A program made the translations under genes and the position numbers. This document shows positions 1 through 64,000 of a stretch of 64,000 bases of DNA, piece by piece. The stretch is from contig NZ_JQNF01000005.1 in NCBI RefSeq assembly GCF_000745125.1, positions 310,001-374,000 on the forward strand, read 5' to 3'. The notes beneath the pieces are model-generated. The model saw only the letters and a list, made by a program, of their open reading frames with translations. It did no database searches and was not told where the DNA came from. Each line of letters begins with the position of its first letter. Position 1 is the stretch's first letter. Source of the stretch: Carnobacterium jeotgali MS3. GTDB lineage: Bacteria; Bacillota; Bacilli; Lactobacillales; Carnobacteriaceae.

Positions 1-186
1 AATCTACCAAATGAGTTATTTAAGACTAAAAACTCCAGAAAATCAATTCTTTTGATCCAAAAGAAAGGGAACAATGCTAAACAAGCTAAACAAGTTTTGT
101 TAGCACAAATTCCAGACTTTAAAAATCAAAAAGCCATGCTTCAATTTATGCAAGAAGTAGATAGTTGGAAAAAAGAAAATATTTAA
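1..186 (+). CDS. C-terminal fragment of a YtxK-type class I SAM-dependent methyltransferase
   Basis: Frame 1 is open from the window edge to a TAA at 184-186 and gives 61 residues ending in DSWKKEN-I. The gene lies 27 bases upstream of ackA. In Bacillus and Lactobacillales the gene directly before ackA is normally the YtxK-like DNA/RNA methyltransferase, and the short lysine-rich tail with a QIPDFKN stretch fits its C-terminus. The catalytic part lies outside the window, so the family is inferred mainly from position. Co-transcription with ackA is likely because no terminator is seen between them. Confidence 0.6.
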   Translation, partial: NLPNELFKTKNSRKSILLIQKKGNNAKQAKQVLLAQIPDFKNQKAMLQFMQEVDSWKKENI

Positions 187-213
187 AAATTTACATTAGG
201 AGATGGAAAAAAT

Positions 214-1404
214 ATGCCAAAAACAATTGCAATTAATGCAGGTAGTTCAAGTTTGAAATTCACATTATATGAAATGCCAGCTGAAGAAGAAATCGCTTCA
301 GGAATAATCGAAAGAATTGGTTTGAATAATTCAATTTTTACTACGAAATATGCCGGTGAAAAATACAAAGTGGTTGAAGATATTGCAAACCATGAAATTG
401 CTATTCAAATGGTTTTAGATAAATTAATTGAATTAAAAGTGATTGCAAACTACGAAGAAATTACAGGAGTAGGACACCGTGTAGTAGCTGGTGGAGAATT
501 ATTTAAAGATTCTGCATTAATTACTGATGAAGTGTTAGCTCAAATCGAAGGCTTAGCTGAATTTGCTCCGTTACACAACCCAGCAAATGCTACAGGAATC
601 AAAGCATTCAAAAAACTTCTACCAAATATTACTAGTGTAGCTGTATTTGACACATCTTTCCATACAACAATGCCTAAAGAAAATTATTTGTATAGTCTTC
701 CAATGGAATACTATACAGACTTCGCAGCACGTAAATATGGTGCTCACGGTACTTCACATAAATATGTTTCAGAACGTGCAGCTGAAATGTTAGGCAAACC
801 ACTTGAAGACACAAAACTGATTACATGTCACTTAGGAAACGGTGGATCTATAACAGCTGTTAAAGGTGGAAAATCAATTGATACATCAATGGGATTCACT
901 CCTTTAGCTGGAATCACAATGGGTACGCGTACTGGTGATATCGATGCATCATTATTGCCATTCTTAATGGATAAATTAAATATCACTGATATTAATGATA
1001 TGATTTATATCTTAAATAACAAATCAGGTTTACTAGGTCTTTCTCATGTTTCAAGCGATATGCGTGATGTTGAAGATGAAGCTGAAAAAGGAAATGAAGA
1101 TGCTCAAACATCATTAGACATTTTTTATAACCGTGTTCAAAAATACATTGGTCAATATTTTGCAATTTTAAATGGTGCTGACGCAATTGTCTTTACTGCT
1201 GGAATTGGCGAAAATTCTCCAGAAACGCGTCAAATTATTATTGATGGCATGAATTGGTTTGGTGCTGAAATTGATCCTGAAGCAAATAATGTACGTGGAA
1301 AAGAACGTATTATATCTACTCCAGAATCAAAAGTTAAAGTACTATTGATACCAACAGATGAAGAAATTATGATTGCTCGCGATGTTGAAAGATTACGCGC
1401 ATAA
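214..1404 (+). CDS. ackA: Acetate kinase
   Basis: This enzyme converts acetyl phosphate and ADP to acetate and ATP, the final substrate-level phosphorylation step of the phosphotransacetylase or pyruvate oxidase route. The 396-residue length is normal. Visible family signatures are the N-terminal NAGSSSLKF (Asn8), GHRVVAGG with a conserved Arg near residue 89, DTSFHTTMP, the [12 protein letters not shown] block and GAGIGENS-like [13 protein letters not shown] near the C-terminus. A GGAGATGG ribosome site lies before the ATG. A strong hairpin terminator follows. Pyruvate oxidase at 35950 would supply acetyl phosphate to this enzyme. Confidence 0.97.
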
Positions 1405-1419
1405 TAAAAACAACAAAAA

Positions 1420-1449
1420 AACAACCAAATAATTTTGGTTGTTTTTTTT
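1420..1449. terminator. Bidirectional terminator between ackA and uspA
   Basis: A ten-base stem (AACAACCAAA with TTTGGTTGTT) is flanked by an A-run on the left and a T-run on the right, so it can stop transcription of the convergent ackA and uspA genes in both directions. Confidence 0.85.
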
Positions 1450-1465
1450 GTTTGTCTAGTAAACA

Positions 1466-1924
1466 TTAGCCTTTTTTATTGTCTAAATCTGTCCGAACGA
1501 TTAATACGTCACAATTAGCATGTCGAATAACATATTCTGAAACAGATCCTATAAAGATCCGTTCTACTGCATTTAAACCAGTTGCTCCCAATAAAATCAA
1601 ATCAATTTTTTGATCTTCCGGAATTTGTTTTGCAATTAACACTTTTGGAGAGCCATATTCAATTGAATAAGTAATATCTTGAACACGATGATTTTTTGCA
1701 TAACGGACATATTCTTCTAAGGTGTTTTTAGCTTGTTCACTTGCTTTATCAGCCATAGCACCATCAAAGGTTGAAATGCTTTGAAACGCCCGAGTATCAA
1801 TAACATGTGCAAGAACTAACGTAGCAGAGTTACGAACTGCAACTTGTACAGCCTTTTTAAAAGCTATTTCAGCCTCAGTCGAACCATCCACAGCAACTAA
1901 AATTCGATTGTATTGTTGTAACAT
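1466..1924 (-). CDS. Universal stress protein, UspA family
   Basis: A single-domain cytoplasmic Usp of about 152 residues. It starts YNRILVAVDGS, the typical first strand with the nucleotide-binding Asp, and ends with the ATP-loop pattern LGATGLNAVERIFIGSVSEYVIRHANCDVLIVR, matching G-2x-G-9x-G(S/T). ATP-binding Usp proteins aid survival under stress or growth arrest, but the client process is not known here. The ATG at 1924 is preferred over an in-frame ATG at 1939 because a GGAG lies about 9 bases before it. The gene is convergent with ackA and monocistronic. Confidence 0.9.
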   Translation of the reverse strand: MLQQYNRILVAVDGSTEAEIAFKKAVQVAVRNSATLVLAHVIDTRAFQSISTFDGAMADKASEQAKNTLEEYVRYAKNHRVQDITYSIEYGSPKVLIAKQIPEDQKIDLILLGATGLNAVERIFIGSVSEYVIRHANCDVLIVRTDLDNKKG

Positions 1925-2060
1925 ATACATCCACTCCATTTCTCATGATAAAATAAATGAATTATTTCTTCCTAATCTCATTGTACTCTAAATGTATCCA
2001 TTTTCATAGAAATACGAAAAGAGGTGGATATGATTTAAGTGAAGGGAAATACTGCTCGTT

Positions 2061-2342
2061 TTACATGCGCTTATTTAAACCGAAGATAAAGAAAAGCATC
2101 GTCAGCATAACAAAAAGTAAAACCGCAAAAGCTAACAAAGTCAGCTGGTAAAAAACGAGTACAAGAGAGCCAAGTCCGCCAATAAAAAAGAGTCTGCCGT
2201 AGAACTTAAAAAATGCTGCTGTTTTTGGTGTGGTTTCTTTTCCAGTACTCGTCAGAAGGACCATAGCTTTTCCAGTATAAAAAAAGTATGCTGCATAAAT
2301 CAGTAACAAAGAAAAAATTAAAAATAAGATAGATAATAACAT
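2061..2342 (-). CDS. Small integral membrane protein of unknown function
   Basis: A 93-residue hydrophobic protein with about three membrane helices (roughly residues 2-20, 47-65 and 68-88), separated by a short polar loop containing TSTGKETTPKT, and ending in a basic tail GLNKRM. A GTAGG Shine-Dalgarno lies before the ATG. I do not recognise the family. It stands alone between uspA and a mobile repeat. Coding is supported by hydrophobicity, a plausible ribosome site and the absence of a competing feature. Confidence 0.6.
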   Translation of the reverse strand: MLLSILFLIFSLLLIYAAYFFYTGKAMVLLTSTGKETTPKTAAFFKFYGRLFFIGGLGSLVLVFYQLTLLAFAVLLFVMLTMLFFIFGLNKRM

Positions 2343-2406
2343 ATTGAAACCTACTTTCTTTAAATTAATAGTAAAGTAAGCATACCATATTTCTTATGAG
2401 GATAAG

Positions 2407-2478
2407 ATGAAATTTGAAGATGATGAAAATAATTTATATGAAATTGCTTTTAGAATGGGTAACTTTAAAGCCATCTAA
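2407..2478 (+). CDS. Possible 23-residue peptide or gene remnant
   Basis: ATG at 2407 is preceded by GAGGAT at a short distance and opens 23 codons (MKFEDDENNLYEIAFRMGNF followed by KAI). It ends just eight bases before the left target duplication of the repeat at 2494. No family is recognised. It could be a real small peptide, the start of a gene lost to rearrangement, or chance. Confidence 0.25.
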   Translation: MKFEDDENNLYEIAFRMGNFKAI

Positions 2479-2493
2479 TGAACTAATTTATTC

Positions 2494-2744
2494 GGCTCTT
2501 AGTCAAATAGTGTGAATGCTTCTAAAAGTTCTTTCGGAATAGCCGGATTTGCTTGTAAGAGCCCTGGTACCGTCTTAAGCCTAAAGTCTTAAGAACTTTC
2601 AAGCCTCAAACACCGCTTAAACGCTAAAGCGTTAAAGCGATGTAATTCGCATTGAATACTTTACAGGGCTACAAGCAATCCTATTCCTCCAGAAGTGTTA
2701 AGCATGAACTAAATTCATCTATCCACACTAAAAAGTATAAAGCC
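2494..2744 (+). mobile_element. Fold-back mobile repeat, copy 1 (251 bp, MITE-like)
   Basis: The repeat begins GGCTCTTAGTCAAATAGTGTG and ends CCACACTAAAAAGTATAAAGCC, so the ends are imperfect inverted repeats. Both sides carry the same 8-bp direct repeat ATTTATTC (2486-2493 and 2745-2752). Internally GGATTTGCTTGTAAGAGCCC pairs with GGGCTACAAGCAATCC, so the unit folds back on itself. No transposase or useful reading frame is present. The 8-bp duplication and GGCTCTT ends resemble ISL3-family elements, which suggests a non-autonomous derivative; the family is inferred. Further copies lie at 34097 and 56963, with a remnant at 15151. Confidence 0.88.
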
Positions 2745-2774
2745 ATTTATTCATACTTAAAAATCTTAAAACCA

Positions 2775-2806
2775 AAGAAAAAAGCCATTCAATTAAGAAT
2801 GGCTTT
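2775..2806 (-). terminator. Terminator of 6S RNA
   Basis: On the minus strand AAAGCCATTC, loop TTAATT and GAATGGCTTT form a ten-pair stem followed by T-rich sequence. It lies about 20 bases beyond the closing stem of the 6S RNA and 23 bases from the mobile repeat's right duplication. Confidence 0.8.
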
Positions 2807-2825
2807 AAAAGTTTTAAACTTTTTA

Positions 2826-3016
2826 AAGAGAAATCCGATAATGCCGTTGTTATGCTCAGTTAGTATTGAACCCGCAAGTAGCAGGTGGGCTCCGCTGTCA
2901 AACTTCTAACTACCAAGTGAAAAGGCTTGTTATCCGATTGAATCAGTTTGGATCCCAAGGTAATATTAATTGTTCGGTCAACACATGTTGAGCAAGACGA
3001 ACATCTCAGAAATCTT
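2826..3016 (-). ncRNA. ssrS: 6S RNA
   Basis: A non-coding stretch of about 190 bases directly downstream of rarA on the same strand, the usual place for 6S RNA in Firmicutes. It has its own consensus promoter (3023-3051) and an intrinsic terminator. The transcript reads GATTTCTGAGATGTTCGTC near the 5' end and CGGATTTCTC near the 3' end, with a long central region able to form the open bubble that mimics promoter DNA and binds vegetative RNA polymerase in stationary phase. Ends are estimated from the promoter and terminator. Identity rests on position, size and general layout; a covariance search would settle it. Confidence 0.78.
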
Positions 3017-3022
3017 ATCTTT

Positions 3023-3051
3023 ATATTAGCATAGGCAAGTATTGTTGTCAA
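3023..3051 (-). promoter_or_regulatory. Sigma-A promoter of 6S RNA
   Basis: On the minus strand a perfect TTGACA is followed by a 17-base spacer and TAATAT. Predicted transcription start is near 3016. Confidence 0.85.
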
Positions 3052-3105
3052 TTAATTGACTATTAGACGCTTAAATAAAGTTGATTAGAACAACAAAGAA
3101 AACGG

Positions 3106-4392
3106 TTAATCTGTTTTCTTTTTTCCTTTTTTGAAATTGATAGACTCGTATTGTTTTGCTAAAGTATCTTCGTATTTCCCAGTGTGATTTGGAGAATAGT
3201 AAGAAGCTTTTTTTAGCTTATCTGGCAAATACTGTTGATTTACCCAAGCGCCAGGATAGCTATGAGGATAAAGATAATCTACGCCGCGTCCTAATTTTTT
3301 TGCGCCGCTATAATGTGAGTCCCTTAAATGATCAGGTACATCTCCACTTTTTCCAGCCCGTACATCTTGCAAAGCTGCATCAATCGCTACGTAAGACGAA
3401 TTTGATTTTGGAGACAAGCATAAATCAACAACTACATTGGCTAAAGGGATTCTGGCTTCCGGAAAGCCTAATTTTTCAGCTGCTTGAACGGCGGTGACTG
3501 TTCTAGAAGCTGCAGAAGGATTAGCTAGTCCGATATCTTCGTAAGCAATAACCATTAAGCGTCTAGAAATAATCGGTAAATCGCCAGCTTCAATCAGTCT
3601 TGCTAGATAGTGCATAGCTGCATCAACATCACTACCGCGAATTGATTTTTGCAGAGCAGAGATGACATCGTAGTGAGCATCACCATCTTTATCATGTGTT
3701 AAAGCTTTTCTTTGGATACATTCTTCTGCAATGTCTAAAGTGATTGTTATAATACCTTTTTCGTCTGGAGCTGTTGATTTGATAGCTAGTTCTAAGCCAT
3801 TCAAAGAACTTCTTAAATCCCCATTTGTAGCTCTAGAAAAGTGTAACAAAGCTTCATCTGTAATGGTTACTTGTTCGTTTCCAAAACCTTTTTCTGAGTC
3901 GTTCACAGCATTCCATAAAGCGTGTTGGATGTCTTCATTAGAAAGAGGTTTAAGCTCAAAAATTTGGGTACGACTACGAATGGCGGGGTTAATCGTAATA
4001 TATGGATTTTCTGTAGTAGCTCCGATTAAGATGATCCGTCCGTTTTCCAAGTGTGGCAATAAAAAATCTTGCTTAGGTTTATCTAGACGATGTACTTCAT
4101 CTAAAAGTAAAATAACCGTACCGCTCATTTTAGCTTCTTCCACAACAATTTGTAAATCTTTTTTTGTATCACTAGCAGCGTTTAAGACTCTAAAAGCAAA
4201 TTTCGTTGTGCCAGCAATTGCACTAGCAATACTTGTTTTACCAATTCCTGGGGGACCGTATAAAATCATTGAGGAGAGCATTTTTGCTTCTACCATACGT
4301 CGAATGATCTTTCCTTTTCCAACTAAATGTTGCTGTCCGACAATATTATCGATATGAGTAGGTCTCATTCGATAAGCTAACGGTTGATTCAT
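3106..4392 (-). CDS. rarA: Replication-associated recombination protein A (MgsA/RarA AAA+ ATPase)
   Basis: A clamp-loader-like AAA+ ATPase acting at stalled replication forks, 428 residues from the chosen start. It opens NQPLAYRMRPTHIDNIVGQ, has a Walker A GPPGIGKTS near residues 46-54, Walker B ILLLDEVHRLDK, sensor GATTENPY and the C-terminal DIGLANPSA and SHYSGAKKLGRG blocks of the RarA tetramerisation region. A longer frame reaches 4503, but the ATG at 4392 has AGGAGG nine bases upstream and the extra N-terminus does not look like the family, so 4392 is used. 6S RNA follows on the same strand. Confidence 0.95.
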   Translation of the reverse strand: MNQPLAYRMRPTHIDNIVGQQHLVGKGKIIRRMVEAKMLSSMILYGPPGIGKTSIASAIAGTTKFAFRVLNAASDTKKDLQIVVEEAKMSGTVILLLDEVHRLDKPKQDFLLPHLENGRIILIGATTENPYITINPAIRSRTQIFELKPLSNEDIQHALWNAVNDSEKGFGNEQVTITDEALLHFSRATNGDLRSSLNGLELAIKSTAPDEKGIITITLDIAEECIQRKALTHDKDGDAHYDVISALQKSIRGSDVDAAMHYLARLIEAGDLPIISRRLMVIAYEDIGLANPSAASRTVTAVQAAEKLGFPEARIPLANVVVDLCLSPKSNSSYVAIDAALQDVRAGKSGDVPDHLRDSHYSGAKKLGRGVDYLYPHSYPGAWVNQQYLPDKLKKASYYSPNHTGKYEDTLAKQYESINFKKGKKKTD

Positions 4393-4529
4393 AAAGAGTA
4401 GCCTCCTACTAACATTCTTATTACTAGTATACCACTGTAACCATTGGGTTTCTACAAAGAGGAACGTTTGTTTGATTTGAGGGATTCGTTCATAATTGTT
4501 CATATTTGCAAATCACTCAAATTTTTGGT

Positions 4530-4558
4530 TTGGCTTTTCTACGATTATTTGCGATAAT
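4530..4558 (+). promoter_or_regulatory. Candidate promoter of the coiled-coil/gshF operon
   Basis: TTGGCT and GATAAT are separated by 17 bases, about 75 bases upstream of the first gene of the operon. Confidence 0.5.
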
Positions 4559-4633
4559 GTGTAAGAAGTCATTTATTTGATTAGACCTGATTAATCAAAT
4601 TGATAGGAAAGTTTGAAGGAAAGGAACTTTTTA

Positions 4634-5773
4634 ATGTCCGAAAAAAAAGAATTTAATCAAGTTGCTAGTCCATCAAAAGCTAAGAATAGAAGTCGGCCTA
4701 ATTTTTTCTCGACAACTGCTAAAATTATTGTAAAAAAAATAGCGGAAAATCAAAGAAAAGAAAAAGAATTAGTGACTATACAGCAACAAGAAACAGTTGA
4801 TAAACTTGTAATCGATGCTTCATATAAAGAAAAAGCGATTCTACAACAAGCTAAACAAGAAGCAGAAGATATTTTAACAGTTACATTTCAGCAGTCAGAA
4901 AAAATGTATCAAGCAGTTAAACACGATATAGAAATGGTTAAAGAAGAAGTGGAACTAAAGAAAAGACTATCCTTTGAGCACTTTGATAATGAAAGAACAG
5001 AAGCTCAAAAGCTAACTAAAAAAGCTGAAGAAGATGTTAGTGAAATGGTTGCTCTAGCTAACAAGAAAACTGAGCAAGTAGAAGAAGAACTCTCGTTAAA
5101 AAAAGCTGTTTATCAACAAGAAATAGATAGAGAGTTAGGGAAATTAATGAAAGAAAAAGAATGGTTTGAACAGTATCAACAACAAGTCCAAGAATCTATT
5201 GAAAGAAAAGAAAAGGAACTTTTTTTTGAAAGTCGAAAAAAAATAGAACAAGAACAAATAGAAAAAGCGACCTTACAAAATAAAGTAGATTACTTAAAGG
5301 CACTGAATAATAAACGAAAAATGAATTCTTATCGAATTGGCTTGGTTATTTTTGGCTGCACTGTTGTATTGAGTCTATTGTTAACTTTATTTAGGTATTC
5401 AACGCCAATAGTTCATGTTATTGGTATTTGTTTAGCTTTTATTATTGCTTGTTTAGCTTTTGTGTTAGTTTATATCAACTTAGTAGATGGAAAAACAGAG
5501 CAAAAGATTAAAGGGATTGGTTTTCAAAATGCTTCATTAATTGAAAAAAATCAAATGTTAGTTGAAACAATAGTGAATCTTGAAAAAGACATAAAAAAAC
5601 TAATTGAAGAAAAAATTCAACTTGAAAGAACAAAACGTCATTCACAAGATAATAGTGAGTTTTTAAAAATTATGCAAGCAGATTTGAAACATTCTGAGAT
5701 GCATCGTAGAGTATTAGAATCGGAAAATGCAGCATTGAGAAAGCATTTAGTCAGTGAAGAAATAAAGAACTAA
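4634..5773 (+). CDS. Coiled-coil membrane protein of unknown function
   Basis: A 379-residue protein with three parts: a basic N-terminus and a long charged coiled coil rich in Glu, Lys and Gln (about residues 35-230), two close membrane helices (about 235-253 and 258-283), and a second shorter coiled coil to the end. No catalytic motif is seen and I do not recognise a family. It could be a scaffold or envelope-associated factor; function is unknown. The ATG at 4634 has AAGGAAAGGA eight bases before it and is preferred to an upstream TTG at 4613. The gene is followed by the MazG/PRA-PH-like gene and gshF with no obvious terminator, suggesting one transcript. Confidence 0.8.
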   Translation: MSEKKEFNQVASPSKAKNRSRPNFFSTTAKIIVKKIAENQRKEKELVTIQQQETVDKLVIDASYKEKAILQQAKQEAEDILTVTFQQSEKMYQAVKHDIEMVKEEVELKKRLSFEHFDNERTEAQKLTKKAEEDVSEMVALANKKTEQVEEELSLKKAVYQQEIDRELGKLMKEKEWFEQYQQQVQESIERKEKELFFESRKKIEQEQIEKATLQNKVDYLKALNNKRKMNSYRIGLVIFGCTVVLSLLLTLFRYSTPIVHVIGICLAFIIACLAFVLVYINLVDGKTEQKIKGIGFQNASLIEKNQMLVETIVNLEKDIKKLIEEKIQLERTKRHSQDNSEFLKIMQADLKHSEMHRRVLESENAALRKHLVSEEIKN

Positions 5774-5827
5774 AGAAGTTGGAACAGTGTATAAATGAAG
5801 AATTTTCACCAGAAAGAAGGCTAAAAT

Positions 5828-6358
5828 ATGACTAAATTATCTCCATTTGAACAAGTTCAAGAGTTTCATGAAGTGTTTGGTAAACGGCAAAAAAAAGAAC
5901 CACAAGCGTTAACGCCAGAAGAAGCCGTTAAGCGAGCAAATTTTACAACAGAAGAACTGTTAGAATTTTTGTATGCTAGCGTAAAAGGAGATATAATACA
6001 ATTCGAAGCATTGGTTTCAGAATGGAAGAATGCAACTGAAGAGTCTTTAGCTAAAATAAAAGAGCATCCTAAAAAGGTTTCAAGCCGTTTAATCGGTCAA
6101 GTAGATGCGTTAACCGATGCAAACTACTTCAATTATGGTTCATTTGTTCTTATGGGTATTGATCCTGATCCTATTTTCTCTATTGTGCATCAAGCAAATA
6201 TGGGAAAAATTTTTCCAGACGGTAAACCGCGATATAGAAAACCAGATGGAAAAGTAATGAAACCAGCTAGTTGGGAAAAGGGATTTGCTCCTGAGCCGAA
6301 AATTCGAGCAGAAATTGAGCGACAAATAAATAAGTTAGATGAGGGAATAGTAAAATGA
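5828..6358 (+). CDS. MazG/PRA-PH-like all-alpha NTP pyrophosphohydrolase
   Basis: A 176-residue protein that looks like the phosphoribosyl-ATP pyrophosphohydrolase/MazG fold. An N-terminal helical part is followed by EELLEFLYA, a second acidic helix (FEALVSEWKNATEE) and VDALTDANYFNYGSFVLMGIDPDP, with the D-x3-D pair typical of the metal site. The tail carries FPDGKPRYRKPDGKVMKPASW, as in related Lactobacillales proteins. The substrate cannot be told; house-cleaning of non-canonical nucleotides is the family role. Its stop overlaps the gshF start (ATGA), so the two are translationally coupled. Confidence 0.7.
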   Translation: MTKLSPFEQVQEFHEVFGKRQKKEPQALTPEEAVKRANFTTEELLEFLYASVKGDIIQFEALVSEWKNATEESLAKIKEHPKKVSSRLIGQVDALTDANYFNYGSFVLMGIDPDPIFSIVHQANMGKIFPDGKPRYRKPDGKVMKPASWEKGFAPEPKIRAEIERQINKLDEGIVK

Positions 6359-8646
6359 AGACTGTTAAACAACTAATACAAGAAATAGATATAAATGAAG
6401 CTTTTTATCAAGCGTTTTTTGGAATTGAAAAAGAGGGGCTAAGAGTAACCTCAAATGGACAACTTGCTTTAACAAAGCACCCGCAAGAATTTGGAAATAG
6501 AAATTTCCATCCGTATATTCAAACAGACTTTAGTGAATCTCAATTAGAATTGATTACTCCTCCATTGCCGTCCATTCAAGAGAGTTACAACTGGATGGCA
6601 GCAGTGCATGACGTTGCGCTTCAAACAATCCCTCTTGATGAATCAATTTGGCCAATCAGTATGCCAATGGTTCTACCGGATGAAGCTATTATTCCTATTG
6701 CTAAGTTGGATAAAAAAGAAGATGTTAAATATAGAGAAGTCTTGACGCACAAATACGGTAAGAAAAAACAAATGATTAGTGGAGTGCATTACAATTTTGA
6801 ATTAGATGATCAGCTGATTTTGCGCTTATATGAAAATCAAACTGATTTTTCAGATAAAAATTCATTTAAATCAATGCTTTATTTGAAACTAACAAAAAAT
6901 TTCTTGCGTTATCGCTGGCTTTTAACCTATTTATTGGGCGCTTCTCCTACCGTGGATGATTCTTTTTTCACAGATCAAGAAATTCCGCAAAAGTATGTTC
7001 GAAGTATCCGCAGCAGTCATTATGGGTACGTTAATCAATCTGAAGTGTCAGTTTCATTTAATTCACTTGAAGACTACGTGCACAGCTTGCAAGATATGGT
7101 TAAAAAAGGATATTTATCCGAAGAAAAAGAATTTTACTCAGCTGTTCGTTTTCGTGGAGTACATCAAGCGGAAGAATTATTGACGAAAGGTATTTCTTAT
7201 CTTGAACTGCGTAGTTTTGATTTAAACCCTTTTGATCCATTTGGTATGTCAAAACAAACGATGGAATTTATTCATCTTTTTTGTTTGTACATGATTTGGA
7301 TCGATGAAACTGCCACTGAAGATGAAATTAAAACTGGGGAAGAAATGAATGGTCTAACGGCAATGGAACATCCAGAAGAAACTTCTAAGTTTCAAGAAGA
7401 AGGATTACAATTGTTAGAACAAATGGAACAAATGCTTCAATCAACAAATGGTTCAAAATCAGCATATAGCTGTATTCAAGAAGCTAGAAAGCAAATGGTT
7501 GATCCTAAACGAACGATTGCTGCTCGTATGATAAGCGGTATAGAAGAAGAGGGTTCATATATCGCATTTAGTCTAGCATTAGCAAAACAGTATAAAAAAG
7601 AAGCAGTTAAGAGACCTTATAATTTAACAGGTTTTGAACAATTAGAGATGTCTACTCAACTCTTGCTATTTGATGCGTTGCAAAAAGGGATAAAAGTTGA
7701 ACTATTAGATGCTCAAGATCAATTCTTGAAGTTAACCTTTAATCAACATATTGAATATGTTAAAAATGGAAATATGACATCTAAAGATTCCTATATTGCT
7801 CCACTAATTATGGAAAATAAAACTGTAACCAAAAAAATTCTTAATGCAGCAGGATTCCGTGTTCCTGCAGGCGAAGAGTACACAACTCTTGTAGATGGGA
7901 TAGCAGCATTTTGGCGGTATGAACAAAAACAAATTGTTGTAAAACCTAAATCGACTAATTATGGATTAGGAATTTCTGTATTTAAACAAACACCTTCTAA
8001 AAAGGATTATGAAAGAGCGCTTGAAATAGCCTTCAAAGAAGACAGTGCTGTATTAGTTGAAGAGTATATACCTGGAACAGAATACCGTTTCTTTGTTTTA
8101 GATGGAGAAGTTCCAGCGATTTTGCTGCGGACACCAGCAAATGTTGTAGGAGATGGACAAAAGACAATTAAAGAATTAGTTGCTATCAAAAATGAAGATC
8201 CATTGCGTGGAGAAGCGAAACACCGTTCTCCGCTCGAAAGAATAGAGTTAGGCGAAATCGAACAGTTAATGTTAAAAGGACAAGGGTATACAGTAGAAAG
8301 CATTCCTGAAGCAGACAGCATTGTTTATTTGAGAGAAAATTCAAATATTAGCACAGGAGGCGACTCAATTGATGTTACAGATGAGATTGGGGAAAGCTAT
8401 AAGCAAGCAGCTATCGAGATGTCTCGAATAATTGGTGCTAAAGTAAGTGGAATTGATTTGATTATTCCAGATCCAACGATTCCAAGTACCCAAGAACATT
8501 TAGGGTATACAGTGTTAGAAGCGAATTTTAACCCTGCTATGCATATGCATGCTTATGTTTACAAAGGTAAAGGTCGTCGATTAACCATGGGTATTCTAAA
8601 AATGTTATTTCCAGAACTATGGGAAATGGAAACGACTAATCAATAA
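6355..8646 (+). CDS. gshF: Bifunctional glutamate-cysteine ligase/glutathione synthetase GshF
   Basis: A fusion enzyme making glutathione from Glu, Cys and Gly with two ATP. The N-terminal part (about residues 1-460) is a glutamate-cysteine ligase: GIEKEGLRV, TDFSESQLELITPP and YLELRSFDLNPFDPFG are visible. The C-terminal part (about 490-750) is an ATP-grasp domain with VVKPKSTNYGLGISVF, VEEYIPGTEYRFFVLDG and VLEANFNPAMHMHAY. The 763-residue length fits GshF of streptococci, enterococci and Listeria. The ATG overlaps the preceding stop by four bases. Confidence 0.96.
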   Translation: MKTVKQLIQEIDINEAFYQAFFGIEKEGLRVTSNGQLALTKHPQEFGNRNFHPYIQTDFSESQLELITPPLPSIQESYNWMAAVHDVALQTIPLDESIWPISMPMVLPDEAIIPIAKLDKKEDVKYREVLTHKYGKKKQMISGVHYNFELDDQLILRLYENQTDFSDKNSFKSMLYLKLTKNFLRYRWLLTYLLGASPTVDDSFFTDQEIPQKYVRSIRSSHYGYVNQSEVSVSFNSLEDYVHSLQDMVKKGYLSEEKEFYSAVRFRGVHQAEELLTKGISYLELRSFDLNPFDPFGMSKQTMEFIHLFCLYMIWIDETATEDEIKTGEEMNGLTAMEHPEETSKFQEEGLQLLEQMEQMLQSTNGSKSAYSCIQEARKQMVDPKRTIAARMISGIEEEGSYIAFSLALAKQYKKEAVKRPYNLTGFEQLEMSTQLLLFDALQKGIKVELLDAQDQFLKLTFNQHIEYVKNGNMTSKDSYIAPLIMENKTVTKKILNAAGFRVPAGEEYTTLVDGIAAFWRYEQKQIVVKPKSTNYGLGISVFKQTPSKKDYERALEIAFKEDSAVLVEEYIPGTEYRFFVLDGEVPAILLRTPANVVGDGQKTIKELVAIKNEDPLRGEAKHRSPLERIELGEIEQLMLKGQGYTVESIPEADSIVYLRENSNISTGGDSIDVTDEIGESYKQAAIEMSRIIGAKVSGIDLIIPDPTIPSTQEHLGYTVLEANFNPAMHMHAYVYKGKGRRLTMGILKMLFPELWEMETTNQ

Positions 8647-8670
8647 ATTAACTTACTCAAAATAAGTGGG

Positions 8671-8699
8671 TTGTTGATTAGAGCAAAAAGTGATAAAAT
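8671..8699 (+). promoter_or_regulatory. Candidate promoter of iscS
   Basis: TTGTTG and TAAAAT are spaced by 17 bases, about 45 bases before the chosen iscS start. Confidence 0.5.
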
Positions 8700-8743
8700 T
8701 TAAGGATTATAAGTTTAGATCAATAAGGGAGGACTATCTTAAA

Positions 8744-9892
8744 ATGGAAAGAATGTATTTTGATCATGCCGCAACTAGTCCTATACACCCAGAAGTTATT
8801 GAAGTTGTTTATGAAGCAATGAAAAATCACTATGGAAATGCATCTAGTATCCATAATTTTGGAAGAGATAGTCGCCGTATTGTGGATAATGCTCGAATGG
8901 TTTTTGCTAAAAGCATTGGCGCTAAACCAAGTGAAATCATTATTACTAGTGGTGGGACAGAATCTGACAACACTGCAATTATTGAAACAGCTTTAAAAAG
9001 AGAACAAGAAGGAAAACATATCATCACCTCTGCTGTGGAACACCACGCTGTTTTGAAGCCGATGGAATACCTTGAAAAGCTGGGTTTTGAAGTAACGTAT
9101 TTGCCAGTGGACAAAAAAGGTCAAGTTGACCCAAAATTAGTTGAAGAAGCTTTAAGACCAGATACGATTTTAGTTTCTATTATGTATGCGAATAACGAAG
9201 TTGGTACAGTAATGGACATCGCAAAAATAGGTGCTATTATTGCTGAAAATGAATCAACAGCGTACTTTCATACAGATGCTGTTCAAGCTTATGGAACAGA
9301 AGATATTGATGTTAAAAGAGACCACATCGATTTATTATCGGTTTCAGGCCATAAAATCAATGGACCTAAAGGAATAGGCTTCCTCTATGTGAATGAAACA
9401 ATTCATTTACCTAGTTTTATGCTTGGTGGAGAACAAGAAAAAAAACGCCGAGCAGGAACAGAAAATATACCAGCAATCGCTGGATTACAAAAAGCAGTAG
9501 AGATTATTCAGCCTCAAAGAGAAGACCGTCGATTAAAATACCATGAATTACGGAAGCAACTTATTGAACAACTGAATCAAGCGAATGTAGTATTTGAAGT
9601 GAATGGAAATCCCGATAGCCAGCTGGAACATATCGTGAGTTTATGGTTCGAAAACGTATCAGCTGAACAACTACTAATGAGTCTAGATTTAAGTGGAATA
9701 GCTGTTTCATCCGGTTCAGCATGTACTGCTGGAAATATTGATCCAAGTCATGTTTTAATTGCAATGTATGGTGAAAAGAGCCCTATCATAGCTGAAACGA
9801 TTCGGATAAGTTTTGGACTTGGAACAACTTCAGAGCAAATCAATTATTTAGCAGAACAGTTGATAAAAGTGAGTTCACGATTGAAAAAATAA
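8744..9892 (+). CDS. iscS: Cysteine desulfurase (NifS/IscS family)
   Basis: A PLP enzyme that removes sulfur from cysteine as a protein persulfide. The protein of 382 residues starts MERMYFDHAATSP. PLP-binding Lys204 lies in SVSGHKINGPKG, HTDAVQ and the GGEQE-KKRRAGTEN block are intact, and the catalytic Cys327 is in SSGSACTAG on the mobile loop. The start at 8744 is chosen for its AGGGAGGA site; an in-frame ATG at 8690 lacks one. With DUF1831 and mnmA downstream, its likely main task is sulfur delivery for tRNA 2-thiouridine. A terminator separates it from the next gene. Confidence 0.95.
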   Translation: MERMYFDHAATSPIHPEVIEVVYEAMKNHYGNASSIHNFGRDSRRIVDNARMVFAKSIGAKPSEIIITSGGTESDNTAIIETALKREQEGKHIITSAVEHHAVLKPMEYLEKLGFEVTYLPVDKKGQVDPKLVEEALRPDTILVSIMYANNEVGTVMDIAKIGAIIAENESTAYFHTDAVQAYGTEDIDVKRDHIDLLSVSGHKINGPKGIGFLYVNETIHLPSFMLGGEQEKKRRAGTENIPAIAGLQKAVEIIQPQREDRRLKYHELRKQLIEQLNQANVVFEVNGNPDSQLEHIVSLWFENVSAEQLLMSLDLSGIAVSSGSACTAGNIDPSHVLIAMYGEKSPIIAETIRISFGLGTTSEQINYLAEQLIKVSSRLKK

Positions 9893-9915
9893 ACGGTTAT
9901 GAATTGGATAAATGA

Positions 9916-9954
9916 GTAGAGAATCTGAGATGTTTCAGATTCTCTACTTTTTTT
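9916..9954 (+). terminator. Terminator after iscS
   Basis: A 13-pair stem (GTAGAGAATCTGA with TCAGATTCTCTAC) is followed by seven T residues. Confidence 0.92.
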
Positions 9955-10035
9955 GTGGAAAAAGAGCTAAACGCTATGGTATAGTAATAATGAAAAGGGT
10001 TACGAATAAGGATAAAGAAAAAGCGAGGGAATAAG

Positions 10036-10377
10036 ATGGCATTTGAAAAGAAAGCAGCTTTACTAGGAGCCAATGAGCAATTTCAGGTAAATCCTGATGT
10101 GAAAAAATATACCTTGAGAGATAATGGTTTTGAAGAAACCAAAAAGGGGAATTTCCAATTGATTCGCACAATGGATGCTAACTTGACAAGCAATCAAGGT
10201 GTGAAATTGAAAATCGTTGTTTCAGACGATTTAACACAATTAAAACTTTCAGTAACGACAGGAAATGGATTGCGGACGGTAAATATCTACAATGGGGATG
10301 CTTATAAAGAAACGCGCGAAAAAGTAGCCTTTACCTTAGCAGATCTTGTTGAACGTGGTGTGCTAGTAAAAGGATAA
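10036..10377 (+). CDS. DUF1831 family protein
   Basis: A 113-residue soluble protein beginning MAFEKKAALLGANEQFQVNPDVKKYTL in a pattern I recognise from DUF1831 proteins, which in Lactobacillales are commonly encoded between a cysteine desulfurase and mnmA, as here. No catalytic motif is evident. A link to sulfur transfer or cysteine metabolism is inferred from the conserved neighbourhood only. GCGAGGGA precedes the ATG. A hairpin terminator at 10410 follows. Confidence 0.85.
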   Translation: MAFEKKAALLGANEQFQVNPDVKKYTLRDNGFEETKKGNFQLIRTMDANLTSNQGVKLKIVVSDDLTQLKLSVTTGNGLRTVNIYNGDAYKETREKVAFTLADLVERGVLVKG

Positions 10378-10409
10378 GAAATAAAAGAATCGAATATATC
10401 AAATAAACA

Positions 10410-10449
10410 GGAGAGGTGTCTCAGTATTTTTTGAGCATGTCTCCTATTT
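10410..10449 (+). terminator. Probable terminator after the DUF1831 gene
   Basis: GGAGAGGTGTCTCA can pair, with mismatches, to TGAGCATGTCTCC; only a short T-rich tail follows, so efficiency is uncertain. Confidence 0.5.
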
Positions 10450-10461
10450 GGTTTGAGCAGC

Positions 10462-10489
10462 TTGATTTCTGACTAAAAGTTAGTATAAT
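10462..10489 (+). promoter_or_regulatory. Candidate promoter of mnmA
   Basis: TTGATT and a perfect TATAAT are spaced by 16 bases, about 70 bases before mnmA. Confidence 0.6.
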
Positions 10490-10546
10490 GATAAGGACTG
10501 GAAAAATACGACCTTCAAATCGTAAAGATTTTCAGAATCTATTTGA

Positions 10547-11686
<1,140 letters not shown>

Positions 11687-11702
11687 AATTTAATAGACTG
11701 CA

Positions 11703-11736
11703 AAAAGCTAGGAGCACAACACTCCTAGCTTTTTAG
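11703..11736 (+). terminator. Terminator after mnmA
   Basis: AAAAGCTAGGAG pairs perfectly with CTCCTAGCTTTT across a 7-base loop, ending in T residues. Confidence 0.9.
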
Positions 11737-11867
11737 TGTACATAGCACATTAAATTGGTTTAGATGAAAAAAATTAGTGTTAATTTAAATAGAAAACAAT
11801 GTCATCAGTAGAATCCAATAGGAATTTGGTGTAAAATAGTTAAAGTTGCAAGAAGGAGGAGATAAGT

Positions 11868-12548
11868 ATGAATCGAAACCATGAAGCTTTTCAGCTATGG
11901 GAAAAAGGTGAGTTTAACGAAGCCATTCAATTACTTATAGAAGAAATAAATGATAATCCTGCCAATAGCGGTAGTTATTATAATTTAGCGACTATGTTTA
12001 TTCTGGGGAAAAAATATGAAGATGCTAAAGCAATATTAGAAACAGCAATTGAAAAATATCCTGAAAATTCAATTTTTGTTTATGCCTTTGGAAATTTATA
12101 TTACGAGATTGAAGATTACTCGACCTCTTTAACGTATTTTAATCAAGTTATTCAATTTACTGAAACACCATTAAAAAAAGATGCTATGGTAATGATTGGG
12201 CAGAATTTTTTAGCCTTAAATCAATCTAAAAAAGCCTTAGCTTATTTCTTAAGTGCTTATGAAGAAGACCCTTTGGATTTAACGGTAATCTTAATTATAG
12301 GAAATACTCTAATGGAGACGGGTTCATTTAATGAAGCAAAACATTATTTTGAATTAAGTATCGAACAAGCACCGAAAAATGATGAAGCTTGGTTTAAACG
12401 TGGTGTAGTTGGGATGGCATTAAAAGAAGAAGACCATTCTGTTAAGCACTATTTCGATAAAGCAAAAGAATTAAATCCTATAACATACGGTAAACGACTA
12501 GAACAGTTACAATCCATAGAGGCTGTAATGAAAACTCAAAAAGAGTGA
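11868..12548 (+). CDS. TPR-repeat protein
   Basis: A 226-residue cytoplasmic protein of tandem tetratricopeptide repeats from start to end; clear units include NSGSYYNLATMFILGKKYEDA, NSIFVYAFGNLYYEIEDYS and DEAWFKRGVVGMALKEED, each with the small-residue and aromatic spacing of TPR helices. It corresponds in position to B. subtilis YrrB, between mnmA and recD2. The partner is unknown. AAGGAGGAG lies before the ATG. It is followed at 47 bases by recD2, with which it is probably co-transcribed. Confidence 0.85.
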   Translation: MNRNHEAFQLWEKGEFNEAIQLLIEEINDNPANSGSYYNLATMFILGKKYEDAKAILETAIEKYPENSIFVYAFGNLYYEIEDYSTSLTYFNQVIQFTETPLKKDAMVMIGQNFLALNQSKKALAYFLSAYEEDPLDLTVILIIGNTLMETGSFNEAKHYFELSIEQAPKNDEAWFKRGVVGMALKEEDHSVKHYFDKAKELNPITYGKRLEQLQSIEAVMKTQKE

Positions 12549-12595
12549 GTGGTTTGATTAGTTGAGATAGAAAGGGTGGTGGTAGGAAAGTGGTT

Positions 12596-15100
12596 ATGCA
12601 AGACAATTTAGATTTATTTGCAGGAGATCCACCCTATTTTGTAGGGCAAGTTGCTGCAATTTTCTATCAAAACCCGACAAATTTTTATAAAGTTATTTTA
12701 GCACGAGTAGTCGATACGAATAGTTCCTTTGCCGAAAAAGAAATTGTGATAACGGGAAACTTTGGACAAATTCAAGAAGATGAGACCTATCGTTTTTTTG
12801 GTCAATTGACTGATCACCCAAAATTTGGCATGCAATTCAACGCAGAACGTTACAGCCAAGAAAAACCAACTTCAGCAGAAGGTGTAATTGCTTATCTTTC
12901 AAGTGATAAATTTCCTGGAATAGGAAAAAAAACAGCTGAAACAATTGTTGAACTTTTAGGGGATGATGCAATTGATCAAATCAGTGCTGACGAAACAGTT
13001 TTAGCTAAGATTCCTGGATTAAATGACAAGAAAAAAGAAGTTATTGTTAATATGATCCGTTCAAGTAATGGGATGGAAAAAATCATTATTGGATTAAATG
13101 ATTTTGGTTTTGGAAGTCGATTAGCCTATACGATTTATCAAACGTATCAAGCAGAAACCTTGGAGGTCATTCAAGAAAATCCGTATCAGTTGATAGAAGA
13201 TATTGATAACATTGGGTTTAAAAAAGCAGATGCGATTGCAGAGAATCTTGGATTTGCTGCTGATTCTCCTGGACGTATTCAAGCGGCTATTTTATTTTCG
13301 CTCAATGAATTGTGCCTCAGTGAAGGAAATACGTATACATTAGCAGAGCCGTTACTAAACGAAACGATAAGAGTGTTAGAAGAAAGTCGTTCATTCATTA
13401 TTGAGCCTGATCTAGTTGCGAAAGAATTATTGAATTTGATTGAAGAAAATAAATTAATTGAAGATGCTCATAAGTTGTATATCAACTCTTTATATGCAGC
13501 CGAATGGGGAATTGCAACATCAGTAAAACGCTTGATGGAAAATAGTAAAAAAATTAATTATCCTGCACATAATGTTAAAAAAGAAATTCGTAAAATGGAA
13601 AAAAGATTGGGTATCCAGTATGGCAATTCACAAATTGAAGCCATTGAACAAGCTGTTACTTCATCATTATTTATTTTAACTGGTGGACCAGGAACAGGTA
13701 AAACGACTGTATTAAACGGTATTGTCAATTTATTTGCAGAACTTAACGGTTTATCGTTAGAACTAGATGACTATACGGATAAAATTTTTCCTATTCTTTT
13801 AGCGGCACCAACCGGGCGAGCTGCTAAACGGATGAATGAATCTACTGGATTACCAAGTAGTACAATTCATCGCCTTTTAGGATTAAATGGTCAAGAAAAA
13901 CCAACTGCTGAGCTTTCTGATAGAGAATTAGAAGGCGGATTATTGATTGTAGACGAAATGTCGATGGTAGATACGTGGTTAGCAAATCAATTGCTAAGAG
14001 CTGTCCCACAAAATATGCAAGTTATCTTTGTAGGGGATAAGGATCAATTGCCTTCTGTTGGTCCTGGTCAGGTCTTGCATGATTTAATCAGAGCCAAACA
14101 AATTCCTAGTAGAGAATTGACCGAAATTTACCGACAAGATGACGGTTCTTCAATTATTTCCTTGGCTCATGCAATAAAAGAAGGACAATTACCGGCCGAT
14201 TTTACTAAAAACAAAAAAGATCGTTCATTTTTTCAATGCAATACGTATCAAATTGAACCGGTTATTCGCCAAGTTGTAGAAAAAGCTAAAGAAAAAGGTT
14301 TTACTGCTCAAGATATTCAAGTGTTAGCACCTATGTACAGAGGACCAGCCGGGATAGATGCGTTAAACAAAATGATGCAAGAAATTTTCAATCCGAACCC
14401 TTCTGGCAGAAGAAAAGAAGTTAAATTCAATGAAAAAAGTTACCGAATTGGGGATAAAGTTCTTCAATTAGTAAATTATCCAGAAATGAACGTATTTAAT
14501 GGAGATATGGGAGAAATTGTTGGAATCAATTTGGCTAAGGAAACAGAAGATAAAGTCGATGAAATCGTTATTCAATTTGATGCCAATGAAGTCGTCTATA
14601 AGCGAAATGAATGGATAAAAATCACTTTAGCTTATTGTTGTTCAATCCATAAATCCCAAGGATCAGAATTCAAAATGGTTATTCTGCCAATGGTTCAAAA
14701 TTATCATCGTATGTTAAGACGCGATTTACTTTACACTGCTATAACGAGAAGCAGTGAGTTGCTTATTTTATGTGGTGAACCGACTGCATTTGAAGATTGT
14801 GTAGCTAAATCTTCAGCAACTAGATTAACAACATTAGCCGAGCGTCTATTGGAAGAGAAAAAACAACAAGTAGAACTAGTTGTAAATGTAAAATCAGTTT
14901 CAGATAAAGAAAAAACAGTAACTAAAGCAACTGAACCAGAAGTAGCTGCTAATACTTCTGAGCAGTTATCATTAGCGAGTGATAAAACTGAAGTTATAGA
15001 CGATAAACAGCCAAAAAATTATCGTCTGACGATAGACATGATTCAATCCAATGCGGTTGATCCAATGATTGGAATGGATGGTATTGTGCCTGGTCTATAA
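12596..15100 (+). CDS. recD2: ATP-dependent 5'-3' DNA helicase RecD2
   Basis: An SF1B helicase of the RecD-like type that works without RecBC, involved in fork maintenance and mismatch or recombination repair. The 834-residue protein has an N-terminal OB-like and helix-hairpin-helix part (FPGIGKKTAETIVELLG, then IGFKKADAIA), Walker A LTGGPGTGKTT near 361-371, Walker B LLIVDEMSMVD, FVGDKDQLPSVGPGQVLHD, and motif VI YTAITRSSELLILCG. A low-complexity acidic tail follows the helicase core. GTG at 12590 and ATG at 12596 are both in frame; the ATG has AGGAA eight bases upstream and is preferred. Confidence 0.95.
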   Translation: MQDNLDLFAGDPPYFVGQVAAIFYQNPTNFYKVILARVVDTNSSFAEKEIVITGNFGQIQEDETYRFFGQLTDHPKFGMQFNAERYSQEKPTSAEGVIAYLSSDKFPGIGKKTAETIVELLGDDAIDQISADETVLAKIPGLNDKKKEVIVNMIRSSNGMEKIIIGLNDFGFGSRLAYTIYQTYQAETLEVIQENPYQLIEDIDNIGFKKADAIAENLGFAADSPGRIQAAILFSLNELCLSEGNTYTLAEPLLNETIRVLEESRSFIIEPDLVAKELLNLIEENKLIEDAHKLYINSLYAAEWGIATSVKRLMENSKKINYPAHNVKKEIRKMEKRLGIQYGNSQIEAIEQAVTSSLFILTGGPGTGKTTVLNGIVNLFAELNGLSLELDDYTDKIFPILLAAPTGRAAKRMNESTGLPSSTIHRLLGLNGQEKPTAELSDRELEGGLLIVDEMSMVDTWLANQLLRAVPQNMQVIFVGDKDQLPSVGPGQVLHDLIRAKQIPSRELTEIYRQDDGSSIISLAHAIKEGQLPADFTKNKKDRSFFQCNTYQIEPVIRQVVEKAKEKGFTAQDIQVLAPMYRGPAGIDALNKMMQEIFNPNPSGRRKEVKFNEKSYRIGDKVLQLVNYPEMNVFNGDMGEIVGINLAKETEDKVDEIVIQFDANEVVYKRNEWIKITLAYCCSIHKSQGSEFKMVILPMVQNYHRMLRRDLLYTAITRSSELLILCGEPTAFEDCVAKSSATRLTTLAERLLEEKKQQVELVVNVKSVSDKEKTVTKATEPEVAANTSEQLSLASDKTEVIDDKQPKNYRLTIDMIQSNAVDPMIGMDGIVPGL

Positions 15101-15103
15101 AAT

Positions 15104-15145
15104 AAAAAAGAGTTTCAGAAGAGCAATCTTCTGAAACTCTTTTTT
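15104..15145 (+). terminator. Terminator after recD2
   Basis: A 19-base arm ending in TTTCAGAAGA pairs perfectly with its complement across GCAA and runs into T residues; the A-run in front makes it potentially bidirectional. Confidence 0.93.
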
Positions 15146-15150
15146 ATTTA

Positions 15151-15209
15151 GGCTCTTTATCAAATAGTATGGGTGCCTCAAACACTGCTTAATCGCTAAA
15201 GCGATTCTT
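15151..15209 (+). repeat. Degenerate remnant of the fold-back mobile repeat
   Basis: It starts GGCTCTTTATCAAATAGTAT, matching the left end of the 251-bp repeat, then jumps to the internal block GCCTCAAACACTGCTTAATC followed by GCTAAAGCG and ends with a trace of the ACTTTAC segment. The right end is gone, so no target duplication can be shown. It lies immediately after the recD2 terminator T-tract and runs up to the lipid-kinase stop codon. Confidence 0.75.
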
Positions 15210-15215
15210 TACTAG

Positions 15216-16166
15216 CTATAACCAAAAATATCGTGAGCTAGTTTTGAGTTGAAAATCAATCGGCTGAACAATTAGTTCTTCACCATCGGCATTTGAATCA
15301 ATTGTTGATGGCGTTTTAAGTGAGATAGCCTCCGCTTGATAATAGTACACATCTTTATAATATAAATGTTTCCCTCCAAAAAGCATTAACGCGAAAAGAT
15401 AGAGAAGATTCATAAAAGACCGCTTAGGCAAAATAATCAAATCTAGTTTTCCGTCTGTTTGAGAAGCTTTTGGAGAGACAGGAATGCCTCCACCAAAATA
15501 AGGATGATTGTTTACAATAACTAAAAAAGCATCCTCGAAGGTTTTTACTTTTCCATCCGTGGTAATGGTTAAGGGGAAGACAGCTTGCTCAAAGAAAACT
15601 TGAACTAAGCTGGCAAAATAAACCAGAGAACTAAAACCTAATTTGTTTAAAAAAGTTTTAGATGGAGAATGATTGGCTTTTTTTACAACGGCAGCATCAA
15701 ACCCAATGCCAACATTATTTACGGCAAATCCTTTAAGTTGTTGATTATGATCATAGTATTGAATGATATCTAACTTTTTCGCATGTTGAGTTGTTAAAAT
15801 TTGGTCTAAAGCTTTCGCAGGATTTTTAGAGATACCTGTTCCACGAGCGAAGTCATTGCCTGATCCAGCAGGAATATACCCAATTGGGATGTGAGCAAAT
15901 TCTTCCCCTAAGCCTGTAAGAACTTCATGCAAGGTTCCATCTCCGCCAATGACAATAATCAATTGAGTTTCAGTTGGTTGTTGGCTGATCTCTTGCACTA
16001 AAGTTTTAGTGATTTCGACAGTATGACCAGGATAAGTCGACTTATGTAACTGAAATCGAATGTGCTTACTTGTCAGTATTTTACAAATTTTTTTACTGAC
16101 GTTTTTTCCTTTACCAGAACCAGATAATTCATTTATGATGAGGTGATAATTTTCGTGTGCAGACAT
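15216..16166 (-). CDS. Diacylglycerol kinase family lipid kinase (DgkB/YegS-like)
   Basis: A 316-residue soluble lipid kinase. The catalytic glycine-rich loop IVIGGDGTLHEVL is at about residues 72-84, followed by IPIGYIPAGSGNDFARG, and the C-terminal half has the beta-sandwich motifs VNNVGIGFDAAVV and NADGEELIVQPIDFQL. DgkB in Gram-positives recycles diacylglycerol from lipoteichoic acid synthesis to phosphatidic acid; the exact lipid cannot be read from sequence. AAAGGAG precedes the ATG. The gene is convergent with recD2 and divergent from the YitT-type gene. Confidence 0.88.
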   Translation of the reverse strand: MSAHENYHLIINELSGSGKGKNVSKKICKILTSKHIRFQLHKSTYPGHTVEITKTLVQEISQQPTETQLIIVIGGDGTLHEVLTGLGEEFAHIPIGYIPAGSGNDFARGTGISKNPAKALDQILTTQHAKKLDIIQYYDHNQQLKGFAVNNVGIGFDAAVVKKANHSPSKTFLNKLGFSSLVYFASLVQVFFEQAVFPLTITTDGKVKTFEDAFLVIVNNHPYFGGGIPVSPKASQTDGKLDLIILPKRSFMNLLYLFALMLFGGKHLYYKDVYYYQAEAISLKTPSTIDSNADGEELIVQPIDFQLKTSSRYFWL

Positions 16167-16340
16167 GAAGACTCCTTTGTCTTAAATATTTATTATTGCG
16201 TCAACTTTCATTATAAAGCAAACGAAAATGAAATTTGCGAAAAAATCATGAGAAAATAATAAAAGTCTGCCGTAAATAAGATTGAAGTGTTAGAATGAAC
16301 AAGGATTTTGTTTCATTGTTAAGAAAGGATGACTATATTC

Positions 16341-17216
16341 ATGAAGAAAACATTATTATCAAATAAATATACATTAGGAGCACTTGATATTCTCTATATT
16401 GTAGTTGGCTCGTTTATTGCAGCTGTTTCATTTAATGCGCTATTATTGCCTAACTTAATTGTCTCAGGAGGAGTTAGCGGAGTCAGTACAATTACAAGCA
16501 GTGTATTCAACTGGGATCCTTCCATTGTGCAATTAGCTTTTAATATCCCTTTGCTTTTAATTTGTTTTGTATTCTTAGGGAAAGAAGCAGGGTATAAAAC
16601 GATTCTTGGGAGTTTAATTTTACCCGCATTTATTGGCATGCTTGATTTTATAAAACCATGGACAGATACTCCATTGTTAGCTGCTTTGTTTGGCGGCATC
16701 ATTACGGGTATTGGTTTAGGTATCGTTTTTAGAGCAAAAGCTTCAACTGGAGGCACTAGTATTATAGCTCAAGTTATACATGAGTATTTAAAGTTACCTT
16801 TAGGTATGAGTGTAGCTTTAATTGATGGTTTAGTCATAATCTGTGCTTTACTTGTATTTGATGGAGAAGTTGTGATGTATTCGATCATTTCATTATTTGT
16901 CATTAGTCGCACGATTGATGTTGTTCAAGTTGGATTCAATCATTCTAAGACAGTTATGATCATATCTGAGTACCCAGCTGAAGTGAAACAAGCCATTTTT
17001 AGTGTAGTTAATCGTGGAGTGACCAATTTAGGTATTAAGGGTGGATATGGGAACTCAGATAAGGAAATGTTAATGTGTGTCGTTGCAGAACAAGAATTTA
17101 CACTTTTAAAAGATACAATCTTAGATGTGGATGAAAATGCCTTTGTAGTTGTGATGAGCGCCAGTGAAGTATGGGGACGCGGATTTACGCTCGCTAAAGA
17201 AAAGACTATTATTTAA
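16341..17216 (+). CDS. YitT family membrane protein (DUF161 plus DUF2179)
   Basis: A 291-residue protein with five to six N-terminal membrane helices (first about residues 12-35, GALDILYIVVGSFIAAVSFN; others to about 195) containing the repeated SGGVSGVSTI and RAKASTGGTSIIAQ motifs, then a soluble C-terminal DUF2179 domain (HSKTVMIISEYPAEV through VVVMSASEVWGRGFTL). The molecular function of YitT proteins is not established. An in-frame ATG at 16329 abuts the AAGAAAGG site, so the ATG at 16341 is preferred. It is monocistronic. Confidence 0.88.
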   Translation: MKKTLLSNKYTLGALDILYIVVGSFIAAVSFNALLLPNLIVSGGVSGVSTITSSVFNWDPSIVQLAFNIPLLLICFVFLGKEAGYKTILGSLILPAFIGMLDFIKPWTDTPLLAALFGGIITGIGLGIVFRAKASTGGTSIIAQVIHEYLKLPLGMSVALIDGLVIICALLVFDGEVVMYSIISLFVISRTIDVVQVGFNHSKTVMIISEYPAEVKQAIFSVVNRGVTNLGIKGGYGNSDKEMLMCVVAEQEFTLLKDTILDVDENAFVVVMSASEVWGRGFTLAKEKTII

Positions 17217-17247
17217 AGGTTCTTAGCAAATAAAGTACTTTTATTCA

Positions 17248-17276
17248 TTGACAATTGTGATAGATTCTCCTATACT
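17248..17276 (+). promoter_or_regulatory. Sigma-A promoter of the alaS T-box leader
   Basis: A perfect TTGACA and TATACT are separated by 17 bases, with a predicted start near 17283. Confidence 0.85.
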
Positions 17277-17282
17277 TTAAAC

Positions 17283-17540
17283 GTACTAAGGATAAATTAG
17301 TTTAATCACTTGTTTAAAGAAAAGTTTTCCTAGGCTGAAAGAAAACTAACAATATTAAATAGATGCTCCCTTAATAAAATAGTAGAAATACTATCGTTTC
17401 TCACGTTATCGAGACTTAAGAGGTAATGAACTGTCGAATGACATCATTGCAAACAAGGTGGTACCGCGAATTTTTCGTCCTTGTCTGGCAATGCTGTTGT
17501 TGGACTTTTTTTGTGCTTTTTTTTACAACAACCAGATTTA
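17283..17540 (+). promoter_or_regulatory. T-box riboswitch, tRNA-Ala responsive, upstream of alaS
   Basis: The T-box core AAGGTGGTACCGCG is at 17455-17468. Its variable base is U, complementary to the A73 discriminator of tRNA-Ala. The base of stem I is formed by AAGG at 17288-17291 and CCTT near 17369-17372, and a GCT alanine codon at 17365-17367 sits just above it on the 3' side, the normal specifier position. CATTGC-AACAAGG can pair with CCTTGT-GCAATG to form the competing terminator, followed by T-runs at 17506-17524. Uncharged tRNA-Ala should therefore allow read-through into alaS. Confidence 0.93.
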
Positions 17541-17560
17541 AAATTGAAAGGAAGAATAAA

Positions 17561-20209
17561 ATGAGAAGATTATCAAGTAACGAAGTTCGTCAATTATTTT
17601 TAGATTTTTTTGAATCAAAAGGGCATAAAGTAGAGCCTAGTGCGTCACTAGTCCCTTTTGAAGATCCTACATTATTGTGGATAAATTCAGGAGTAGCAAC
17701 TTTGAAAAAATATTTTGATGGTTCTGTAGTTCCTGAAAACCCAAGAATTACGAATGCACAAAAAAGTATCCGTACGAACGATATTGAAAATGTCGGTAAA
17801 ACTGCTCGCCACCATACTTTATTTGAAATGCTAGGAAATTTTTCTATTGGAGAATATTTTAAAGAAGAAGCTATTGAATGGGCATGGGAATTTCTAACTG
17901 AGGAAAAATGGCTAGGATTAGACCCTGAAAAATTGTATGTAACAGTTTATCCTGAAGATACAGATGCGAAAATGATTTGGAAAGAAAAAATTGGATTAAC
18001 GGATGATCACATTATAGATGTTGCCGATAATTTCTGGGACATTGGTGCTGGTCCAAGTGGTCCGGATTCTGAGATTTTTTATGATCGCGGTGAAGCGTTT
18101 AATGATTTAGCTGAAAATGATCCGGAAAATTATCCAGGTGGAGAAAATGAACGCTGGTTGGAAATTTGGAATTTAGTTTTCTCTGAGTTCAATCATAAAC
18201 CTGATGGAACTTATGAACCATTACCTAATAAGAATATTGATACAGGTATGGGATTAGAGCGTGTTGTCTCAATTTTACAAGATGCCCCAACAAATTTTGA
18301 AACGGATTTATTTATGCCAATCATTGAAAAAGTACAAGCATTGAGCGGAATCAAAAAATATGGTGAAAATGCAACAGACGATATTTCCTTTAAAGTTATT
18401 GCGGATCATGTCCGTGCAGTGAGCTTTGCTATTGGCGATGGCGCTTTGCCTTCTAATGAAGGACGCGGATACGTATTGCGTCGCTTGCTACGTCGTGCGG
18501 TTATGCATGGTAAGAAATTAGGCATTGATAAAGCCTTCATGTTTAAGTTAGTCCCAGTTGTTGGAAATATTATGAATAGTCATTATCCTGAAATTTTAGA
18601 ACAAGAAGAGTTCATTGTTAAGGTAATCAAGAATGAAGAAGAACGATTCCATGAAACAATCAATGATGGATTAACAATTTTAAACGAACGCATCAGTGAA
18701 TTAAAAGTTAATGGAGAAAAAACGATTGCAGGGTCTGACATCTTTAAGTTATATGATACTTATGGATTCCCAGTCGAGTTGACTGAAGAATTTGCACAAG
18801 ATGAAGGTTTTGAAGTAGATCATGAAGGTTTTGAAATCGAAATGACTGCTCAAAGAGATCGTGCTCGTGCTGCTCGTAGCGGTGAAAAATCAATGGGTAT
18901 TCAAACAAAATTATTTGCAGGCCTAAATGACGAAAGTCTTTTTGTAGGATACAATAAAACTACAGCTATGGGAATACTAGCAGTTATTGCAACAGATGAA
19001 GCACTTGTAACGACAGCTAAAACCGGTGAACAAGTTCGTTTGATTTTTGACCAAACACCATTTTATGCTGAAATGGGCGGACAAATTGCGGATAAAGGAA
19101 TAATCAAAGATACAACAGGTAAAATTGTAGCAAAAGTTACAGATGTTAAAAAAGCTCCAGCAGGACAACCACTTCATACAGTAGAAGTACTAGAGAGTTT
19201 AACGGTAGGAGAAACGTACAAACTTGAAGTTGATGAAACTTTAAGAAATAAAATTACTAGAAACCACACGGCTACTCATTTATTGCATCAAGCTTTAAAA
19301 GATATTTTAGGCGAACATGCGAACCAAGCTGGTTCATTAGTAACTCAAAACCATTTGCGTTTTGACTTTACACATTTTGGTCAAATCACACAAAAAGAAT
19401 TGAACGAAATGGAACAAATTGTAAATGAAAAAATTTGGGAATCTCTTCCAGTTGTAACCGTAGAAACTGAAATTGCTAAAGCTAAAGAAATGGGAGCTAT
19501 GGCGTTATTTGGTGAAAAATATGGGGATCTGGTTCGCGTTGTAAATGTTGGCGATTATTCGATTGAGTTATGTGGTGGGGTTCATGTTAGCAATACAAGT
19601 GAAATCGGTATCTTTAAAATCATTTCTGAATCAGGAATAGGCGCAGGTGTTCGCAGAATTGAAGCTGTAACAAGTGAAGCTGCTTACAACTTGCTACAAA
19701 CAGAACAAAAACGCTTGAACGCTGTAGCTGATTTAGTAAAAGCTCAACAAACTCAAGATGTAGTTACGAAAGTGCAACAGTTACAAACCGAATTAAAAGA
19801 ACTACAAAAAGAAAATGAATCATTGCAAGCAAAATTAGCAAGTGATCAAGCTGGTGATATCTTTAAGAATGTACAAGAAGTTAATGGAATAACAGTTGTT
19901 TCCGCTGAAGTTGATGTGAATGATATGAATCAATTGCGCCAATTAGCTGATCAATGGAAGCAAAAAGCTGTTTCAAACGTTTTAACTTTAGGTTTTTCAA
20001 AAGATGGAAAAGTTAATCTGCTAACAGCTGTTGATGATGCAACAATTAAAAAAGGATTTAAAGCCGGTGACTTAATCAAAACGATTGCACCACTTGTTGG
20101 TGGTGGCGGTGGTGGACGACCTGATATGGCTCAAGCAGGCGGTAAGAATCCAGCAGGTTTACAAGATGCGTTAGCTAAAGTGACTGAATGGGTAAACGAA
20201 AAAAAATAA
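17561..20209 (+). CDS. alaS: Alanyl-tRNA synthetase
   Basis: It charges tRNA-Ala; at 882 residues it is full length. It starts [22 protein letters not shown], has the class II catalytic core ([32 protein letters not shown]), the editing domain zinc ligands [13 protein letters not shown] and [11 protein letters not shown], and a C-terminal DHHA1 domain ending with the glycine-rich [17 protein letters not shown]. The reading frame continues upstream into the T-box, but the ATG at 17561 has GAAAGGAAG before it and matches the family start. Expression is controlled by the T-box leader. Confidence 0.98.
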
Positions 20210-20254
20210 GAGTATTCATTTCAAATAGGTAACATTATTTATCGACTGAACTTT

Positions 20255-20291
20255 AAAAAGAGGCTGGGGAAAAAATCCCAGCCTCTTTTTT
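20255..20291 (+). terminator. Terminator after alaS
   Basis: AAAAAGAGGCTGGG pairs perfectly with CCCAGCCTCTTTTT across an 8-base A-rich loop. Confidence 0.93.
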
Positions 20292-20469
20292 ATATAGGAC
20301 TGTTTATTCTAAAACAGAACCGACGTCTACTTTAAGGATAATACTCGATGGTCGATGAACATAATGCACTTATTCGTCCCAGCGATTTGGTTCTAAATGC
20401 TTTTTTTCCGCTCTCTCAATTTTAAAAAGAAAGAATTAACCGTTTTCTGATATTCATTTCTGATAATCA

Positions 20470-20498
20470 TTGTAGTTTAAAGTGCTTTCTTGTAAAAT
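20470..20498 (+). promoter_or_regulatory. Candidate promoter of ireB-ruvX
   Basis: TTGTAG and TAAAAT are spaced by 17 bases, about 35 bases before ireB. Confidence 0.55.
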
Positions 20499-20532
20499 AA
20501 GAGTAGATGTTACAGAAATTGAGGTGTAGACC

Positions 20533-20799
20533 ATGAGTTCAACAGATGAAACAGTACGTTTTAACGTTGGTGACAATAGTGAAAAAAGTGTAAAAGAAAC
20601 TTTGAGTTTAGTATATGATGCTTTAGAAGAAAAGGGATACAATCCAATCAATCAAATCGTTGGTTACTTGCTTTCAGGAGACCCTGCTTATATTCCACGT
20701 CATAAAGATGCTCGAAATTTGATCAGACGCCATGAACGTGACGAAATCGTTGAAGAAATTGTAAAGACCTATTTGAAAGAGAGTGGACATAAAGCTTAA
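20533..20799 (+). CDS. ireB: IreB family regulatory phosphoprotein (UPF0297, YrzL)
   Basis: An 88-residue soluble protein starting [20 protein letters not shown] and containing [20 protein letters not shown] and [13 protein letters not shown], the conserved UPF0297 core. In Enterococcus, IreB is phosphorylated on N-terminal threonines by the PASTA kinase IreK and influences cephalosporin tolerance; Thr4 and Thr7 here are candidate sites. Its stop overlaps the ruvX start by one base, so the two are coupled. Confidence 0.93.
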
Positions 20800-21221
20800 T
20801 GAGAACAATGGGATTAGATGTTGGTTCAAAAACTGTTGGTGTAGCCGTTAGTGATCCGTTTGGCTGGACAGCACAAGGAATTGAAATCGTTAAAATTAAT
20901 GAAGCACAAGAAGAATATGGCATAGACCGAATTGGTGAATTAATCGCCATTCATGAAGTCACAAAAGTTGTAATCGGCTTGCCTAAAAATATGAATAATT
21001 CTATCGGTCCTCGGGCCGAAGCTTCTTTGCGGTATGCTGAATTGGTCAAAGAAACATTTGGATTACCAGTCATCTTACAAGATGAACGGTTAACAACTGT
21101 TCAAGCTGAAAGAATGTTGATAGAAGAAGGCAATACGTCTAGAGCAAAAAGAAAAAAAGTTATTGATAAGGTAGCGGCGGTTATGATTCTTCAGAATTAC
21201 TTGAATCAAAATCAAAACTAG
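20799..21221 (+). CDS. ruvX: RuvX/YqgF RNase H-fold nuclease (Holliday junction resolvase-like or pre-16S rRNA nuclease)
   Basis: A 140-residue RNase H-fold protein. The catalytic acidic residues are in [16 protein letters not shown] (Asp6), [17 protein letters not shown] and [12 protein letters not shown], and a C-terminal [16 protein letters not shown] helix completes the family signature. YqgF homologues mature 16S rRNA 5' ends and have been proposed as Holliday junction resolvases. It is translationally coupled to ireB through TAATG. Confidence 0.93.
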
Positions 21222-21286
21222 CAATTCAATGAATAGTACGCTAAAATAGAAAAGAAACTTATCTCATATTAAAGGAGTGTTGACCA

Positions 21287-21601
21287 ATGTCACATGACCA
21301 CAATCACGACCATGATCACGAACACGATCACGATCATGAACATATTACCTTAGTAGATGAACAAGGTAATGAACAATTATACGAAATTTTATTTACATTT
21401 GATTCAGATGACTATGGAAAATCTTATGTCTTTGTTTATCCTGCTGGAGCTAGTGAAGGAGAAGAAGTAGAACTTGAAGTTTACTCTTTCATCGAAACTG
21501 AAACTGGAGAACAAGGCGAGTTAAAACCAATTGAAACTGAAGAAGAATGGGATATGATTGAAGAAGTATTAAATACATTCTTAGCAGATGAAGAAGAATA
21601 A
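21287..21601 (+). CDS. DUF1292 family protein (YrzB) with His-rich N-terminus
   Basis: A 104-residue acidic protein. Residues 3-19 are a run of alternating His and Asp/Glu/Asn, followed by the DUF1292 core ([50 protein letters not shown]). The family usually follows ireB-ruvX in Firmicutes, as here; its function is unknown. The His/acid run looks able to bind divalent metal, which is inference from composition. AAAGGAG precedes the ATG. A terminator follows. Confidence 0.92.
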
Positions 21602-21643
21602 TCTTATTCATTAAATGATGTAATTATGTGTAAAATGCATAGA

Positions 21644-21678
21644 AAAGTTGACAAATTTAATTTGTCAGCTTTTTTTTG
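21644..21678 (+). terminator. Terminator after the DUF1292 gene
   Basis: AAAGTTGACAAA and TTTGTCAGCTTT form a 12-base stem with one G-T pair and a following T-run. Confidence 0.9.
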
Positions 21679-21778
21679 TTCTCATGAACTCTGATATCAT
21701 GTATAATGATACAAGTTAGTGTCATAGTGAAAGAGAAAAAAACAAGTAAATAGTTGTTATAGTTAGGAGGGTCGCTTC

Positions 21779-22930
21779 TTGTCAAAAAGAAAAAAGAACA
21801 GCAAGACGAAAGATCAAGGAGAAGCAAGTGTTAATTTAACTAGTATGGAAAGTGGAAGACAAAAAGAGACAACACTGGTTAAGAAAATTGTACTTAGTAT
21901 TTTAGCGGCATTTATCCTACTTTTAATCCTTTTTGGCGTGATGGGGTACCAGTATGTTACGACGTCTTTAAAACCTCTGGATAAAGAGAATAAAACGGAA
22001 ACACTAGTTGAAATTCCATCAGGATCTAGTTCTAAAGCTATTGCAGGTATTTTACAGGATGAAGGTATCATAAAAAGTGCTACCGTGTTCAGTTATTACA
22101 TCCGTATGAATAACGAAACAGGTTTTCAAGCTGGGAATTATGAGTTTTCTCCATCTATGACTCTTGATTCAATTATTGATCAACTTCAAGAGGGTGGGAC
22201 GGCTTCGAAATACGAAGGGACTAAAATCCTAGTCAAAGAAGGCACTTCAATTGATCAAATTGGAGATGTTATCGCTGAAAATACGGAATACAGTAAAGAG
22301 GATTTTTTAGCAGTCATTCAAAATGAAGCTTTTTTAACAAAAATGCAGACTAAGTTTCCTGAATTACTAACCTCTACTATGGAAGCTGAGAATACTAGGT
22401 ATGCTTTGGAAGGTTATTTATTTCCAGCTACTTACGATTTTCCTGAAGAGATGACATTAGAAGAGTTGGTTGAGAAAATGATCAGCACAATGGATGAAGT
22501 TATGCTAGAATTTTATCCTAAAATTAAAGAGTCTAATCGGAGTGTGCAGGATATCTTAACGATTGCTTCATTAGTCGAACGAGAAGGGTTCACATTAGAA
22601 GACCGTAAGTTGATTGCTGGAGTTTTTAATAATCGTTTAGCAATTGACATGCCTTTACAAACGGATATAGCCGTTCTATATGCTTTGGGAGAACACAAAG
22701 AATACGTGTCGTTAAAAGATATTGAAGTTGATTCTCCTTATAATTTGTATATCTATCCGGGATTTGGTCCAGGACCTGTTAATAGCCCAAGTGCAGATGC
22801 TATAAGAGCAACTTTAGAACCCACTGATTCAGACTATATTTATTTTCTAGCCGATATGAAAACAGGTAAAATTTATTATGCTGAAACATATGAGCAGCAT
22901 CTTCAGTATAAAGCAGAATATGTTGATTAA
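21779..22930 (+). CDS. mltG: Endolytic murein transglycosylase MltG (YceG)
   Basis: A membrane-anchored lytic transglycosylase that cuts nascent peptidoglycan and influences glycan length; 383 residues. A charged cytoplasmic N-terminus is followed by one membrane helix (about residues 35-57), a LysM-like subdomain (VEIPSGSSSKAIAGILQDEGI) and the catalytic YceG core with ASLVEREG, in which Glu267 is the expected catalytic acid, and PLQTDIAVLYALGEH and YPGFGPGPVNSPS. Translation starts at a TTG with AGGAGG eight bases upstream. Confidence 0.94.
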   Translation: MSKRKKNSKTKDQGEASVNLTSMESGRQKETTLVKKIVLSILAAFILLLILFGVMGYQYVTTSLKPLDKENKTETLVEIPSGSSSKAIAGILQDEGIIKSATVFSYYIRMNNETGFQAGNYEFSPSMTLDSIIDQLQEGGTASKYEGTKILVKEGTSIDQIGDVIAENTEYSKEDFLAVIQNEAFLTKMQTKFPELLTSTMEAENTRYALEGYLFPATYDFPEEMTLEELVEKMISTMDEVMLEFYPKIKESNRSVQDILTIASLVEREGFTLEDRKLIAGVFNNRLAIDMPLQTDIAVLYALGEHKEYVSLKDIEVDSPYNLYIYPGFGPGPVNSPSADAIRATLEPTDSDYIYFLADMKTGKIYYAETYEQHLQYKAEYVD

Positions 22931-22967
22931 TAAAGCGATAGAATGAATGGTAAAAAAAAGAATTAAT

Positions 22968-23000
22968 AAAGCATTGAATCAACTGATTCAATGCTTTTCA
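22968..23000 (+). terminator. Weak terminator between mltG and udk
   Basis: AAAGCATTGAATC and GATTCAATGCTTT form a perfect 13-base stem with a four-base loop, but only four T residues follow, so read-through into udk is possible. Confidence 0.6.
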
Positions 23001-23019
23001 CAAGAAAAGAGGAATAAGT

Positions 23020-23670
23020 ATGACAGACAAAAAAAGACCAATAGTGATTGGCGTTACTGGTGGATCTGGTAGTGGAAAAACTAGTGTAAGTCGTGCAATT
23101 TATAATCAATTTACAGGTCATTCTATTTTAATGTTAGAACAAGATTTTTATTATAAAAATCAAGATGACTTATCCTTTGAAGAACGGTTAAAAACAAATT
23201 ATGACCATCCATTTGCTTTTGATACGGATTTACTTATTCAGCACTTAGAAGATTTGATTCACTACAAAGCAATTGAAAAGCCAGTCTATGATTATGCTGC
23301 GCATACTAGAAGTAAAGAAATTATCATTCAAGAACCTAAAGAGGTTATTATCCTTGAAGGAATTTTAATTTTAGAAGATCCACGATTAAGAAAATTAATG
23401 GATATAAAAGTATACGTAGATACAGATGACGATATACGTATTATTCGCCGAATCAAACGAGATATAGAAGAGCGAGGCCGTACACTTAATTCAGTAATCG
23501 AACAATACTTAACGGTCGTAAAACCAATGCACCACCAATTTGTTGAACCTTCTAAAAAATACGCCGATATTATTATTCCAGAAGGCGGAACGAACCAAGT
23601 AGCTATCGACTTGATGACAACTAAAATTAGAAGTATCTTAGTTGAAGAACTAACTGGAACAAACAATTAA
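23020..23670 (+). CDS. udk: Uridine kinase
   Basis: It phosphorylates uridine and cytidine in pyrimidine salvage. The 216-residue protein has the P-loop [15 protein letters not shown] near its N-terminus, [25 protein letters not shown], the DYAAHTRS substrate-binding block and [22 protein letters not shown]. It lies directly between mltG and greA, a common order in Lactobacillales. Confidence 0.96.
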
Positions 23671-23757
23671 GTTTTTATTCGAAAAGTAAAACACACTAAA
23701 AGCCTTACTGTAAGTATGATAGTTAAATTAAAACTTTGGACGAATTAGCATTTTTTG

Positions 23758-23786
23758 TTTACAAATGACATTCAACATGGTATCTT
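23758..23786 (+). promoter_or_regulatory. Candidate greA promoter overlapped by a 24-bp palindrome
   Basis: TTTACA and TATCTT are spaced by 17 bases. TATCTTTTCAA and TTGAAAAGATA form a perfect palindrome at 23781-23804 that begins at the -10 box; a second stem GCTTTCA/TGAAAGC follows near 23811-23833. Confidence 0.45.
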
Positions 23787-23871
23787 TTCAATGTTGAAAA
23801 GATAATTACGCTTTCAACTAAATAGTGAAAGCATGAGTCAGATATGATTCTAAAAAAGGAGATCGCATTAA

Positions 23872-24345
23872 ATGATTGAGAAAGTATATCCAATGACGTT
23901 AGATGGCAAAAAAAAGTTAGAAGAAGAATTAGAATATCTTAAAACGGTTAAGCGTAAAGATATTGTAGAAAGAATTAAAATTGCTCGTAGTTTTGGAGAT
24001 TTATCTGAAAACTCTGAATACGAATCAGCAAAAGATGAACAAGCTTTTGTCGAAGGTAGAGTAACAACTATCGAAAACATGTTGCGTTTTTCTGAGATTA
24101 TTGATAACTCAAAAACGGCAGCAGATGAAGTTTCATTAGGCAGAAAAGTAACTTTTATTGAATTGCCTGATGGTGATGAAGAAGAGTATACGATTGTTGG
24201 TAGTGCTGAAGCAGATCCATTTAAAGGATTGATTTCAAATGATTCACCAATTGCTAAAGCTTTAATGGGCAAAAAAGTAGGTAGTGAAGTAACTTTTGCT
24301 ACACCAGGTGGAGACATGTTTGTTAAAATTGTAGAAATTAGCTAA
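23872..24345 (+). CDS. greA: Transcription elongation factor GreA
   Basis: It rescues backtracked RNA polymerase by stimulating transcript cleavage. At 157 residues it has the N-terminal coiled-coil tip with the acidic pair in [16 protein letters not shown] (about residues 43-58) and the C-terminal FKBP-like domain ([38 protein letters not shown]). AAAAGGAGAT lies before the ATG. Two hairpin-forming repeats occupy the upstream region. A strong terminator follows. Confidence 0.97.
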
Positions 24346-24360
24346 GCCAATCACGTTTAA

Positions 24361-24400
24361 ATAAAAGCTACTCGTTTTGAGCAGCTTTTATTTTTTTTTT
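24361..24400 (+). terminator. Terminator after greA
   Basis: ATAAAAGCT and AGCTTTTAT flank an inner CTC/GAG pairing and are followed by ten T residues. Confidence 0.92.
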
Positions 24401-24509
24401 TGAATATACATCTTTAGTCTCAGTTAGAGTTCATGCTAAAGAACATTACATAATAGATAAAAAACGGTATACTGAATAAAAGAACGTGTGCAAAGGGGAC
24501 GTAAAGGAC

Positions 24510-25244
24510 ATGAAAAATAATTGGAAATGGTTCTTATTAATTGAATCTCTCTTACTGATAGTAGCATTGTATCAGCTGATTAATAATTTATTTCTATTAG
24601 GGCTTCTGGTTATTGGATGCTGGTTAATGTTTTTAGGCCGAAACCAACAGAAAAGAAAAAAAAGAATGTATTTGATTAGTGGCATATTTTTGTCAGTGCT
24701 TTCAATCATGTCTCTTGGCGGTTTTTGGTATATGTCAATAGTAGCCGTTATCTTTTTTTATATGAATTATGGGAAAGTATTTTCCAAAATGGATACGTTT
24801 AATTTTCAACAAGCCCCATGGAATGAAAAAGAAATTGTAGTTGTTGAAACGACAGATAGCCTACCAAAGGATGCAAAACGGTTTAAACGCAATTGGATAG
24901 GAAATGAAAGAATCGGCAGTTCAATTTATGAATGGGATGACATTAATTTTTCGATTCTTATGGGAGATACAATTATTGATTTAGGAAATACGATTTTGCC
25001 TAAAGATGAAAACTATATTGTTATTAGGAAAGGGTTTGGAAAAACTCGTATTTTAGTCCCAATAGGTACAGGTATTATGATAGAGCATAGTGCCATTAAA
25101 GGAAAAATTGCTTTTGAAGATCACTATTATACGTTGGAAAATGAATCGATTAAAATGTATAGCAAAGACTATGAAAATCAAGCCAGAACATTAAAAATAG
25201 TCACAAATGTCTTTGTAGGAGATTTAGAGGTGATTGCGATATGA
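24510..25244 (+). CDS. liaF: LiaF-type membrane regulator of the LiaRS system
   Basis: A 244-residue protein with about four N-terminal membrane helices (residues 5-85) and a C-terminal LiaF domain ([58 protein letters not shown]). In Firmicutes LiaF restrains the LiaS kinase until cell-envelope stress. GTG at 24486 is in frame, but the ATG at 24510 has AAAGGGG about ten bases upstream and leads straight into the first helix. The stop overlaps liaS by four bases. Confidence 0.92.
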   Translation: MKNNWKWFLLIESLLLIVALYQLINNLFLLGLLVIGCWLMFLGRNQQKRKKRMYLISGIFLSVLSIMSLGGFWYMSIVAVIFFYMNYGKVFSKMDTFNFQQAPWNEKEIVVVETTDSLPKDAKRFKRNWIGNERIGSSIYEWDDINFSILMGDTIIDLGNTILPKDENYIVIRKGFGKTRILVPIGTGIMIEHSAIKGKIAFEDHYYTLENESIKMYSKDYENQARTLKIVTNVFVGDLEVIAI

Positions 25245-26323
25245 AACAAAAAGTGATTAGTTCACTTTTTTTCACGAGCAGTTCAATTGTTTTTTTATTG
25301 TCTTTTGCTGTTATAATTAGTTATAGTTATGCTAATTCTTCTCAAAGCTGGTATTTAGATGTTTTTACAACTCGCTTTTTTTATATCCCCTTTATTTGGT
25401 ATTTGCTAGCGGTCTCAGCAGTAATTGGTCTAGCTTTAACATTAGGGGTTTATTATGTGAACAAACGCCAGTGGCAGCAAATTGAGGAGACTTTGCACGC
25501 TCTTGTTAAGGGAGATTATTCAAAAGAGTTATTCGCTCAATTGCTGGCTAAAAATGAAGAGGATTATTTTTTCTCAGATGATTTAAAAAAAGCACTCGTT
25601 GATATTCGAGAAAAATTAGTCATTTTAGCAAATGAAGCGCAAATAAATAACAATACATCAAATTCTATTAATGGACAGACTAAAGAGGAAATATTGGTTT
25701 CTGAGCGTCACCGGCTGGCACGTGAGTTACATGATTCTGTTAGTCAGCAACTTTTTGCGGCAATGATGATGTTGTCTGCTTTAAATGAACAAATGGACGA
25801 ATCAAGTGGCGTGTTACAAAAACAAGTAAAACTAATAGAATCTATTGTGAATGAAGCTCAGGCAGAAATGCGGGCCCTTTTGCTTCATCTAAGACCCGTC
25901 AATTTAGAAGGCAAGTCCTTGAAAAAAGGAATCGAACAACTTTTAAATGAAATGAGTACGAAAGTTCAAATTGAATTAAAATGGGATATTGATGATGTTT
26001 CGTTAACAAATGGAATTGAAGATCATCTATTCCGAATTGTTCAAGAATTGCTTTCTAACACGCTGCGTCACTCGAAAGCTAAGGGGTTAGAAGTTTACCT
26101 TCAAGTAATAGATCAATCAGTCTTGCTAAGAGTCATTGATGATGGAATTGGATTTAATACAACAGAGAATAAAGCTGGAAATTACGGATTGCAAAATATT
26201 AATGAACGAGTGTTGGGCATGGGTGGAACATGTAAAATCATCAGTTTTAAAAATAAAGGAACAAGTGTTGAAATAAAGATACCACTGATGGATACGATTG
26301 AAAAAGGGGTGGAAACGATATGA
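25241..26323 (+). CDS. liaS: LiaS-type sensor histidine kinase
   Basis: A 360-residue NarL-group kinase with two membrane helices (about residues 8-28 and 47-70) bounding a very short extracellular loop, typical of intramembrane-sensing kinases. The dimerisation motif [18 protein letters not shown] places phospho-His at residue 164; the ATPase domain has [20 protein letters not shown] and VIDDGIGFN. It likely responds to lipid II cycle inhibitors together with LiaF and LiaR. Both ends overlap neighbours by four bases. Confidence 0.94.
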
Positions 26324-26952
26324 TTAAAGTACTATTAGTCGATGATCACGAAATGGTTCGATTAGGAGTTTCGTCTTATTTATCTATTCAAAGTGATATA
26401 GAGGTCATAGGAGAAGCAGAAAATGGCAAAATTGGATATGAAAAAGCACTAGAATTGCGCCCAGATGTTATCTTAATGGATTTAGTGATGGATGTAATGG
26501 ATGGAATTGAGTCTACAAAAGCTATAATGAAGGATTGGCCAGAAGCAAAAATAGTGATTGTAACTAGTTTTATTGACGATGAAAAAGTCTATCCTGCACT
26601 TGAAGCAGGAGCCGCTAGTTATATTTTGAAAACATCAACAGCGAGTACGATTGCCAATGCAATTCGCTCTACATATAAAGGCGAAATCATACTTGAACCT
26701 GAAGTAACAGGTAAAATGATGGCACGTCTCACTAAAAAACAAGTTCATCAGTTACATGATGATTTAACCAATCGGGAACAAGAAATTTTAATGTTAATTT
26801 CTCAAGGGAATTCCAACCAAGAAATTGCAGATGCGCTTTTTATAACGCTTAAAACAGTTAAAACACATGTTTCAAATATTTTAGCTAAATTAGAAGTGGA
26901 AGATAGGACACAAGCAGCTATTTATGCGTTTAAACACCATTTGATTGAATAA
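26320..26952 (+). CDS. liaR: LiaR-type response regulator
   Basis: A 210-residue NarL/FixJ-family regulator. The receiver has the acidic pocket LLVDDHE, phospho-acceptor Asp54 in [13 protein letters not shown] and Lys in [10 protein letters not shown]; the C-terminal LuxR helix-turn-helix reads [20 protein letters not shown] and [24 protein letters not shown]. It is the last gene of the liaFSR operon. No liaI or liaH gene lies nearby, so its targets are elsewhere. Confidence 0.95.
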
Positions 26953-27003
26953 AAGTAAGTTAATTAATTATAGCGACTAAGTATAAGAAAAGCTGGTGAA
27001 AAA

Positions 27004-27663
27004 ATGAAAAGAAATTTTGCAGTAATTGGGTTAGGACGTTTTGGGAGCAGTATTTGTCGAACATTAGTTGAAAGTGGGCATGATGTATTGGCTATTGATT
27101 CTAACGAAGATAAAATAAATGAATACATGAATATCGCTACACATGCAGTAGTAGCAAATGCGCAAGATGAAAGTGTCTTGCGCTCATTAGGGATTCGGAA
27201 TTTTGATCATGTGATTATAGCTATTGGTGAGGATATCCAAGCAAGTATTTTAATTACGTTGATGATTAAAGAAATGGGAAATCCATATATAACTGCTAAA
27301 GCACAAAATGAATACCATGGAAAAGTGCTGGAAAAAATAGGCGCAGATCATGTTATTCATCCTGAAAGAGATATGGGTATTCGGATTGGACATCATTTGG
27401 TTTCACGTAACGTAGTCGATTATTTAGAATTATCGGATAAGTACTCATTAGTTGAATTAAAAGTGACGAATCCAAAATTCTTTAATAAAACACTTCTTGA
27501 ATTGAATTTTAGACAACGTTTTGGTTTAAATGTAATTGGTATTCGAAGAGGACAAGAAATGATCATTTCTCCTGCAGCTGATGCGATGATTAAAGTCAAT
27601 GATACCTTAATGATTGTCGGTGGAATCAAAGAAATTGACTGGCTAGAAGGTCAAATGCCTTAG
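27004..27663 (+). CDS. ktrA: KtrA-type potassium uptake regulatory subunit (RCK domains)
   Basis: A 219-residue cytoplasmic gating protein. An RCK_N Rossmann domain starts RNFAVIGLGRFGSSICRTLVE with the GxGxxG motif and Asp at the end of the second strand (VLAIDSNEDKIN). An RCK_C domain covers roughly residues 135-219 (LVELKVTNPKFFNKTLLELN and MIKVNDTLMIVGG). These rings bind ATP or ADP and control KtrB-type channels. No ktrB lies in the window. Confidence 0.92.
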   Translation: MKRNFAVIGLGRFGSSICRTLVESGHDVLAIDSNEDKINEYMNIATHAVVANAQDESVLRSLGIRNFDHVIIAIGEDIQASILITLMIKEMGNPYITAKAQNEYHGKVLEKIGADHVIHPERDMGIRIGHHLVSRNVVDYLELSDKYSLVELKVTNPKFFNKTLLELNFRQRFGLNVIGIRRGQEMIISPAADAMIKVNDTLMIVGGIKEIDWLEGQMP

Positions 27664-27747
27664 AGATAGTGGTTATTAATCTATCTTCAAAGGATACCTT
27701 TAGCCCCTTTAATGTGTTAGAATTAATAGGAATGATAAGTCCTTATG

Positions 27748-27786
27748 AGAGGAGGGTTCACAGAAAAAAGTTCTGTGAAACTTACT
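27748..27786 (+). promoter_or_regulatory. Shine-Dalgarno separated from the start codon by a hairpin
   Basis: AGAGGAGGG at 27748-27756 is 30 bases from the ATG at 27787. The gap is filled by a perfect 8-pair stem (TTCACAGA 27757-27764 with TCTGTGAA 27772-27779, 7-base loop). Folding leaves eight bases between stem and ATG, a normal spacing. This arrangement is repeated at ftsW. Confidence 0.6.
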
Positions 27787-28080
27787 ATGAAAATTGAAAT
27801 TACGGATAGTGCTAAAGAGTGGTTTGAAAATGAGGTCGGCCTTGAAAAAGGCAATGGTGTAAGGTTTATGGGAAAAGTTTATGGAAAAACAGAAGTTCAT
27901 GAAGGTTTCTCAGTTGGAATGGAAGTTACCCAACCAGTTGACGTTTTAGTTAAAACAACGATAAACGACGTAACCTATTTTATTGATAAAAATGATGAAT
28001 GGTTTTTTAATGGGTATGATTTACAAGTTAGTTTTGATAAAAAACGTGATGAACCTATTTATCACTTTAATAAGAATTAA
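27787..28080 (+). CDS. HesB/YneR-like iron-sulfur biosynthesis fold protein
   Basis: A 97-residue protein beginning MKIEITDSAKEWFENEVGLE, with VRFMGKVYGKTEVHEGFSVGM and DVTYFIDKNDEWFFNGYDLQ. This is the HesB-like fold of the YneR group. The cysteines that bind iron-sulfur clusters in true A-type carriers are absent, as is usual in this subgroup, so its role is unknown. Translation could start upstream at 27745, but that part lacks a ribosome site and does not resemble the family. A bidirectional terminator separates it from convergent rnjA. Confidence 0.8.
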   Translation: MKIEITDSAKEWFENEVGLEKGNGVRFMGKVYGKTEVHEGFSVGMEVTQPVDVLVKTTINDVTYFIDKNDEWFFNGYDLQVSFDKKRDEPIYHFNKN

Positions 28081-28136
28081 AAAAAAGCCTCATACAACTC
28101 TTATCTTATAAGAAGAGTTTTGTATGAGGCTTTTTT
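28081..28136. terminator. Bidirectional terminator between the hesB-like gene and rnjA
   Basis: A long stem (AAAAAAGCCTCATACAA with TTGTATGAGGCTTTTTT, extended by CTCTT/AAGAG) has an A-run on the left and a T-run on the right. Confidence 0.92.
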
Positions 28137-28142
28137 ATGAGA

Positions 28143-29813
28143 TTAAACCGGCATAATAACCGGTAAAATCATAGGGTGACGTTCAGTCCGTTCATATAAG
28201 AACGGTTTTAAGCTTTCAATAATTGTATTTTTCAAAGATTGTTCTGTTACTTTGTCGTTTGCTAAGCTTTTATTTAAACTTTTCGTCATGACTTGTTGCG
28301 CGTCATTGATTAGTTCTCCTGATTCACGCATATAAATAAAACCACGTGAAAGAATATCCGGACCAGCTAGTACTTCTTTCGATTTGTAATCAATGGTTAC
28401 AACTACGACTACTAAACCTTCTTCAGATAAAAGTTTACGGTCTCGTAAAACAACATTACCAATATCGCCTATGCCTTTTCCGTCTACATAAACATCCCCA
28501 GCTTCGAAGTGTCCAGCATGTCTAGCAGAATCTGCCGTCAATGCGATTACATCTCCGTTGTCTAAGATGAAAGAATTCTCTTTTGGAATTCCAACTAGTT
28601 CAGCAAGTCCAGCATGAATTTTTTGCATTCTGTACTCACCATGAACAGGAATAAAGTATTTAGGTTTCATTAAACGAAGCATCAATTTTTGTTCTTGTTG
28701 ACCACCATGTCCAGATGTATGAACATTATTTACTTTTCCGTGAATAACATTTGCCCCAGCTTCTGAGAGTAAATTAATTACTCGATTTACACTTGAAGTG
28801 TTACCTGGAATAGGAGAACTAGAGAAAATAACAGTGTCGCCTGGTTGAATAGAGATTTGACGATGGGTTCCGTTAGCGATACGACTCAAGGCCGCCATCG
28901 GTTCACCTTGCGATCCGGTACATAAAATAATGCTTTCGCTTGCAGGAAGGCGATTAATTTCTCTTGGTTCTACAAAAGTTTCTTCAGGAGCAGTAATGTA
29001 ACCTAATTGACGACCAGTTGCAACAGATGATTCCATGCTACGACCAAAAACGGCAATTTTTCTTTTCGTTTTAATTGCTGCATTTGCAACTTGTTGCAAA
29101 CGAGAAATATTTGAAGCGAAAGTAGCAAATATAATACGTCCTTCTACTTTCTGCATGATGCTTGTAATGGATTCTCCAACTACTTGTTCCGATTTTGTAA
29201 AAGTAGGGACTTCAGCATTAGTACTATCTGACAATAGTGCAAGTACGCCTTCATCTCCTATTTTAGCCATGCGATGCAAGTTTGCGGGTTCTCCAACTGG
29301 AGTGAAATCAAATTTATAGTCACCTGTTAAGACAATATTTCCAGGTGGCGTTTTAACCACAATACCAAAAGCTTCGGGAATACTATGAGTTGTTCTGAAA
29401 AAACTCACACTTGTTTTACGGAATTTAATTACATCATCTTCACCAATTTCATGCAATTCAGTATCACGTAATAGACCATGTTCAGTCAATTTATTGCGAA
29501 TCAAGGCAGAAGCTAATGGACCAGCATAGATAGGAATATTAGCTTGTCTTAGTAAGAAAGGAATCCCACCAATATGATCCTCATGTCCATGTGTGATCAC
29601 TAAAGCTTTTACTTTATGAATATTTTGTACAATATAACTATAATCAGGAATAACATAATCGATTCCTAATAGATCGTCTTCAGGAAATTTAATACCGGCA
29701 TCAATAATGATGATTTCATCTTGAAATTGAACACCATACGTATTTTTACCAATTTCCCCTAAACCCCCAATGGCAAAGACAGCAGCTTCGTTATTTTTTA
29801 TAGAAGGTTTCAT
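28143..29813 (-). CDS. rnjA: Ribonuclease J1
   Basis: A metallo-beta-lactamase/beta-CASP ribonuclease with endo- and 5' exonuclease activity, central to mRNA decay and rRNA maturation. The 556-residue length matches RNase J1. The metal site is [10 protein letters not shown] (HxHxDH); further motifs are [27 protein letters not shown], the beta-[18 protein letters not shown] and [14 protein letters not shown] and [13 protein letters not shown]. Its ATG overlaps the rpoY stop by one base, a conserved Firmicutes arrangement. Confidence 0.97.
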
Positions 29814-30028
29814 TAGTTAAACTCCACTAGTTTGAAGTCGGGACTAGTTTTTTCATATTCTAAATATTTACCATCAATTTGTTGAACAAATTCAATATTG
29901 TAGGGGGTATTTTGTTCAACTAATTCACGAGCTTCAACAACACTTCCTGCTTCTAAATAAAGTGTTTGCGTATCTTCTCTTTTCGGATTTCTTAATTTTG
30001 TTTCTTGATAATTGATTTTAAAAATCAT
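29813..30028 (-). CDS. rpoY: RNA polymerase epsilon subunit RpoY (YkzG)
   Basis: A 71-residue accessory RNA polymerase subunit of Firmicutes, recognised by the start [20 protein letters not shown] and [18 protein letters not shown]. It is encoded directly upstream of and coupled to rnjA. GAGGAGAG lies before the ATG. The RNA polymerase epsilon subunit has a phage-protein-like fold and has been linked to protection of the enzyme. Confidence 0.93.
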
Positions 30029-30529
30029 TTATTTCTCTCCTCTGTAAACAATCTTTATTTGTAAAGATCATTTCGTTATTTTTATAAATACTTGGTGAAG
30101 TGTTTTGCATTACGAGAAATCAGCCTATGAAATAGTTTCACAGTTGATCAAACGAAAACCACGTCAGTTTAATTCCTTAACATGAATGTAAAGCGGCTAG
30201 AAAAAATCCTGGTTCATTCTTTTATTCAGTTTAGTATTTTTCCCGAACTAGTGGTTGTGGTAAGTACACAACAGCTATTTTTATTTTAACATAATTCATT
30301 AATTAAGTATAGAAAGTTAGTTATCATGAAAAAGAGTTGAGGTGACAATTCAATTCATTTGAAAAAGCTAGAGATGAGACTGCTTTAAAATTATAAACTA
30401 TGCTATAGTATAATAGATATTTTTTTTATGGCTATTGTATAACGTAAAAGTCTATTTTTGTTTATACTGTAGATAAAGAAAGAAGCCTAGCAGCGCTAAA
30501 ACTAATTTATAAAACAAGGAGATGATAAA
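30029..30529. other. Intergenic region between divergent rpoY and the ABC exporter
   Basis: A 501-base stretch without a convincing gene or RNA. It must hold promoters for both directions; a TATAAT at 30409-30414 faces the exporter but has no strong -35 box. No clear regulator site or terminator was found. Confidence 0.5.
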
Positions 30530-32260
30530 ATGAATTTAATGTGGAGATACACTATGAAATATAAAAAATTAGTATTTTTGAATTTTTTATGTGTTTTTGG
30601 GTTTATCCTAATTGAATTAGGGTTGCCAACATTATTGGCTCAACTGATTAATGAGGGGTTAATGTTTAATGACTTTGATGTCGTAACTTATTATGGAAAA
30701 TGGATGCTTGTTATTTCTGTAATTGGGTTATTTGGATTAATTGGATTGGCTTATACGGTTAGTAAAATTACGACAAGGATTGTTCGAGATATCAGGAATG
30801 ATATCTTTGAGAAAGTTCAATCTTTTTCACATAAAGAATACAATGAATTTGGTGTCTCATCTTTAGTAACACGTACAACAAATGATGCTTTCCAAATTAT
30901 GGTATTTTTACAGATGGTGCTCAGAATAGGAATGATGACACCTCTTATGTTCATTTCAAGTTTTATAATGATTGTGCGTACTAGTCCATCATTATCGTAT
31001 ATTGTGTTAATTGCGGTTCCTTTTTTATTAGGAAGTGTTTATTTTATCGGAAAGTATTCAGGTCCGTTATCAAATAGACAACAAACGAATTTAGATGACA
31101 TTAATTTAAACCTACGAGAAAATTTAACTGGATTAAGAGTCATCCGTGCATTTGTAAAAGAAAAATTTCAAGAACAACGTTTTCATGAAGTGAACGAAAA
31201 TTATATGACGGTTTCTAAAAAGTTATTTAAATTAATGGCTTTAGCCATGCCGATTTTTTCAATCGTTTTTAACTTTATTTTTGCGATTGTGATTTGGCAA
31301 GGAGCGATTGAAATAAATTCCGGCGATTTACAAGTGGGGAGTTTAGTAGCCTTTATTGAGTATATCTTCCATGCTCTTTTTTCATTCATGATGTTCGCTA
31401 ATATTTTTACGATGTACCCAAGAGCAGCCGTTTCTGCAAGACGTATCCAAGAGATATTTGATACAGAACCCTCGATTACTGAAAATGAGAATGGCGTTAC
31501 AGAAACTAAAACGCATGGCTATCTAGCATTTGAAAATGTAACTTTTGCGTATCCAGGTAATACAGAAGAACCTGTCATTGAAAATATTAGTTTTACCGTT
31601 AAACCGGGAGAGACTACTGCTTTTATTGGCAGTACTGGGAGCGGTAAGTCTAGTTTGATTCAACTGATTCCACGTTTTTATGATGTTACTAAAGGGCGTA
31701 TATTGGTAGATGGAGTAGACGTGAGAGAGTATAAATTAAGTGCTTTACGTCAAAAAATCGGTTATATTCCTCAAAAAGCCTTATTATTTACCGGAACAAT
31801 TTCGGATAATATGCGTTATGGAAAATGGAATGCAAATAAAAAAGAAGTTGATGAAGCTTCAGATATTTCGCAATCAAAAGACTTTATTTTAAAGAAACCT
31901 AATAAGTTTGATGAGTTTTTATCTGAAGGTGGAAGCAACATGTCAGGTGGTCAAAAGCAAAGGTTATCTATAGCACGAGCCATTATAAAAAAACCAGATA
32001 TCTATGTTTTTGATGATAGTTTTTCGGCATTAGATTACCAAACCGATGCGAAATTAAGAGCGCGTTTGAAATTAGAAACAGAGAATGCGGCTGTTTTGAT
32101 TGTTGCGCAACGTGTAGGAACAATCATGCATGCTGACAATATTATTGTCTTAAATAAGGGTGTGATGGTTGCTCAAGGGACACACGAAGAGCTCTTGAAA
32201 AATTCAGATGTCTATTATGACATTGCGTCATCACAATTGTCGAAGGAGGAATTAGCATGA
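30530..32260 (+). CDS. Heterodimeric ABC exporter, subunit with degenerate catalytic site
   Basis: A 576-residue half-transporter: six membrane helices (about residues 15-310) followed by one ATPase domain. Walker A is GSTGSGKSS near 367-375 and the signature is MSGGQKQRLS. Walker B ends FDDS, so the catalytic Glu is Asp, the hallmark of the degenerate half of heterodimeric exporters such as BmrCD, LmrCD and TM287/288. Substrates are probably drugs or lipophilic compounds, which sequence alone cannot show. The next gene overlaps by four bases and encodes the partner. Confidence 0.93.
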   Translation: MNLMWRYTMKYKKLVFLNFLCVFGFILIELGLPTLLAQLINEGLMFNDFDVVTYYGKWMLVISVIGLFGLIGLAYTVSKITTRIVRDIRNDIFEKVQSFSHKEYNEFGVSSLVTRTTNDAFQIMVFLQMVLRIGMMTPLMFISSFIMIVRTSPSLSYIVLIAVPFLLGSVYFIGKYSGPLSNRQQTNLDDINLNLRENLTGLRVIRAFVKEKFQEQRFHEVNENYMTVSKKLFKLMALAMPIFSIVFNFIFAIVIWQGAIEINSGDLQVGSLVAFIEYIFHALFSFMMFANIFTMYPRAAVSARRIQEIFDTEPSITENENGVTETKTHGYLAFENVTFAYPGNTEEPVIENISFTVKPGETTAFIGSTGSGKSSLIQLIPRFYDVTKGRILVDGVDVREYKLSALRQKIGYIPQKALLFTGTISDNMRYGKWNANKKEVDEASDISQSKDFILKKPNKFDEFLSEGGSNMSGGQKQRLSIARAIIKKPDIYVFDDSFSALDYQTDAKLRARLKLETENAAVLIVAQRVGTIMHADNIIVLNKGVMVAQGTHEELLKNSDVYYDIASSQLSKEELA

Positions 32261-34032
32261 GTCATATGAAGGATTCTATTCGTCGCATTTGGCAGTACAT
32301 TAAACCTTATAAATTAGGATTTTTCTCTGCTATAGGGCTAACCATTGTCTGTATGATTGTCAATGCTATTCAACCTTTCATTATAGGGTTAGCGATGACA
32401 GAATTAGGAAAAAACGTCGCAGACATGTTAAAAGGAACTCCTGGTGCAGCCGTTAATTTCCCTTATATTTTCAATATTGTTCTAATTATTTTAGGAATTG
32501 CAGCGATTTACCAAGTTACATTGTATTTATCTTCTTATATTATGACAAATGTTGTTCAAAATACGATGCGAGATTTAAGAAATGAAATTGAACAAAAAAT
32601 CAATCGTCTTCCAGTAGCGTATTTTGATCGCAATCAACAAGGAAACATACTCAGTCGTGTAACGAATGATGTGGATTCTATTAGCAATGCTATGCAACAA
32701 AGTCTGGTTCAAATGGTTAATTCGTTTATGGGAATCTTATTTGCGATTGTGATGATGCTCTATATTTCTATCCCATTAGCTTTAGTCATTATGGCTACTA
32801 TCCCGATTTCGTTTATCATTTCCAAAGCAGTAATCAAAAAGTCTCAACCTTATTTTAAAGGTCAACAAGAATCGCTAGGAGCTATGAATGGACATGTGCA
32901 AGAAAGTTTTAGTGGCTTTACCGAAATCAAGTTGTATGGGAAAGAAAATGATAAACTAGAAGAGTTTAAAGAAATCAATGAAACGTTGAATGAAAATGGC
33001 TTTAAAGCCGCGTTTATTTCGGGAATCATGAGCCCACTAGTTGGATTTGTTTCCAATGTAGCTTATTTTGGGATAGCTATAGGGGGAGGGTACTTAGTTA
33101 TTATAGGTACGTTATCTCTTGGGAATCTACAAGCTTTTACGCAATATATTTGGCAAGTTAACCAGCCCATTTCTCAAATTACACAACTCTCCGGGGTTAT
33201 CCAAAGTGCAGCAGCGGCTATTAACCGCGTTTTCGAAATTTTAGATGAACCAGAAGAAATAATCGATGAAGCCGAACGCCCACTGCCTTCTTTAATAGAA
33301 GGAAATGTTGATTTTGAACATGTAGCATTTGGGTATACGAAAGAAAAAACATTGATTAGCGATTTGAATGTTTCTGTAAAAAAAGGGCAGACTGTAGCTG
33401 TTGTCGGACCGACAGGAGCAGGGAAAACAACCTTAATCAATTTGTTGATGCGTTTTTATGATGTAGATAAAGGAGCCATCAAAATTGACGGTATCGATAC
33501 AAAATTGATGTCCAGACAAGATGTACGCTCTTTATTTGGAATGGTTCTGCAAGATGCTTGGGTCTATAGTGGCTCCATTGCTGAAAACATCCGTTTTGGT
33601 AAATTAGATGCAACAGATGAAGAAGTAATTCAAGCAGCAAAAACAGCCAATGTCGATCATTTTATTCGTACGTTACCAGATGGATACAATATGAAACTAA
33701 ATAAAGAGACATCTAACGTTTCCTTAGGTCAGAAGCAACTGTTAACCATTGCACGTGCTATAATATCTGATCCGAAAATTTTAATTTTAGATGAAGCAAC
33801 TAGTTCAGTTGATACACGTTTAGAAAGTTTGATCCAGAAAGCGATGAAAAAGGTAATGGAAGGCAGAACAAGTTTTGTCATTGCCCACCGCTTGTCTACT
33901 ATACGTGATTCGGATTTGATCTTAGTTATGGATCAAGGAGAAATTATTGAACAAGGAACACATGAAGAGCTACTTGAAAAAGGAGCATTTTATGCAAATC
34001 TTTATAATAGCCAATTTAGTGAAGAAGAGTAG
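32257..34032 (+). CDS. Heterodimeric ABC exporter, catalytic subunit
   Basis: A 591-residue partner of the preceding protein, with six membrane helices (about residues 20-330) and an ATPase domain. Walker A is GPTGAGKTT near 385-393 and Walker B LILDEATSSVD keeps the catalytic Glu. Its signature is altered to VSLGQKQLLT, which pairs with the degenerate site of the other subunit; this complementary decay is expected for the family. A strong terminator follows, into whose T-tract mobile repeat copy 2 is inserted. Confidence 0.93.
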   Translation: MSHMKDSIRRIWQYIKPYKLGFFSAIGLTIVCMIVNAIQPFIIGLAMTELGKNVADMLKGTPGAAVNFPYIFNIVLIILGIAAIYQVTLYLSSYIMTNVVQNTMRDLRNEIEQKINRLPVAYFDRNQQGNILSRVTNDVDSISNAMQQSLVQMVNSFMGILFAIVMMLYISIPLALVIMATIPISFIISKAVIKKSQPYFKGQQESLGAMNGHVQESFSGFTEIKLYGKENDKLEEFKEINETLNENGFKAAFISGIMSPLVGFVSNVAYFGIAIGGGYLVIIGTLSLGNLQAFTQYIWQVNQPISQITQLSGVIQSAAAAINRVFEILDEPEEIIDEAERPLPSLIEGNVDFEHVAFGYTKEKTLISDLNVSVKKGQTVAVVGPTGAGKTTLINLLMRFYDVDKGAIKIDGIDTKLMSRQDVRSLFGMVLQDAWVYSGSIAENIRFGKLDATDEEVIQAAKTANVDHFIRTLPDGYNMKLNKETSNVSLGQKQLLTIARAIISDPKILILDEATSSVDTRLESLIQKAMKKVMEGRTSFVIAHRLSTIRDSDLILVMDQGEIIEQGTHEELLEKGAFYANLYNSQFSEEE

Positions 34033-34049
34033 ACTGAGTAAGTAGTAAA

Positions 34050-34096
34050 ACAATCTTGAAGATCCCTAACTGTTGGGTCTTCAAGATTGTTTTTTT
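34050..34096 (+). terminator. Terminator after the ABC exporter
   Basis: ACAATCTTGAAGA and TCTTCAAGATTGT form the stem, extended by CCC/GGG, with a T-run that also serves as the target site of the adjacent mobile repeat. Confidence 0.92.
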
Positions 34097-34347
34097 GGCT
34101 CTTCGTCAAATAGTGTGAATGGTTCTAAAAATTCTTTCGGAATAGACGGATTTGCTTGTAAGAGCCCTGGTACCGTCTTAAGCCTAAAGTCTTAAGATCT
34201 TTCAAGCCTCAAACACCGCTTAAACGCTAAAGCGTTAAAGCGATATAATTCGCATTGAATACTTTACAGGGCTACAAGCAATCCTATTCCTCCAGAAGTG
34301 TTAAGCATAGACTAAATTCATCTATCTAGACTAAAAAGTATAGAGTC
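34097..34347 (+). mobile_element. Fold-back mobile repeat, copy 2 (251 bp, MITE-like)
   Basis: The same length and nearly the same sequence as the copy at 2494, starting GGCTCTTCGTCAAATAGTGT and ending CTAAAAAGTATAGAGTC. The flanks are a perfect 8-bp duplication GTTTTTTT (34089-34096 and 34348-34355). Its left duplication is the T-tract of the exporter's terminator. There is no coding capacity. Confidence 0.9.
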
Positions 34348-34427
34348 GTTTTTTTTCTATCTGGTAGTTCACAGTATAAAAAGGTACAATTGCTTAGAAG
34401 TATGAATAAGAAGGGAAGAATTTAAAT

Positions 34428-35207
34428 ATGCAAAAGAAAATGATTTTTTTTGATATTGATGGTACTTTAGTAAATGACCAAAAAATAATTCCAGAAAGTA
34501 CTAAATTAGCGATCAAAGAGCTGAAAAAAAATGGCCATGAAGTCGCAATTGCTACCGGTAGAAACTTATTTATGGCACAGGGAATTATTGATGAGTTAGA
34601 TATTAGCAACTATATCGTTTGTAACGGAGCAGCAGGATATTTGGATAAGAAACAAGTTTATGAAAATCCGTTGGATCACGCTCAATTAGAGAAATTAATA
34701 AAAGTTGCGGATTCAAATAACCATAATATCATCTATGAAACTCCGGATACCTTAAGAAGAAGAAACGAGGAAGCTGATGTTAAAATAACGACGGCCATGA
34801 AATCTGTCGGATACGGCGTTCCTAAATACGAACCAGATTTTTATTTAAACCATTCGTTAGTTCAATGTTTGATTTTTTACCGAGAAGATGAAAAACAATA
34901 TTATGAAAGTGGTCAGTTTTCGAAATTCCGCTTTGTACGCTGGCATGAATCTGGAGTAGATGTCCTACCGCATGATGGTTCAAAAGCTGCGACAGTTTTA
35001 AGAGTAGCATTAGAAAATGGTTATTCTGTAGAAGATACGATTGCATTCGGAGACGGTTTAAACGATTTAGAAATGATTGAAAAAGTTGGAACCGGAGTAG
35101 CGATGGGAAATGCTTTGGAAAGTGTGAAATTAAGAGCGGATAAAGTAACAAAAAGTTGCAATGAAGACGGGATTTATATTGCATTGAAAGAACTAGGTTT
35201 GATATAA
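34428..35207 (+). CDS. Cof-type HAD phosphatase
   Basis: A 259-residue haloacid dehalogenase hydrolase with a type IIB cap. Motif I is FFDIDGTLV (nucleophile Asp9, acid/base Asp11), motif II IATGR, motif III Lys in DGSKAATVLRVALE and motif IV AFGDGLNDLEM. Substrates of the group are sugar phosphates, FMN-like compounds or PLP, and cannot be assigned here. The promoter for the downstream tRNA seems to overlap the 3' end of this gene. Confidence 0.9.
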   Translation: MQKKMIFFDIDGTLVNDQKIIPESTKLAIKELKKNGHEVAIATGRNLFMAQGIIDELDISNYIVCNGAAGYLDKKQVYENPLDHAQLEKLIKVADSNNHNIIYETPDTLRRRNEEADVKITTAMKSVGYGVPKYEPDFYLNHSLVQCLIFYREDEKQYYESGQFSKFRFVRWHESGVDVLPHDGSKAATVLRVALENGYSVEDTIAFGDGLNDLEMIEKVGTGVAMGNALESVKLRADKVTKSCNEDGIYIALKELGLI

Positions 35208-35208
35208 T
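35179..35208 (+). promoter_or_regulatory. Candidate promoter of the tRNA-Ala gene
   Basis: TTGCAT and a perfect TATAAT, preceded by TGA, are spaced by 18 bases and overlap the end of the HAD gene, about 55 bases before the tRNA. Confidence 0.45.
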
Positions 35209-35260
35209 AGAAGGAGTAAAGTTCAGCTGTTAGAATGTCTAATTGACAGCGGTTTACTCT

Positions 35261-35331
35261 GGGGTCTTGGTATAATGGGATTACGACTGGCTGGCAGCCA
35301 GTTAATACGGGTTCAATTCCCGTAGACTCCA
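35261..35331 (+). tRNA. tRNA-Ala (anticodon GGC)
   Basis: A 71-base cloverleaf. The acceptor stem GGGGTCT/AGACTCC contains the G3-U70 wobble pair and A73 discriminator that define tRNA-Ala. The anticodon stem ACTGG/CCAGT encloses CTGGCAG, so the anticodon is GGC, reading GCC and GCU. The T arm is ACGGG-TTCAATT-CCCGT. The D arm has only three pairs (GTA/TAC). CCA is not encoded; TCA follows A73. The gene is isolated, with its own terminator and no rRNA nearby. Confidence 0.87.
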
Positions 35332-35344
35332 TCACACAATTTAT

Positions 35345-35406
35345 AATAAGTCGTTAAAATGTTGGTATGAAAGTATCCTTAAGACGTTTTAACGGCTTAT
35401 TTTTTA
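35345..35406 (+). terminator. Terminator of the tRNA gene
   Basis: AATAAGTCGTTAAAATGTT pairs, with G-T pairs, to AAGACGTTTTAACGGCTTATT and is followed by a T-run. Confidence 0.88.
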
Positions 35407-35874
35407 TTAAAATTTAAAAAATAATTAAAGGAGTTGGTGCAGAATTAATAAGGAATAGTCTGTTTATTTTTTTTTACTGTCGGAGTAGCGGTGTCCGTTG
35501 CATTGCTTAAAAAAGAACCATTATCAGTATTGATGATGCGAGCTTAATTTGAAAGTTTGAATTATTAGTCAAATGGAACATAGTTTAGTATCTATTTGAT
35601 AGCTATTAAGTTAGTAACTCTAAATGAAAACCTTTTCACAATGAATGCCAAATTAGAAGAAACTACAGATGAAAAAGCATTTTGTTTAGGAGAGAGTAGT
35701 CATGAGTTCTTTTATTTTACAGATTAGAACTTAATTTCTAACCACCAAAGTTAAGCGATTTTTATTTTAATTGTAGAATAGACGAACAAATGATGGTTTT
35801 TTGAGAGGTTAGTTAGAGTAAATTAAAAATCTGTACATTTTTTCACAGAAATGCACTTTTGGAGGATATAAACC
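35407..35874. other. Intergenic region upstream of pox with possible gene remnants
   Basis: No convincing gene. Two short frames look like scraps: one near 35468-35547 encoding a hydrophobic stretch ending LLKKEPLSVLMMRA, and one at 35642 encoding MNAKLEETTDEKAFCLGESS plus nine residues. Neither has a credible start and ribosome site. TGAAAACCTTTTCA at 35625-35638 is a palindrome with one mismatch to the CcpA cre consensus. Confidence 0.45.
35625..35638. promoter_or_regulatory. Possible CcpA (cre) site upstream of pox
   Basis: TGAAAACCTTTTCA fits TGWAANCGNTNWCA except at one central position. It lies about 240 bases before the pox promoter, which is far for repression, so the call is tentative. 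Confidence 0.3.
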
Positions 35875-35902
35875 TTGATTCTTAATTTAAACGTGTTAGA
35901 AT
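35875..35902 (+). promoter_or_regulatory. Candidate promoter of pox
   Basis: TTGATT and TAGAAT are spaced by 16 bases, about 48 bases before the pox start. Confidence 0.55.
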
Positions 35903-35949
35903 TGGAGTTGAATTTAATTTTGTGAAATTAATCTAGGAGGACTATCAAA

Positions 35950-37731
35950 ATGACAGAAGGCAAAACTAACATTAGTACAGCTTCATTAAAAGTGATGGCA
36001 GGATGGGGAATAGACACAATTTATGGAATTCCTTCAGGAACTTTAGCCCCTTTAATGGAAGCTTTAGGTGATCAAAAAGAAACAGATATCAAATTCCTTC
36101 AAGTAAAACATGAAGAAGTTGGAGCAATGGCAGCTGTAATGCAATGGAAATTCGGTGGAAAATTGGGTGTTTGTGTTGGATCAGGTGGCCCTGGTGCTTC
36201 TCACTTAATCAATGGTCTTTATGATGCAGCGATGGATAATACACCAGTTTTAGCTATCTTAGGATCTCGTCCACAAAGAGAATTAAACATGGATGCATTC
36301 CAAGAATTAAACCAAAATCCAATGTTTGATCATATCGCAGTATACAACCGTCGTGTTGCATACGCTGAACAATTACCAAAATTAATCGATGACGCAATTC
36401 GTACTGCTATCTCTAAACGTGGAGTTGCTGTATTAGAAGTACCTGGTGATTTCGGTTACCATGAAATCGATAATGATGCATTTTACTCATCTGGTCACAG
36501 CTACCGTGATTTCGTTTCTTCTGCAATCAACGAAGCAGATATCGATGCAGCTGTTGAAGTATTAAACAATTCTAAACGTGCTGTTATTTATGCAGGTATC
36601 GGAACTATGGGACATGGTCCAGCAGTTCAAGAATTATCTCGTAAACTTAAAGCTCCAGTTATTACAACTGGTAAAAACTTTGAAACTTTCGATTACGACT
36701 TTGAAGGATTAACTGGTTCAACATACCGTGTTGGTTGGAAACCAGCTAACGAAGCTGTTAAAGAAGCAGATACAGTTCTTTTCGTTGGTTCAAACTTCCC
36801 ATTTGCTGAAGTAGAAAATACTTTCGCAAATGTTGAAAACTTCATCCAAATTGATAACAACCCAACAATGCTTGGTAAACGTCATAATGCAGATGTTGCT
36901 ATTCTTGGAGATGCTGGTGAAGCAGTTCACTCATTACTAGAAAAAGTAGCACCTGTTGAAGAATCAGCTTGGTGGAATGCTAACTTGAAAAATATTCAAA
37001 ACTGGCGTGACTACATGACTAAGTTGGAAACAAAAGAAAATGGTCCATTACAACTTTATCAAGTATACAATGCTATCAACAAATACGCTGATGAAGATGC
37101 AATCTATTCAATTGATGTTGGTAACTCAACTCAAACATCTATTCGTCACTTACACATGACTCCTAAAAATATGTGGAGAACTTCTCCATTGTTTGCTTCT
37201 ATGGGTATTGCACTTCCTGGTGGTATTGCTGCTAAGAACGTATATCCTGATCGTCAAGCATTTAACTTAATGGGTGATGGTGCGTTTTCAATGAACTATC
37301 CAGATGTTGTTACTAACGTACGTTACAACATGCCTGTTATCAACGTAGTATTCACAAACACTGAATATGGATTCATCAAGAACAAATATGAAGATACAAA
37401 CAAAAATACTTTTGGTACTGAATTTACTGATGTAGACTATGCTAAAATTGGAGATGCACAAGGTGCGGTTGGTTTCACAGTAAGCCGTATTGAAGACATG
37501 GATCAAGTAATGGCTGATGCTGTTAAAGCTTATAAAGCAGGTAAAACTGTAGTAATCGATGCTAAAATTACAAAAGAACGTCCAATTCCAGTAGAAACAT
37601 TGAAATTAGACCCTACATTGTACAGTGCTGAAGAAATTAAAGCTTACAAAGAAAAATATGAAGCTGAAGAATTAGTACCATTTAGTGAATTCTTAAAAGC
37701 TGAAGGTTTAGAATCTAAAGTATCTAAATAA
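35950..37731 (+). CDS. pox: Pyruvate oxidase
   Basis: A ThDP and FAD enzyme converting pyruvate, phosphate and oxygen to acetyl phosphate, CO2 and hydrogen peroxide. The 593-residue length matches lactic acid bacterial pyruvate oxidases. Seen are the N-terminal ThDP-activating Glu in [28 protein letters not shown], the central FAD-binding domain with [15 protein letters not shown], and the ThDP-binding [15 protein letters not shown]. Codon use looks strongly optimised, suggesting high expression. AcP made here would feed AckA. AGGAGG precedes the ATG and a strong terminator follows. Confidence 0.95.
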
Positions 37732-37761
37732 TTTTATTGGATATCACTTAGTTTTTAATAG

Positions 37762-37803
37762 AAAGGTGAGTCACCATGTTAAAGTGGTGACTCACCTTTT
37801 TTT
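37762..37803 (+). terminator. Terminator after pox
   Basis: AAAGGTGAGTCACCA and TGGTGACTCACCTTT form a perfect 15-pair stem with an 8-base loop and T-run. Confidence 0.95.
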
Positions 37804-37844
37804 GTTAGGCAGATTTTATAAAGAAGTTAGTATAGGGTGCTGTT

Positions 37845-37961
37845 ATGCAATCTGTACAAAGAGGTTATAAAATAATCGAAGTAGATAGTAATCTCTTTAT
37901 TATTAAACACTATACAGATGAGATCTTTGAGAATGGGATTCAATGTAGAGATAGGGTGTGA
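37845..37961 (+). pseudogene. Short frame, possible remnant (38 codons)
   Basis: ATG at 37845 opens MQSVQRGYKIIEVDSNLFII and continues to a TGA at 37959-37961. A one-base shift would extend it by INTVFIEKNK before the next stop. No ribosome site stands out and no family is recognised. It is either decayed or noncoding. Confidence 0.25.
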
Positions 37962-38056
37962 TTAATACAGTATTTATAGAAAAAAATAAATAATCATATA
38001 TTCTTAGTATTATTGTAGTAAAATAGTAGCAACATACTTGAAAGGAAATTTCGAAA

Positions 38057-38480
38057 ATGGATTTTAAAAGATTAATTCTATAAATTTTCGAAAAACTACA
38101 ACGACCTTGCACAGGTGTTATTAACTGGTAATTTTAAAAAAGCTCCTAAGAGTTTTGGTAAAGATCTCTATGATGATGATTTTATGTCTAGTGAAAATTG
38201 GATACTGTTCAGTGTGCTGCTAGGAAAGAATTAAATAAAACTGAACGGCAAGAGATGCCATCTTTTATTGATGGATTATTGGGGTTTAAACCTAGTAATA
38301 TAAGGTAATAAAGTAAGCTTTTTTTATACAGACCAAGAAATTGAGTTTAATTACCTAGTAAAGAAAGTCTTTTTGAAGCTCGTTTTGAATTAGTTAAAAA
38401 AATTAATGGTTATTTTAATTCTAGTATTGACATAAAAGCACCCTCATCTTTTAATGGTAATAATATAACCCGAAACTAAT
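38057..38480 (+). pseudogene. Decayed gene with several frameshifts
   Basis: A ribosome site AAAGGAAAT and ATG at 38057 start MDFKRLIL, then stop. In shifted frames the coding signal continues: SKNYNDLAQVLLTGNFKKAP then KSFGKDLYDDDFMSSENWIL; then ARKELNKTERQEMPSFIDGL followed by LGFKPSNIR; then NKVSFFYTDQEIEFNYLVKK; then EARFELVKKINGYFNSSIDI to a TAA near 38480. At least three frame changes or stops interrupt what was once a protein of about 140 residues. I do not recognise the family. Its successive fragments abut without gaps, which argues for decay in place. Confidence 0.6.
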
Positions 38481-38677
38481 GTTTGATAATTAATTTTGTT
38501 GCATAAGATAATGAAATTCGTTTGTTAGATTGCGCTTGAAGAAGAGTAGTATGATAACTAACGTTTAGGTATCATTTGTTTTAAAATGATATTAATTTAA
38601 ATGCGAGTATAGAATTTGAGTAAACTGAGAAAAGTTATTGTAGTAATAAGTTTGTGCTTTGAGAGGAATGTGAAGAA

Positions 38678-40441
38678 ATGAGTAAGATCTCTAATCCAGT
38701 CATCTATGAAACAGATTATAGCTATGAAGCAGTGAAAAGTTTAGAAGGTGGAATTCTTCAAGAAGTAGGACCTAACGCAAAATACCTATTAGATTATCCC
38801 ACGGTTTACATCGTTCATGATGAGAAAAAGAGTCGCGAATTTTCAGTTTATATCGGAGAAACTTCTGATATAAGACAAAGAACCAAACAACATCTTATTG
38901 AAGATCCCAAAAAACGGGAAGATTGGGAAAGTCTCGCAAATTCGGATAATTCAAAAATGTACATAATAGGCCATGATTATTTTAATAAATCATTGACATT
39001 AGATATTGAAAATAAATTGATGATGTATATGTCTAGTATCGATTCGGTTCAATCTGTGTATAATCGAAGAACCAATCAACAAAAAGAGTATTATACGGTA
39101 GATAAATTAGATGAGATTTTTTCTAATATTTGGAGAAAACTAAGAAAAAAGAATAAAACTCTTTTCCCTGTTGAAAAAATAATTAAAGACTCTGCTCTAT
39201 TTAAAGCTTCGCCATTTCATAAACTAAGTGATGAACAAATCCAAGCTAAGGATAAAGTTATCTTAAAAATTATGGAGGCTTTAACGAGAAACCAGTCGGG
39301 AGAATTGATTTTAGTAACAGGAGAAGCTGGTTCAGGCAAAACAGTTTTAATGAGCAGTCTCTTTTACGAATTAAAACAGCTAGCTCAAGAAGAGTCAGAA
39401 AATATTGTTTTACAAGAAGCAAATAGTTATTTGTTGGTAAATCATGAGCAACAGTTGAAAGTTTATCAACAAATTGCAAATAAATTAGGTATTACGTCTA
39501 AGAAAGTGCCTAATTTAGTCAGTAAACCAACTACGTTTATCAATAATCATACTCCAGAGGAAAAAGCAGATGTTGTTATTGTAGATGAGGCTCATTTGTT
39601 ATGGACACAAGGTAAGCAATCTTATAGAGGAAAGAATCAACTGTATGATTTAATGGATAGAGCAAAAGTAGTAGTAGCGGTATTTGATATCAATCAAGTT
39701 CTTACTACTGAACAATATTGGGAAGAAGAGGAACTGCTTACTTTAGAACATGAGGCAAATTTAAAAGGAAATTTTATCCATTTAGAAAATCAAATGAGGA
39801 TTAACGCGAGTCAGAGCACTATTAATTGGATAAGGTCGATGATTGATGATAGAAAAATCAATCCTATTCTCAATGATATTAAAGGATATGATTTAAAAAT
39901 CTTTAATCATCCTAAAGAGTTATATGAAGCTATTAAAGAAAAAGCAAAAGATGAAAATTCAGGTATTTCCCGAATTACTGCAACATTTGATTGGGAGTAC
40001 GTTGATAAGAGGAAACCAGAAAATGATGATTATTGGAGAGTTAAGATAGGGGATTGGTCTCTACCTTGGAATCTGCAACTGCCTCAAATGAAGGAACAAA
40101 AGAGAAAGAATAGAAACCTTTCTTGGGCAGAACAAGAACAAACTATTTATGAAGTGGGTTCTACATTTACTATTCAAGGATTTGACCTAAATTACGCGGG
40201 TGTGATTATAGGTCCTTCTGTAAAATATAGAAATGGAGAAATCGTATTCGATAGAAGTTTCAGTCAAAATAAAAAAGCTACTCGTCAAAGAACATTAAAG
40301 AACGGAAAAAAAGAACAGTTTTCTGATATGTTGTTAAAAAACGAATTAAATGTGCTTTTAACAAGAGGAGTAAATGGTTTATATATTTACGCGGTAGATG
40401 AGGAACTTCAAAAAGCGCTAATAAATGCAGCAAAGGGGTAA
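38678..40441 (+). CDS. GIY-YIG nuclease fused to DUF2075 (Schlafen-type) helicase
   Basis: A 587-residue two-domain protein. Residues 40-130 form a GIY-YIG nuclease: TVYIV replaces GIY, followed by VYIGETSDIRQRTKQH with the catalytic Arg near 66 and Glu111 in DIENKLM. Residues 190-587 are a superfamily 1 ATPase of the DUF2075 type: Walker A GEAGSGKT at 215-222, Walker B VVIVDEAHLL at 299-308, ENQMRIN, STFTIQGFDLNYAGVIIGP and LNVLLTRGVNGLYIY. It probably cuts and unwinds or translocates nucleic acid. The gene overlaps or nearly abuts a MazG-like gene and lies in a variable stretch, suggesting defence; that role is inferred. Confidence 0.88.
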   Translation: MSKISNPVIYETDYSYEAVKSLEGGILQEVGPNAKYLLDYPTVYIVHDEKKSREFSVYIGETSDIRQRTKQHLIEDPKKREDWESLANSDNSKMYIIGHDYFNKSLTLDIENKLMMYMSSIDSVQSVYNRRTNQQKEYYTVDKLDEIFSNIWRKLRKKNKTLFPVEKIIKDSALFKASPFHKLSDEQIQAKDKVILKIMEALTRNQSGELILVTGEAGSGKTVLMSSLFYELKQLAQEESENIVLQEANSYLLVNHEQQLKVYQQIANKLGITSKKVPNLVSKPTTFINNHTPEEKADVVIVDEAHLLWTQGKQSYRGKNQLYDLMDRAKVVVAVFDINQVLTTEQYWEEEELLTLEHEANLKGNFIHLENQMRINASQSTINWIRSMIDDRKINPILNDIKGYDLKIFNHPKELYEAIKEKAKDENSGISRITATFDWEYVDKRKPENDDYWRVKIGDWSLPWNLQLPQMKEQKRKNRNLSWAEQEQTIYEVGSTFTIQGFDLNYAGVIIGPSVKYRNGEIVFDRSFSQNKKATRQRTLKNGKKEQFSDMLLKNELNVLLTRGVNGLYIYAVDEELQKALINAAKG

Positions 40442-40448
40442 TAAAGTG

Positions 40449-40790
40449 ATGGATAATGAGAAAAATAGTATGGAAAAGGTGAATAAATTCAGAGATGATA
40501 GAGATTGGCGTCAATTTCATAATGAAAAAGATTTAGCTATCTCTATTTCATTAGAAGCTTCAGAATTACTTGAATTATTTCAATGGAAATCAGCCGAAGA
40601 AGTAAAAGAATTTAACTTAGAACGGATCAAGGAAGAGTTAGCAGATGTATTGATTTATTCTTATATGTTGGCAGATAACCTCAATTTAAATATTGATTCG
40701 ATCATTGATGAAAAATTAAAAAAAAACAATGATAAATACCCGGTAAGTAAAAGTAAGGGGAATAATAATAAATACACTGACTTTGAATAG
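40449..40790 (+). CDS. MazG-like nucleotide pyrophosphohydrolase
   Basis: A 113-residue MazG-superfamily protein. The metal-binding signature is visible as LEASELLELFQW followed by IKEELADVLIYSYMLADNLN, giving ExxE and ExxxD on adjacent helices; DWRQFHNEKDLAISISLEA is typical of the short, RS21-C6-like subgroup that hydrolyses dNTPs or NTPs to monophosphates. The ATG at 40449 has AAAGGGG ten bases upstream; an earlier ATG at 40425 would overlap the helicase gene. It starts seven bases after the helicase stop and forms an operon with it. Confidence 0.9.
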   Translation: MDNEKNSMEKVNKFRDDRDWRQFHNEKDLAISISLEASELLELFQWKSAEEVKEFNLERIKEELADVLIYSYMLADNLNLNIDSIIDEKLKKNNDKYPVSKSKGNNNKYTDFE

Positions 40791-40803
40791 CATTAGTATG
40801 TAA

Positions 40804-40840
40804 AAAGCCAACAAGCAGAAAATTGCTTGTTGGCTTTCTT
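40804..40840. terminator. Bidirectional terminator between the MazG-like gene and the SEC-C gene
   Basis: AAAGCCAACAAGCA and TGCTTGTTGGCTTT form a perfect 14-pair stem with a six-base loop, flanked by A and T residues. Confidence 0.9.
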
Positions 40841-40849
40841 TGTTATCAG

Positions 40850-42043
40850 TTACTTTCCGTGACATTGTTTGTATTTCTTACCGCTACCACAAGGACAAGG
40901 CTTATTTCGGCCAACTTTTTTTACTCGGATAGGTTCTTACTTTCCTGTGTTCTCATTAGTGAAAGGAACCACATTATTAGGAACGGAAGATATTCTATTA
41001 TAATTCTTAGCTATTTCTGTTGGTGTATTGCCTTTGTTTGATAATTTGCGTGAATAGTTGTTTAAGTTCAAGTAGAAGGAACTAAATTCTTCTATGTATT
41101 CAACACTATCAAAAACAATGCTAAAATGGCTGTTTAGTTCGCCAACTAGACCTTGCATGTCTAAATCCAGTTTAATATAGATCATAATCAGATCCATGAC
41201 ATCTTTAAGTTTTTGTGAATTCAACTTCTTAGCTAAAAATCGACTCATTTTTTTATACTGAACAGTTCGCTCGTCAAATTCATGGTGAGCAAAATAAGTA
41301 ATATCAGCTTTTGTAGGTTGATAGTAATCGTGGTGTGAAGAACTCAACAAGAAGTCAGGTACATTATTTTCATCTAAAATATAGTTATCAAAAATATATT
41401 CTAAGTTATCTGTAAAACGTAGTCGTTCATTAAACCAAGCTAACCCAATTAATTCAGTCAATACTTCAGTAAGGTCTAATGGGTACTGTTTGTTGTGTTG
41501 GTTCCATACTTTCAAGAAAAAGTCCGTTTCAAAAGCGCCATACAGATTCATAAAAGCCTCTACATATCCACGGAGCAGACTTTTTCTTTTATGATCTTCT
41601 TTAAAATCAGAATCATCAATAAAACTTTTCAGCATCTCTTTAGTCTCTTTTGGCAGTACTAGGGTATAGGTATCTTCGTAATAAAATAAGAATACCCAAC
41701 GGAAATGAAGCAAATCAAATAATTCTGGATTTTTGCGAGAGAAAGGAAGGAAATCGATTTCTTTTGGTCCATTCATCAATTCTTTTAAGAGGTGAAGATT
41801 TTCTTTGGGTTGATAAGATAATTGATGTTGGCTTCGTAAGGATAATTTTTTGAAAAAATCTTCAGCAATGACGGTTTTTGTTTTACTGCGACGCACTTTA
41901 TAGTTAAGGTCATCAGCTAGTGCGATCATATCTTCTTTTGAATAAGTTGTTAGGCATTCCGTGAAATAAAAGACCGGTTTATGCAAAACGATGATGTGGC
42001 CATATAGTTCATCTTGCATTTCTTGAGTGAGTTCTTCTGACAT
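40850..42043 (-). pseudogene. SEC-C metal-binding protein interrupted by an in-frame stop
   Basis: Translation from the ATG at 42043 gives 368 residues ending TNENTGK at a TAA (40937-40939). The same frame continues for 28 more codons and ends at a TAA at 40850-40852, encoding EPIRVKKVGRNKPCPCGSGK followed by KYKQCHGK, a perfect SEC-C zinc motif (CPC-x8-CH). One base change thus separates a helical protein of unknown function from its metal-binding tail. The 5' portion is rich in aromatic and acidic helices and not otherwise recognised. The intact tail suggests a recent nonsense change, a sequencing error, or read-through; the 368-residue product may still be made. Confidence 0.85.
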
Positions 42044-42097
42044 TTAGTTTGTCTCCTTTAAAAAAGTATTTGTTCTTTTGGATAGTTTGAAAATAAT

Positions 42098-42805
42098 CTA
42101 AAAATCATTCCCCTGCACAAAGAACTGAGCTTCTTCGTAATGGTATTTGATGTTGGAATAATTGAATGGACGACCACTGCTTAAATAATAGATACTTTCG
42201 ATTGTTAAAGAAGGGTCGTGTGTTTCCAACTGTAAATATGCTGCTTCTTCTTGATTTAATTTTCCAATACGCATAAATAAATCTGAAAAACGAATATTTA
42301 TTTTTAGGTCCTCAGTTAAATAGTTGAAAATAGATTGGCTGGCAATTTCTTCATTCAAATAAGGCACGACCGTCTTGAGGTAATAGGATTCTTCCACACA
42401 AAAGGGACGTGATTCGATGTAGCGGACGCGTTTAATGTAATAGATTGTTTCTTGATCTGTAAGCTCAAGTATTTCTGCGACATTTGAAGGTGCTTCGATT
42501 TCTTTTAATTCAATGACTTCTGAAGACAAATTGAATTCTCTAAAAATGCTGTGAAATCCTTGAACATCCGTTAAATTCACAAATCCTTTGCGATGACGAC
42601 CCCGCACATACGTACCGCTGCCTCTTACTTGGTAGACAACGCCATTCGTCTCTAAAACTTCCAATGCTTTAATGACCGTATTTTTACTTACTTCGTATGT
42701 ATTCGCTAACTCAGTGAGAGTAGGTAGTTTGTTTCCTCGTGTTAAATTATTTTCTTGAATAGACAGATTGATTTTATTTGCGACATCGTGGTATTTATTC
42801 ATCAC
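42098..42805 (-). CDS. GntR/HutC family regulator (UTRA domain) of the beta-glucosidase gene
   Basis: A 235-residue repressor-type protein. The winged helix covers residues 1-70 (RGNKLPTLTELANTYEVSKNTVIKALEVLETNGVVYQVRGSGTYV pattern), and the UTRA effector domain covers 85-230 (IYYIKRVRYIESRPFCVEESYYLKTVVPY region). It is divergent from the GH1 gene and almost certainly controls it in response to a phosphorylated beta-glucoside. Half-sites in the shared intergenic region suggest autoregulation. Confidence 0.9.
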   Translation of the reverse strand: MMNKYHDVANKINLSIQENNLTRGNKLPTLTELANTYEVSKNTVIKALEVLETNGVVYQVRGSGTYVRGRHRKGFVNLTDVQGFHSIFREFNLSSEVIELKEIEAPSNVAEILELTDQETIYYIKRVRYIESRPFCVEESYYLKTVVPYLNEEIASQSIFNYLTEDLKINIRFSDLFMRIGKLNQEEAAYLQLETHDPSLTIESIYYLSSGRPFNYSNIKYHYEEAQFFVQGNDF

Positions 42806-42841
42806 TTTGGCTCCTTTTCATAAAATTATAACATATTTCGA

Positions 42842-42900
42842 ATTATATGGGCATTGACAAGTTATATGGGTATAATTTATGATGTGATTATACCCACATA
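42842..42900. promoter_or_regulatory. Operator and promoter between the GntR regulator and GH1 gene
   Basis: TATATGGGTATAAT at 42863-42876 and ATTATACCCACATA at 42887-42900 are inverted repeats with one mismatch and a 10-base spacer. A third half-site ATTATATGGG lies at 42842-42851. The GH1 promoter is TTGACA (42854-42859), 18 bases, TATGAT (42878-42883), so one half-site fills its spacer; the third falls near the regulator's own promoter. Confidence 0.72.
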
Positions 42901-43014
42901 ATTTTAATGGAAATAGGGAAGACGAAAAAATTTGCAATTCTACGCACTGTGCGACCTCGTCTGTTCTTAGTATCAAAAGAAGTAACAGGTACTATATTAA
43001 CAATCAAAAAATAG

Positions 43015-44469
<1,455 letters not shown>

Positions 44470-44516
44470 GTAGTTTGCGACTTATAGTGAGTAACTCCTA
44501 TCAAATAAATAAATAG

Positions 44517-44557
44517 AAAGAAGCCATGCGTGATTATTATCAGGCATGGCTTCTTTT
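44517..44557. terminator. Terminator between the GH1 gene and def
   Basis: AAAGAAGCCATGC and GCATGGCTTCTTT form a perfect 13-pair stem with a 14-base loop; A and T runs allow action in both directions. Confidence 0.9.
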
Positions 44558-44561
44558 AGTA

Positions 44562-45125
44562 TTAAGAAATGATTTTTACATCATCGTCAATTTTGAATGG
44601 CTGTTCTTGATTGATGTGATCGTAAAACATAATTCCATTGATATGGTCGATTTCATGTTGAATAACGATCGCTTGATAATTTTTTAACCGTATTTTATGA
44701 GCTTCCCCAGCTAGATCAAAGTAAGTAAGCGTGATACGACTGTGACGAGGAACGTAACCTGGAACTTCACGGTCCACAGATAAGCAACCTTCACCTTCAG
44801 TTAAACAAGCGCTTTGAACAGAGTGGCTGATAATTTTAGGATTAACCATTACAGTACTAATAATTGGTTCGTCAGTTCCTTCTTCAATTCCAGGAATATG
44901 AACAGCAATCATTCGTTTTGAAATGTCTAATTGCGGTGCTGCTAGACCTACACCTGCGCGTAAGCTGTATTTTTCAGCAATTTCAGGGTCTTGACTATTT
45001 TTTAGAAATTGCAACATATCTTCACCCAGTTGCTTTTCTTCAGAACTGATTGGTAAAGTTAATTCTTTAGCAACCATTCTCAAAGTTGGATGGCCTTCTT
45101 TGATAATATCTTCCATTGTAATCAT
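44562..45125 (-). CDS. def: Peptide deformylase
   Basis: It removes the formyl group from nascent N-termini. The 187-residue protein is of the Gram-positive type 2 class: motif 1 GVGLAAPQL, motif 2 [10 protein letters not shown] with metal-binding Cys, motif 3 [14 protein letters not shown] with two metal His and catalytic Glu; the insertion between motifs 1 and 2 fits type 2. GGAGTGAAC precedes the first ATG. Monocistronic and convergent with the GH1 gene. Confidence 0.96.
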
Positions 45126-45334
45126 AAATGTTCACTCCTAATAGTGTTTGGAATAGTCTGTTTCTAAATGAAGAAAAAACATTATTTGTTTCATCTTACT
45201 TATTTTATCAGTAAACGCACTAATTTGCACGATGTATAAAAAGACTAGAAAAAAACTTTTTTTCGTATTCGGATTATGAGATAATGGTGAGCATAAAACT
45301 AAATAGTTTTAAATTGAAAGTAAGAGGAGATTAA

Positions 45335-46684
<1,350 letters not shown>

Positions 46685-46697
46685 ATAGTACGAAAAG

Positions 46698-46726
46698 AAA
46701 ATCCGTTTAAAAGCGGATTTTTTTTT
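46698..46726 (+). terminator. Terminator after gdhA
   Basis: AAATCCG and CGGATTT form a compact stem with an 8-base loop and a long T-run. Confidence 0.88.
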
Positions 46727-46901
46727 GTTTTTTTAAAATACAATACTGTTTTTTTATTTAGTTATGAATAAAATTTACAAAAAATAAAAGCTGAAAATTC
46801 AAAAAGTGGCGGAAAAGTGAACATTTGGTGACAGCTAATCCAAAGAAAATATTTTGTGAAAAGAGATGTATCTAAAAAAATAAAGATAATTTTCAATAAA
46901 A

Positions 46902-47175
46902 AGTAATACAGTTTTTGAAAAATTATATAACAGTTTTGAAGGGGAATCTATTCATTTTTTACAGAAGTCAATTTAAAGTTAAAGTGCTATATAACAAAGT
47001 GCTCGAAAAAACAACTAGTGAAATATTTCACTATATGGATTCCTGTATGAATGAAATGCGAGACTTAAATCAGTAGAATAGGGATATTTTTGGTGGTCTA
47101 ATGTTTAGTTTACTTGCATCTAGTTTGAAAGCGTGTTAAATTTAGATTGTAAAAAATTCTGAGTAATACAGTTTT
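46902..47175. repeat. Short direct repeats upstream of pdhA
   Basis: AGTAATACAGTTTT occurs at 46902-46915 and 47162-47175, with a related ATAACAGTTTTG near 46926. They flank the Rex-like palindrome and may be regulator sites; the factor is unknown. The remaining stretch, 46727-47239, holds no gene. Confidence 0.45.
47016..47033. promoter_or_regulatory. Rex-like redox operator upstream of pdhA
   Basis: TAGTGAAATATTTCACTA is a perfect 18-bp palindrome and matches the core of the Firmicutes Rex consensus (TTGTGAAATATTTCACAA) except at the outer bases. Rex senses the NADH/NAD+ ratio. A candidate promoter TTGCAT (47114-47119) to TTAAAT (47136-47141) lies 80 bases downstream. Confidence 0.6.
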
Positions 47176-47209
47176 CAAATCCGTATAAAACAGAATTTTG
47201 AAAATATAA

Positions 47210-48349
<1,140 letters not shown>

Positions 48350-48351
48350 AC

Positions 48352-49329
48352 ATGGCACAAAAAACAATGATCGAAGCGATCACTGAAGCGCTAGACCAAG
48401 AAATGGAACGCGATCAAGATATTCTGATTTTCGGTGAAGATGTAGGTAAAAACGGTGGAGTATTCCGTGCAACTGCTGGTCTTCAAGAAAAATACGGCGA
48501 AGTACGTGTTTCAGACACACCACTTGCTGAATCAGGTATTGGTGGATTGGCTATCGGACTTGCTTTCCAAGGTTTCCGTCCAGTTCCAGAAATCCAATTT
48601 ATCGGTTTCTTATTTGAAGTATTAGATTCAATCGTAGGACAAGCAGCGCGTACTCGTTACCGTATGAGTAGCACTCGCACAATGCCTATTACTATTCGTA
48701 TGCCATTTGGTGGTGGGGTTCACACTCCAGAAATGCACTCAGATAACCTTGAAGGTTTGATTACTCAATCTCCTGGTATCAAAGTAGTTGTTCCGTCTAA
48801 CCCATACGACGCAAAAGGTTTATTGATTGCTTCAATCCGTGACAATGATCCAGTAGTATTCATAGAACATATGAAATTATACCGTTCATTCCGTGATGAA
48901 GTTCCTGAAGAGTCTTATACAATTCCTCTAGGAAAAGCGGCAATTACTCGTGAAGGTACAGACGTTTCTGTTATCACATACGGTGCGATGGTACGTGAAG
49001 CTATCAAAGCTGCTGCTGAATTAGAAAAAGAAGGTATCTCAGTAGAAATCGTTGATTTAAGAACCATTTCTCCATTAGATATTGAAACGATTATCGATTC
49101 AGTTGAAAAAACTGGACGTGTTGTAGTTGTTCAAGAAGCACAACGTCAAGCAGGTGTTGGTGCAATGGTTATGTCAGAAATCTCTGAACGTGCGATCCTT
49201 TCGTTACAAGCTCCAATCGGACGTGTAGCAGCTCCAGATACAGTTTTCCCATTTGGTTTAGCAGAAAGTGCTTGGTTGCCAAATGCAACTGATATTGCTG
49301 ACAAAGTAAGAGACACATACAATTTCTAA
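48352..49329 (+). CDS. pdhB: Pyruvate dehydrogenase E1 beta subunit
   Basis: A 325-residue transketolase-like subunit forming the alpha2beta2 E1 with PdhA. It contains [20 protein letters not shown] with the ThDP-activating Glu, [34 protein letters not shown] and [20 protein letters not shown]. It follows pdhA with a two-base gap. A stem-loop at 49353 separates it from pdhC. Confidence 0.97.
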
Positions 49330-49352
49330 TCTATTCATAATAAATGAAATGG

Positions 49353-49387
49353 CAAATGCGATAACCTATTAAAGTCTATTGCATTTG
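49353..49387 (+). terminator. Intra-operon stem-loop between pdhB and pdhC
   Basis: CAAATGCGATA and TATTGCATTTG form an 11-base stem with one G-T pair and 13-base loop. Only TTTCTT follows, so it may be a partial terminator or a processing or stability element. Confidence 0.5.
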
Positions 49388-49458
49388 TTTCTTATAGTGT
49401 TAAAACTGAGATGATATTTCTAAAAGAATAGCTAAACAAAGAAGGGAAGAAAAATAAC

Positions 49459-51072
49459 ATGTCATTTAAATTTAAATTACCAGACGTTGGAGAAGGAATG
49501 GCTGAAGGCGAAATCGTAAAATGGTTAGTAGCTGAAGGCGATACAATTGAAGAAGAAGATTCAATTGTTGAAATCCAAAACGACAAATCTGTAGAAGAAA
49601 TTGCAACTCCAGTTTCTGGAACCGTAAAAAAAATTATGGTTGAAGAAGGAACTGTAGCAACAGTTGGGCAAGTGATTATTGAAATTGATGCACCAGGATA
49701 TGAAGATGAAGAAGAAGCAGCACCAGCTGCACCAGCAGCATCTACTCCAGAACCTGCAGCACCAGCTTCATCAGGAACTTCATTCTTCCAATTCAAAATG
49801 CCAGATGTTGGAGAAGGAATGGCTGAAGGCGAAATCGTAAAATGGTTAGTAGCTGAAGGCGATACTGTTAATGAAGAAGATTCTGTTGCAGAAATCCAAA
49901 ACGATAAATCTGTAGAAGAAATTGCAACTCCAGTTTCTGGAACAATCAAAAAAATTATGGTTGAAGAAGGAACAGTCGCATTAGTAGGTCAAGTATTGAT
50001 TGAAATCGATTCTCCAGAACACAATCCTAAAGGTTCAGCAGCACCCGTTGCTCAAGAAGCTCCTGCAGCTGAAACTTCAACATCTGCAGCAACACCAGCA
50101 GCAGCAACTTCAAACAAAAATGTTTTAGCAATGCCGTCTGTTCGTCAATTTGCTCGTGAAAACAACGTAGATATCACTCAAGTTACAGCTACTGGTAAAA
50201 ATGGTCGCACAACTAAAGAAGATATTGAAAACTTCAAGAAAAATGGTGGAGAAGCTCCAACAGCTGCACCAACGACAACTGCATCAGTTGAAAAAGCTCC
50301 TGAAACGAAAGCTCCAGCAGCTAAGAAAGAAGCAGCTCCAGCTAAAGCATTCAAATCTAACCAAGCTGAACTTGAAACTCGTGAAGCAATGACACCAATG
50401 CGTAAAGCAATCGCTAAAGCAATGGTAAACAGTAAAGCAACTGCTCCACATGTTACTTTGTTCGACGAAGTAGATTCAACTAAATTGATGGCTCACCGTA
50501 AGCACTTTAAAGATATTGCAGCAAGCAAAGGTGTTAAATTAACATTCTTGCCTTACGTTGTTAAAGCAATCGTTTCAGTATTACGTAAATACCCAGCATT
50601 GAATGCATCAATTGATGATTCAACTAACGAAATTGTTTACAAACACTACTTCAACATTGGTATCGCTACTGACACTGATCGTGGATTATTTGTACCAGTT
50701 ATCAAAGACGCTGACGCTAAGAGTATTTTCTCTATTGCAGGTGAAATTACTGAACTTTCTGGTAAAGCTACAGAAGGTAAATTAGCAGCTAACGAAATGA
50801 GTAACGGTTCAATTTCAATCAGTAACATCGGTTCAATCGGTGGAGGTTGGTTCACTCCAGTAATCAACTACCCTGAAGTTGCTATTTTAGGTGTAGGCCG
50901 TATCGCTAAAAAAGCTGTTGTTAACGCAGATGACGAAATTGTTGTAGCACCAATTATGCAATTGTCATTGAGTTTCGACCACCGTATCATTGATGGAGCA
51001 ACTGCACAAAAAGCAATGAATGAATTGAAAACATTGCTTGCTGATCCAGAATTATTGTTAATGGAAGGGTAA
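49459..51072 (+). CDS. pdhC: Dihydrolipoamide acetyltransferase, pyruvate dehydrogenase E2
   Basis: The core of the complex, 537 residues. Two lipoyl domains (about residues 1-80 and 112-190) each carry the lipoylated Lys in [14 protein letters not shown]; Ala/Pro/Thr-rich linkers follow; the peripheral subunit-binding domain is at about 217-255 ([12 protein letters not shown] to KEDIENF); the catalytic domain ends with [16 protein letters not shown], which holds the active His and Asp. The two lipoyl domains are almost identical in DNA. AGAAGGGAAG precedes the ATG. Confidence 0.97.
49471..50020 (+). repeat. Tandem near-identical lipoyl-domain repeat within pdhC
   Basis: The stretch from 49480 to about 49690 is repeated from 49801 to about 50010. 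Over the first 60 bases the two differ by a single silent T/C change, far closer than functional selection alone would need. Confidence 0.85.
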
Positions 51073-51084
51073 GGTGAAGGTTAA

Positions 51085-52491
51085 ATGGTAGTAGGAGATT
51101 TCGCAATAGAGTTAGACACAGTTGTTATTGGTTCAGGTCCCGGAGGTTATGTAGCAGCTATTCGTGCTGCTCAAATGGGACAAAAGGTTGCCATCATAGA
51201 AAAAGAGTATATTGGTGGCGTTTGTCTTAACGTTGGATGTATTCCTTCTAAAGCACTTATCAGTGCTGGACACCACTATCAAGACGCCTTAGATTCTTCT
51301 GTTTTTGGAGTAACTGCTGAAAACGTGGTTCTTGATTTTGCTAAAACTCAAGAGTGGAAAAACAATAAAGTTGTAGCATCTTTAACTAAAGGTGTTGAAG
51401 GTTTATTGAAAAAAAATAAAGTAGAAATTCTTCGTGGTGAAGCTTACTTCAACGATGAACATACTTTACGTGTAATGACTGAAGTAGCTGCACAAACGTA
51501 TTCATTTAACAATGCAATTGTTGCAACTGGTAGTCGTCCAATTGAAATCAAAGGTTTCAAATTTGGTAAACGTGTGATTGACTCAACTGGTGGATTGGCT
51601 TTACCAGAAGTTCCTAAAAAACTTGTTGTAGTTGGTGGCGGATATATTGGTAGTGAATTAGCTGGAGCTTACGCAAACTTAGGAGCAGAAGTAACGATTC
51701 TTGAATTTGCACCATCTATTTTACCAACATTCGAAAAAGACATGGTTAAATTAGTAACAGATAACTTTAAAAAGAAAAATGTTACAATTGAAAACAATGC
51801 AATGGCTAAAGAAGCTGTTGAAACTGAAAATGGCGTATCTGTCACTTATGAAGTGAAAGGCGAACAAAAAACAATTGAAGCTGATTATGTAATGGTAACA
51901 GTTGGTCGTCGTCCAAATACAGATGAACTTGGTTTAGAATCAACGGGTGTTGAAATGAATGAACGTGGACTTGTTAAAGTTGACGCTCAAGGTCGTACAA
52001 ACGTTAAGAATATTTATGCAATTGGAGATATCACTCCAGGAGCAGCTTTAGCTCATAAAGCTAGTTACGAAGCTAAAATTGCTGCAGAAGCTATTTCTGG
52101 CAAAAAAGTTGCGATAGATTACAGAGCTATGCCTGCTGTTGCTTTTACAGATCCTGAACTAGCAGTTGTTGGTTATACAGCTGCAGAAGCTAAAGAAAAA
52201 GGATTAGATGTGAAAACATCTAAATTCCCATTAGCTGGTAATGGACGTGCATTGTCTTTAAATGCTACTGAAGGATTTGTTCGTTTAGTAACTACTAAAG
52301 ATGAAGGTATTATTGTAGGAGCTCAAATCGCTGGTGTGAGTGCTAGTGATGTAATTGCTGAACTTGCTTTAGCAGTTGAATCAGGAATGGTTGCAGAAGA
52401 TATTGCTTCAACTATTCATGCACACCCATCATTAGCTGAAGTTTCTATGGATGCTGCTGAATTAGCATTGGGTCTTCCAATTCACGCTTAA
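51085..52491 (+). CDS. pdhD: Dihydrolipoamide dehydrogenase, pyruvate dehydrogenase E3
   Basis: A 468-residue flavoprotein disulfide reductase that reoxidises the lipoyl groups. FAD binding is shown by [20 protein letters not shown], the redox disulfide by [16 protein letters not shown] binding by [20 protein letters not shown], and the C-terminal catalytic His-Glu by HAHPSLAEV. It follows pdhC by 12 bases and ends the operon at a strong terminator. Confidence 0.97.
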
Positions 52492-52550
52492 TCAAAAATC
52501 TACTTTTAGATAGTTATCTTAATTGTTCCAATTAGGATGTGTCCATACTG

Positions 52551-52593
52551 AAAAAGAGCTTCTCATTCTATTTTAGAGTGAGAAGCTCTTTTT
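52551..52593 (+). terminator. Terminator after pdhD
   Basis: AAAAAGAGCTTCTCA and TGAGAAGCTCTTTTT form a perfect stem extended by TTCT/AGAG-like pairing. Confidence 0.93.
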
Positions 52594-52706
52594 AATTTCT
52601 AAAAAACAGTAGGTATCTTATTGCCACTTGAATGATGTATTTTGGTATACTAGTTAATAAAGCTCGCTAAACAACTAAAACGAAGCAAGGCACTGGGGGA
52701 GTAAAG

Positions 52707-53645
52707 ATGAAAAGTGATGGAAAAATAATAGTAGTGGGATCGGATGATACTGCATATCAGCTTTGTTTGCTAAGTATGACCGCTTTACAATTGGAAGAAA
52801 TTTATTTGTTTCCTTCTTCATCTCAACAAGATGACAAAGTCGATGATTTGCACTATGTTTCTGAATTGTTTTCTACGAACAAACTGAAAATTGCTACTGA
52901 GAAAGATTTTTCAGAAGCTAAAATGCTGATTTTAACGGCTAGAGAGACACGACTTGAAAATGAACCGGAATCTGAGTATATTAGAAGAAACATATTGTTG
53001 GTGCGTAAAATAGTTAATCGAATAATGGCTTCAGGGTTTAATGGACTTTTTTTAGTAGCAAATGAGATGAATGATTTATTTACATATTTAGTATGGAAAT
53101 TTTCCGGCTTGCCTAAATCCAAAATATTTGGAATAGGGACTTACATCGATACGGTTTATTTTCAAAAATTATTGAGTGATACATTAGAAGTTTCTTTTTG
53201 TGATGTAAAAGGGTATATTATTGGAGGAAGAAAACCTACGCAAAAAATTGCAGCTTGGAGTCGTTCCAGCATTGGTGGGAATTCATTGCTAGGTTTAATC
53301 ATGGACCCAAGTATTGCTATCAGTCAAGAAAATATGTTTGAGATTGAAGAAAAACTAAATAAACAGAATCTAACGAACGAGAATAGTGAATTAACAGTGA
53401 CAACTGCGACCGCAGTGCTTAAATTAGTACAATTCATTTTAACTAATGAAAAAGCAGTGGTTCCTCTTGTTCATCTTATGGATATTGGAGAAATGAAAGA
53501 TATCCCATTATCAGTGCCTGTATTATTGGGAGAAAGTGGAATAAGACAACTTGTTGGGTTGAACTTTTCTGATACAGAGCAAAAAGACTTGCTGACAATT
53601 GCTAAAGAAATTAGAACTCAGTTGGATTGGATAGAACAAGGCTAA
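52707..53645 (+). CDS. Lactate/malate dehydrogenase-like protein lacking catalytic residues
   Basis: A 312-residue protein with the overall LDH layout: an N-terminal nucleotide-binding fold, LFLVANEMND (cf. VANPVD), KIFGIGTYIDT (cf. GSGTVLDT) and a C-terminal VPVLLGESGIRQLVGLNFSD (cf. GxxGV). Key parts are missing. GxGxxG reads GSDDTA; the GAPRKPG substrate loop is deleted between LTA and RETRLEN; the Arg of DTxR is Tyr151; and the GEHGD catalytic His is Arg175 in GGRKPTQ. It is thus unlikely to be a dehydrogenase and may be regulatory. GGGGGAG precedes the ATG. UPF0223 follows closely. Confidence 0.82.
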   Translation: MKSDGKIIVVGSDDTAYQLCLLSMTALQLEEIYLFPSSSQQDDKVDDLHYVSELFSTNKLKIATEKDFSEAKMLILTARETRLENEPESEYIRRNILLVRKIVNRIMASGFNGLFLVANEMNDLFTYLVWKFSGLPKSKIFGIGTYIDTVYFQKLLSDTLEVSFCDVKGYIIGGRKPTQKIAAWSRSSIGGNSLLGLIMDPSIAISQENMFEIEEKLNKQNLTNENSELTVTTATAVLKLVQFILTNEKAVVPLVHLMDIGEMKDIPLSVPVLLGESGIRQLVGLNFSDTEQKDLLTIAKEIRTQLDWIEQG

Positions 53646-53660
53646 AATATGGAGGGTAAA

Positions 53661-53942
53661 ATGGATAAAAATTATAGTTATCCAATTGATTATGATTGGA
53701 CAAAAGAACAAATGGAAAGTGTAGTAAATATTTGGCGCATGGTAGAATTGGCTTATGAAAAAGAAATTGACCGAGAAGAATTTTTAATGAAGTATAAAAA
53801 ATTTAAACAAGTTATTCCTGCTATTGGAGAGGAAAAAAGATGGGGCAATAAGTTTGAAGCACTTTCAAATTACTCTCTTTACCGGGTAGTAAAAGAGGCG
53901 AAAACATCTACAAAAAAGAGAATCCACTTAATTGAAAGATAG
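53661..53942 (+). CDS. UPF0223 family protein (YktA-like)
   Basis: A 93-residue helical protein starting MDKNYSYPIDYDWTKEQMES, with YKKFKQVIPAIGEEKRWGNK and SLYRVVKEA as in UPF0223. Function unknown. An ATG at 53649 is in frame, but GGAGGG lies between it and the ATG at 53661, so the latter is the start. It lies in the same order as B. subtilis yktA near an inositol phosphatase gene. Confidence 0.9.
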   Translation: MDKNYSYPIDYDWTKEQMESVVNIWRMVELAYEKEIDREEFLMKYKKFKQVIPAIGEEKRWGNKFEALSNYSLYRVVKEAKTSTKKRIHLIER

Positions 53943-54010
53943 ACTATTTGTATTTTAGTTGATTTTATTGGTAGACTAAAACAAATTACTTTTGATAGGA
54001 AGTGAATTTT

Positions 54011-54805
54011 TTGAATCAATTTAAAGAAAGAAATCAACTGATAAAAGAATGGATTTATGAAGCTGCTGAAACAATCAAAAAATCATTTGATGCAGAATTA
54101 GATATTCAACAAAAATCAAATCGAAATGATTTAGTAACAAATATGGATAAAGCTATTGAAAAACACTTTATTGAAAAGATTCATCATTTTTTTCCTGGAG
54201 AACGGATTTTGGGAGAAGAAGGCTTTGGAGATGCTGTTCATAGTTTAGATGGAGTAGTATGGATTATTGATCCTATCGATGGGACACTGAATTTTATCAA
54301 ACAACAGGATGACTTTGCTATTATGATAGCCGTTTATGAAAATGGAGAAGGTCAGTTAGGATACATCTATGATGTAATGCAAGACAAATTGTATGCTGCC
54401 CAAGTAGGTGAAGGAGCTTCCTGTAATGGAAAGCAACTCTCTCCTATTAAAGATACTTCTTTAAAAGAAGGACTTGTGGCTATCAGCAGTGCCCTTATGT
54501 CAGAAGAAACAGGTTTGGCTAGAACTGTTGGTAGAGCAAGTTCAGGTGTGCGATTAATCGGTTCAGCTGGTATCGAAACAGTTCATGTTGCTTCAGGACG
54601 TTTAGTCGCGTACTTGGCAGCCTCGCTAGCTCCGTGGGATATCGCTGCTGGTAAAGTAATTGCTGAAGAGGTAGGATTGGTTTACACAAAGTTAAATGGG
54701 GATAAAATCGATTTATTGCAAAAAAACCCTTCATTAGTTGCCACTCCTACAGCACATCAGGAAATCGTTGATTTGTTAAATTCAAATGGGAAAAGTTATA
54801 TGTGA
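54011..54805 (+). CDS. Inositol monophosphatase family protein (SuhB/YktC-like)
   Basis: A 264-residue Mg-dependent phosphatase. Metal-binding motifs are GEEG (ERILGEEGFGD), WIIDPIDGTLNF and the C-terminal ASLAPWDIAAGKVIAEE. Members act on inositol phosphate, fructose bisphosphate, PAP or NADP; the substrate is not decided here. A GTG at 54002 is too close to AGGA; the in-frame TTG at 54011 has it nine bases upstream and is preferred. Confidence 0.9.
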   Translation: MNQFKERNQLIKEWIYEAAETIKKSFDAELDIQQKSNRNDLVTNMDKAIEKHFIEKIHHFFPGERILGEEGFGDAVHSLDGVVWIIDPIDGTLNFIKQQDDFAIMIAVYENGEGQLGYIYDVMQDKLYAAQVGEGASCNGKQLSPIKDTSLKEGLVAISSALMSEETGLARTVGRASSGVRLIGSAGIETVHVASGRLVAYLAASLAPWDIAAGKVIAEEVGLVYTKLNGDKIDLLQKNPSLVATPTAHQEIVDLLNSNGKSYM

Positions 54806-54914
54806 ATTACTTAATGAATAAATCGCTTTCAGTAAAAAAGTTGCAGTTATCCCGTCTTTTTTCTTTTCAAATGGATATTTAAGTGTTAGAATAGACAAGT
54901 TGATAGTTGTCTTC

Positions 54915-54961
54915 ATAAGTTTTCAATGCGTTTTCATCAAAGAATTGCAAAAAACTTATGG
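54915..54961 (+). promoter_or_regulatory. Stem-loop in the long typA leader
   Basis: CATAAGTTTT and AAAACTTATG form a perfect 10-pair stem with a long loop. A candidate -10 TAGAAT preceded by TGT lies near 54889, giving a leader of about 160 bases before typA. Confidence 0.4.
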
Positions 54962-55059
54962 ATAGTTCAAGTGCAGAAAAGTATTGAACAATTTTTTTAT
55001 TCGTAGATAGCGATTCAGTAGCATTGAAATAATAAGAAGAATCTTGGAGGAATACATTA

Positions 55060-56901
55060 ATGAAAAGAAGAGAAAACCTTAGAAACGTAGCCATAATTGC
55101 CCATGTCGACCATGGTAAAACAACACTAGTTGATGAGCTATTAAAACAATCAGATACATTAGATGCACGTAATCAAATGGGTGAACGTGCAATGGATTCA
55201 AATGCAATCGAACAAGAACGTGGAATTACAATTTTAGCTAAAAACACAGCTGTTAAATACAAAGACACTAATATCAACATCTTGGACACACCAGGACATG
55301 CTGACTTTGGTGGAGAAGTTGAACGTATTATGAAAATGGTTGATGGTGTAGTTTTAGTTGTCGATTCTTATGAAGGAACAATGCCTCAAACACGTTTTGT
55401 ATTGAAAAAAGCTTTGGAACAAAATGTTGTTCCTATCGTTGTTGTAAATAAAATCGATAAAGATTCAGCTCGTCCTGCAGAAGTAGTTGACGAAGTGTTA
55501 GAATTATTTATTGAATTAGGTGCAAATGACGATCAATTAGATTTCCCAGTTATTTACGCTTCAGCAATGAACGGAACAACTAGTTTATCAGATGACAAAA
55601 ATGATCAAGAACCAACAATGGATTACATCTTTGATACAATTATTAAAGAAATCCCAGCTCCAATCGATAACTCTGAAGAGCCTTTACAATTCCAAGTATC
55701 ATTATTAGATTATAATGACTATGTTGGACGTATTGGTATCGGACGTGTATTCCGTGGAACAATCAAAGTTGGAGATTCTGTAACATTGAGTAAATTAGAC
55801 GGATCAACTAAAAACTTCCGTGTAACAAAACTTTTCGGATTCTTTGGATTAGATCGTATCGAAATTCAAGAAGCTAAAGCAGGAGATTTAATTGCTGTTT
55901 CAGGTATGGAAGATATCTTTGTTGGAGAAACGGTTACACCAGTTGACCACGTTGATCCATTACCAATTCTTCATATTGACGAACCAACATTACAAATGAC
56001 TTTCTTAGTAAACAATTCTCCTTTCGCAGGTCGCGAAGGTAAATGGGTAACTTCACGTAAAATTGAAGAACGTTTAATGTCAGAATTGCATACCGATGTT
56101 TCATTACGTATTGATCCTACTGATTCTCCAGATGCATGGATCGTTTCAGGTCGTGGAGAATTGCATTTAGCAATCCTTATTGAAAACATGCGTCGTGAAG
56201 GTTACGAATTGCAAGTTTCTCGTCCAGAAGTTATCTTAAAAGACTTTAATGGTGTTCAATGTGAACCTTTTGAATTAGTTCAAATTGATACTCCAGAAGA
56301 ATACATGGGTTCAATTATTGAATCTTTAAGCGCTCGTAAAGGTGAAATGACAGACATGGTTAATAATGGGAATGGCCAAGTTAAATTGACATTCTTAGCA
56401 CCAGCTCGTGGATTAATCGGATATTCTACTGAATTCCTTTCAATGACTCGCGGATACGGAATCATGAACCACACATTTGATCAATACTTGCCACGTTTAA
56501 AAGTTAAAATTGGTGGCCGTCGTAATGGAGCTTTAGTTTCAACTGAAACGGGTAAAACTACAACTTACGGTATCATGGGTGTTGAAGACCGTGGAACGAT
56601 CTTCATTGAACCATCTACTGAAATTTATGAAGGAATGATCGTTGGAGAAAACTCTCGTGAAAATGACATTACTGTTAACATCACGAAAGCTAAACAAAAA
56701 ACTAACGTCCGTTCTGCTAATAAAGACCAAACTAACGTAATCAAAGCACCTCGTCATTTAACACTTGAAGAATCATTAGAATTCTTAGGTGATGATGAGT
56801 ATTGTGAAATTACACCTGAAAGTGTTCGTTTACGTAAACAAGTCTTAAACAAAAACGAACGTGAAAAATCTGCTAAGAAAAACAAAGCTTCACAAAATTA
56901 A
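55060..56901 (+). CDS. typA: Ribosome-associated GTPase TypA/BipA
   Basis: A translational GTPase involved in ribosome assembly and growth at low temperature or under stress. The 613-residue protein has G1 AHVDHGKTT, G2 in the EQERGITI region, G3 DTPGHADFGGE, G4 NKID and G5 YASAMNG, followed by domain II (VGRIGIGRVFRGTIKVGD) and the BipA-specific C-terminus (TTYGIMGVEDRGTIFIEPST). GGAGG precedes the ATG. A 250-base leader without a gene lies upstream, and a strong terminator downstream. Confidence 0.97.
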   Translation: MKRRENLRNVAIIAHVDHGKTTLVDELLKQSDTLDARNQMGERAMDSNAIEQERGITILAKNTAVKYKDTNINILDTPGHADFGGEVERIMKMVDGVVLVVDSYEGTMPQTRFVLKKALEQNVVPIVVVNKIDKDSARPAEVVDEVLELFIELGANDDQLDFPVIYASAMNGTTSLSDDKNDQEPTMDYIFDTIIKEIPAPIDNSEEPLQFQVSLLDYNDYVGRIGIGRVFRGTIKVGDSVTLSKLDGSTKNFRVTKLFGFFGLDRIEIQEAKAGDLIAVSGMEDIFVGETVTPVDHVDPLPILHIDEPTLQMTFLVNNSPFAGREGKWVTSRKIEERLMSELHTDVSLRIDPTDSPDAWIVSGRGELHLAILIENMRREGYELQVSRPEVILKDFNGVQCEPFELVQIDTPEEYMGSIIESLSARKGEMTDMVNNGNGQVKLTFLAPARGLIGYSTEFLSMTRGYGIMNHTFDQYLPRLKVKIGGRRNGALVSTETGKTTTYGIMGVEDRGTIFIEPSTEIYEGMIVGENSRENDITVNITKAKQKTNVRSANKDQTNVIKAPRHLTLEESLEFLGDDEYCEITPESVRLRKQVLNKNEREKSAKKNKASQN

Positions 56902-56906
56902 AAATT

Positions 56907-56960
56907 AAAAGACAGTTTTCCAAAAGGGGTTAGCCACTTTTGGAAAACTGTCTTTTTTTT
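56907..56960 (+). terminator. Terminator after typA
   Basis: AAAAGACAGTTTTCCAAAAG pairs perfectly with its complement and is followed by eight T residues, which are the target of mobile repeat copy 3. Confidence 0.93.
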
Positions 56961-56962
56961 AT

Positions 56963-57189
56963 GGCTCTTCGTCAAATAGTGTGGCTGCTTCAAAAAATTC
57001 TTTCAGAATAGCAGGATTTGCTTGTAAGAGCCCTGGTACCGTCTTAAGCCTCAAACACAGCTTAATCGCTAAAGCGTTAAATCTGTGTCATTCACATTGA
57101 ATACTTTACAGGGCTACAAGCAATCCTATTCCTCCAGAAGTGTTAAGCATGAACTAAATTCATCTATCCACACTAAAAAGTATAGAGCC
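56963..57189 (+). mobile_element. Fold-back mobile repeat, copy 3 (227 bp, MITE-like)
   Basis: It starts GGCTCTTCGTCAAATAGTGT and ends AAAAAGTATAGAGCC. Flanking 8-bp duplications are TTTTTTAT (56955-56962 and 57190-57197), the left one in the typA terminator T-tract. It is 24 bases shorter than the other copies; the missing segment lies between two AAGCC sequences, so a slip between direct repeats explains it. The ftsW promoter lies about 60 bases downstream. Confidence 0.9.
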
Positions 57190-57247
57190 TTTTTTATCGG
57201 AATTCTCCATTAAATAGGCCATTAGGTTAAATTAGCACCCTTTGTTA

Positions 57248-57276
57248 TTGTTGGATAGATATTTTGTTGCTATAAT
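57248..57276 (+). promoter_or_regulatory. Promoter of ftsW
   Basis: TTGTTG and a perfect TATAAT are spaced by 17 bases, giving a leader of about 100 bases. Confidence 0.7.
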
Positions 57277-57350
57277 AACAGTGTTGCAGAAATTTTCATG
57301 GGTTACGAATAACTTAGTGTGTAACCAATACATGAATAAAATCAAAGAAT

Positions 57351-57383
57351 AAGGGAGGCTAAAGGCTTCTTTTAGCCGCAAAT
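57351..57383 (+). promoter_or_regulatory. Shine-Dalgarno separated from the ftsW start by a hairpin
   Basis: AAGGGAGG at 57351-57358 is 25 bases from the ATG at 57384. GGCTAAA (57357-57363) pairs with TTTAGCC (57371-57377) across a 7-base loop, leaving GCAAAT before the ATG. No alternative in-frame start lies nearer. The stem uses the last two G residues of the Shine-Dalgarno. Confidence 0.6.
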
Positions 57384-58553
57384 ATGAAAAAATTTAAATA
57401 TCTTGATTACTATATTTTCATCCCTTATTTAGTTTTATCTATCATAGGGATTTTGATGGTATACAGTGCTAGTAGTTATATTGCTATAAATCAATACAAT
57501 AATTCTCAATATTATTTTACTAGACAAGCCTTCTTTGTTGTGTTGGGTTTAATTACATGCTTGTTTGTTTTTTTATTCAAATATAAGCTATTAAAAAATA
57601 AACGTTTTTTAATTGTTGCTAGTGGGGTTATTGCACTGCTGTTGGTCTACTTGTTTTTCTTTGGTACAGTAACAAAAGGAGCAAAAGGTTGGATTTATAT
57701 TTTGGGGTTTGGTTTTCAACCAGCTGAATTTGCAAAGATAGTTGTTATTTGGTATTTTGCTTATATTTTTTCTAAAAAGCAAAATCAGCTAGTACACAAC
57801 TTTAAAGAAACGGTAACACCACCGTTAACACTGTTTGGTTTTTATATATTGTTAATTATTTTGCAACCCGATGTAGGTGGGGCAGCTATTTTACTCGTTA
57901 CTGGAACGATTATGATTTTAGCAAGTGGGGTTTCTACAAAATTAGCAGCTGCTGTTGGAACAGTAGGAGTGGCTTTAATTGGAGGAATACTTGGGCTTGT
58001 GCGTGTATTTGGAATGAGTTTACCATTCCTTGAAGAGTATCAATACGATCGCTTTTTAGCTTTTTGGGATCCCTTTGCTGTTTCGGAAAGTGCTGGGCTT
58101 CAATTAGTCAATTCTTATTATGCATTAAAGCGCGGGGGTATTTTTGGAGTAGGAATAGGGGAAAGTATTCAAAAAACTGGTTATTTGCCAGAACCCTATA
58201 CAGATTTTATTATGTCTATCATTGGAGAAGAATTAGGATTATTTGGTGTTTTCCTTATTGTTGGGTTATTCGGATTATTGATTCTACGTATTTATCTAGT
58301 CGGTATTCGTGCAAAAGATTCTTTTGGATCGCTTATTTGTATTGGAATTGCTACTATGTTATTAGTTCAAGGATTAGTCAATTTAGGCGGAGTTATCGGC
58401 TTGATGCCCATAACGGGAGTGACTTTTCCATTCATTAGTTATGGAGGGTCAAGTACGATTGTATTGACTATTTCAATTGGCTTAGTACTAAACGTAAGTG
58501 CAATAGATAAAAAGAATAGGCAACAAGAGTTAGAAAGAAAGCAATCTAAATAA
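57384..58553 (+). CDS. ftsW: FtsW/RodA-type SEDS peptidoglycan glycosyltransferase
   Basis: A 389-residue polytopic membrane protein with about ten helices. It starts MKKFKYLDYYIFIPYLVLSI and has MVYSASS, FGFQPAEFAKIVVIWYFAY, the catalytic-loop area LEEYQYDRFLAFWDPF, YALKRGGIFGVGIGES, LPEPYTDFIMSIIGEELG and GVTFPFISYGGSS. Its position between typA and pyc matches B. subtilis ftsW. It polymerises septal glycan with a class B PBP. Confidence 0.95.
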   Translation: MKKFKYLDYYIFIPYLVLSIIGILMVYSASSYIAINQYNNSQYYFTRQAFFVVLGLITCLFVFLFKYKLLKNKRFLIVASGVIALLLVYLFFFGTVTKGAKGWIYILGFGFQPAEFAKIVVIWYFAYIFSKKQNQLVHNFKETVTPPLTLFGFYILLIILQPDVGGAAILLVTGTIMILASGVSTKLAAAVGTVGVALIGGILGLVRVFGMSLPFLEEYQYDRFLAFWDPFAVSESAGLQLVNSYYALKRGGIFGVGIGESIQKTGYLPEPYTDFIMSIIGEELGLFGVFLIVGLFGLLILRIYLVGIRAKDSFGSLICIGIATMLLVQGLVNLGGVIGLMPITGVTFPFISYGGSSTIVLTISIGLVLNVSAIDKKNRQQELERKQSK

Positions 58554-58655
58554 AATAACGTTAAAAAATAGTTAGTGTGTCAATTTTCTTAAATGTAAAT
58601 AAGCTTAAAAAGCCTGTTAAGCGGGTAATGAAATACAAGGATTAGGAGTGAGAAA

Positions 58656-61600
58656 GTGAAAAAAGTATTAGTAGCTAACCGCGGTGAAATCGCGATTCGT
58701 ATTTTTAGAGCTTTAACAGAATTAACAATTGAAACGGTAGCAGTCTATGCACAAGAAGATGAAGGTGCCGTTCATCGTTTTAAAGCCGATGAAGCTTATT
58801 TAGTAGGAAAAGGAAAGAAACCAATCGATGCTTATTTAGACATTGAAGACTTGATTCGTATCGCAAAAGATTCAGGAGCAGATGCCATTCATCCAGGATA
58901 CGGTTTTTTATCTGAAAACATTGATTTTGCTAGACGTTGTGAAGAAGAAGGCATTATTTTTATTGGTCCAAAATTGCATCATTTAGATATTTTCGGAGAT
59001 AAAATAAAAGCTAAAGAAGCAGCTATTGCGGCTGGAATTCAATCTATTCCAGGGTCGGATGGTCCTGTGGATGATTTAGAAGGTGTTAAAGCCTTTGGAA
59101 AACAATACGGATATCCTATTATTATCAAAGCGGCTCTTGGTGGAGGCGGACGCGGAATGCGTGTTGCCAAAACAGAAGCTGATGTGAAAGATAGTTTTGA
59201 AAGAGCACAAAGTGAAGCTAAAGCTGCATTTGGTAGTGGTGAGATTTATGTCGAACGTTATATACAAGATCCAAAACATATCGAAGTTCAAATTTTAGGA
59301 GATACTCACGGCAATATCGTTCATTTATATGAAAGAGATTGTTCTGTGCAACGTCGTCATCAAAAAGTTGTTGAGGTAGCACCGTGTGTTTCTATTTCAG
59401 ATGAACTAAGAATGAAAATGTGTGAATCAGCTGTTCAATTGATGGAGCATGTTGGGTATGTAAATGCTGGAACTGTCGAGTTTCTATTAGAAGGCGAAAA
59501 CTTTTACTTTATTGAAGTGAATCCTCGTGTTCAAGTTGAACACACGATTACTGAAATGATCACTGGAATCGATATCGTTCAAGCACAAATATTAATCGCT
59601 CAAGGCAAAGACTTGCACAAAGATATTCATATCCCACAACAAAAGGATATTCCGTTAATCGGCGCAGCCATCCAATGTCGTATCACAACTGAAGACCCTA
59701 TGAATAATTTCCTGCCAGATACAGGTAAAATCAATACGTACCGTTCTCCAGGTGGATTTGGTATTCGTTTGGATTCAGGAAATGGATTTCAGGGAACTGT
59801 TGTAACGCCTTTCTTTGATTCGTTGCTGGTTAAACTTTGTGTCCAAGCATCAACATTTGAATTAGCTGTTCAAAAAATGGCTCGTTCATTAAAAGAATTC
59901 CGTATTCGTGGTGTGAAAACGAATATTCCATTCATGCAAAATGTAATTTCTCATCCAGTGTTCTTATCTGGGCAAGCCAAAACAACTTTTATTGATACTA
60001 CACCTGAGTTGTTTAAGTTTTCTAAGGTTAGAGACCGTGGAAATAAAACGATGCATTATATTGGAAATATTACTGTCAATGGATTTCCAGGAATTGAAAA
60101 AAGAGATAAAAAATTCTTTGAGCCAGCAAGAAAACCAGCTAAATTAGTGTTGTTAAATAATGATTATGAAAGTGCAAAAAATATACTAGATAAAAATGGT
60201 GCAGATGCAGTAGTCGAGTGGATCAAAAGCAAGAATGAAGTGTTGTTGACGGATACGACGTTCAGAGATGCTCATCAGAGTTTATTAGCTACTCGTGTGC
60301 GAACACAAGACTTCTTAAACATTGCTGAAGAGACGCAAAAAGGAATTCCACAATTATTTTCTTCAGAGATGTGGGGTGGAGCGACTTTCGACGTAGCTTA
60401 CCGTTTTTTAAATGAAGATCCGTGGGAAAGATTAGAAAAATTGCGTAAAAAAATGCCGAACACGTTATTTCAAATGTTGTTTAGAGGCTCAAATGCGGTT
60501 GGATACCAGAATTATCCAGATAATGTTATTGAAGCATTTATCCAAAAAGCAGCTCAAAATGGCATAGATGTATTCCGTATTTTTGACAGTTTGAACTGGA
60601 TTCAACAAATGGAAAAAAGCATTCAAAGTGTTCGTGACAATGGCAAGATTGCTGAAGCAACTATTTGCTATACTGGAGACATCAATGACCCTTCAAGAGA
60701 CAAATATACAGTAGAATACTACAAAGATATGGCCAAAGAATTGGAAAACCAAGGAGCTCATATTATTGCAGTAAAAGATATGTCAGGAATATTAATGCCT
60801 CAAGCTGCTTATCGACTGATTAGTGAATTAAAAGAGACAGTAAATGTCCCAATTCACTTGCATACGCATGATACGAGTGGAAATGGTATCTTTACCTATG
60901 CGGCAGCTGTAAAAGCTGGTGTGGACATTGTAGATGTGGCTATGAGTGCTATGAGTGGAGCAACTAGCCAACCTAGCATGAATAGTTTGTATTATGCATT
61001 GCTAAATGCGGATAGAGCTCCTGATATCAACATTAATAATGTTCAACAAATCAATCACTACTGGGAAGATGTTCGTTCGCTTTACAGTGATTTTGAAGTA
61101 GGTATCAGTGCACCTTCGACTGAAGTCTATCAACATGAGATGCCAGGTGGACAATACACTAATCTACAACAACAAGCTAAAGCCATCGGTCTAGCTGAAC
61201 AATGGGATGAAATCAAAGGGATGTATGCGACGGTTAATAAAATGTTTGGCGATATCGTTAAAGTAACGCCTTCATCAAAAGTCGTTGGAGACATGGCCTT
61301 GTTTATGGTTCAAAACAAACTTTCAGAAGAAGATGTTTATGAAAAAGGCATGACTATTGATTTCCCTGAATCGGTTATCAGTTTATTTATGGGAGACTTA
61401 GGTCAACCGACAGGCGGTTTTCCTGAAAAACTGCAACGCATTGTTTTAAAAGGCAAAGAGCCCATCACCGTTCGTCCTGGTAGTTTAGCTAAACCAGTTG
61501 ATTTTAATGAGGTTAAAAAAGAATTAGCTGAAAAAATAGAAGCAGAGCCAACAGAAGAAGATGTTCTTAGTTACATCATGTATCCGCAAGTATTCTTGGA

Positions 61601-62087
61601 GTATCGAAACAATCTTGAAACCTTTGGTGAGGTAACATTGTTAGATACGATGACATTTTTCCACGGTATGCGTACGGGTGAATCGATCGAAGTACAAATT
61701 GAAAAAGGAAAAACCTTGATTATAAAACTGAATCAAATAGGCGAACCTAATTCTGAAGGTATGCGTATTTTGTACTTCGATTTAAACGGCCAGGGTAGAG
61801 AAGTAGTCGTAAAAGATTACAGTATTACAAGTACAAAAGCTGTTCGTAAAAAAGCAGAGCCGACTAATAAAGAACATGTTGGTGCTACTATGCCAGGTTC
61901 TGTCTTAGATGTATTAGTTCAAAAAGGAGAACGAGTAACTCTGGGACAACCAATCATTATAACGGAAGCCATGAAAATGGAAACAACTATTAAAGCAAAT
62001 GTGGAAGGAATCATTGATCAAATTTACGTTACTAATGATGATGTTATTGAAACAGGAGATTTATTAATTGAGATAAAAGTTAAATAA
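58656..62087 (+). CDS. pyc: Pyruvate carboxylase
   Basis: A 1143-residue biotin enzyme converting pyruvate, bicarbonate and ATP to oxaloacetate for aspartate and glutamate synthesis. The biotin carboxylase domain is at 1-450 (VLVANRGEIAIRIFRA, HPGYGFLSEN, AALGGGGRGMRV, FIEVNPRVQVEHT); the carboxyltransferase at about 525-800 (LLTDTTFRDAHQSLLATRVR, HLHTHDTSGNG); and the biotinyl domain at the end with Lys in TEAMKMETT. Translation begins at a GTG with AGGAGTG upstream. In B. subtilis the gene likewise follows ftsW. Confidence 0.97.
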   Translation: MKKVLVANRGEIAIRIFRALTELTIETVAVYAQEDEGAVHRFKADEAYLVGKGKKPIDAYLDIEDLIRIAKDSGADAIHPGYGFLSENIDFARRCEEEGIIFIGPKLHHLDIFGDKIKAKEAAIAAGIQSIPGSDGPVDDLEGVKAFGKQYGYPIIIKAALGGGGRGMRVAKTEADVKDSFERAQSEAKAAFGSGEIYVERYIQDPKHIEVQILGDTHGNIVHLYERDCSVQRRHQKVVEVAPCVSISDELRMKMCESAVQLMEHVGYVNAGTVEFLLEGENFYFIEVNPRVQVEHTITEMITGIDIVQAQILIAQGKDLHKDIHIPQQKDIPLIGAAIQCRITTEDPMNNFLPDTGKINTYRSPGGFGIRLDSGNGFQGTVVTPFFDSLLVKLCVQASTFELAVQKMARSLKEFRIRGVKTNIPFMQNVISHPVFLSGQAKTTFIDTTPELFKFSKVRDRGNKTMHYIGNITVNGFPGIEKRDKKFFEPARKPAKLVLLNNDYESAKNILDKNGADAVVEWIKSKNEVLLTDTTFRDAHQSLLATRVRTQDFLNIAEETQKGIPQLFSSEMWGGATFDVAYRFLNEDPWERLEKLRKKMPNTLFQMLFRGSNAVGYQNYPDNVIEAFIQKAAQNGIDVFRIFDSLNWIQQMEKSIQSVRDNGKIAEATICYTGDINDPSRDKYTVEYYKDMAKELENQGAHIIAVKDMSGILMPQAAYRLISELKETVNVPIHLHTHDTSGNGIFTYAAAVKAGVDIVDVAMSAMSGATSQPSMNSLYYALLNADRAPDININNVQQINHYWEDVRSLYSDFEVGISAPSTEVYQHEMPGGQYTNLQQQAKAIGLAEQWDEIKGMYATVNKMFGDIVKVTPSSKVVGDMALFMVQNKLSEEDVYEKGMTIDFPESVISLFMGDLGQPTGGFPEKLQRIVLKGKEPITVRPGSLAKPVDFNEVKKELAEKIEAEPTEEDVLSYIMYPQVFLEYRNNLETFGEVTLLDTMTFFHGMRTGESIEVQIEKGKTLIIKLNQIGEPNSEGMRILYFDLNGQGREVVVKDYSITSTKAVRKKAEPTNKEHVGATMPGSVLDVLVQKGERVTLGQPIIITEAMKMETTIKANVEGIIDQIYVTNDDVIETGDLLIEIKVK

Positions 62088-62185
62088 ATCTTAAGTAGAC
62101 TAATGGACTATAAAAGCTGACTTGTTAAAATAGAAGAAATTGTAGTTTAGAATACTTTAGCTACCAAATTGAGGAGGCTAAATGA

Positions 62186-63367
62186 GTGAAGACCTTTTTA
62201 AGAGCCTTGCCTTTGGTTATTATTATGCTGTGTGCCACTTACTGGCTACCAGAAATTATTTCCAAAAATCCAGCTGATATTATCACGCCAAAAGAAGAAA
62301 GTGAATCGATTCAATCGGATTCTTTTGACTATCAAACAACGGATTTAAAGCCTGAACAACTGCCAATTTCAGGTTTAGGCAGTTATATAGGGCAAAAAGT
62401 CGAAAATTTCACCGGAAAGTTTGGTGAGCCAAGTCGAAAAGATCCGACTAGTTACGATGAGGAACAGTGGATTTTTGGGGAAGATGAAACGGACTATATT
62501 CAATTAGGAGTAAAAAACGGCGTAATCACGAATTTATTTGCATTGGGATCTAATTTAGATGTTGCGCCCTTTAAAATTGGCATGTCTATTACAGAGGTAT
62601 TTCAAATTGCTAGTTTTTATCCAACTTATACTGTAGAGAGCCAAGATGAGCAAGTGACTTTGGAATTAACAGAAAGAGATTTGAACTATCGACCGCTCAT
62701 TGCTTTTGATAATCAAACATTTGCGGTATTAATGATGGATCGTTCGACAAACAATATTACTGCAGTTCGCTATTTGGATGCTGCATCTTTACTTCAGTTA
62801 GGCGTATATGATAATGGTTCTGTAGCCAGTAAAAACGCTGCTATTAAAATGGATGAAGCAAAGCAACAAGCAATTAGTGAAGCCAATAAAAATCAAGTAT
62901 ATGAGATAGTATATATCTTGCGTCAAAGGTATGAGCTGCCTGCTTTGAGTCAAAGTGATGCTTTATCTGAAGTTGCTCAAAACATCTTTGTTGATCATGA
63001 AGCGCAGCTGTCTCGTCAAACAGAAGAAAGCAACTCTGCTGAATCGACAAGTTCTAGTGAACCTGAAACGAGTGATTCTGCTTCTATTGAAACATTTATC
63101 CTTGAAGATGAACGTGCACCTAATCAAGATAAAGTAGATCAAGAGATTCAATCGCTCACTAGTGACCAAATAGAACTCACTTTACAAGAAACCGATTTGA
63201 AACTAAATGAAGTTCGGGTTTTGTATTCAAATCAGAAAACGGATATGACTTGGTTGGTAACAAATTGGTTCACACTTGAAACTGAACGGAATTTTCTAAT
63301 GGATGAAAAAATGGTAGAGATTGGCATAGCGTATCGTGATGAGGATATCTTACTCATTCTTCATTAA
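62186..63367 (+). CDS. CAP-associated domain protein, YlbC-like, membrane-anchored or secreted
   Basis: A 393-residue protein starting at GTG after GAGGAGG. Residues 5-22 form an uncleaved signal or anchor. A CAP-associated N-terminal domain covers about 60-205 (LGSYIGQKVENFTGKFGEPS, GVKNGVITNLFALGSNLDV). Then comes a degenerate CAP/SCP-like part (NKNQVYEIVYILRQRYELPA, LPALSQSDALSEVAQ to VDHEAQL), interrupted by a Ser/Glu/Thr-rich stretch at about 275-305 and closing with MVEIGIAYRDEDILLIL. The usual CAP His and Glu positions are not all evident. Position matches B. subtilis ylbC; function unknown. Confidence 0.82.
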   Translation: MKTFLRALPLVIIMLCATYWLPEIISKNPADIITPKEESESIQSDSFDYQTTDLKPEQLPISGLGSYIGQKVENFTGKFGEPSRKDPTSYDEEQWIFGEDETDYIQLGVKNGVITNLFALGSNLDVAPFKIGMSITEVFQIASFYPTYTVESQDEQVTLELTERDLNYRPLIAFDNQTFAVLMMDRSTNNITAVRYLDAASLLQLGVYDNGSVASKNAAIKMDEAKQQAISEANKNQVYEIVYILRQRYELPALSQSDALSEVAQNIFVDHEAQLSRQTEESNSAESTSSSEPETSDSASIETFILEDERAPNQDKVDQEIQSLTSDQIELTLQETDLKLNEVRVLYSNQKTDMTWLVTNWFTLETERNFLMDEKMVEIGIAYRDEDILLILH

Positions 63368-63419
63368 AAAAATAGGTTTAGTCTAAAGAATAAAAGTTTA
63401 ATAAAAGAGGAGGGAAGAT

Positions 63420-63731
63420 ATGGAGTTAGCCACAAATGAAAGACAAGGAATCATTGTTTGGGTATACAGTCTAAGACACTTTAAAACACTTAAACGTTTT
63501 GGGTTGATTCATTATGCTTCTCGGAGAATGAAATATGTTGTGATGTATATTAATCAAGCGGATGTAGAAATGACACAAAAAAAGCTAGCAGAACTTCATT
63601 TTGTTCGAAAAGTAGAATTGTCATACAGACCCTTTATTAATTTGGATTTTAAAGATTTTTTTGGAAAAGAAAACAAAAGTGCTAGTAAAGAGCAGAGTGA
63701 AGATAGCGATTCTAAAGAAACCGTTTTTTAA
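63420..63731 (+). CDS. ylbG: YlbG family protein (DUF2129)
   Basis: A 103-residue protein starting MELATNERQGIIVWVYSLRH, with LKRFGLIHYASRRMKYVVMY and KKLAELHFVRKVELSYRPFI, the DUF2129 core, followed by a Ser/Glu/Lys-rich tail. The function is unknown. It lies directly before rsmD as in B. subtilis. AGGAGGGAAG precedes the ATG. Confidence 0.93.
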   Translation: MELATNERQGIIVWVYSLRHFKTLKRFGLIHYASRRMKYVVMYINQADVEMTQKKLAELHFVRKVELSYRPFINLDFKDFFGKENKSASKEQSEDSDSKETVF

Positions 63732-63735
63732 TCAT

Positions 63736-63783
63736 AAATGCTAAACAAATCGATAGATACATCGGTTTGTTTAGCATTTAGTT
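63736..63783 (+). terminator. Possible terminator between ylbG and rsmD
   Basis: AAATGCTAAACAAATCGAT and ATCGGTTTGTTTAGCATTT form a long stem, but the following sequence is only weakly T-rich. Confidence 0.6.
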
Positions 63784-63840
63784 TTATGGAAGATGTTTCT
63801 GTTTAAATCGGTAAATTGAAAAACGAAAGGAAGTTTAAAG

Positions 63841-64000
63841 ATGCGAATTATTACAGGTGAATACGGAGGCAGAAAATTAAAGGCTGTTCCTGGAAACAAT
63901 ACGAGACCAACGACGGATAAAGTGAAAGAATCTATCTTTAATATCATTGGTCCTTATTTTGACGGCGGAGTTTGTTTGGATTTATTTGCTGGAAGTGGCG
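63841..64000 (+). CDS. rsmD: 16S rRNA (guanine966-N2)-methyltransferase, N-terminal part
   Basis: ATG at 63841, after GAAAGGAAG, opens [20 protein letters not shown], then [20 protein letters not shown] and CLDLFAGSG, where the window ends. The [10 protein letters not shown] block and the SAM motif DLFAGSG identify RsmD. About 53 of the expected 185 or so residues are present. Confidence 0.93.

Follow-up and report, generated by a model that had tools for sequence, protein, structure and literature searches.

The Repeat Units in the Window

The window, a stretch of 64,000 nucleotides from Carnobacterium jeotgali MS3, contains three copies of a short fold-back repeat. Copy 1 lies beside a 6S RNA gene, copy 2 follows an ABC-transporter gene, and copy 3 is located at the 3' end of a typA/bipA-like gene (Table 1). 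As the first-pass annotation had described, each unit is flanked on both sides by a perfect 8 bp direct repeat. The common length of 251 bp given there holds for copies 1 and 2, whereas copy 3 measures 227 bp, with 24 bp of the interior absent. The shared ends were also found, with the correction that copy 2 ends in GAGTC. The hairpin predicted for the unit was far more stable than shuffled sequences (single-stranded DNA, -42.7 kcal/mol, z about -6 to -6.6, with 0 of 200 shuffles as good). The 6S RNA gene (Rfam RF00013, 74 bits) occupies positions 2828-3015 on the minus strand, about 75 bp beyond copy 1. L160 of genome G008, from another genus, is an independent copy that likewise follows the ABC-transporter gene found 5' of copy 2, although it is inserted at a different base.

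Table 1: Positions of the three units, their duplications and their targets in the window.
Feature	Position	Strand	Remark
Left 8 bp target duplication of copy 1, ATTTATTC	2486..2493	.	Direct read; site empty in four congeners
Copy 1, ISL3-type MITE, 251 bp	2494..2744	+	Ends and BLAST
Left end of copy 1, GGCTCTTAGTCAAATAGTGTG			Matches ISL3 right end
Right end of copy 1, CACACTAAAAAGTATAAAGCC			Matches ISL3 left end, reversed
Conserved fold-back core of copy 1	2524..2699	+	Model R1, 178.4 bits
Right 8 bp target duplication of copy 1, ATTTATTC	2745..2752	.	
Intrinsic terminator (stem-loop and T-tract) of upstream ABC-transporter gene	34050..34096	+	Target of copy 2
Left duplication of copy 2, GTTTTTTT	34089-34096		Last 8 bases of ABC-transporter terminator
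Copy 2 of the MITE, 251 bp	34097..34347	+	
Core of copy 2	34127-34302	+	177.6 bits
Right 8 bp target duplication of copy 2, GTTTTTTT	34348..34355	.	
Intrinsic terminator of upstream typA/bipA-like gene	56910..56962	+	Target of copy 3
Left duplication of copy 3, TTTTTTAT	56955-56962		Last 8 bases of typA/bipA-like terminator
Copy 3 of the MITE, 227 bp	56963..57189	+	Core hairpin 1 deleted
Core of copy 3	about 56993-57144	+	
Right 8 bp target duplication of copy 3, TTTTTTAT	57190..57197	.	

Copy Number, Duplications, and Empty Sites

The 2.5 Mb genome to which the window belongs (G000) yielded 48 BLAST pieces, corresponding to about 40 copies and fragments. These units were 128-261 bp long and had no transposase frame, as is usual for MITEs (no transposase gene, under about 300 bp). 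Duplications were scored at fixed ends predicted from the reference unit. An 8 bp duplication agreeing at 7-8 of 8 bases flanked 17 of the 21 full-length copies (perfect in 12, 7/8 in 5), and 0% of the shifted positions used as a control reached 7. Copies of 128-129 bp that have lost most of the core still carry duplications; we did not accept them as proof that the core is dispensable, since their junctions differ and the deletions may postdate insertion. The Carnobacterium copies had no match in plasmid and phage collections.

Empty sites in sister strains, which had been proposed as a check, were found in congeneric genomes at the exact positions of copies 1 and 3. The unit was present at site 3 in none of five congeners. 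At site 1 it was absent from four of the five, and the fifth, G001, has an independent copy nearby. Insertion is thus polymorphic at two of the three window loci. At L393 of the same G001, an unrelated transposase gene (IS30-like by eye) lies 3' of the typA-like terminator, where the congeners have no insert. G001 also carries the element in head-to-tail tandem pairs about 240-265 bp apart (L055, L083, L085, L089, L318, L322-L324, and L329).

Insertion into Terminators

The insertions prefer the T-tracts of intrinsic terminators. A stem-loop followed by a T-tract was found at 18 of 42 exactly bounded insertions in the sampled genomes (43%), compared with 61 of 1477 random intergenic control positions (4%; Fisher p 1e-13), and the duplications were 85% A+T. 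Copies 2 and 3 of the window lie inside the T-tracts of the upstream terminators, as does a copy beside lnu(B). The genes neighboring the copies were convergent in 32 cases, co-directional in 43, and divergent in 7, and no copy in the tested set fell within a frame of at least 110 aa. Landing in a terminator would do little harm to the host.

Relationship to ISL3 Elements

The units had been interpreted as a non-autonomous ISL3-type MITE, and this reading is supported by matching ISL3 ends in G000 together with the 8 bp duplications. Two PF01610 transposase genes are present in G000. One ISL3 element, L031 (450-aa frame, PF01610 183 bits), has the ends GGCTGTATAATTTTTGGTGTGGATG and GGCTCTTCGTCAAATGGTGTGGATG, to which window-type copies were identical at 21/25 and 22-23/25 bases. 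This element sits within a MITE copy and has its own perfect 8 bp duplication, ACTATTCA; duplications of this length were also seen by eye on ISL3 elements of two other genomes. In G001, which has 18 ISL3 hits, the MITE ends were identical at up to 24/25 bases. G012 has two ISL3 types with differing ends and two sets of MITEs, which resemble one or the other and share the same core. In other genera, too, the MITE ends track those of the local ISL3 elements. No PF01610 match is present at this time in G002 and G005, which hold about 100 copies each.

The units lack a transposase, and in each of them a conserved fold-back core separates the right end from the left end. Because the ends match and duplications and empty sites are found, we infer that an ISL3 transposase encoded at another genomic locus mobilizes the units. 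Such a transposase would recognize the unit ends, excise or copy the unit, and reinsert it, generating an 8 bp duplication; the preferred targets are T-tracts of intrinsic terminators.

The origin of the core can be approached through Ca. Enterococcus avicola (G374, identified by shared sequence), where each of the six cores is 32-130 nt away from ISL3 transposase sequence. The core is found just after the transposase gene on the opposite strand, with the right end beyond it where visible. On the core strand the order thus runs from the right end through the core and the transposase to the left end, and removal of the transposase gene gives the MITE; the core appears to have come with the transposon. 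The core-bearing ISL3 transposases were interrupted and were seen in one metagenome assembly. Not every ISL3 element needs the core, as the ISL3 elements of G000 lack it.

Distribution of the Core

The core is about 178 bp long, and copies from several genera can be aligned and have a common branched fold. It was found in four of the six genera of Carnobacteriaceae, as well as in Enterococcaceae and Aerococcaceae, at up to 106 copies per genome. A covariance model, whose E-values are rough, detected 33 copies in G000, 96 in G001, 106 in G002, and 99 in G005, 25-51 copies in several genomes of other genera, and multiple copies in genomes of Enterococcaceae and Aerococcaceae; the genomes are mostly single representatives, and many extra copies were picked by core score. 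Among 300 genomes spread over the class, five matched the core, one of them doubtfully. A weak match in G324 (31.5 bits) and pattern matches in Bacteroidales, Cyanobacteria, and other distant taxa were taken as chance.

Carriers include Desemzia, Pisciglobus, Atopococcus, Carnobacterium maltaromaticum, Aerococcus, Enterococcus aquimarinus, E. rivorum, and Ca. Tetragenococcus pullicola. By eye, the E. aquimarinus copies have ISL3-type ends and 8 bp duplications. Clear ISL3 ends were absent from the copies of E. rivorum, Atopococcus, and C. maltaromaticum, and the Aerococcus copies retain at most a left-end remnant, AAATGGTGCTRGTGAGCAT; the core is thus more widespread than the ISL3-ended form. 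Beyond what the first-pass annotation had recognized, then, the unit interior is an order-wide conserved module and its insertions favor terminators. Neither gathering nor relaxed thresholds produced an Rfam match over the core, and a description of this repeat was not found in a literature search.

Several further copies were observed. An unannotated core copy with an ISL3-type left end is present at about 4974-5150 of L213 and on about 68 E. faecium plasmids, where it occupies a terminator 3' of lnu(B) within the lsa(E)-lnu(B) resistance segment. L171 (G020) is a single, divergent copy of the core, with a folate-biosynthesis gene on one side and a reductase gene on the other; it is flanked by a perfect ACTTTTTAACAAA inverted pair and may be a stand-alone form. 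Some units have the same outer stem and ends with a second inner module, GTTGTCATGGTTGTTGCTGCTTCAGC...TGGGCATGAGTGCCCA, in place of the usual hairpins (L016, L017, L020, L028, and L063 in G000; L047, minus strand, and L411 in G001; L205 in G381). This module recurs in other species, indicating that interiors are exchanged as modules.

Covariation in the Core

The arms of the core stems are maintained in DNA as inverted repeats with exact Watson-Crick complementarity. Two-sided changes occurred in 27 of 39 pairs (120 cells versus 29.9 after shuffling). There were 352 two-sided change cells in 106 Carnobacteriaceae copies (79 when shuffled), and 544 two-sided changes, with about 14 one-sided, in 47 Aerococcaceae copies (167 when shuffled). 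The helix cells comprised 3738 Watson-Crick, 97 G-U, and 110 A-C pairs in the former set and 1665, 21, and 18 in the latter; alignments A2 and A3 were fitted to the model, which favors pairs, yet should favor G-U over A-C if anything. The genome consensuses gave 395 Watson-Crick, 4 G-U, and 4 A-C (about 403 cells). In contrast, tRNAs from the same loci, used as a control, gave 745 Watson-Crick, 50 G-U, and 0 A-C (799 cells). In a structured RNA read from one strand, helices would be expected to tolerate G-U far more than A-C. In the core, G-U was no commoner than A-C, which is the behavior of an inverted repeat in DNA. Changes in the stems occur only where both partners remain exactly complementary, as though the DNA, and not an RNA, were being read or repaired. 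Comparison of the identity of ends and core was discarded as a test of constraint after insertion, because the added copies had been selected on their core score and the windows used for the flanks extend into bases outside the element.

This pattern makes it quite unlikely that the core is a transcribed structured RNA, such as a 3' UTR cis-element or a small RNA, selected for its RNA fold and spread on ISL3 ends: the very strong covariation, the conserved unpaired stretches, and the location of copies 3' of genes and outside the longer frames would fit, but G-U is nearly absent from the genome consensuses, is not enriched over A-C in either family as it is in tRNAs, and no Rfam family matches.

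The unpaired sequences behave differently from the stems. Loops such as AAGCYTCAAA and TAATTCRCAT remain conserved across families, also in Aerococcaceae copies whose stems are almost wholly different.

The arms also appear to be rewritten within single copies. We found 46 two-sided changes private to one copy, some of which may belong to unsampled sub-lineages, whereas 0.18 were expected from the rate of private single changes. Perfect palindromes of 17 bp (L007) and 20 bp (L129) occur where relatives have imperfect arms. These exact arm copies and the private two-sided changes are what hairpin template switching predicts. In RNA genes, template switching has been proposed to create and repair stems, with two-sided changes arising in one step (PMC8794818).

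Discussion

We consider it likely that the units are miniature ISL3-type elements moved by a transposase supplied in trans, with a core derived from the transposon and stems maintained at the DNA level; mobilization and the role of the core are inferred here from sequence. The core stems, which pair like a DNA inverted repeat, are probably kept by arm-to-arm template switching together with selection on the conserved loops. When the DNA is single-stranded during replication, the two arms would fold into a hairpin, and template switching would then correct a mismatch in either arm by copying the other; the loop sequences would be held by selection, perhaps as a protein-binding hairpin.

A more specific form of this proposal is possible, though tentative: by analogy with integron attC sites, the core hairpin may be read as single-stranded DNA by a protein, so that stems can vary if exactly paired and loops are fixed. 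If so, ISL3-type elements of Lactobacillales would have a general cis-acting module, the core, that assists their replication-coupled transposition or their recognition by a host factor.

Two other readings seem unlikely to us, and to a similar degree. The first is that the repeat is an old functionless MITE lineage whose hairpins were perfected by template switching and whose conservation reflects descent from a few active copies. Single departures from the genome consensus do look neutral (GU 69, AC 75, other 67), and two-sided changes are frequent (116), but the conservation of the loops across families and in stem-divergent Aerococcaceae copies speaks against it. Template switching alone leaves these loops unexplained, and they argue for selected recognition. 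The second is that the hairpins act as RNA in both directions, for example by blocking transcription from either side or by protecting mRNA 3' ends. Because a G-U pair corresponds to a mismatch on the opposite strand, Watson-Crick pairs alone would persist, and this reading too predicts the observed pairing; insertion into terminators and the scarcity of divergent neighbors also agree. However, the conserved loop sequences are specific to one strand, and a T-tract is missing from the core itself. Where the copies lie is a consequence of target choice and is not necessarily a sign of function.

The proposed DNA-level maintenance bears on the use of covariation, which is usually read as proof of a functional RNA. 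Hundreds of natural copies with extreme, Watson-Crick-only covariation can separate selection on RNA from maintenance of a hairpin in DNA. A further implication is that ISL3 transposons may carry a cis-acting module that has escaped annotation; the family extends to resistance plasmids, as the lnu(B) copy in E. faecium illustrates.

ISL3 is a known kind of bacterial transposon, but the interior of the units is an unannotated hairpin module with hundreds of copies across lactic acid bacteria. With the ISL3 family (IS1476-like elements of Enterococcus; L031, L362, and L359) the units share GG(C/T)TCT/GGTTCT starts, 8 bp duplications, and end sequences that match within the same genome. On E. faecium plasmids, the ends of IS1476 copies are of the GGTTCTATAATATTTTGTGTTGGTG and GGCTCTTCGTCAAATTGTGTTGG types. 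In contrast to ISL3 elements, the units have no transposase, and most ISL3 elements examined have no core. Like bacterial MITEs in general, the units are short, non-coding, and numerous, with the end repeats of an autonomous element and target duplications. MITE interiors are usually not conserved across genera, whereas this one is recognizable across families and is carried by the parent element. The EFAR repeats of Enterococcus, the streptococcal BOX, and the enterobacterial ERIC/REP sequences are presumably comparable; by general description, they are intergenic fold-back repeats that occur in many copies and have modular interiors. EFAR targets stem-loops and deletes the target stem-loop; as so described, it differs from the units, which leave a clean 8 bp duplication. 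REP/RAYT sequences (IS200-like) are moved by a Y1 transposase and make no target duplication, unlike the Carnobacterium units. Finally, the two-sided changes of the core fit the pattern of template-switch hairpins (PMC8794818); those hairpins belong to RNA genes, whereas the core is a mobile DNA repeat in which G-U and A-C are equally rare.

Follow-up and report, generated by a model that had tools for sequence, protein, structure and literature searches.

A recurrent pairing of a GIY-YIG nuclease–DUF2075 helicase with a MazG-like pyrophosphohydrolase, probably an accessory defence locus

A gene for a nuclease fused to a helicase is expected to act on nucleic acid, and a MazG-like gene on free nucleotides. 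What function would hold the two together? This question is raised by a locus of Carnobacterium jeotgali MS3, for which a sequence-only reading had proposed a two-gene defence system. We analysed the locus within the window, a stretch of 64,000 nucleotides (contig NZ_JQNF01000005.1, positions 310,001 to 374,000), and compared it with related loci in bacteria, archaea, plasmids and phages. The features that make up the two-gene unit are as follows.

38678..40441, plus strand: fusion of a predicted GIY-YIG nuclease with an SF1 Schlafen-group-3 (DUF2075) helicase, 587 aa (ORF, Pfam, alignment, model)
38798..39067, plus strand: predicted GIY-YIG domain, residues ~41–130 (Pfam, invariant residues)
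39215..40438, plus strand: SF1 helicase domain, residues 180–587, with a UvrD-/SLFN11-like fold (Pfam, model)
39320..39343, plus strand: Walker A motif, residues 215–222, including Lys221 (sequence, alignment)
39584..39595, plus strand: Walker B/DEAH-type motif, residues 303–306 (sequence, alignment)
40432..40438, plus strand: likely ribosome-binding site of the MazG gene, AAAGGGG, within the end of the helicase gene (sequence)
40449..40790, plus strand: MazG-like (PF12643) enzyme of the dCTP-pyrophosphatase type, 113 aa; the mechanical ORF starts at 40425
40804..40837, plus strand: intrinsic-terminator-like hairpin of 15 pairs, closing the two-gene unit

The two genes and their predicted active sites

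The helicase part of the 587-aa protein is readily recognized, since PF09848 (SLFN-g3 helicase) scores 326.9 bits against a cut-off of 24. The AlphaFold2 model of the whole protein has a mean pLDDT of 90.0 and a pTM of 0.85, and near the top of the VIA-align matches to its helicase part are UvrD (Z 21.2), Deep-Sea Helicase 9 (19.1) and SLFN11 (18.3). Both human SLFN11 and human SLFN14 are among the matches (Z 14.7–18.3). The N-terminal domain scores 21.9 bits with PF01541 (GIY-YIG), 0.7 below the cut-off of 22.6, and this family is matched at E<=0.01 in 56 of 62 relatives, at best with 1.2e-7. PDB profile searches gave weak matches to T4 endonuclease II (E 0.036) and I-TevI (E 0.094). The match list from a fold search with the whole model was filled by the helicase part, so the GIY-YIG call is carried by conserved residues, Pfam and these weak profile matches.

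Conservation was assessed across 78 relatives longer than 530 aa, the window protein counted in. Six residues of the GIY-YIG domain (Y44, Y58, G60, R68, H72 and E111) and eleven of the helicase (G215, G218, G220, K221, D303, E304, H306, Q340, R374, Q500 and R563) are invariant in all 78. The earlier description of a GIY-YIG/DUF2075 helicase, with Lys221 and Glu111 as key residues, is thereby upheld. Its choice of Arg66 as catalytic residue has to be given up: position 66 is arginine in only 6 of the 78 relatives and position 68 in every one, which identifies R68, and not R66, as the predicted catalytic arginine. Pfam searches of the window protein found no AlbA-type Schlafen RNase core among 20 families at E<=0.01, and neither PLD nor DUF3427; the helicase is of superfamily 1. 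The search of the window protein showed no domain for reading DNA modifications, and its residues 41–48 contain no third motif tyrosine.

The MazG-like ORF scores 87.8 bits with PF12643 (cut-off 27). Among PDB entries it matches a pyrophosphatase best and RS21-C6/DCTPP1 next; the alignment to the latter covers most of the MazG length (E 9.2e-17). In the numbering of the 121-aa form that starts at 40425, all 56 linked MazG proteins share the metal ligands of the ExxE and ExxD motifs (E44, E47, E71 and D74), and likewise W28, H32, W54, Y78 and K97. The tightly linked MazG-like protein of the sequence-only reading is confirmed. W28, E44, E47 and W54 align with W47, E63, E66 and W73 of RS21-C6, which we take to line the active site. 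By these comparisons the MazG partner appears closest to the dCTP pyrophosphatase DCTPP1, and the earlier idea that the pair alters nucleotide pools would narrow to a dCTP-type substrate. Judged by their conserved residues, both proteins of the pair look catalytically intact.

The 121-aa MazG ORF overlaps the helicase gene, whose stop codon is at 40439–40441. The ATG at 40449, giving 113 aa, appears the likelier start; it lies behind AAAGGGG, so that MazG would be translated immediately after the helicase. Three terminator-like sites were found, compared with a mean of 1.1 in shuffled sequences, and a promoter scan gave no signal (16 sites, against 15.2 in shuffles). Adjoining MazG, at 40850–42043 on the minus strand, is a gene for a 368-aa protein that ends in one TAA and is followed in frame by a cysteine-rich, SEC-C-like tail. 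The relatives in G005, G002 and G015 have no such TAA and their reading frame continues, and the window copy therefore looks truncated. Elsewhere in the window lie a 6S RNA gene (2828–3015, minus strand) and three intergenic repeats, ~90 bp long and almost identical, each with a T-run at its end (34262–34352, 57102–57192 and ~2660–2752). Partial copies of the repeats occur by the dozen in the rest of the genome, and the repeats matched no Rfam family at the gathering threshold.

Linkage and distribution of the pair

If helicase and MazG work together, their genes are expected to recur side by side. We surveyed 395 genomes of the order and found a helicase match (E<=1e-10) in 129 and a MazG match (E<=1e-6) in 181. 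A first set of loci comprised 74 near-full-length helicases and the window (75 genomes), and six plasmid loci brought it to 81. Partial helicase matches were excluded from the 75 genomes, and four of those excluded (G043, G239, G103 and G084) have an adjacent MazG; one near-full-length match within the 75, G229 (L170), carries stop codons in the helicase. At 58 of the 81 loci MazG and the helicase are no more than 400 bp apart (MazG 45 times downstream, 10 upstream, 3 divergent), and at one further locus MazG is found at 601 bp, beside a broken helicase. The remaining 23 loci of the 81 have no MazG within 400 bp. Counted by genome, 18 of the 75 have none within 700 bp of the helicase; MazG was present elsewhere in 7 of these and not found in 11. 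A second set, which overlaps the first, consists of 80 named loci from Bacillota, Actinomycetota and one Bacteroidales MAG. Of its 79 scorable loci, 55 have MazG within 400 bp (29 downstream, 18 upstream, 8 divergent).

No MazG was found beside nuclease-less, helicase-only DUF2075 genes at any of 20 control loci, drawn from the upper part of the helicase-only match list. On a quick tree of 80 proteins, the arrangement of the two genes changes at least 25 times and the presence of MazG at least 15 times. Repeated reordering with adjacency kept argues for function rather than inertia. The helicase–MazG linkage is real and unusual and the pair is recurrent, and the co-occurrence across genomes that had been put forward as a check of the defence proposal held in both sets.

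The pair was also predicted to be accessory, and the comparison within the genus agrees: the helicase is present in 3 of 6 genomes, and the two genes are not part of a genus-wide core. In the sister genome G003, one segment of the window is replaced by 12 other base pairs between the flanking matches.

37814..40764: segment missing from sister genome G003

The G003 flanks match the window up to 37813 and again from 40765. The right-hand match starts inside the 3' end of MazG, which makes a deletion scar likely, and G003 has likely lost the segment by deletion. In G005 the slot is occupied by ~1.2 kb of other DNA (L298:2856-4051), and G001 has a helicase 38% identical to that of the window with MazG alongside in divergent orientation. 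G015, from another genus, carries a MazG 88% identical at the same right-hand flank; no helicase match was found within its 18-kb region. Plasmid-borne copies of the pair's helicase exist. Viral relatives are few (5 of 27 and 5 of 17 pattern matches, 4 phage records), which indicates that the helicase is not chiefly a phage gene.

A second nuclease domain and a parallel module

Distant DUF2075 proteins from Priestia, the archaeon Halalkalicoccus, a Microcystis phage and viral contigs also have MazG within ~50 bp. Their N-terminus carries an invariant D, an ExK and a QxxxY in place of GIY-YIG. The model of this alternative N-terminus (pLDDT 84.8) gave nothing below E 0.17 in Foldseek. Its VIA-align matches (Z <=7.3) are mostly Can2, Kpn2I, EndoMS, Shedu, AspBHI and MspJI, all of which we take to be PD-(D/E)XK nucleases. 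The NERD family of Pfam matches it weakly, and a PDB profile search returned no PD-(D/E)XK match. The domain is likely PD-(D/E)XK-like, mainly by its invariant D, ExK and QxxxY.

This N-terminus with MazG within ~50 bp was seen at L199, L200, L203, L288 and L289. The plasmid and phage examples were partly picked because MazG sat on the same record, and a phylum sample of 398 genomes, 14 of them with matches, serves as the unbiased check. Among its nine loci of the PD-(D/E)XK type (L321–L329), MazG lies within 600 bp at five, at ~1.1 kb at one, and is absent from three. Two broken or fragmentary loci of this sample (L330, L333) have no MazG, and two of the GIY-YIG type (L331, L332) both have it. 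MazG often stays where a PD-(D/E)XK-like domain replaces GIY-YIG, in an archaeon, a phage and Clostridia.

The commonest additional genes linked to the pair encode a ~960-aa PLD-SF2-DUF3427 protein, which is SauUSI-like, and a NUDIX protein. The four genes lie on one strand in the orders NUDIX-Sau-MazG-Hel, NUDIX-Sau-Hel-MazG, Hel-MazG-NUDIX-Sau and MazG-Hel-NUDIX-Sau. DUF3427 occurs in 146 of the 395 genomes of the order, and a SauUSI-like helicase lies within a few kb of the GIY-YIG helicase in 7 of the 75 genomes, where 0.17 are expected (Poisson 8e-10, or 3e-8 if two congeneric cases are counted once). At 20 DUF3427 loci away from the helicase, hand-picked to span families, NUDIX is found within 200 bp at 17 and an adjacent MazG at none. 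At G000:C10:570608-571423 (L301), the genome that holds the window also encodes a SauUSI-like DUF3427 helicase, with a NUDIX gene next to it. Two nuclease-helicase families that are unrelated to each other thus each have a partner pyrophosphohydrolase, and the partners differ in fold as well.

The NUDIX partner scores nearly equally as MutT and NudG, both below the NCBIfam cut-offs, and a MutT heads its PDB matches; by sequence it is NudG/MutT-like with no clear winner. The activity of NudG and MutT is treated in PMC3744803. Hydrolases of 5-methyl-dCTP are described in both pyrophosphohydrolase families, namely Orf135/NudG and RS21-C6/DCTPP1 (PMC10742078; PMC7162842; PMC3744803), and 5-halogenated and 5-formyl forms are added to the hydrolysed nucleotides in PMC7162842. 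For DUF3427, the relation to SauUSI has led to the prediction that it binds modified DNA (PMC7159879).

Enrichment near defence genes had also been anticipated, and it stands in part. The link to SauUSI-like helicases is one side of it, and restriction or CRISPR genes adjoin several plasmid copies. Copies of the pair lie beside a restriction-modification cluster (L006), type III CRISPR genes (L005) and a restriction endonuclease (L007). The near neighbours of helicase loci are mostly metabolic genes. When 144 nearest neighbours at the named loci were contrasted with 115 farther ones, PADLOC families matched at E<=1e-12 numbered 187 near and 80 far (families, not distinct proteins), and no family occurred at more than 3 of the 144 near neighbours. 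This contrast is weak, and a general defence-island enrichment is not claimed.

An MrcB_N-HNH protein is found beside the DUF2075 helicase at two loci only, L009 (Paenibacillus) and L199 (Priestia). The name of the MrcB_N domain is linked to modified-cytosine restriction. Two further arrangements were observed. A 600-aa SIR2_2-domain protein (L142:7161-8963) is encoded just downstream of a GIY-YIG helicase without MazG, and Nocardiopsis offers a further pairing of MazG with a nuclease, in overlapping genes for a MazG-like protein and an HNH endonuclease at a distance of 3.6 kb from a DUF2075 helicase (L204:10871-12231).

Proposed role and comparison with known systems

A defence role of the pair is probable. 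In its specific form, an accessory module against foreign DNA in which a type-IV-like nuclease-helicase is joined by a sanitiser of dCTP or modified dCTP, we give the proposal an even chance of being right. The helicase would translocate on DNA and the N-terminal GIY-YIG domain would cut. The analogy with the SauUSI–NUDIX module suggests that the nuclease-helicase most likely attacks modified DNA, and its target would then be foreign DNA with modified bases. MazG would be a DCTPP1-type pyrophosphohydrolase that destroys dCTP or, as we think more likely, C5-modified dCTP. Destruction of modified dCTP would starve a modified-DNA phage of a building block and would also keep such nucleotides out of host DNA, sparing the chromosome from self-targeting. 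In favour of this proposal are the linkage kept through changes of gene order, the invariant catalytic residues, the swap of the nuclease domain, the parallel SauUSI–NUDIX module, the 5-methyl-dCTP hydrolases of both enzyme families and the example of CMoRE, a GIY-YIG type IV enzyme. The 18 of 75 genomes without a nearby MazG, and the occurrence of MazG without the helicase (181 vs 129 of 395 genomes), count against it, as do the weak PADLOC contrast, the failure to find a modification-reading domain in the window protein, the NUDIX scores that hardly separate MutT from NudG and the three of nine PD-(D/E)XK-type loci without MazG.

Type IV restriction has no cognate methyltransferase, and the usual explanation is that modified bases are absent from the host. 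If the proposal is true, a dedicated dCTP sanitiser would be a distinct self/non-self mechanism combined with an active attack on phage precursor pools, and widespread proteins whose annotation goes no further than 'DUF2075 domain-containing' or 'nucleotide pyrophosphohydrolase' would gain a function. Only tentatively do we extend it to a general class of restriction plus sanitation, in which modification-dependent nuclease-helicases are each coupled to a pyrophosphohydrolase that destroys C5-modified dCTP. Its conceivable members, named with the same reserve, are GIY-YIG-SF1, PD-(D/E)XK-SF1 and PLD-SF2-DUF3427 proteins with MazG or NUDIX, of unrelated folds. Immunity in such a class would come from pool cleaning and not from a methyltransferase, with self-targeting prevented and modified-DNA phages starved.

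It is possible, if unlikely, that MazG is instead a starvation effector: the nuclease-helicase would sense or damage phage DNA, and MazG would degrade canonical dCTP until phage replication stalls. Defences that deplete dNTPs are known, and the MazG partner is DCTPP1-like. DCTPP1 also hydrolyses dCTP itself (PMC7162842). However, in many genomes a MazG-like gene occurs by itself and under no obvious control, an indication of a non-toxic housecleaning enzyme, and the NUDIX partner of the SauUSI-like helicases points to sanitation over depletion.

A role in DNA repair or genome maintenance, with the nuclease-helicase processing damaged DNA and MazG removing damaged dNTPs, is distinctly unlikely. 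The helicase fold is nearest to UvrD by VIA-align, MazG and NUDIX are classic sanitation enzymes and the neighbours are mostly metabolic, but a repair function fits poorly with the scattered occurrence within the genus (3 of 6 genomes), the plasmid copies, the links to SauUSI-like and other restriction genes and the swapping of the nuclease domain.

An RNA-targeting defence like that of Schlafens, in which the SF1 domain acts on RNA or tRNA and GIY-YIG cuts it, is very unlikely. The Pfam domain is named after Schlafen group 3 and the model matches SLFN11 and SLFN14; against this, the 20 Pfam families that match the window protein at E<=0.01 include no Schlafen RNase core, and GIY-YIG and PD-(D/E)XK are as a rule DNase folds. 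Finally, that MazG is an unrelated passenger beside a single-protein nuclease-helicase is barely credible: 23 of 81 loci do lack it within 400 bp and it does occur alone, as in G015, where an 88% identical copy occupies the same site, but gene order changes repeatedly with adjacency kept, MazG recurs with another nuclease in archaeon, phage and Clostridia, and none of the 20 helicase-only loci has it.

The preferred reading, a nuclease-helicase against foreign DNA with a dCTP-type sanitiser, can be set beside catalogued and described systems. The pair matches no system of PADLOC-DB 2023, where the best score is 34.3 bits, to part of the helicase, and MazG has no match. A literature search that left most subscription papers and preprints outside found no paper joining DUF2075 with GIY-YIG, nor any joining DUF2075 with defense and pyrophosphohydrolase; searches on DUF2075, MazG, GIY-YIG and pyrophosphohydrolase found no description of the helicase–MazG pair. 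What is already known is GIY-YIG type IV defence: CMoRE is described as a GIY-YIG type IV restriction enzyme against 5hmC phages (PMC12923530).

Like the window protein, the anti-phage CMoRE fuses an N-terminal GIY-YIG nuclease to another domain, but it is a single component with a C-terminal 5hmC-sensing domain and a third motif tyrosine (PMC12923530), whereas the window protein has a C-terminal SF1 helicase, an added MazG and no third tyrosine in residues 41–48. Schlafens (SLFN11, SLFN14 and bacterial ones) share the PF09848 helicase family, and the SLFN11 fold match reaches Z 18.3; the window protein differs in lacking the Schlafen RNase core, in having GIY-YIG in that place and in its MazG partner. 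The MazG partner keeps the ExxE and ExxD acids and the two tryptophans of human DCTPP1 and mouse RS21-C6, but is bacterial and operonic with a nuclease-helicase. The MrcB_N-HNH proteins are likewise a recurrent neighbour of the DUF2075 helicase family, but as a separate protein. The SauUSI type differs in the folds of its nuclease and pyrophosphohydrolase, in the superfamily of its helicase and in carrying the DUF3427 domain, which is absent from the window protein. In common with the pair, it has a nuclease fused to a helicase with a small NTP pyrophosphohydrolase adjoining (17 of 20 loci), and it sometimes lies in one island with the GIY-YIG helicase–MazG pair.
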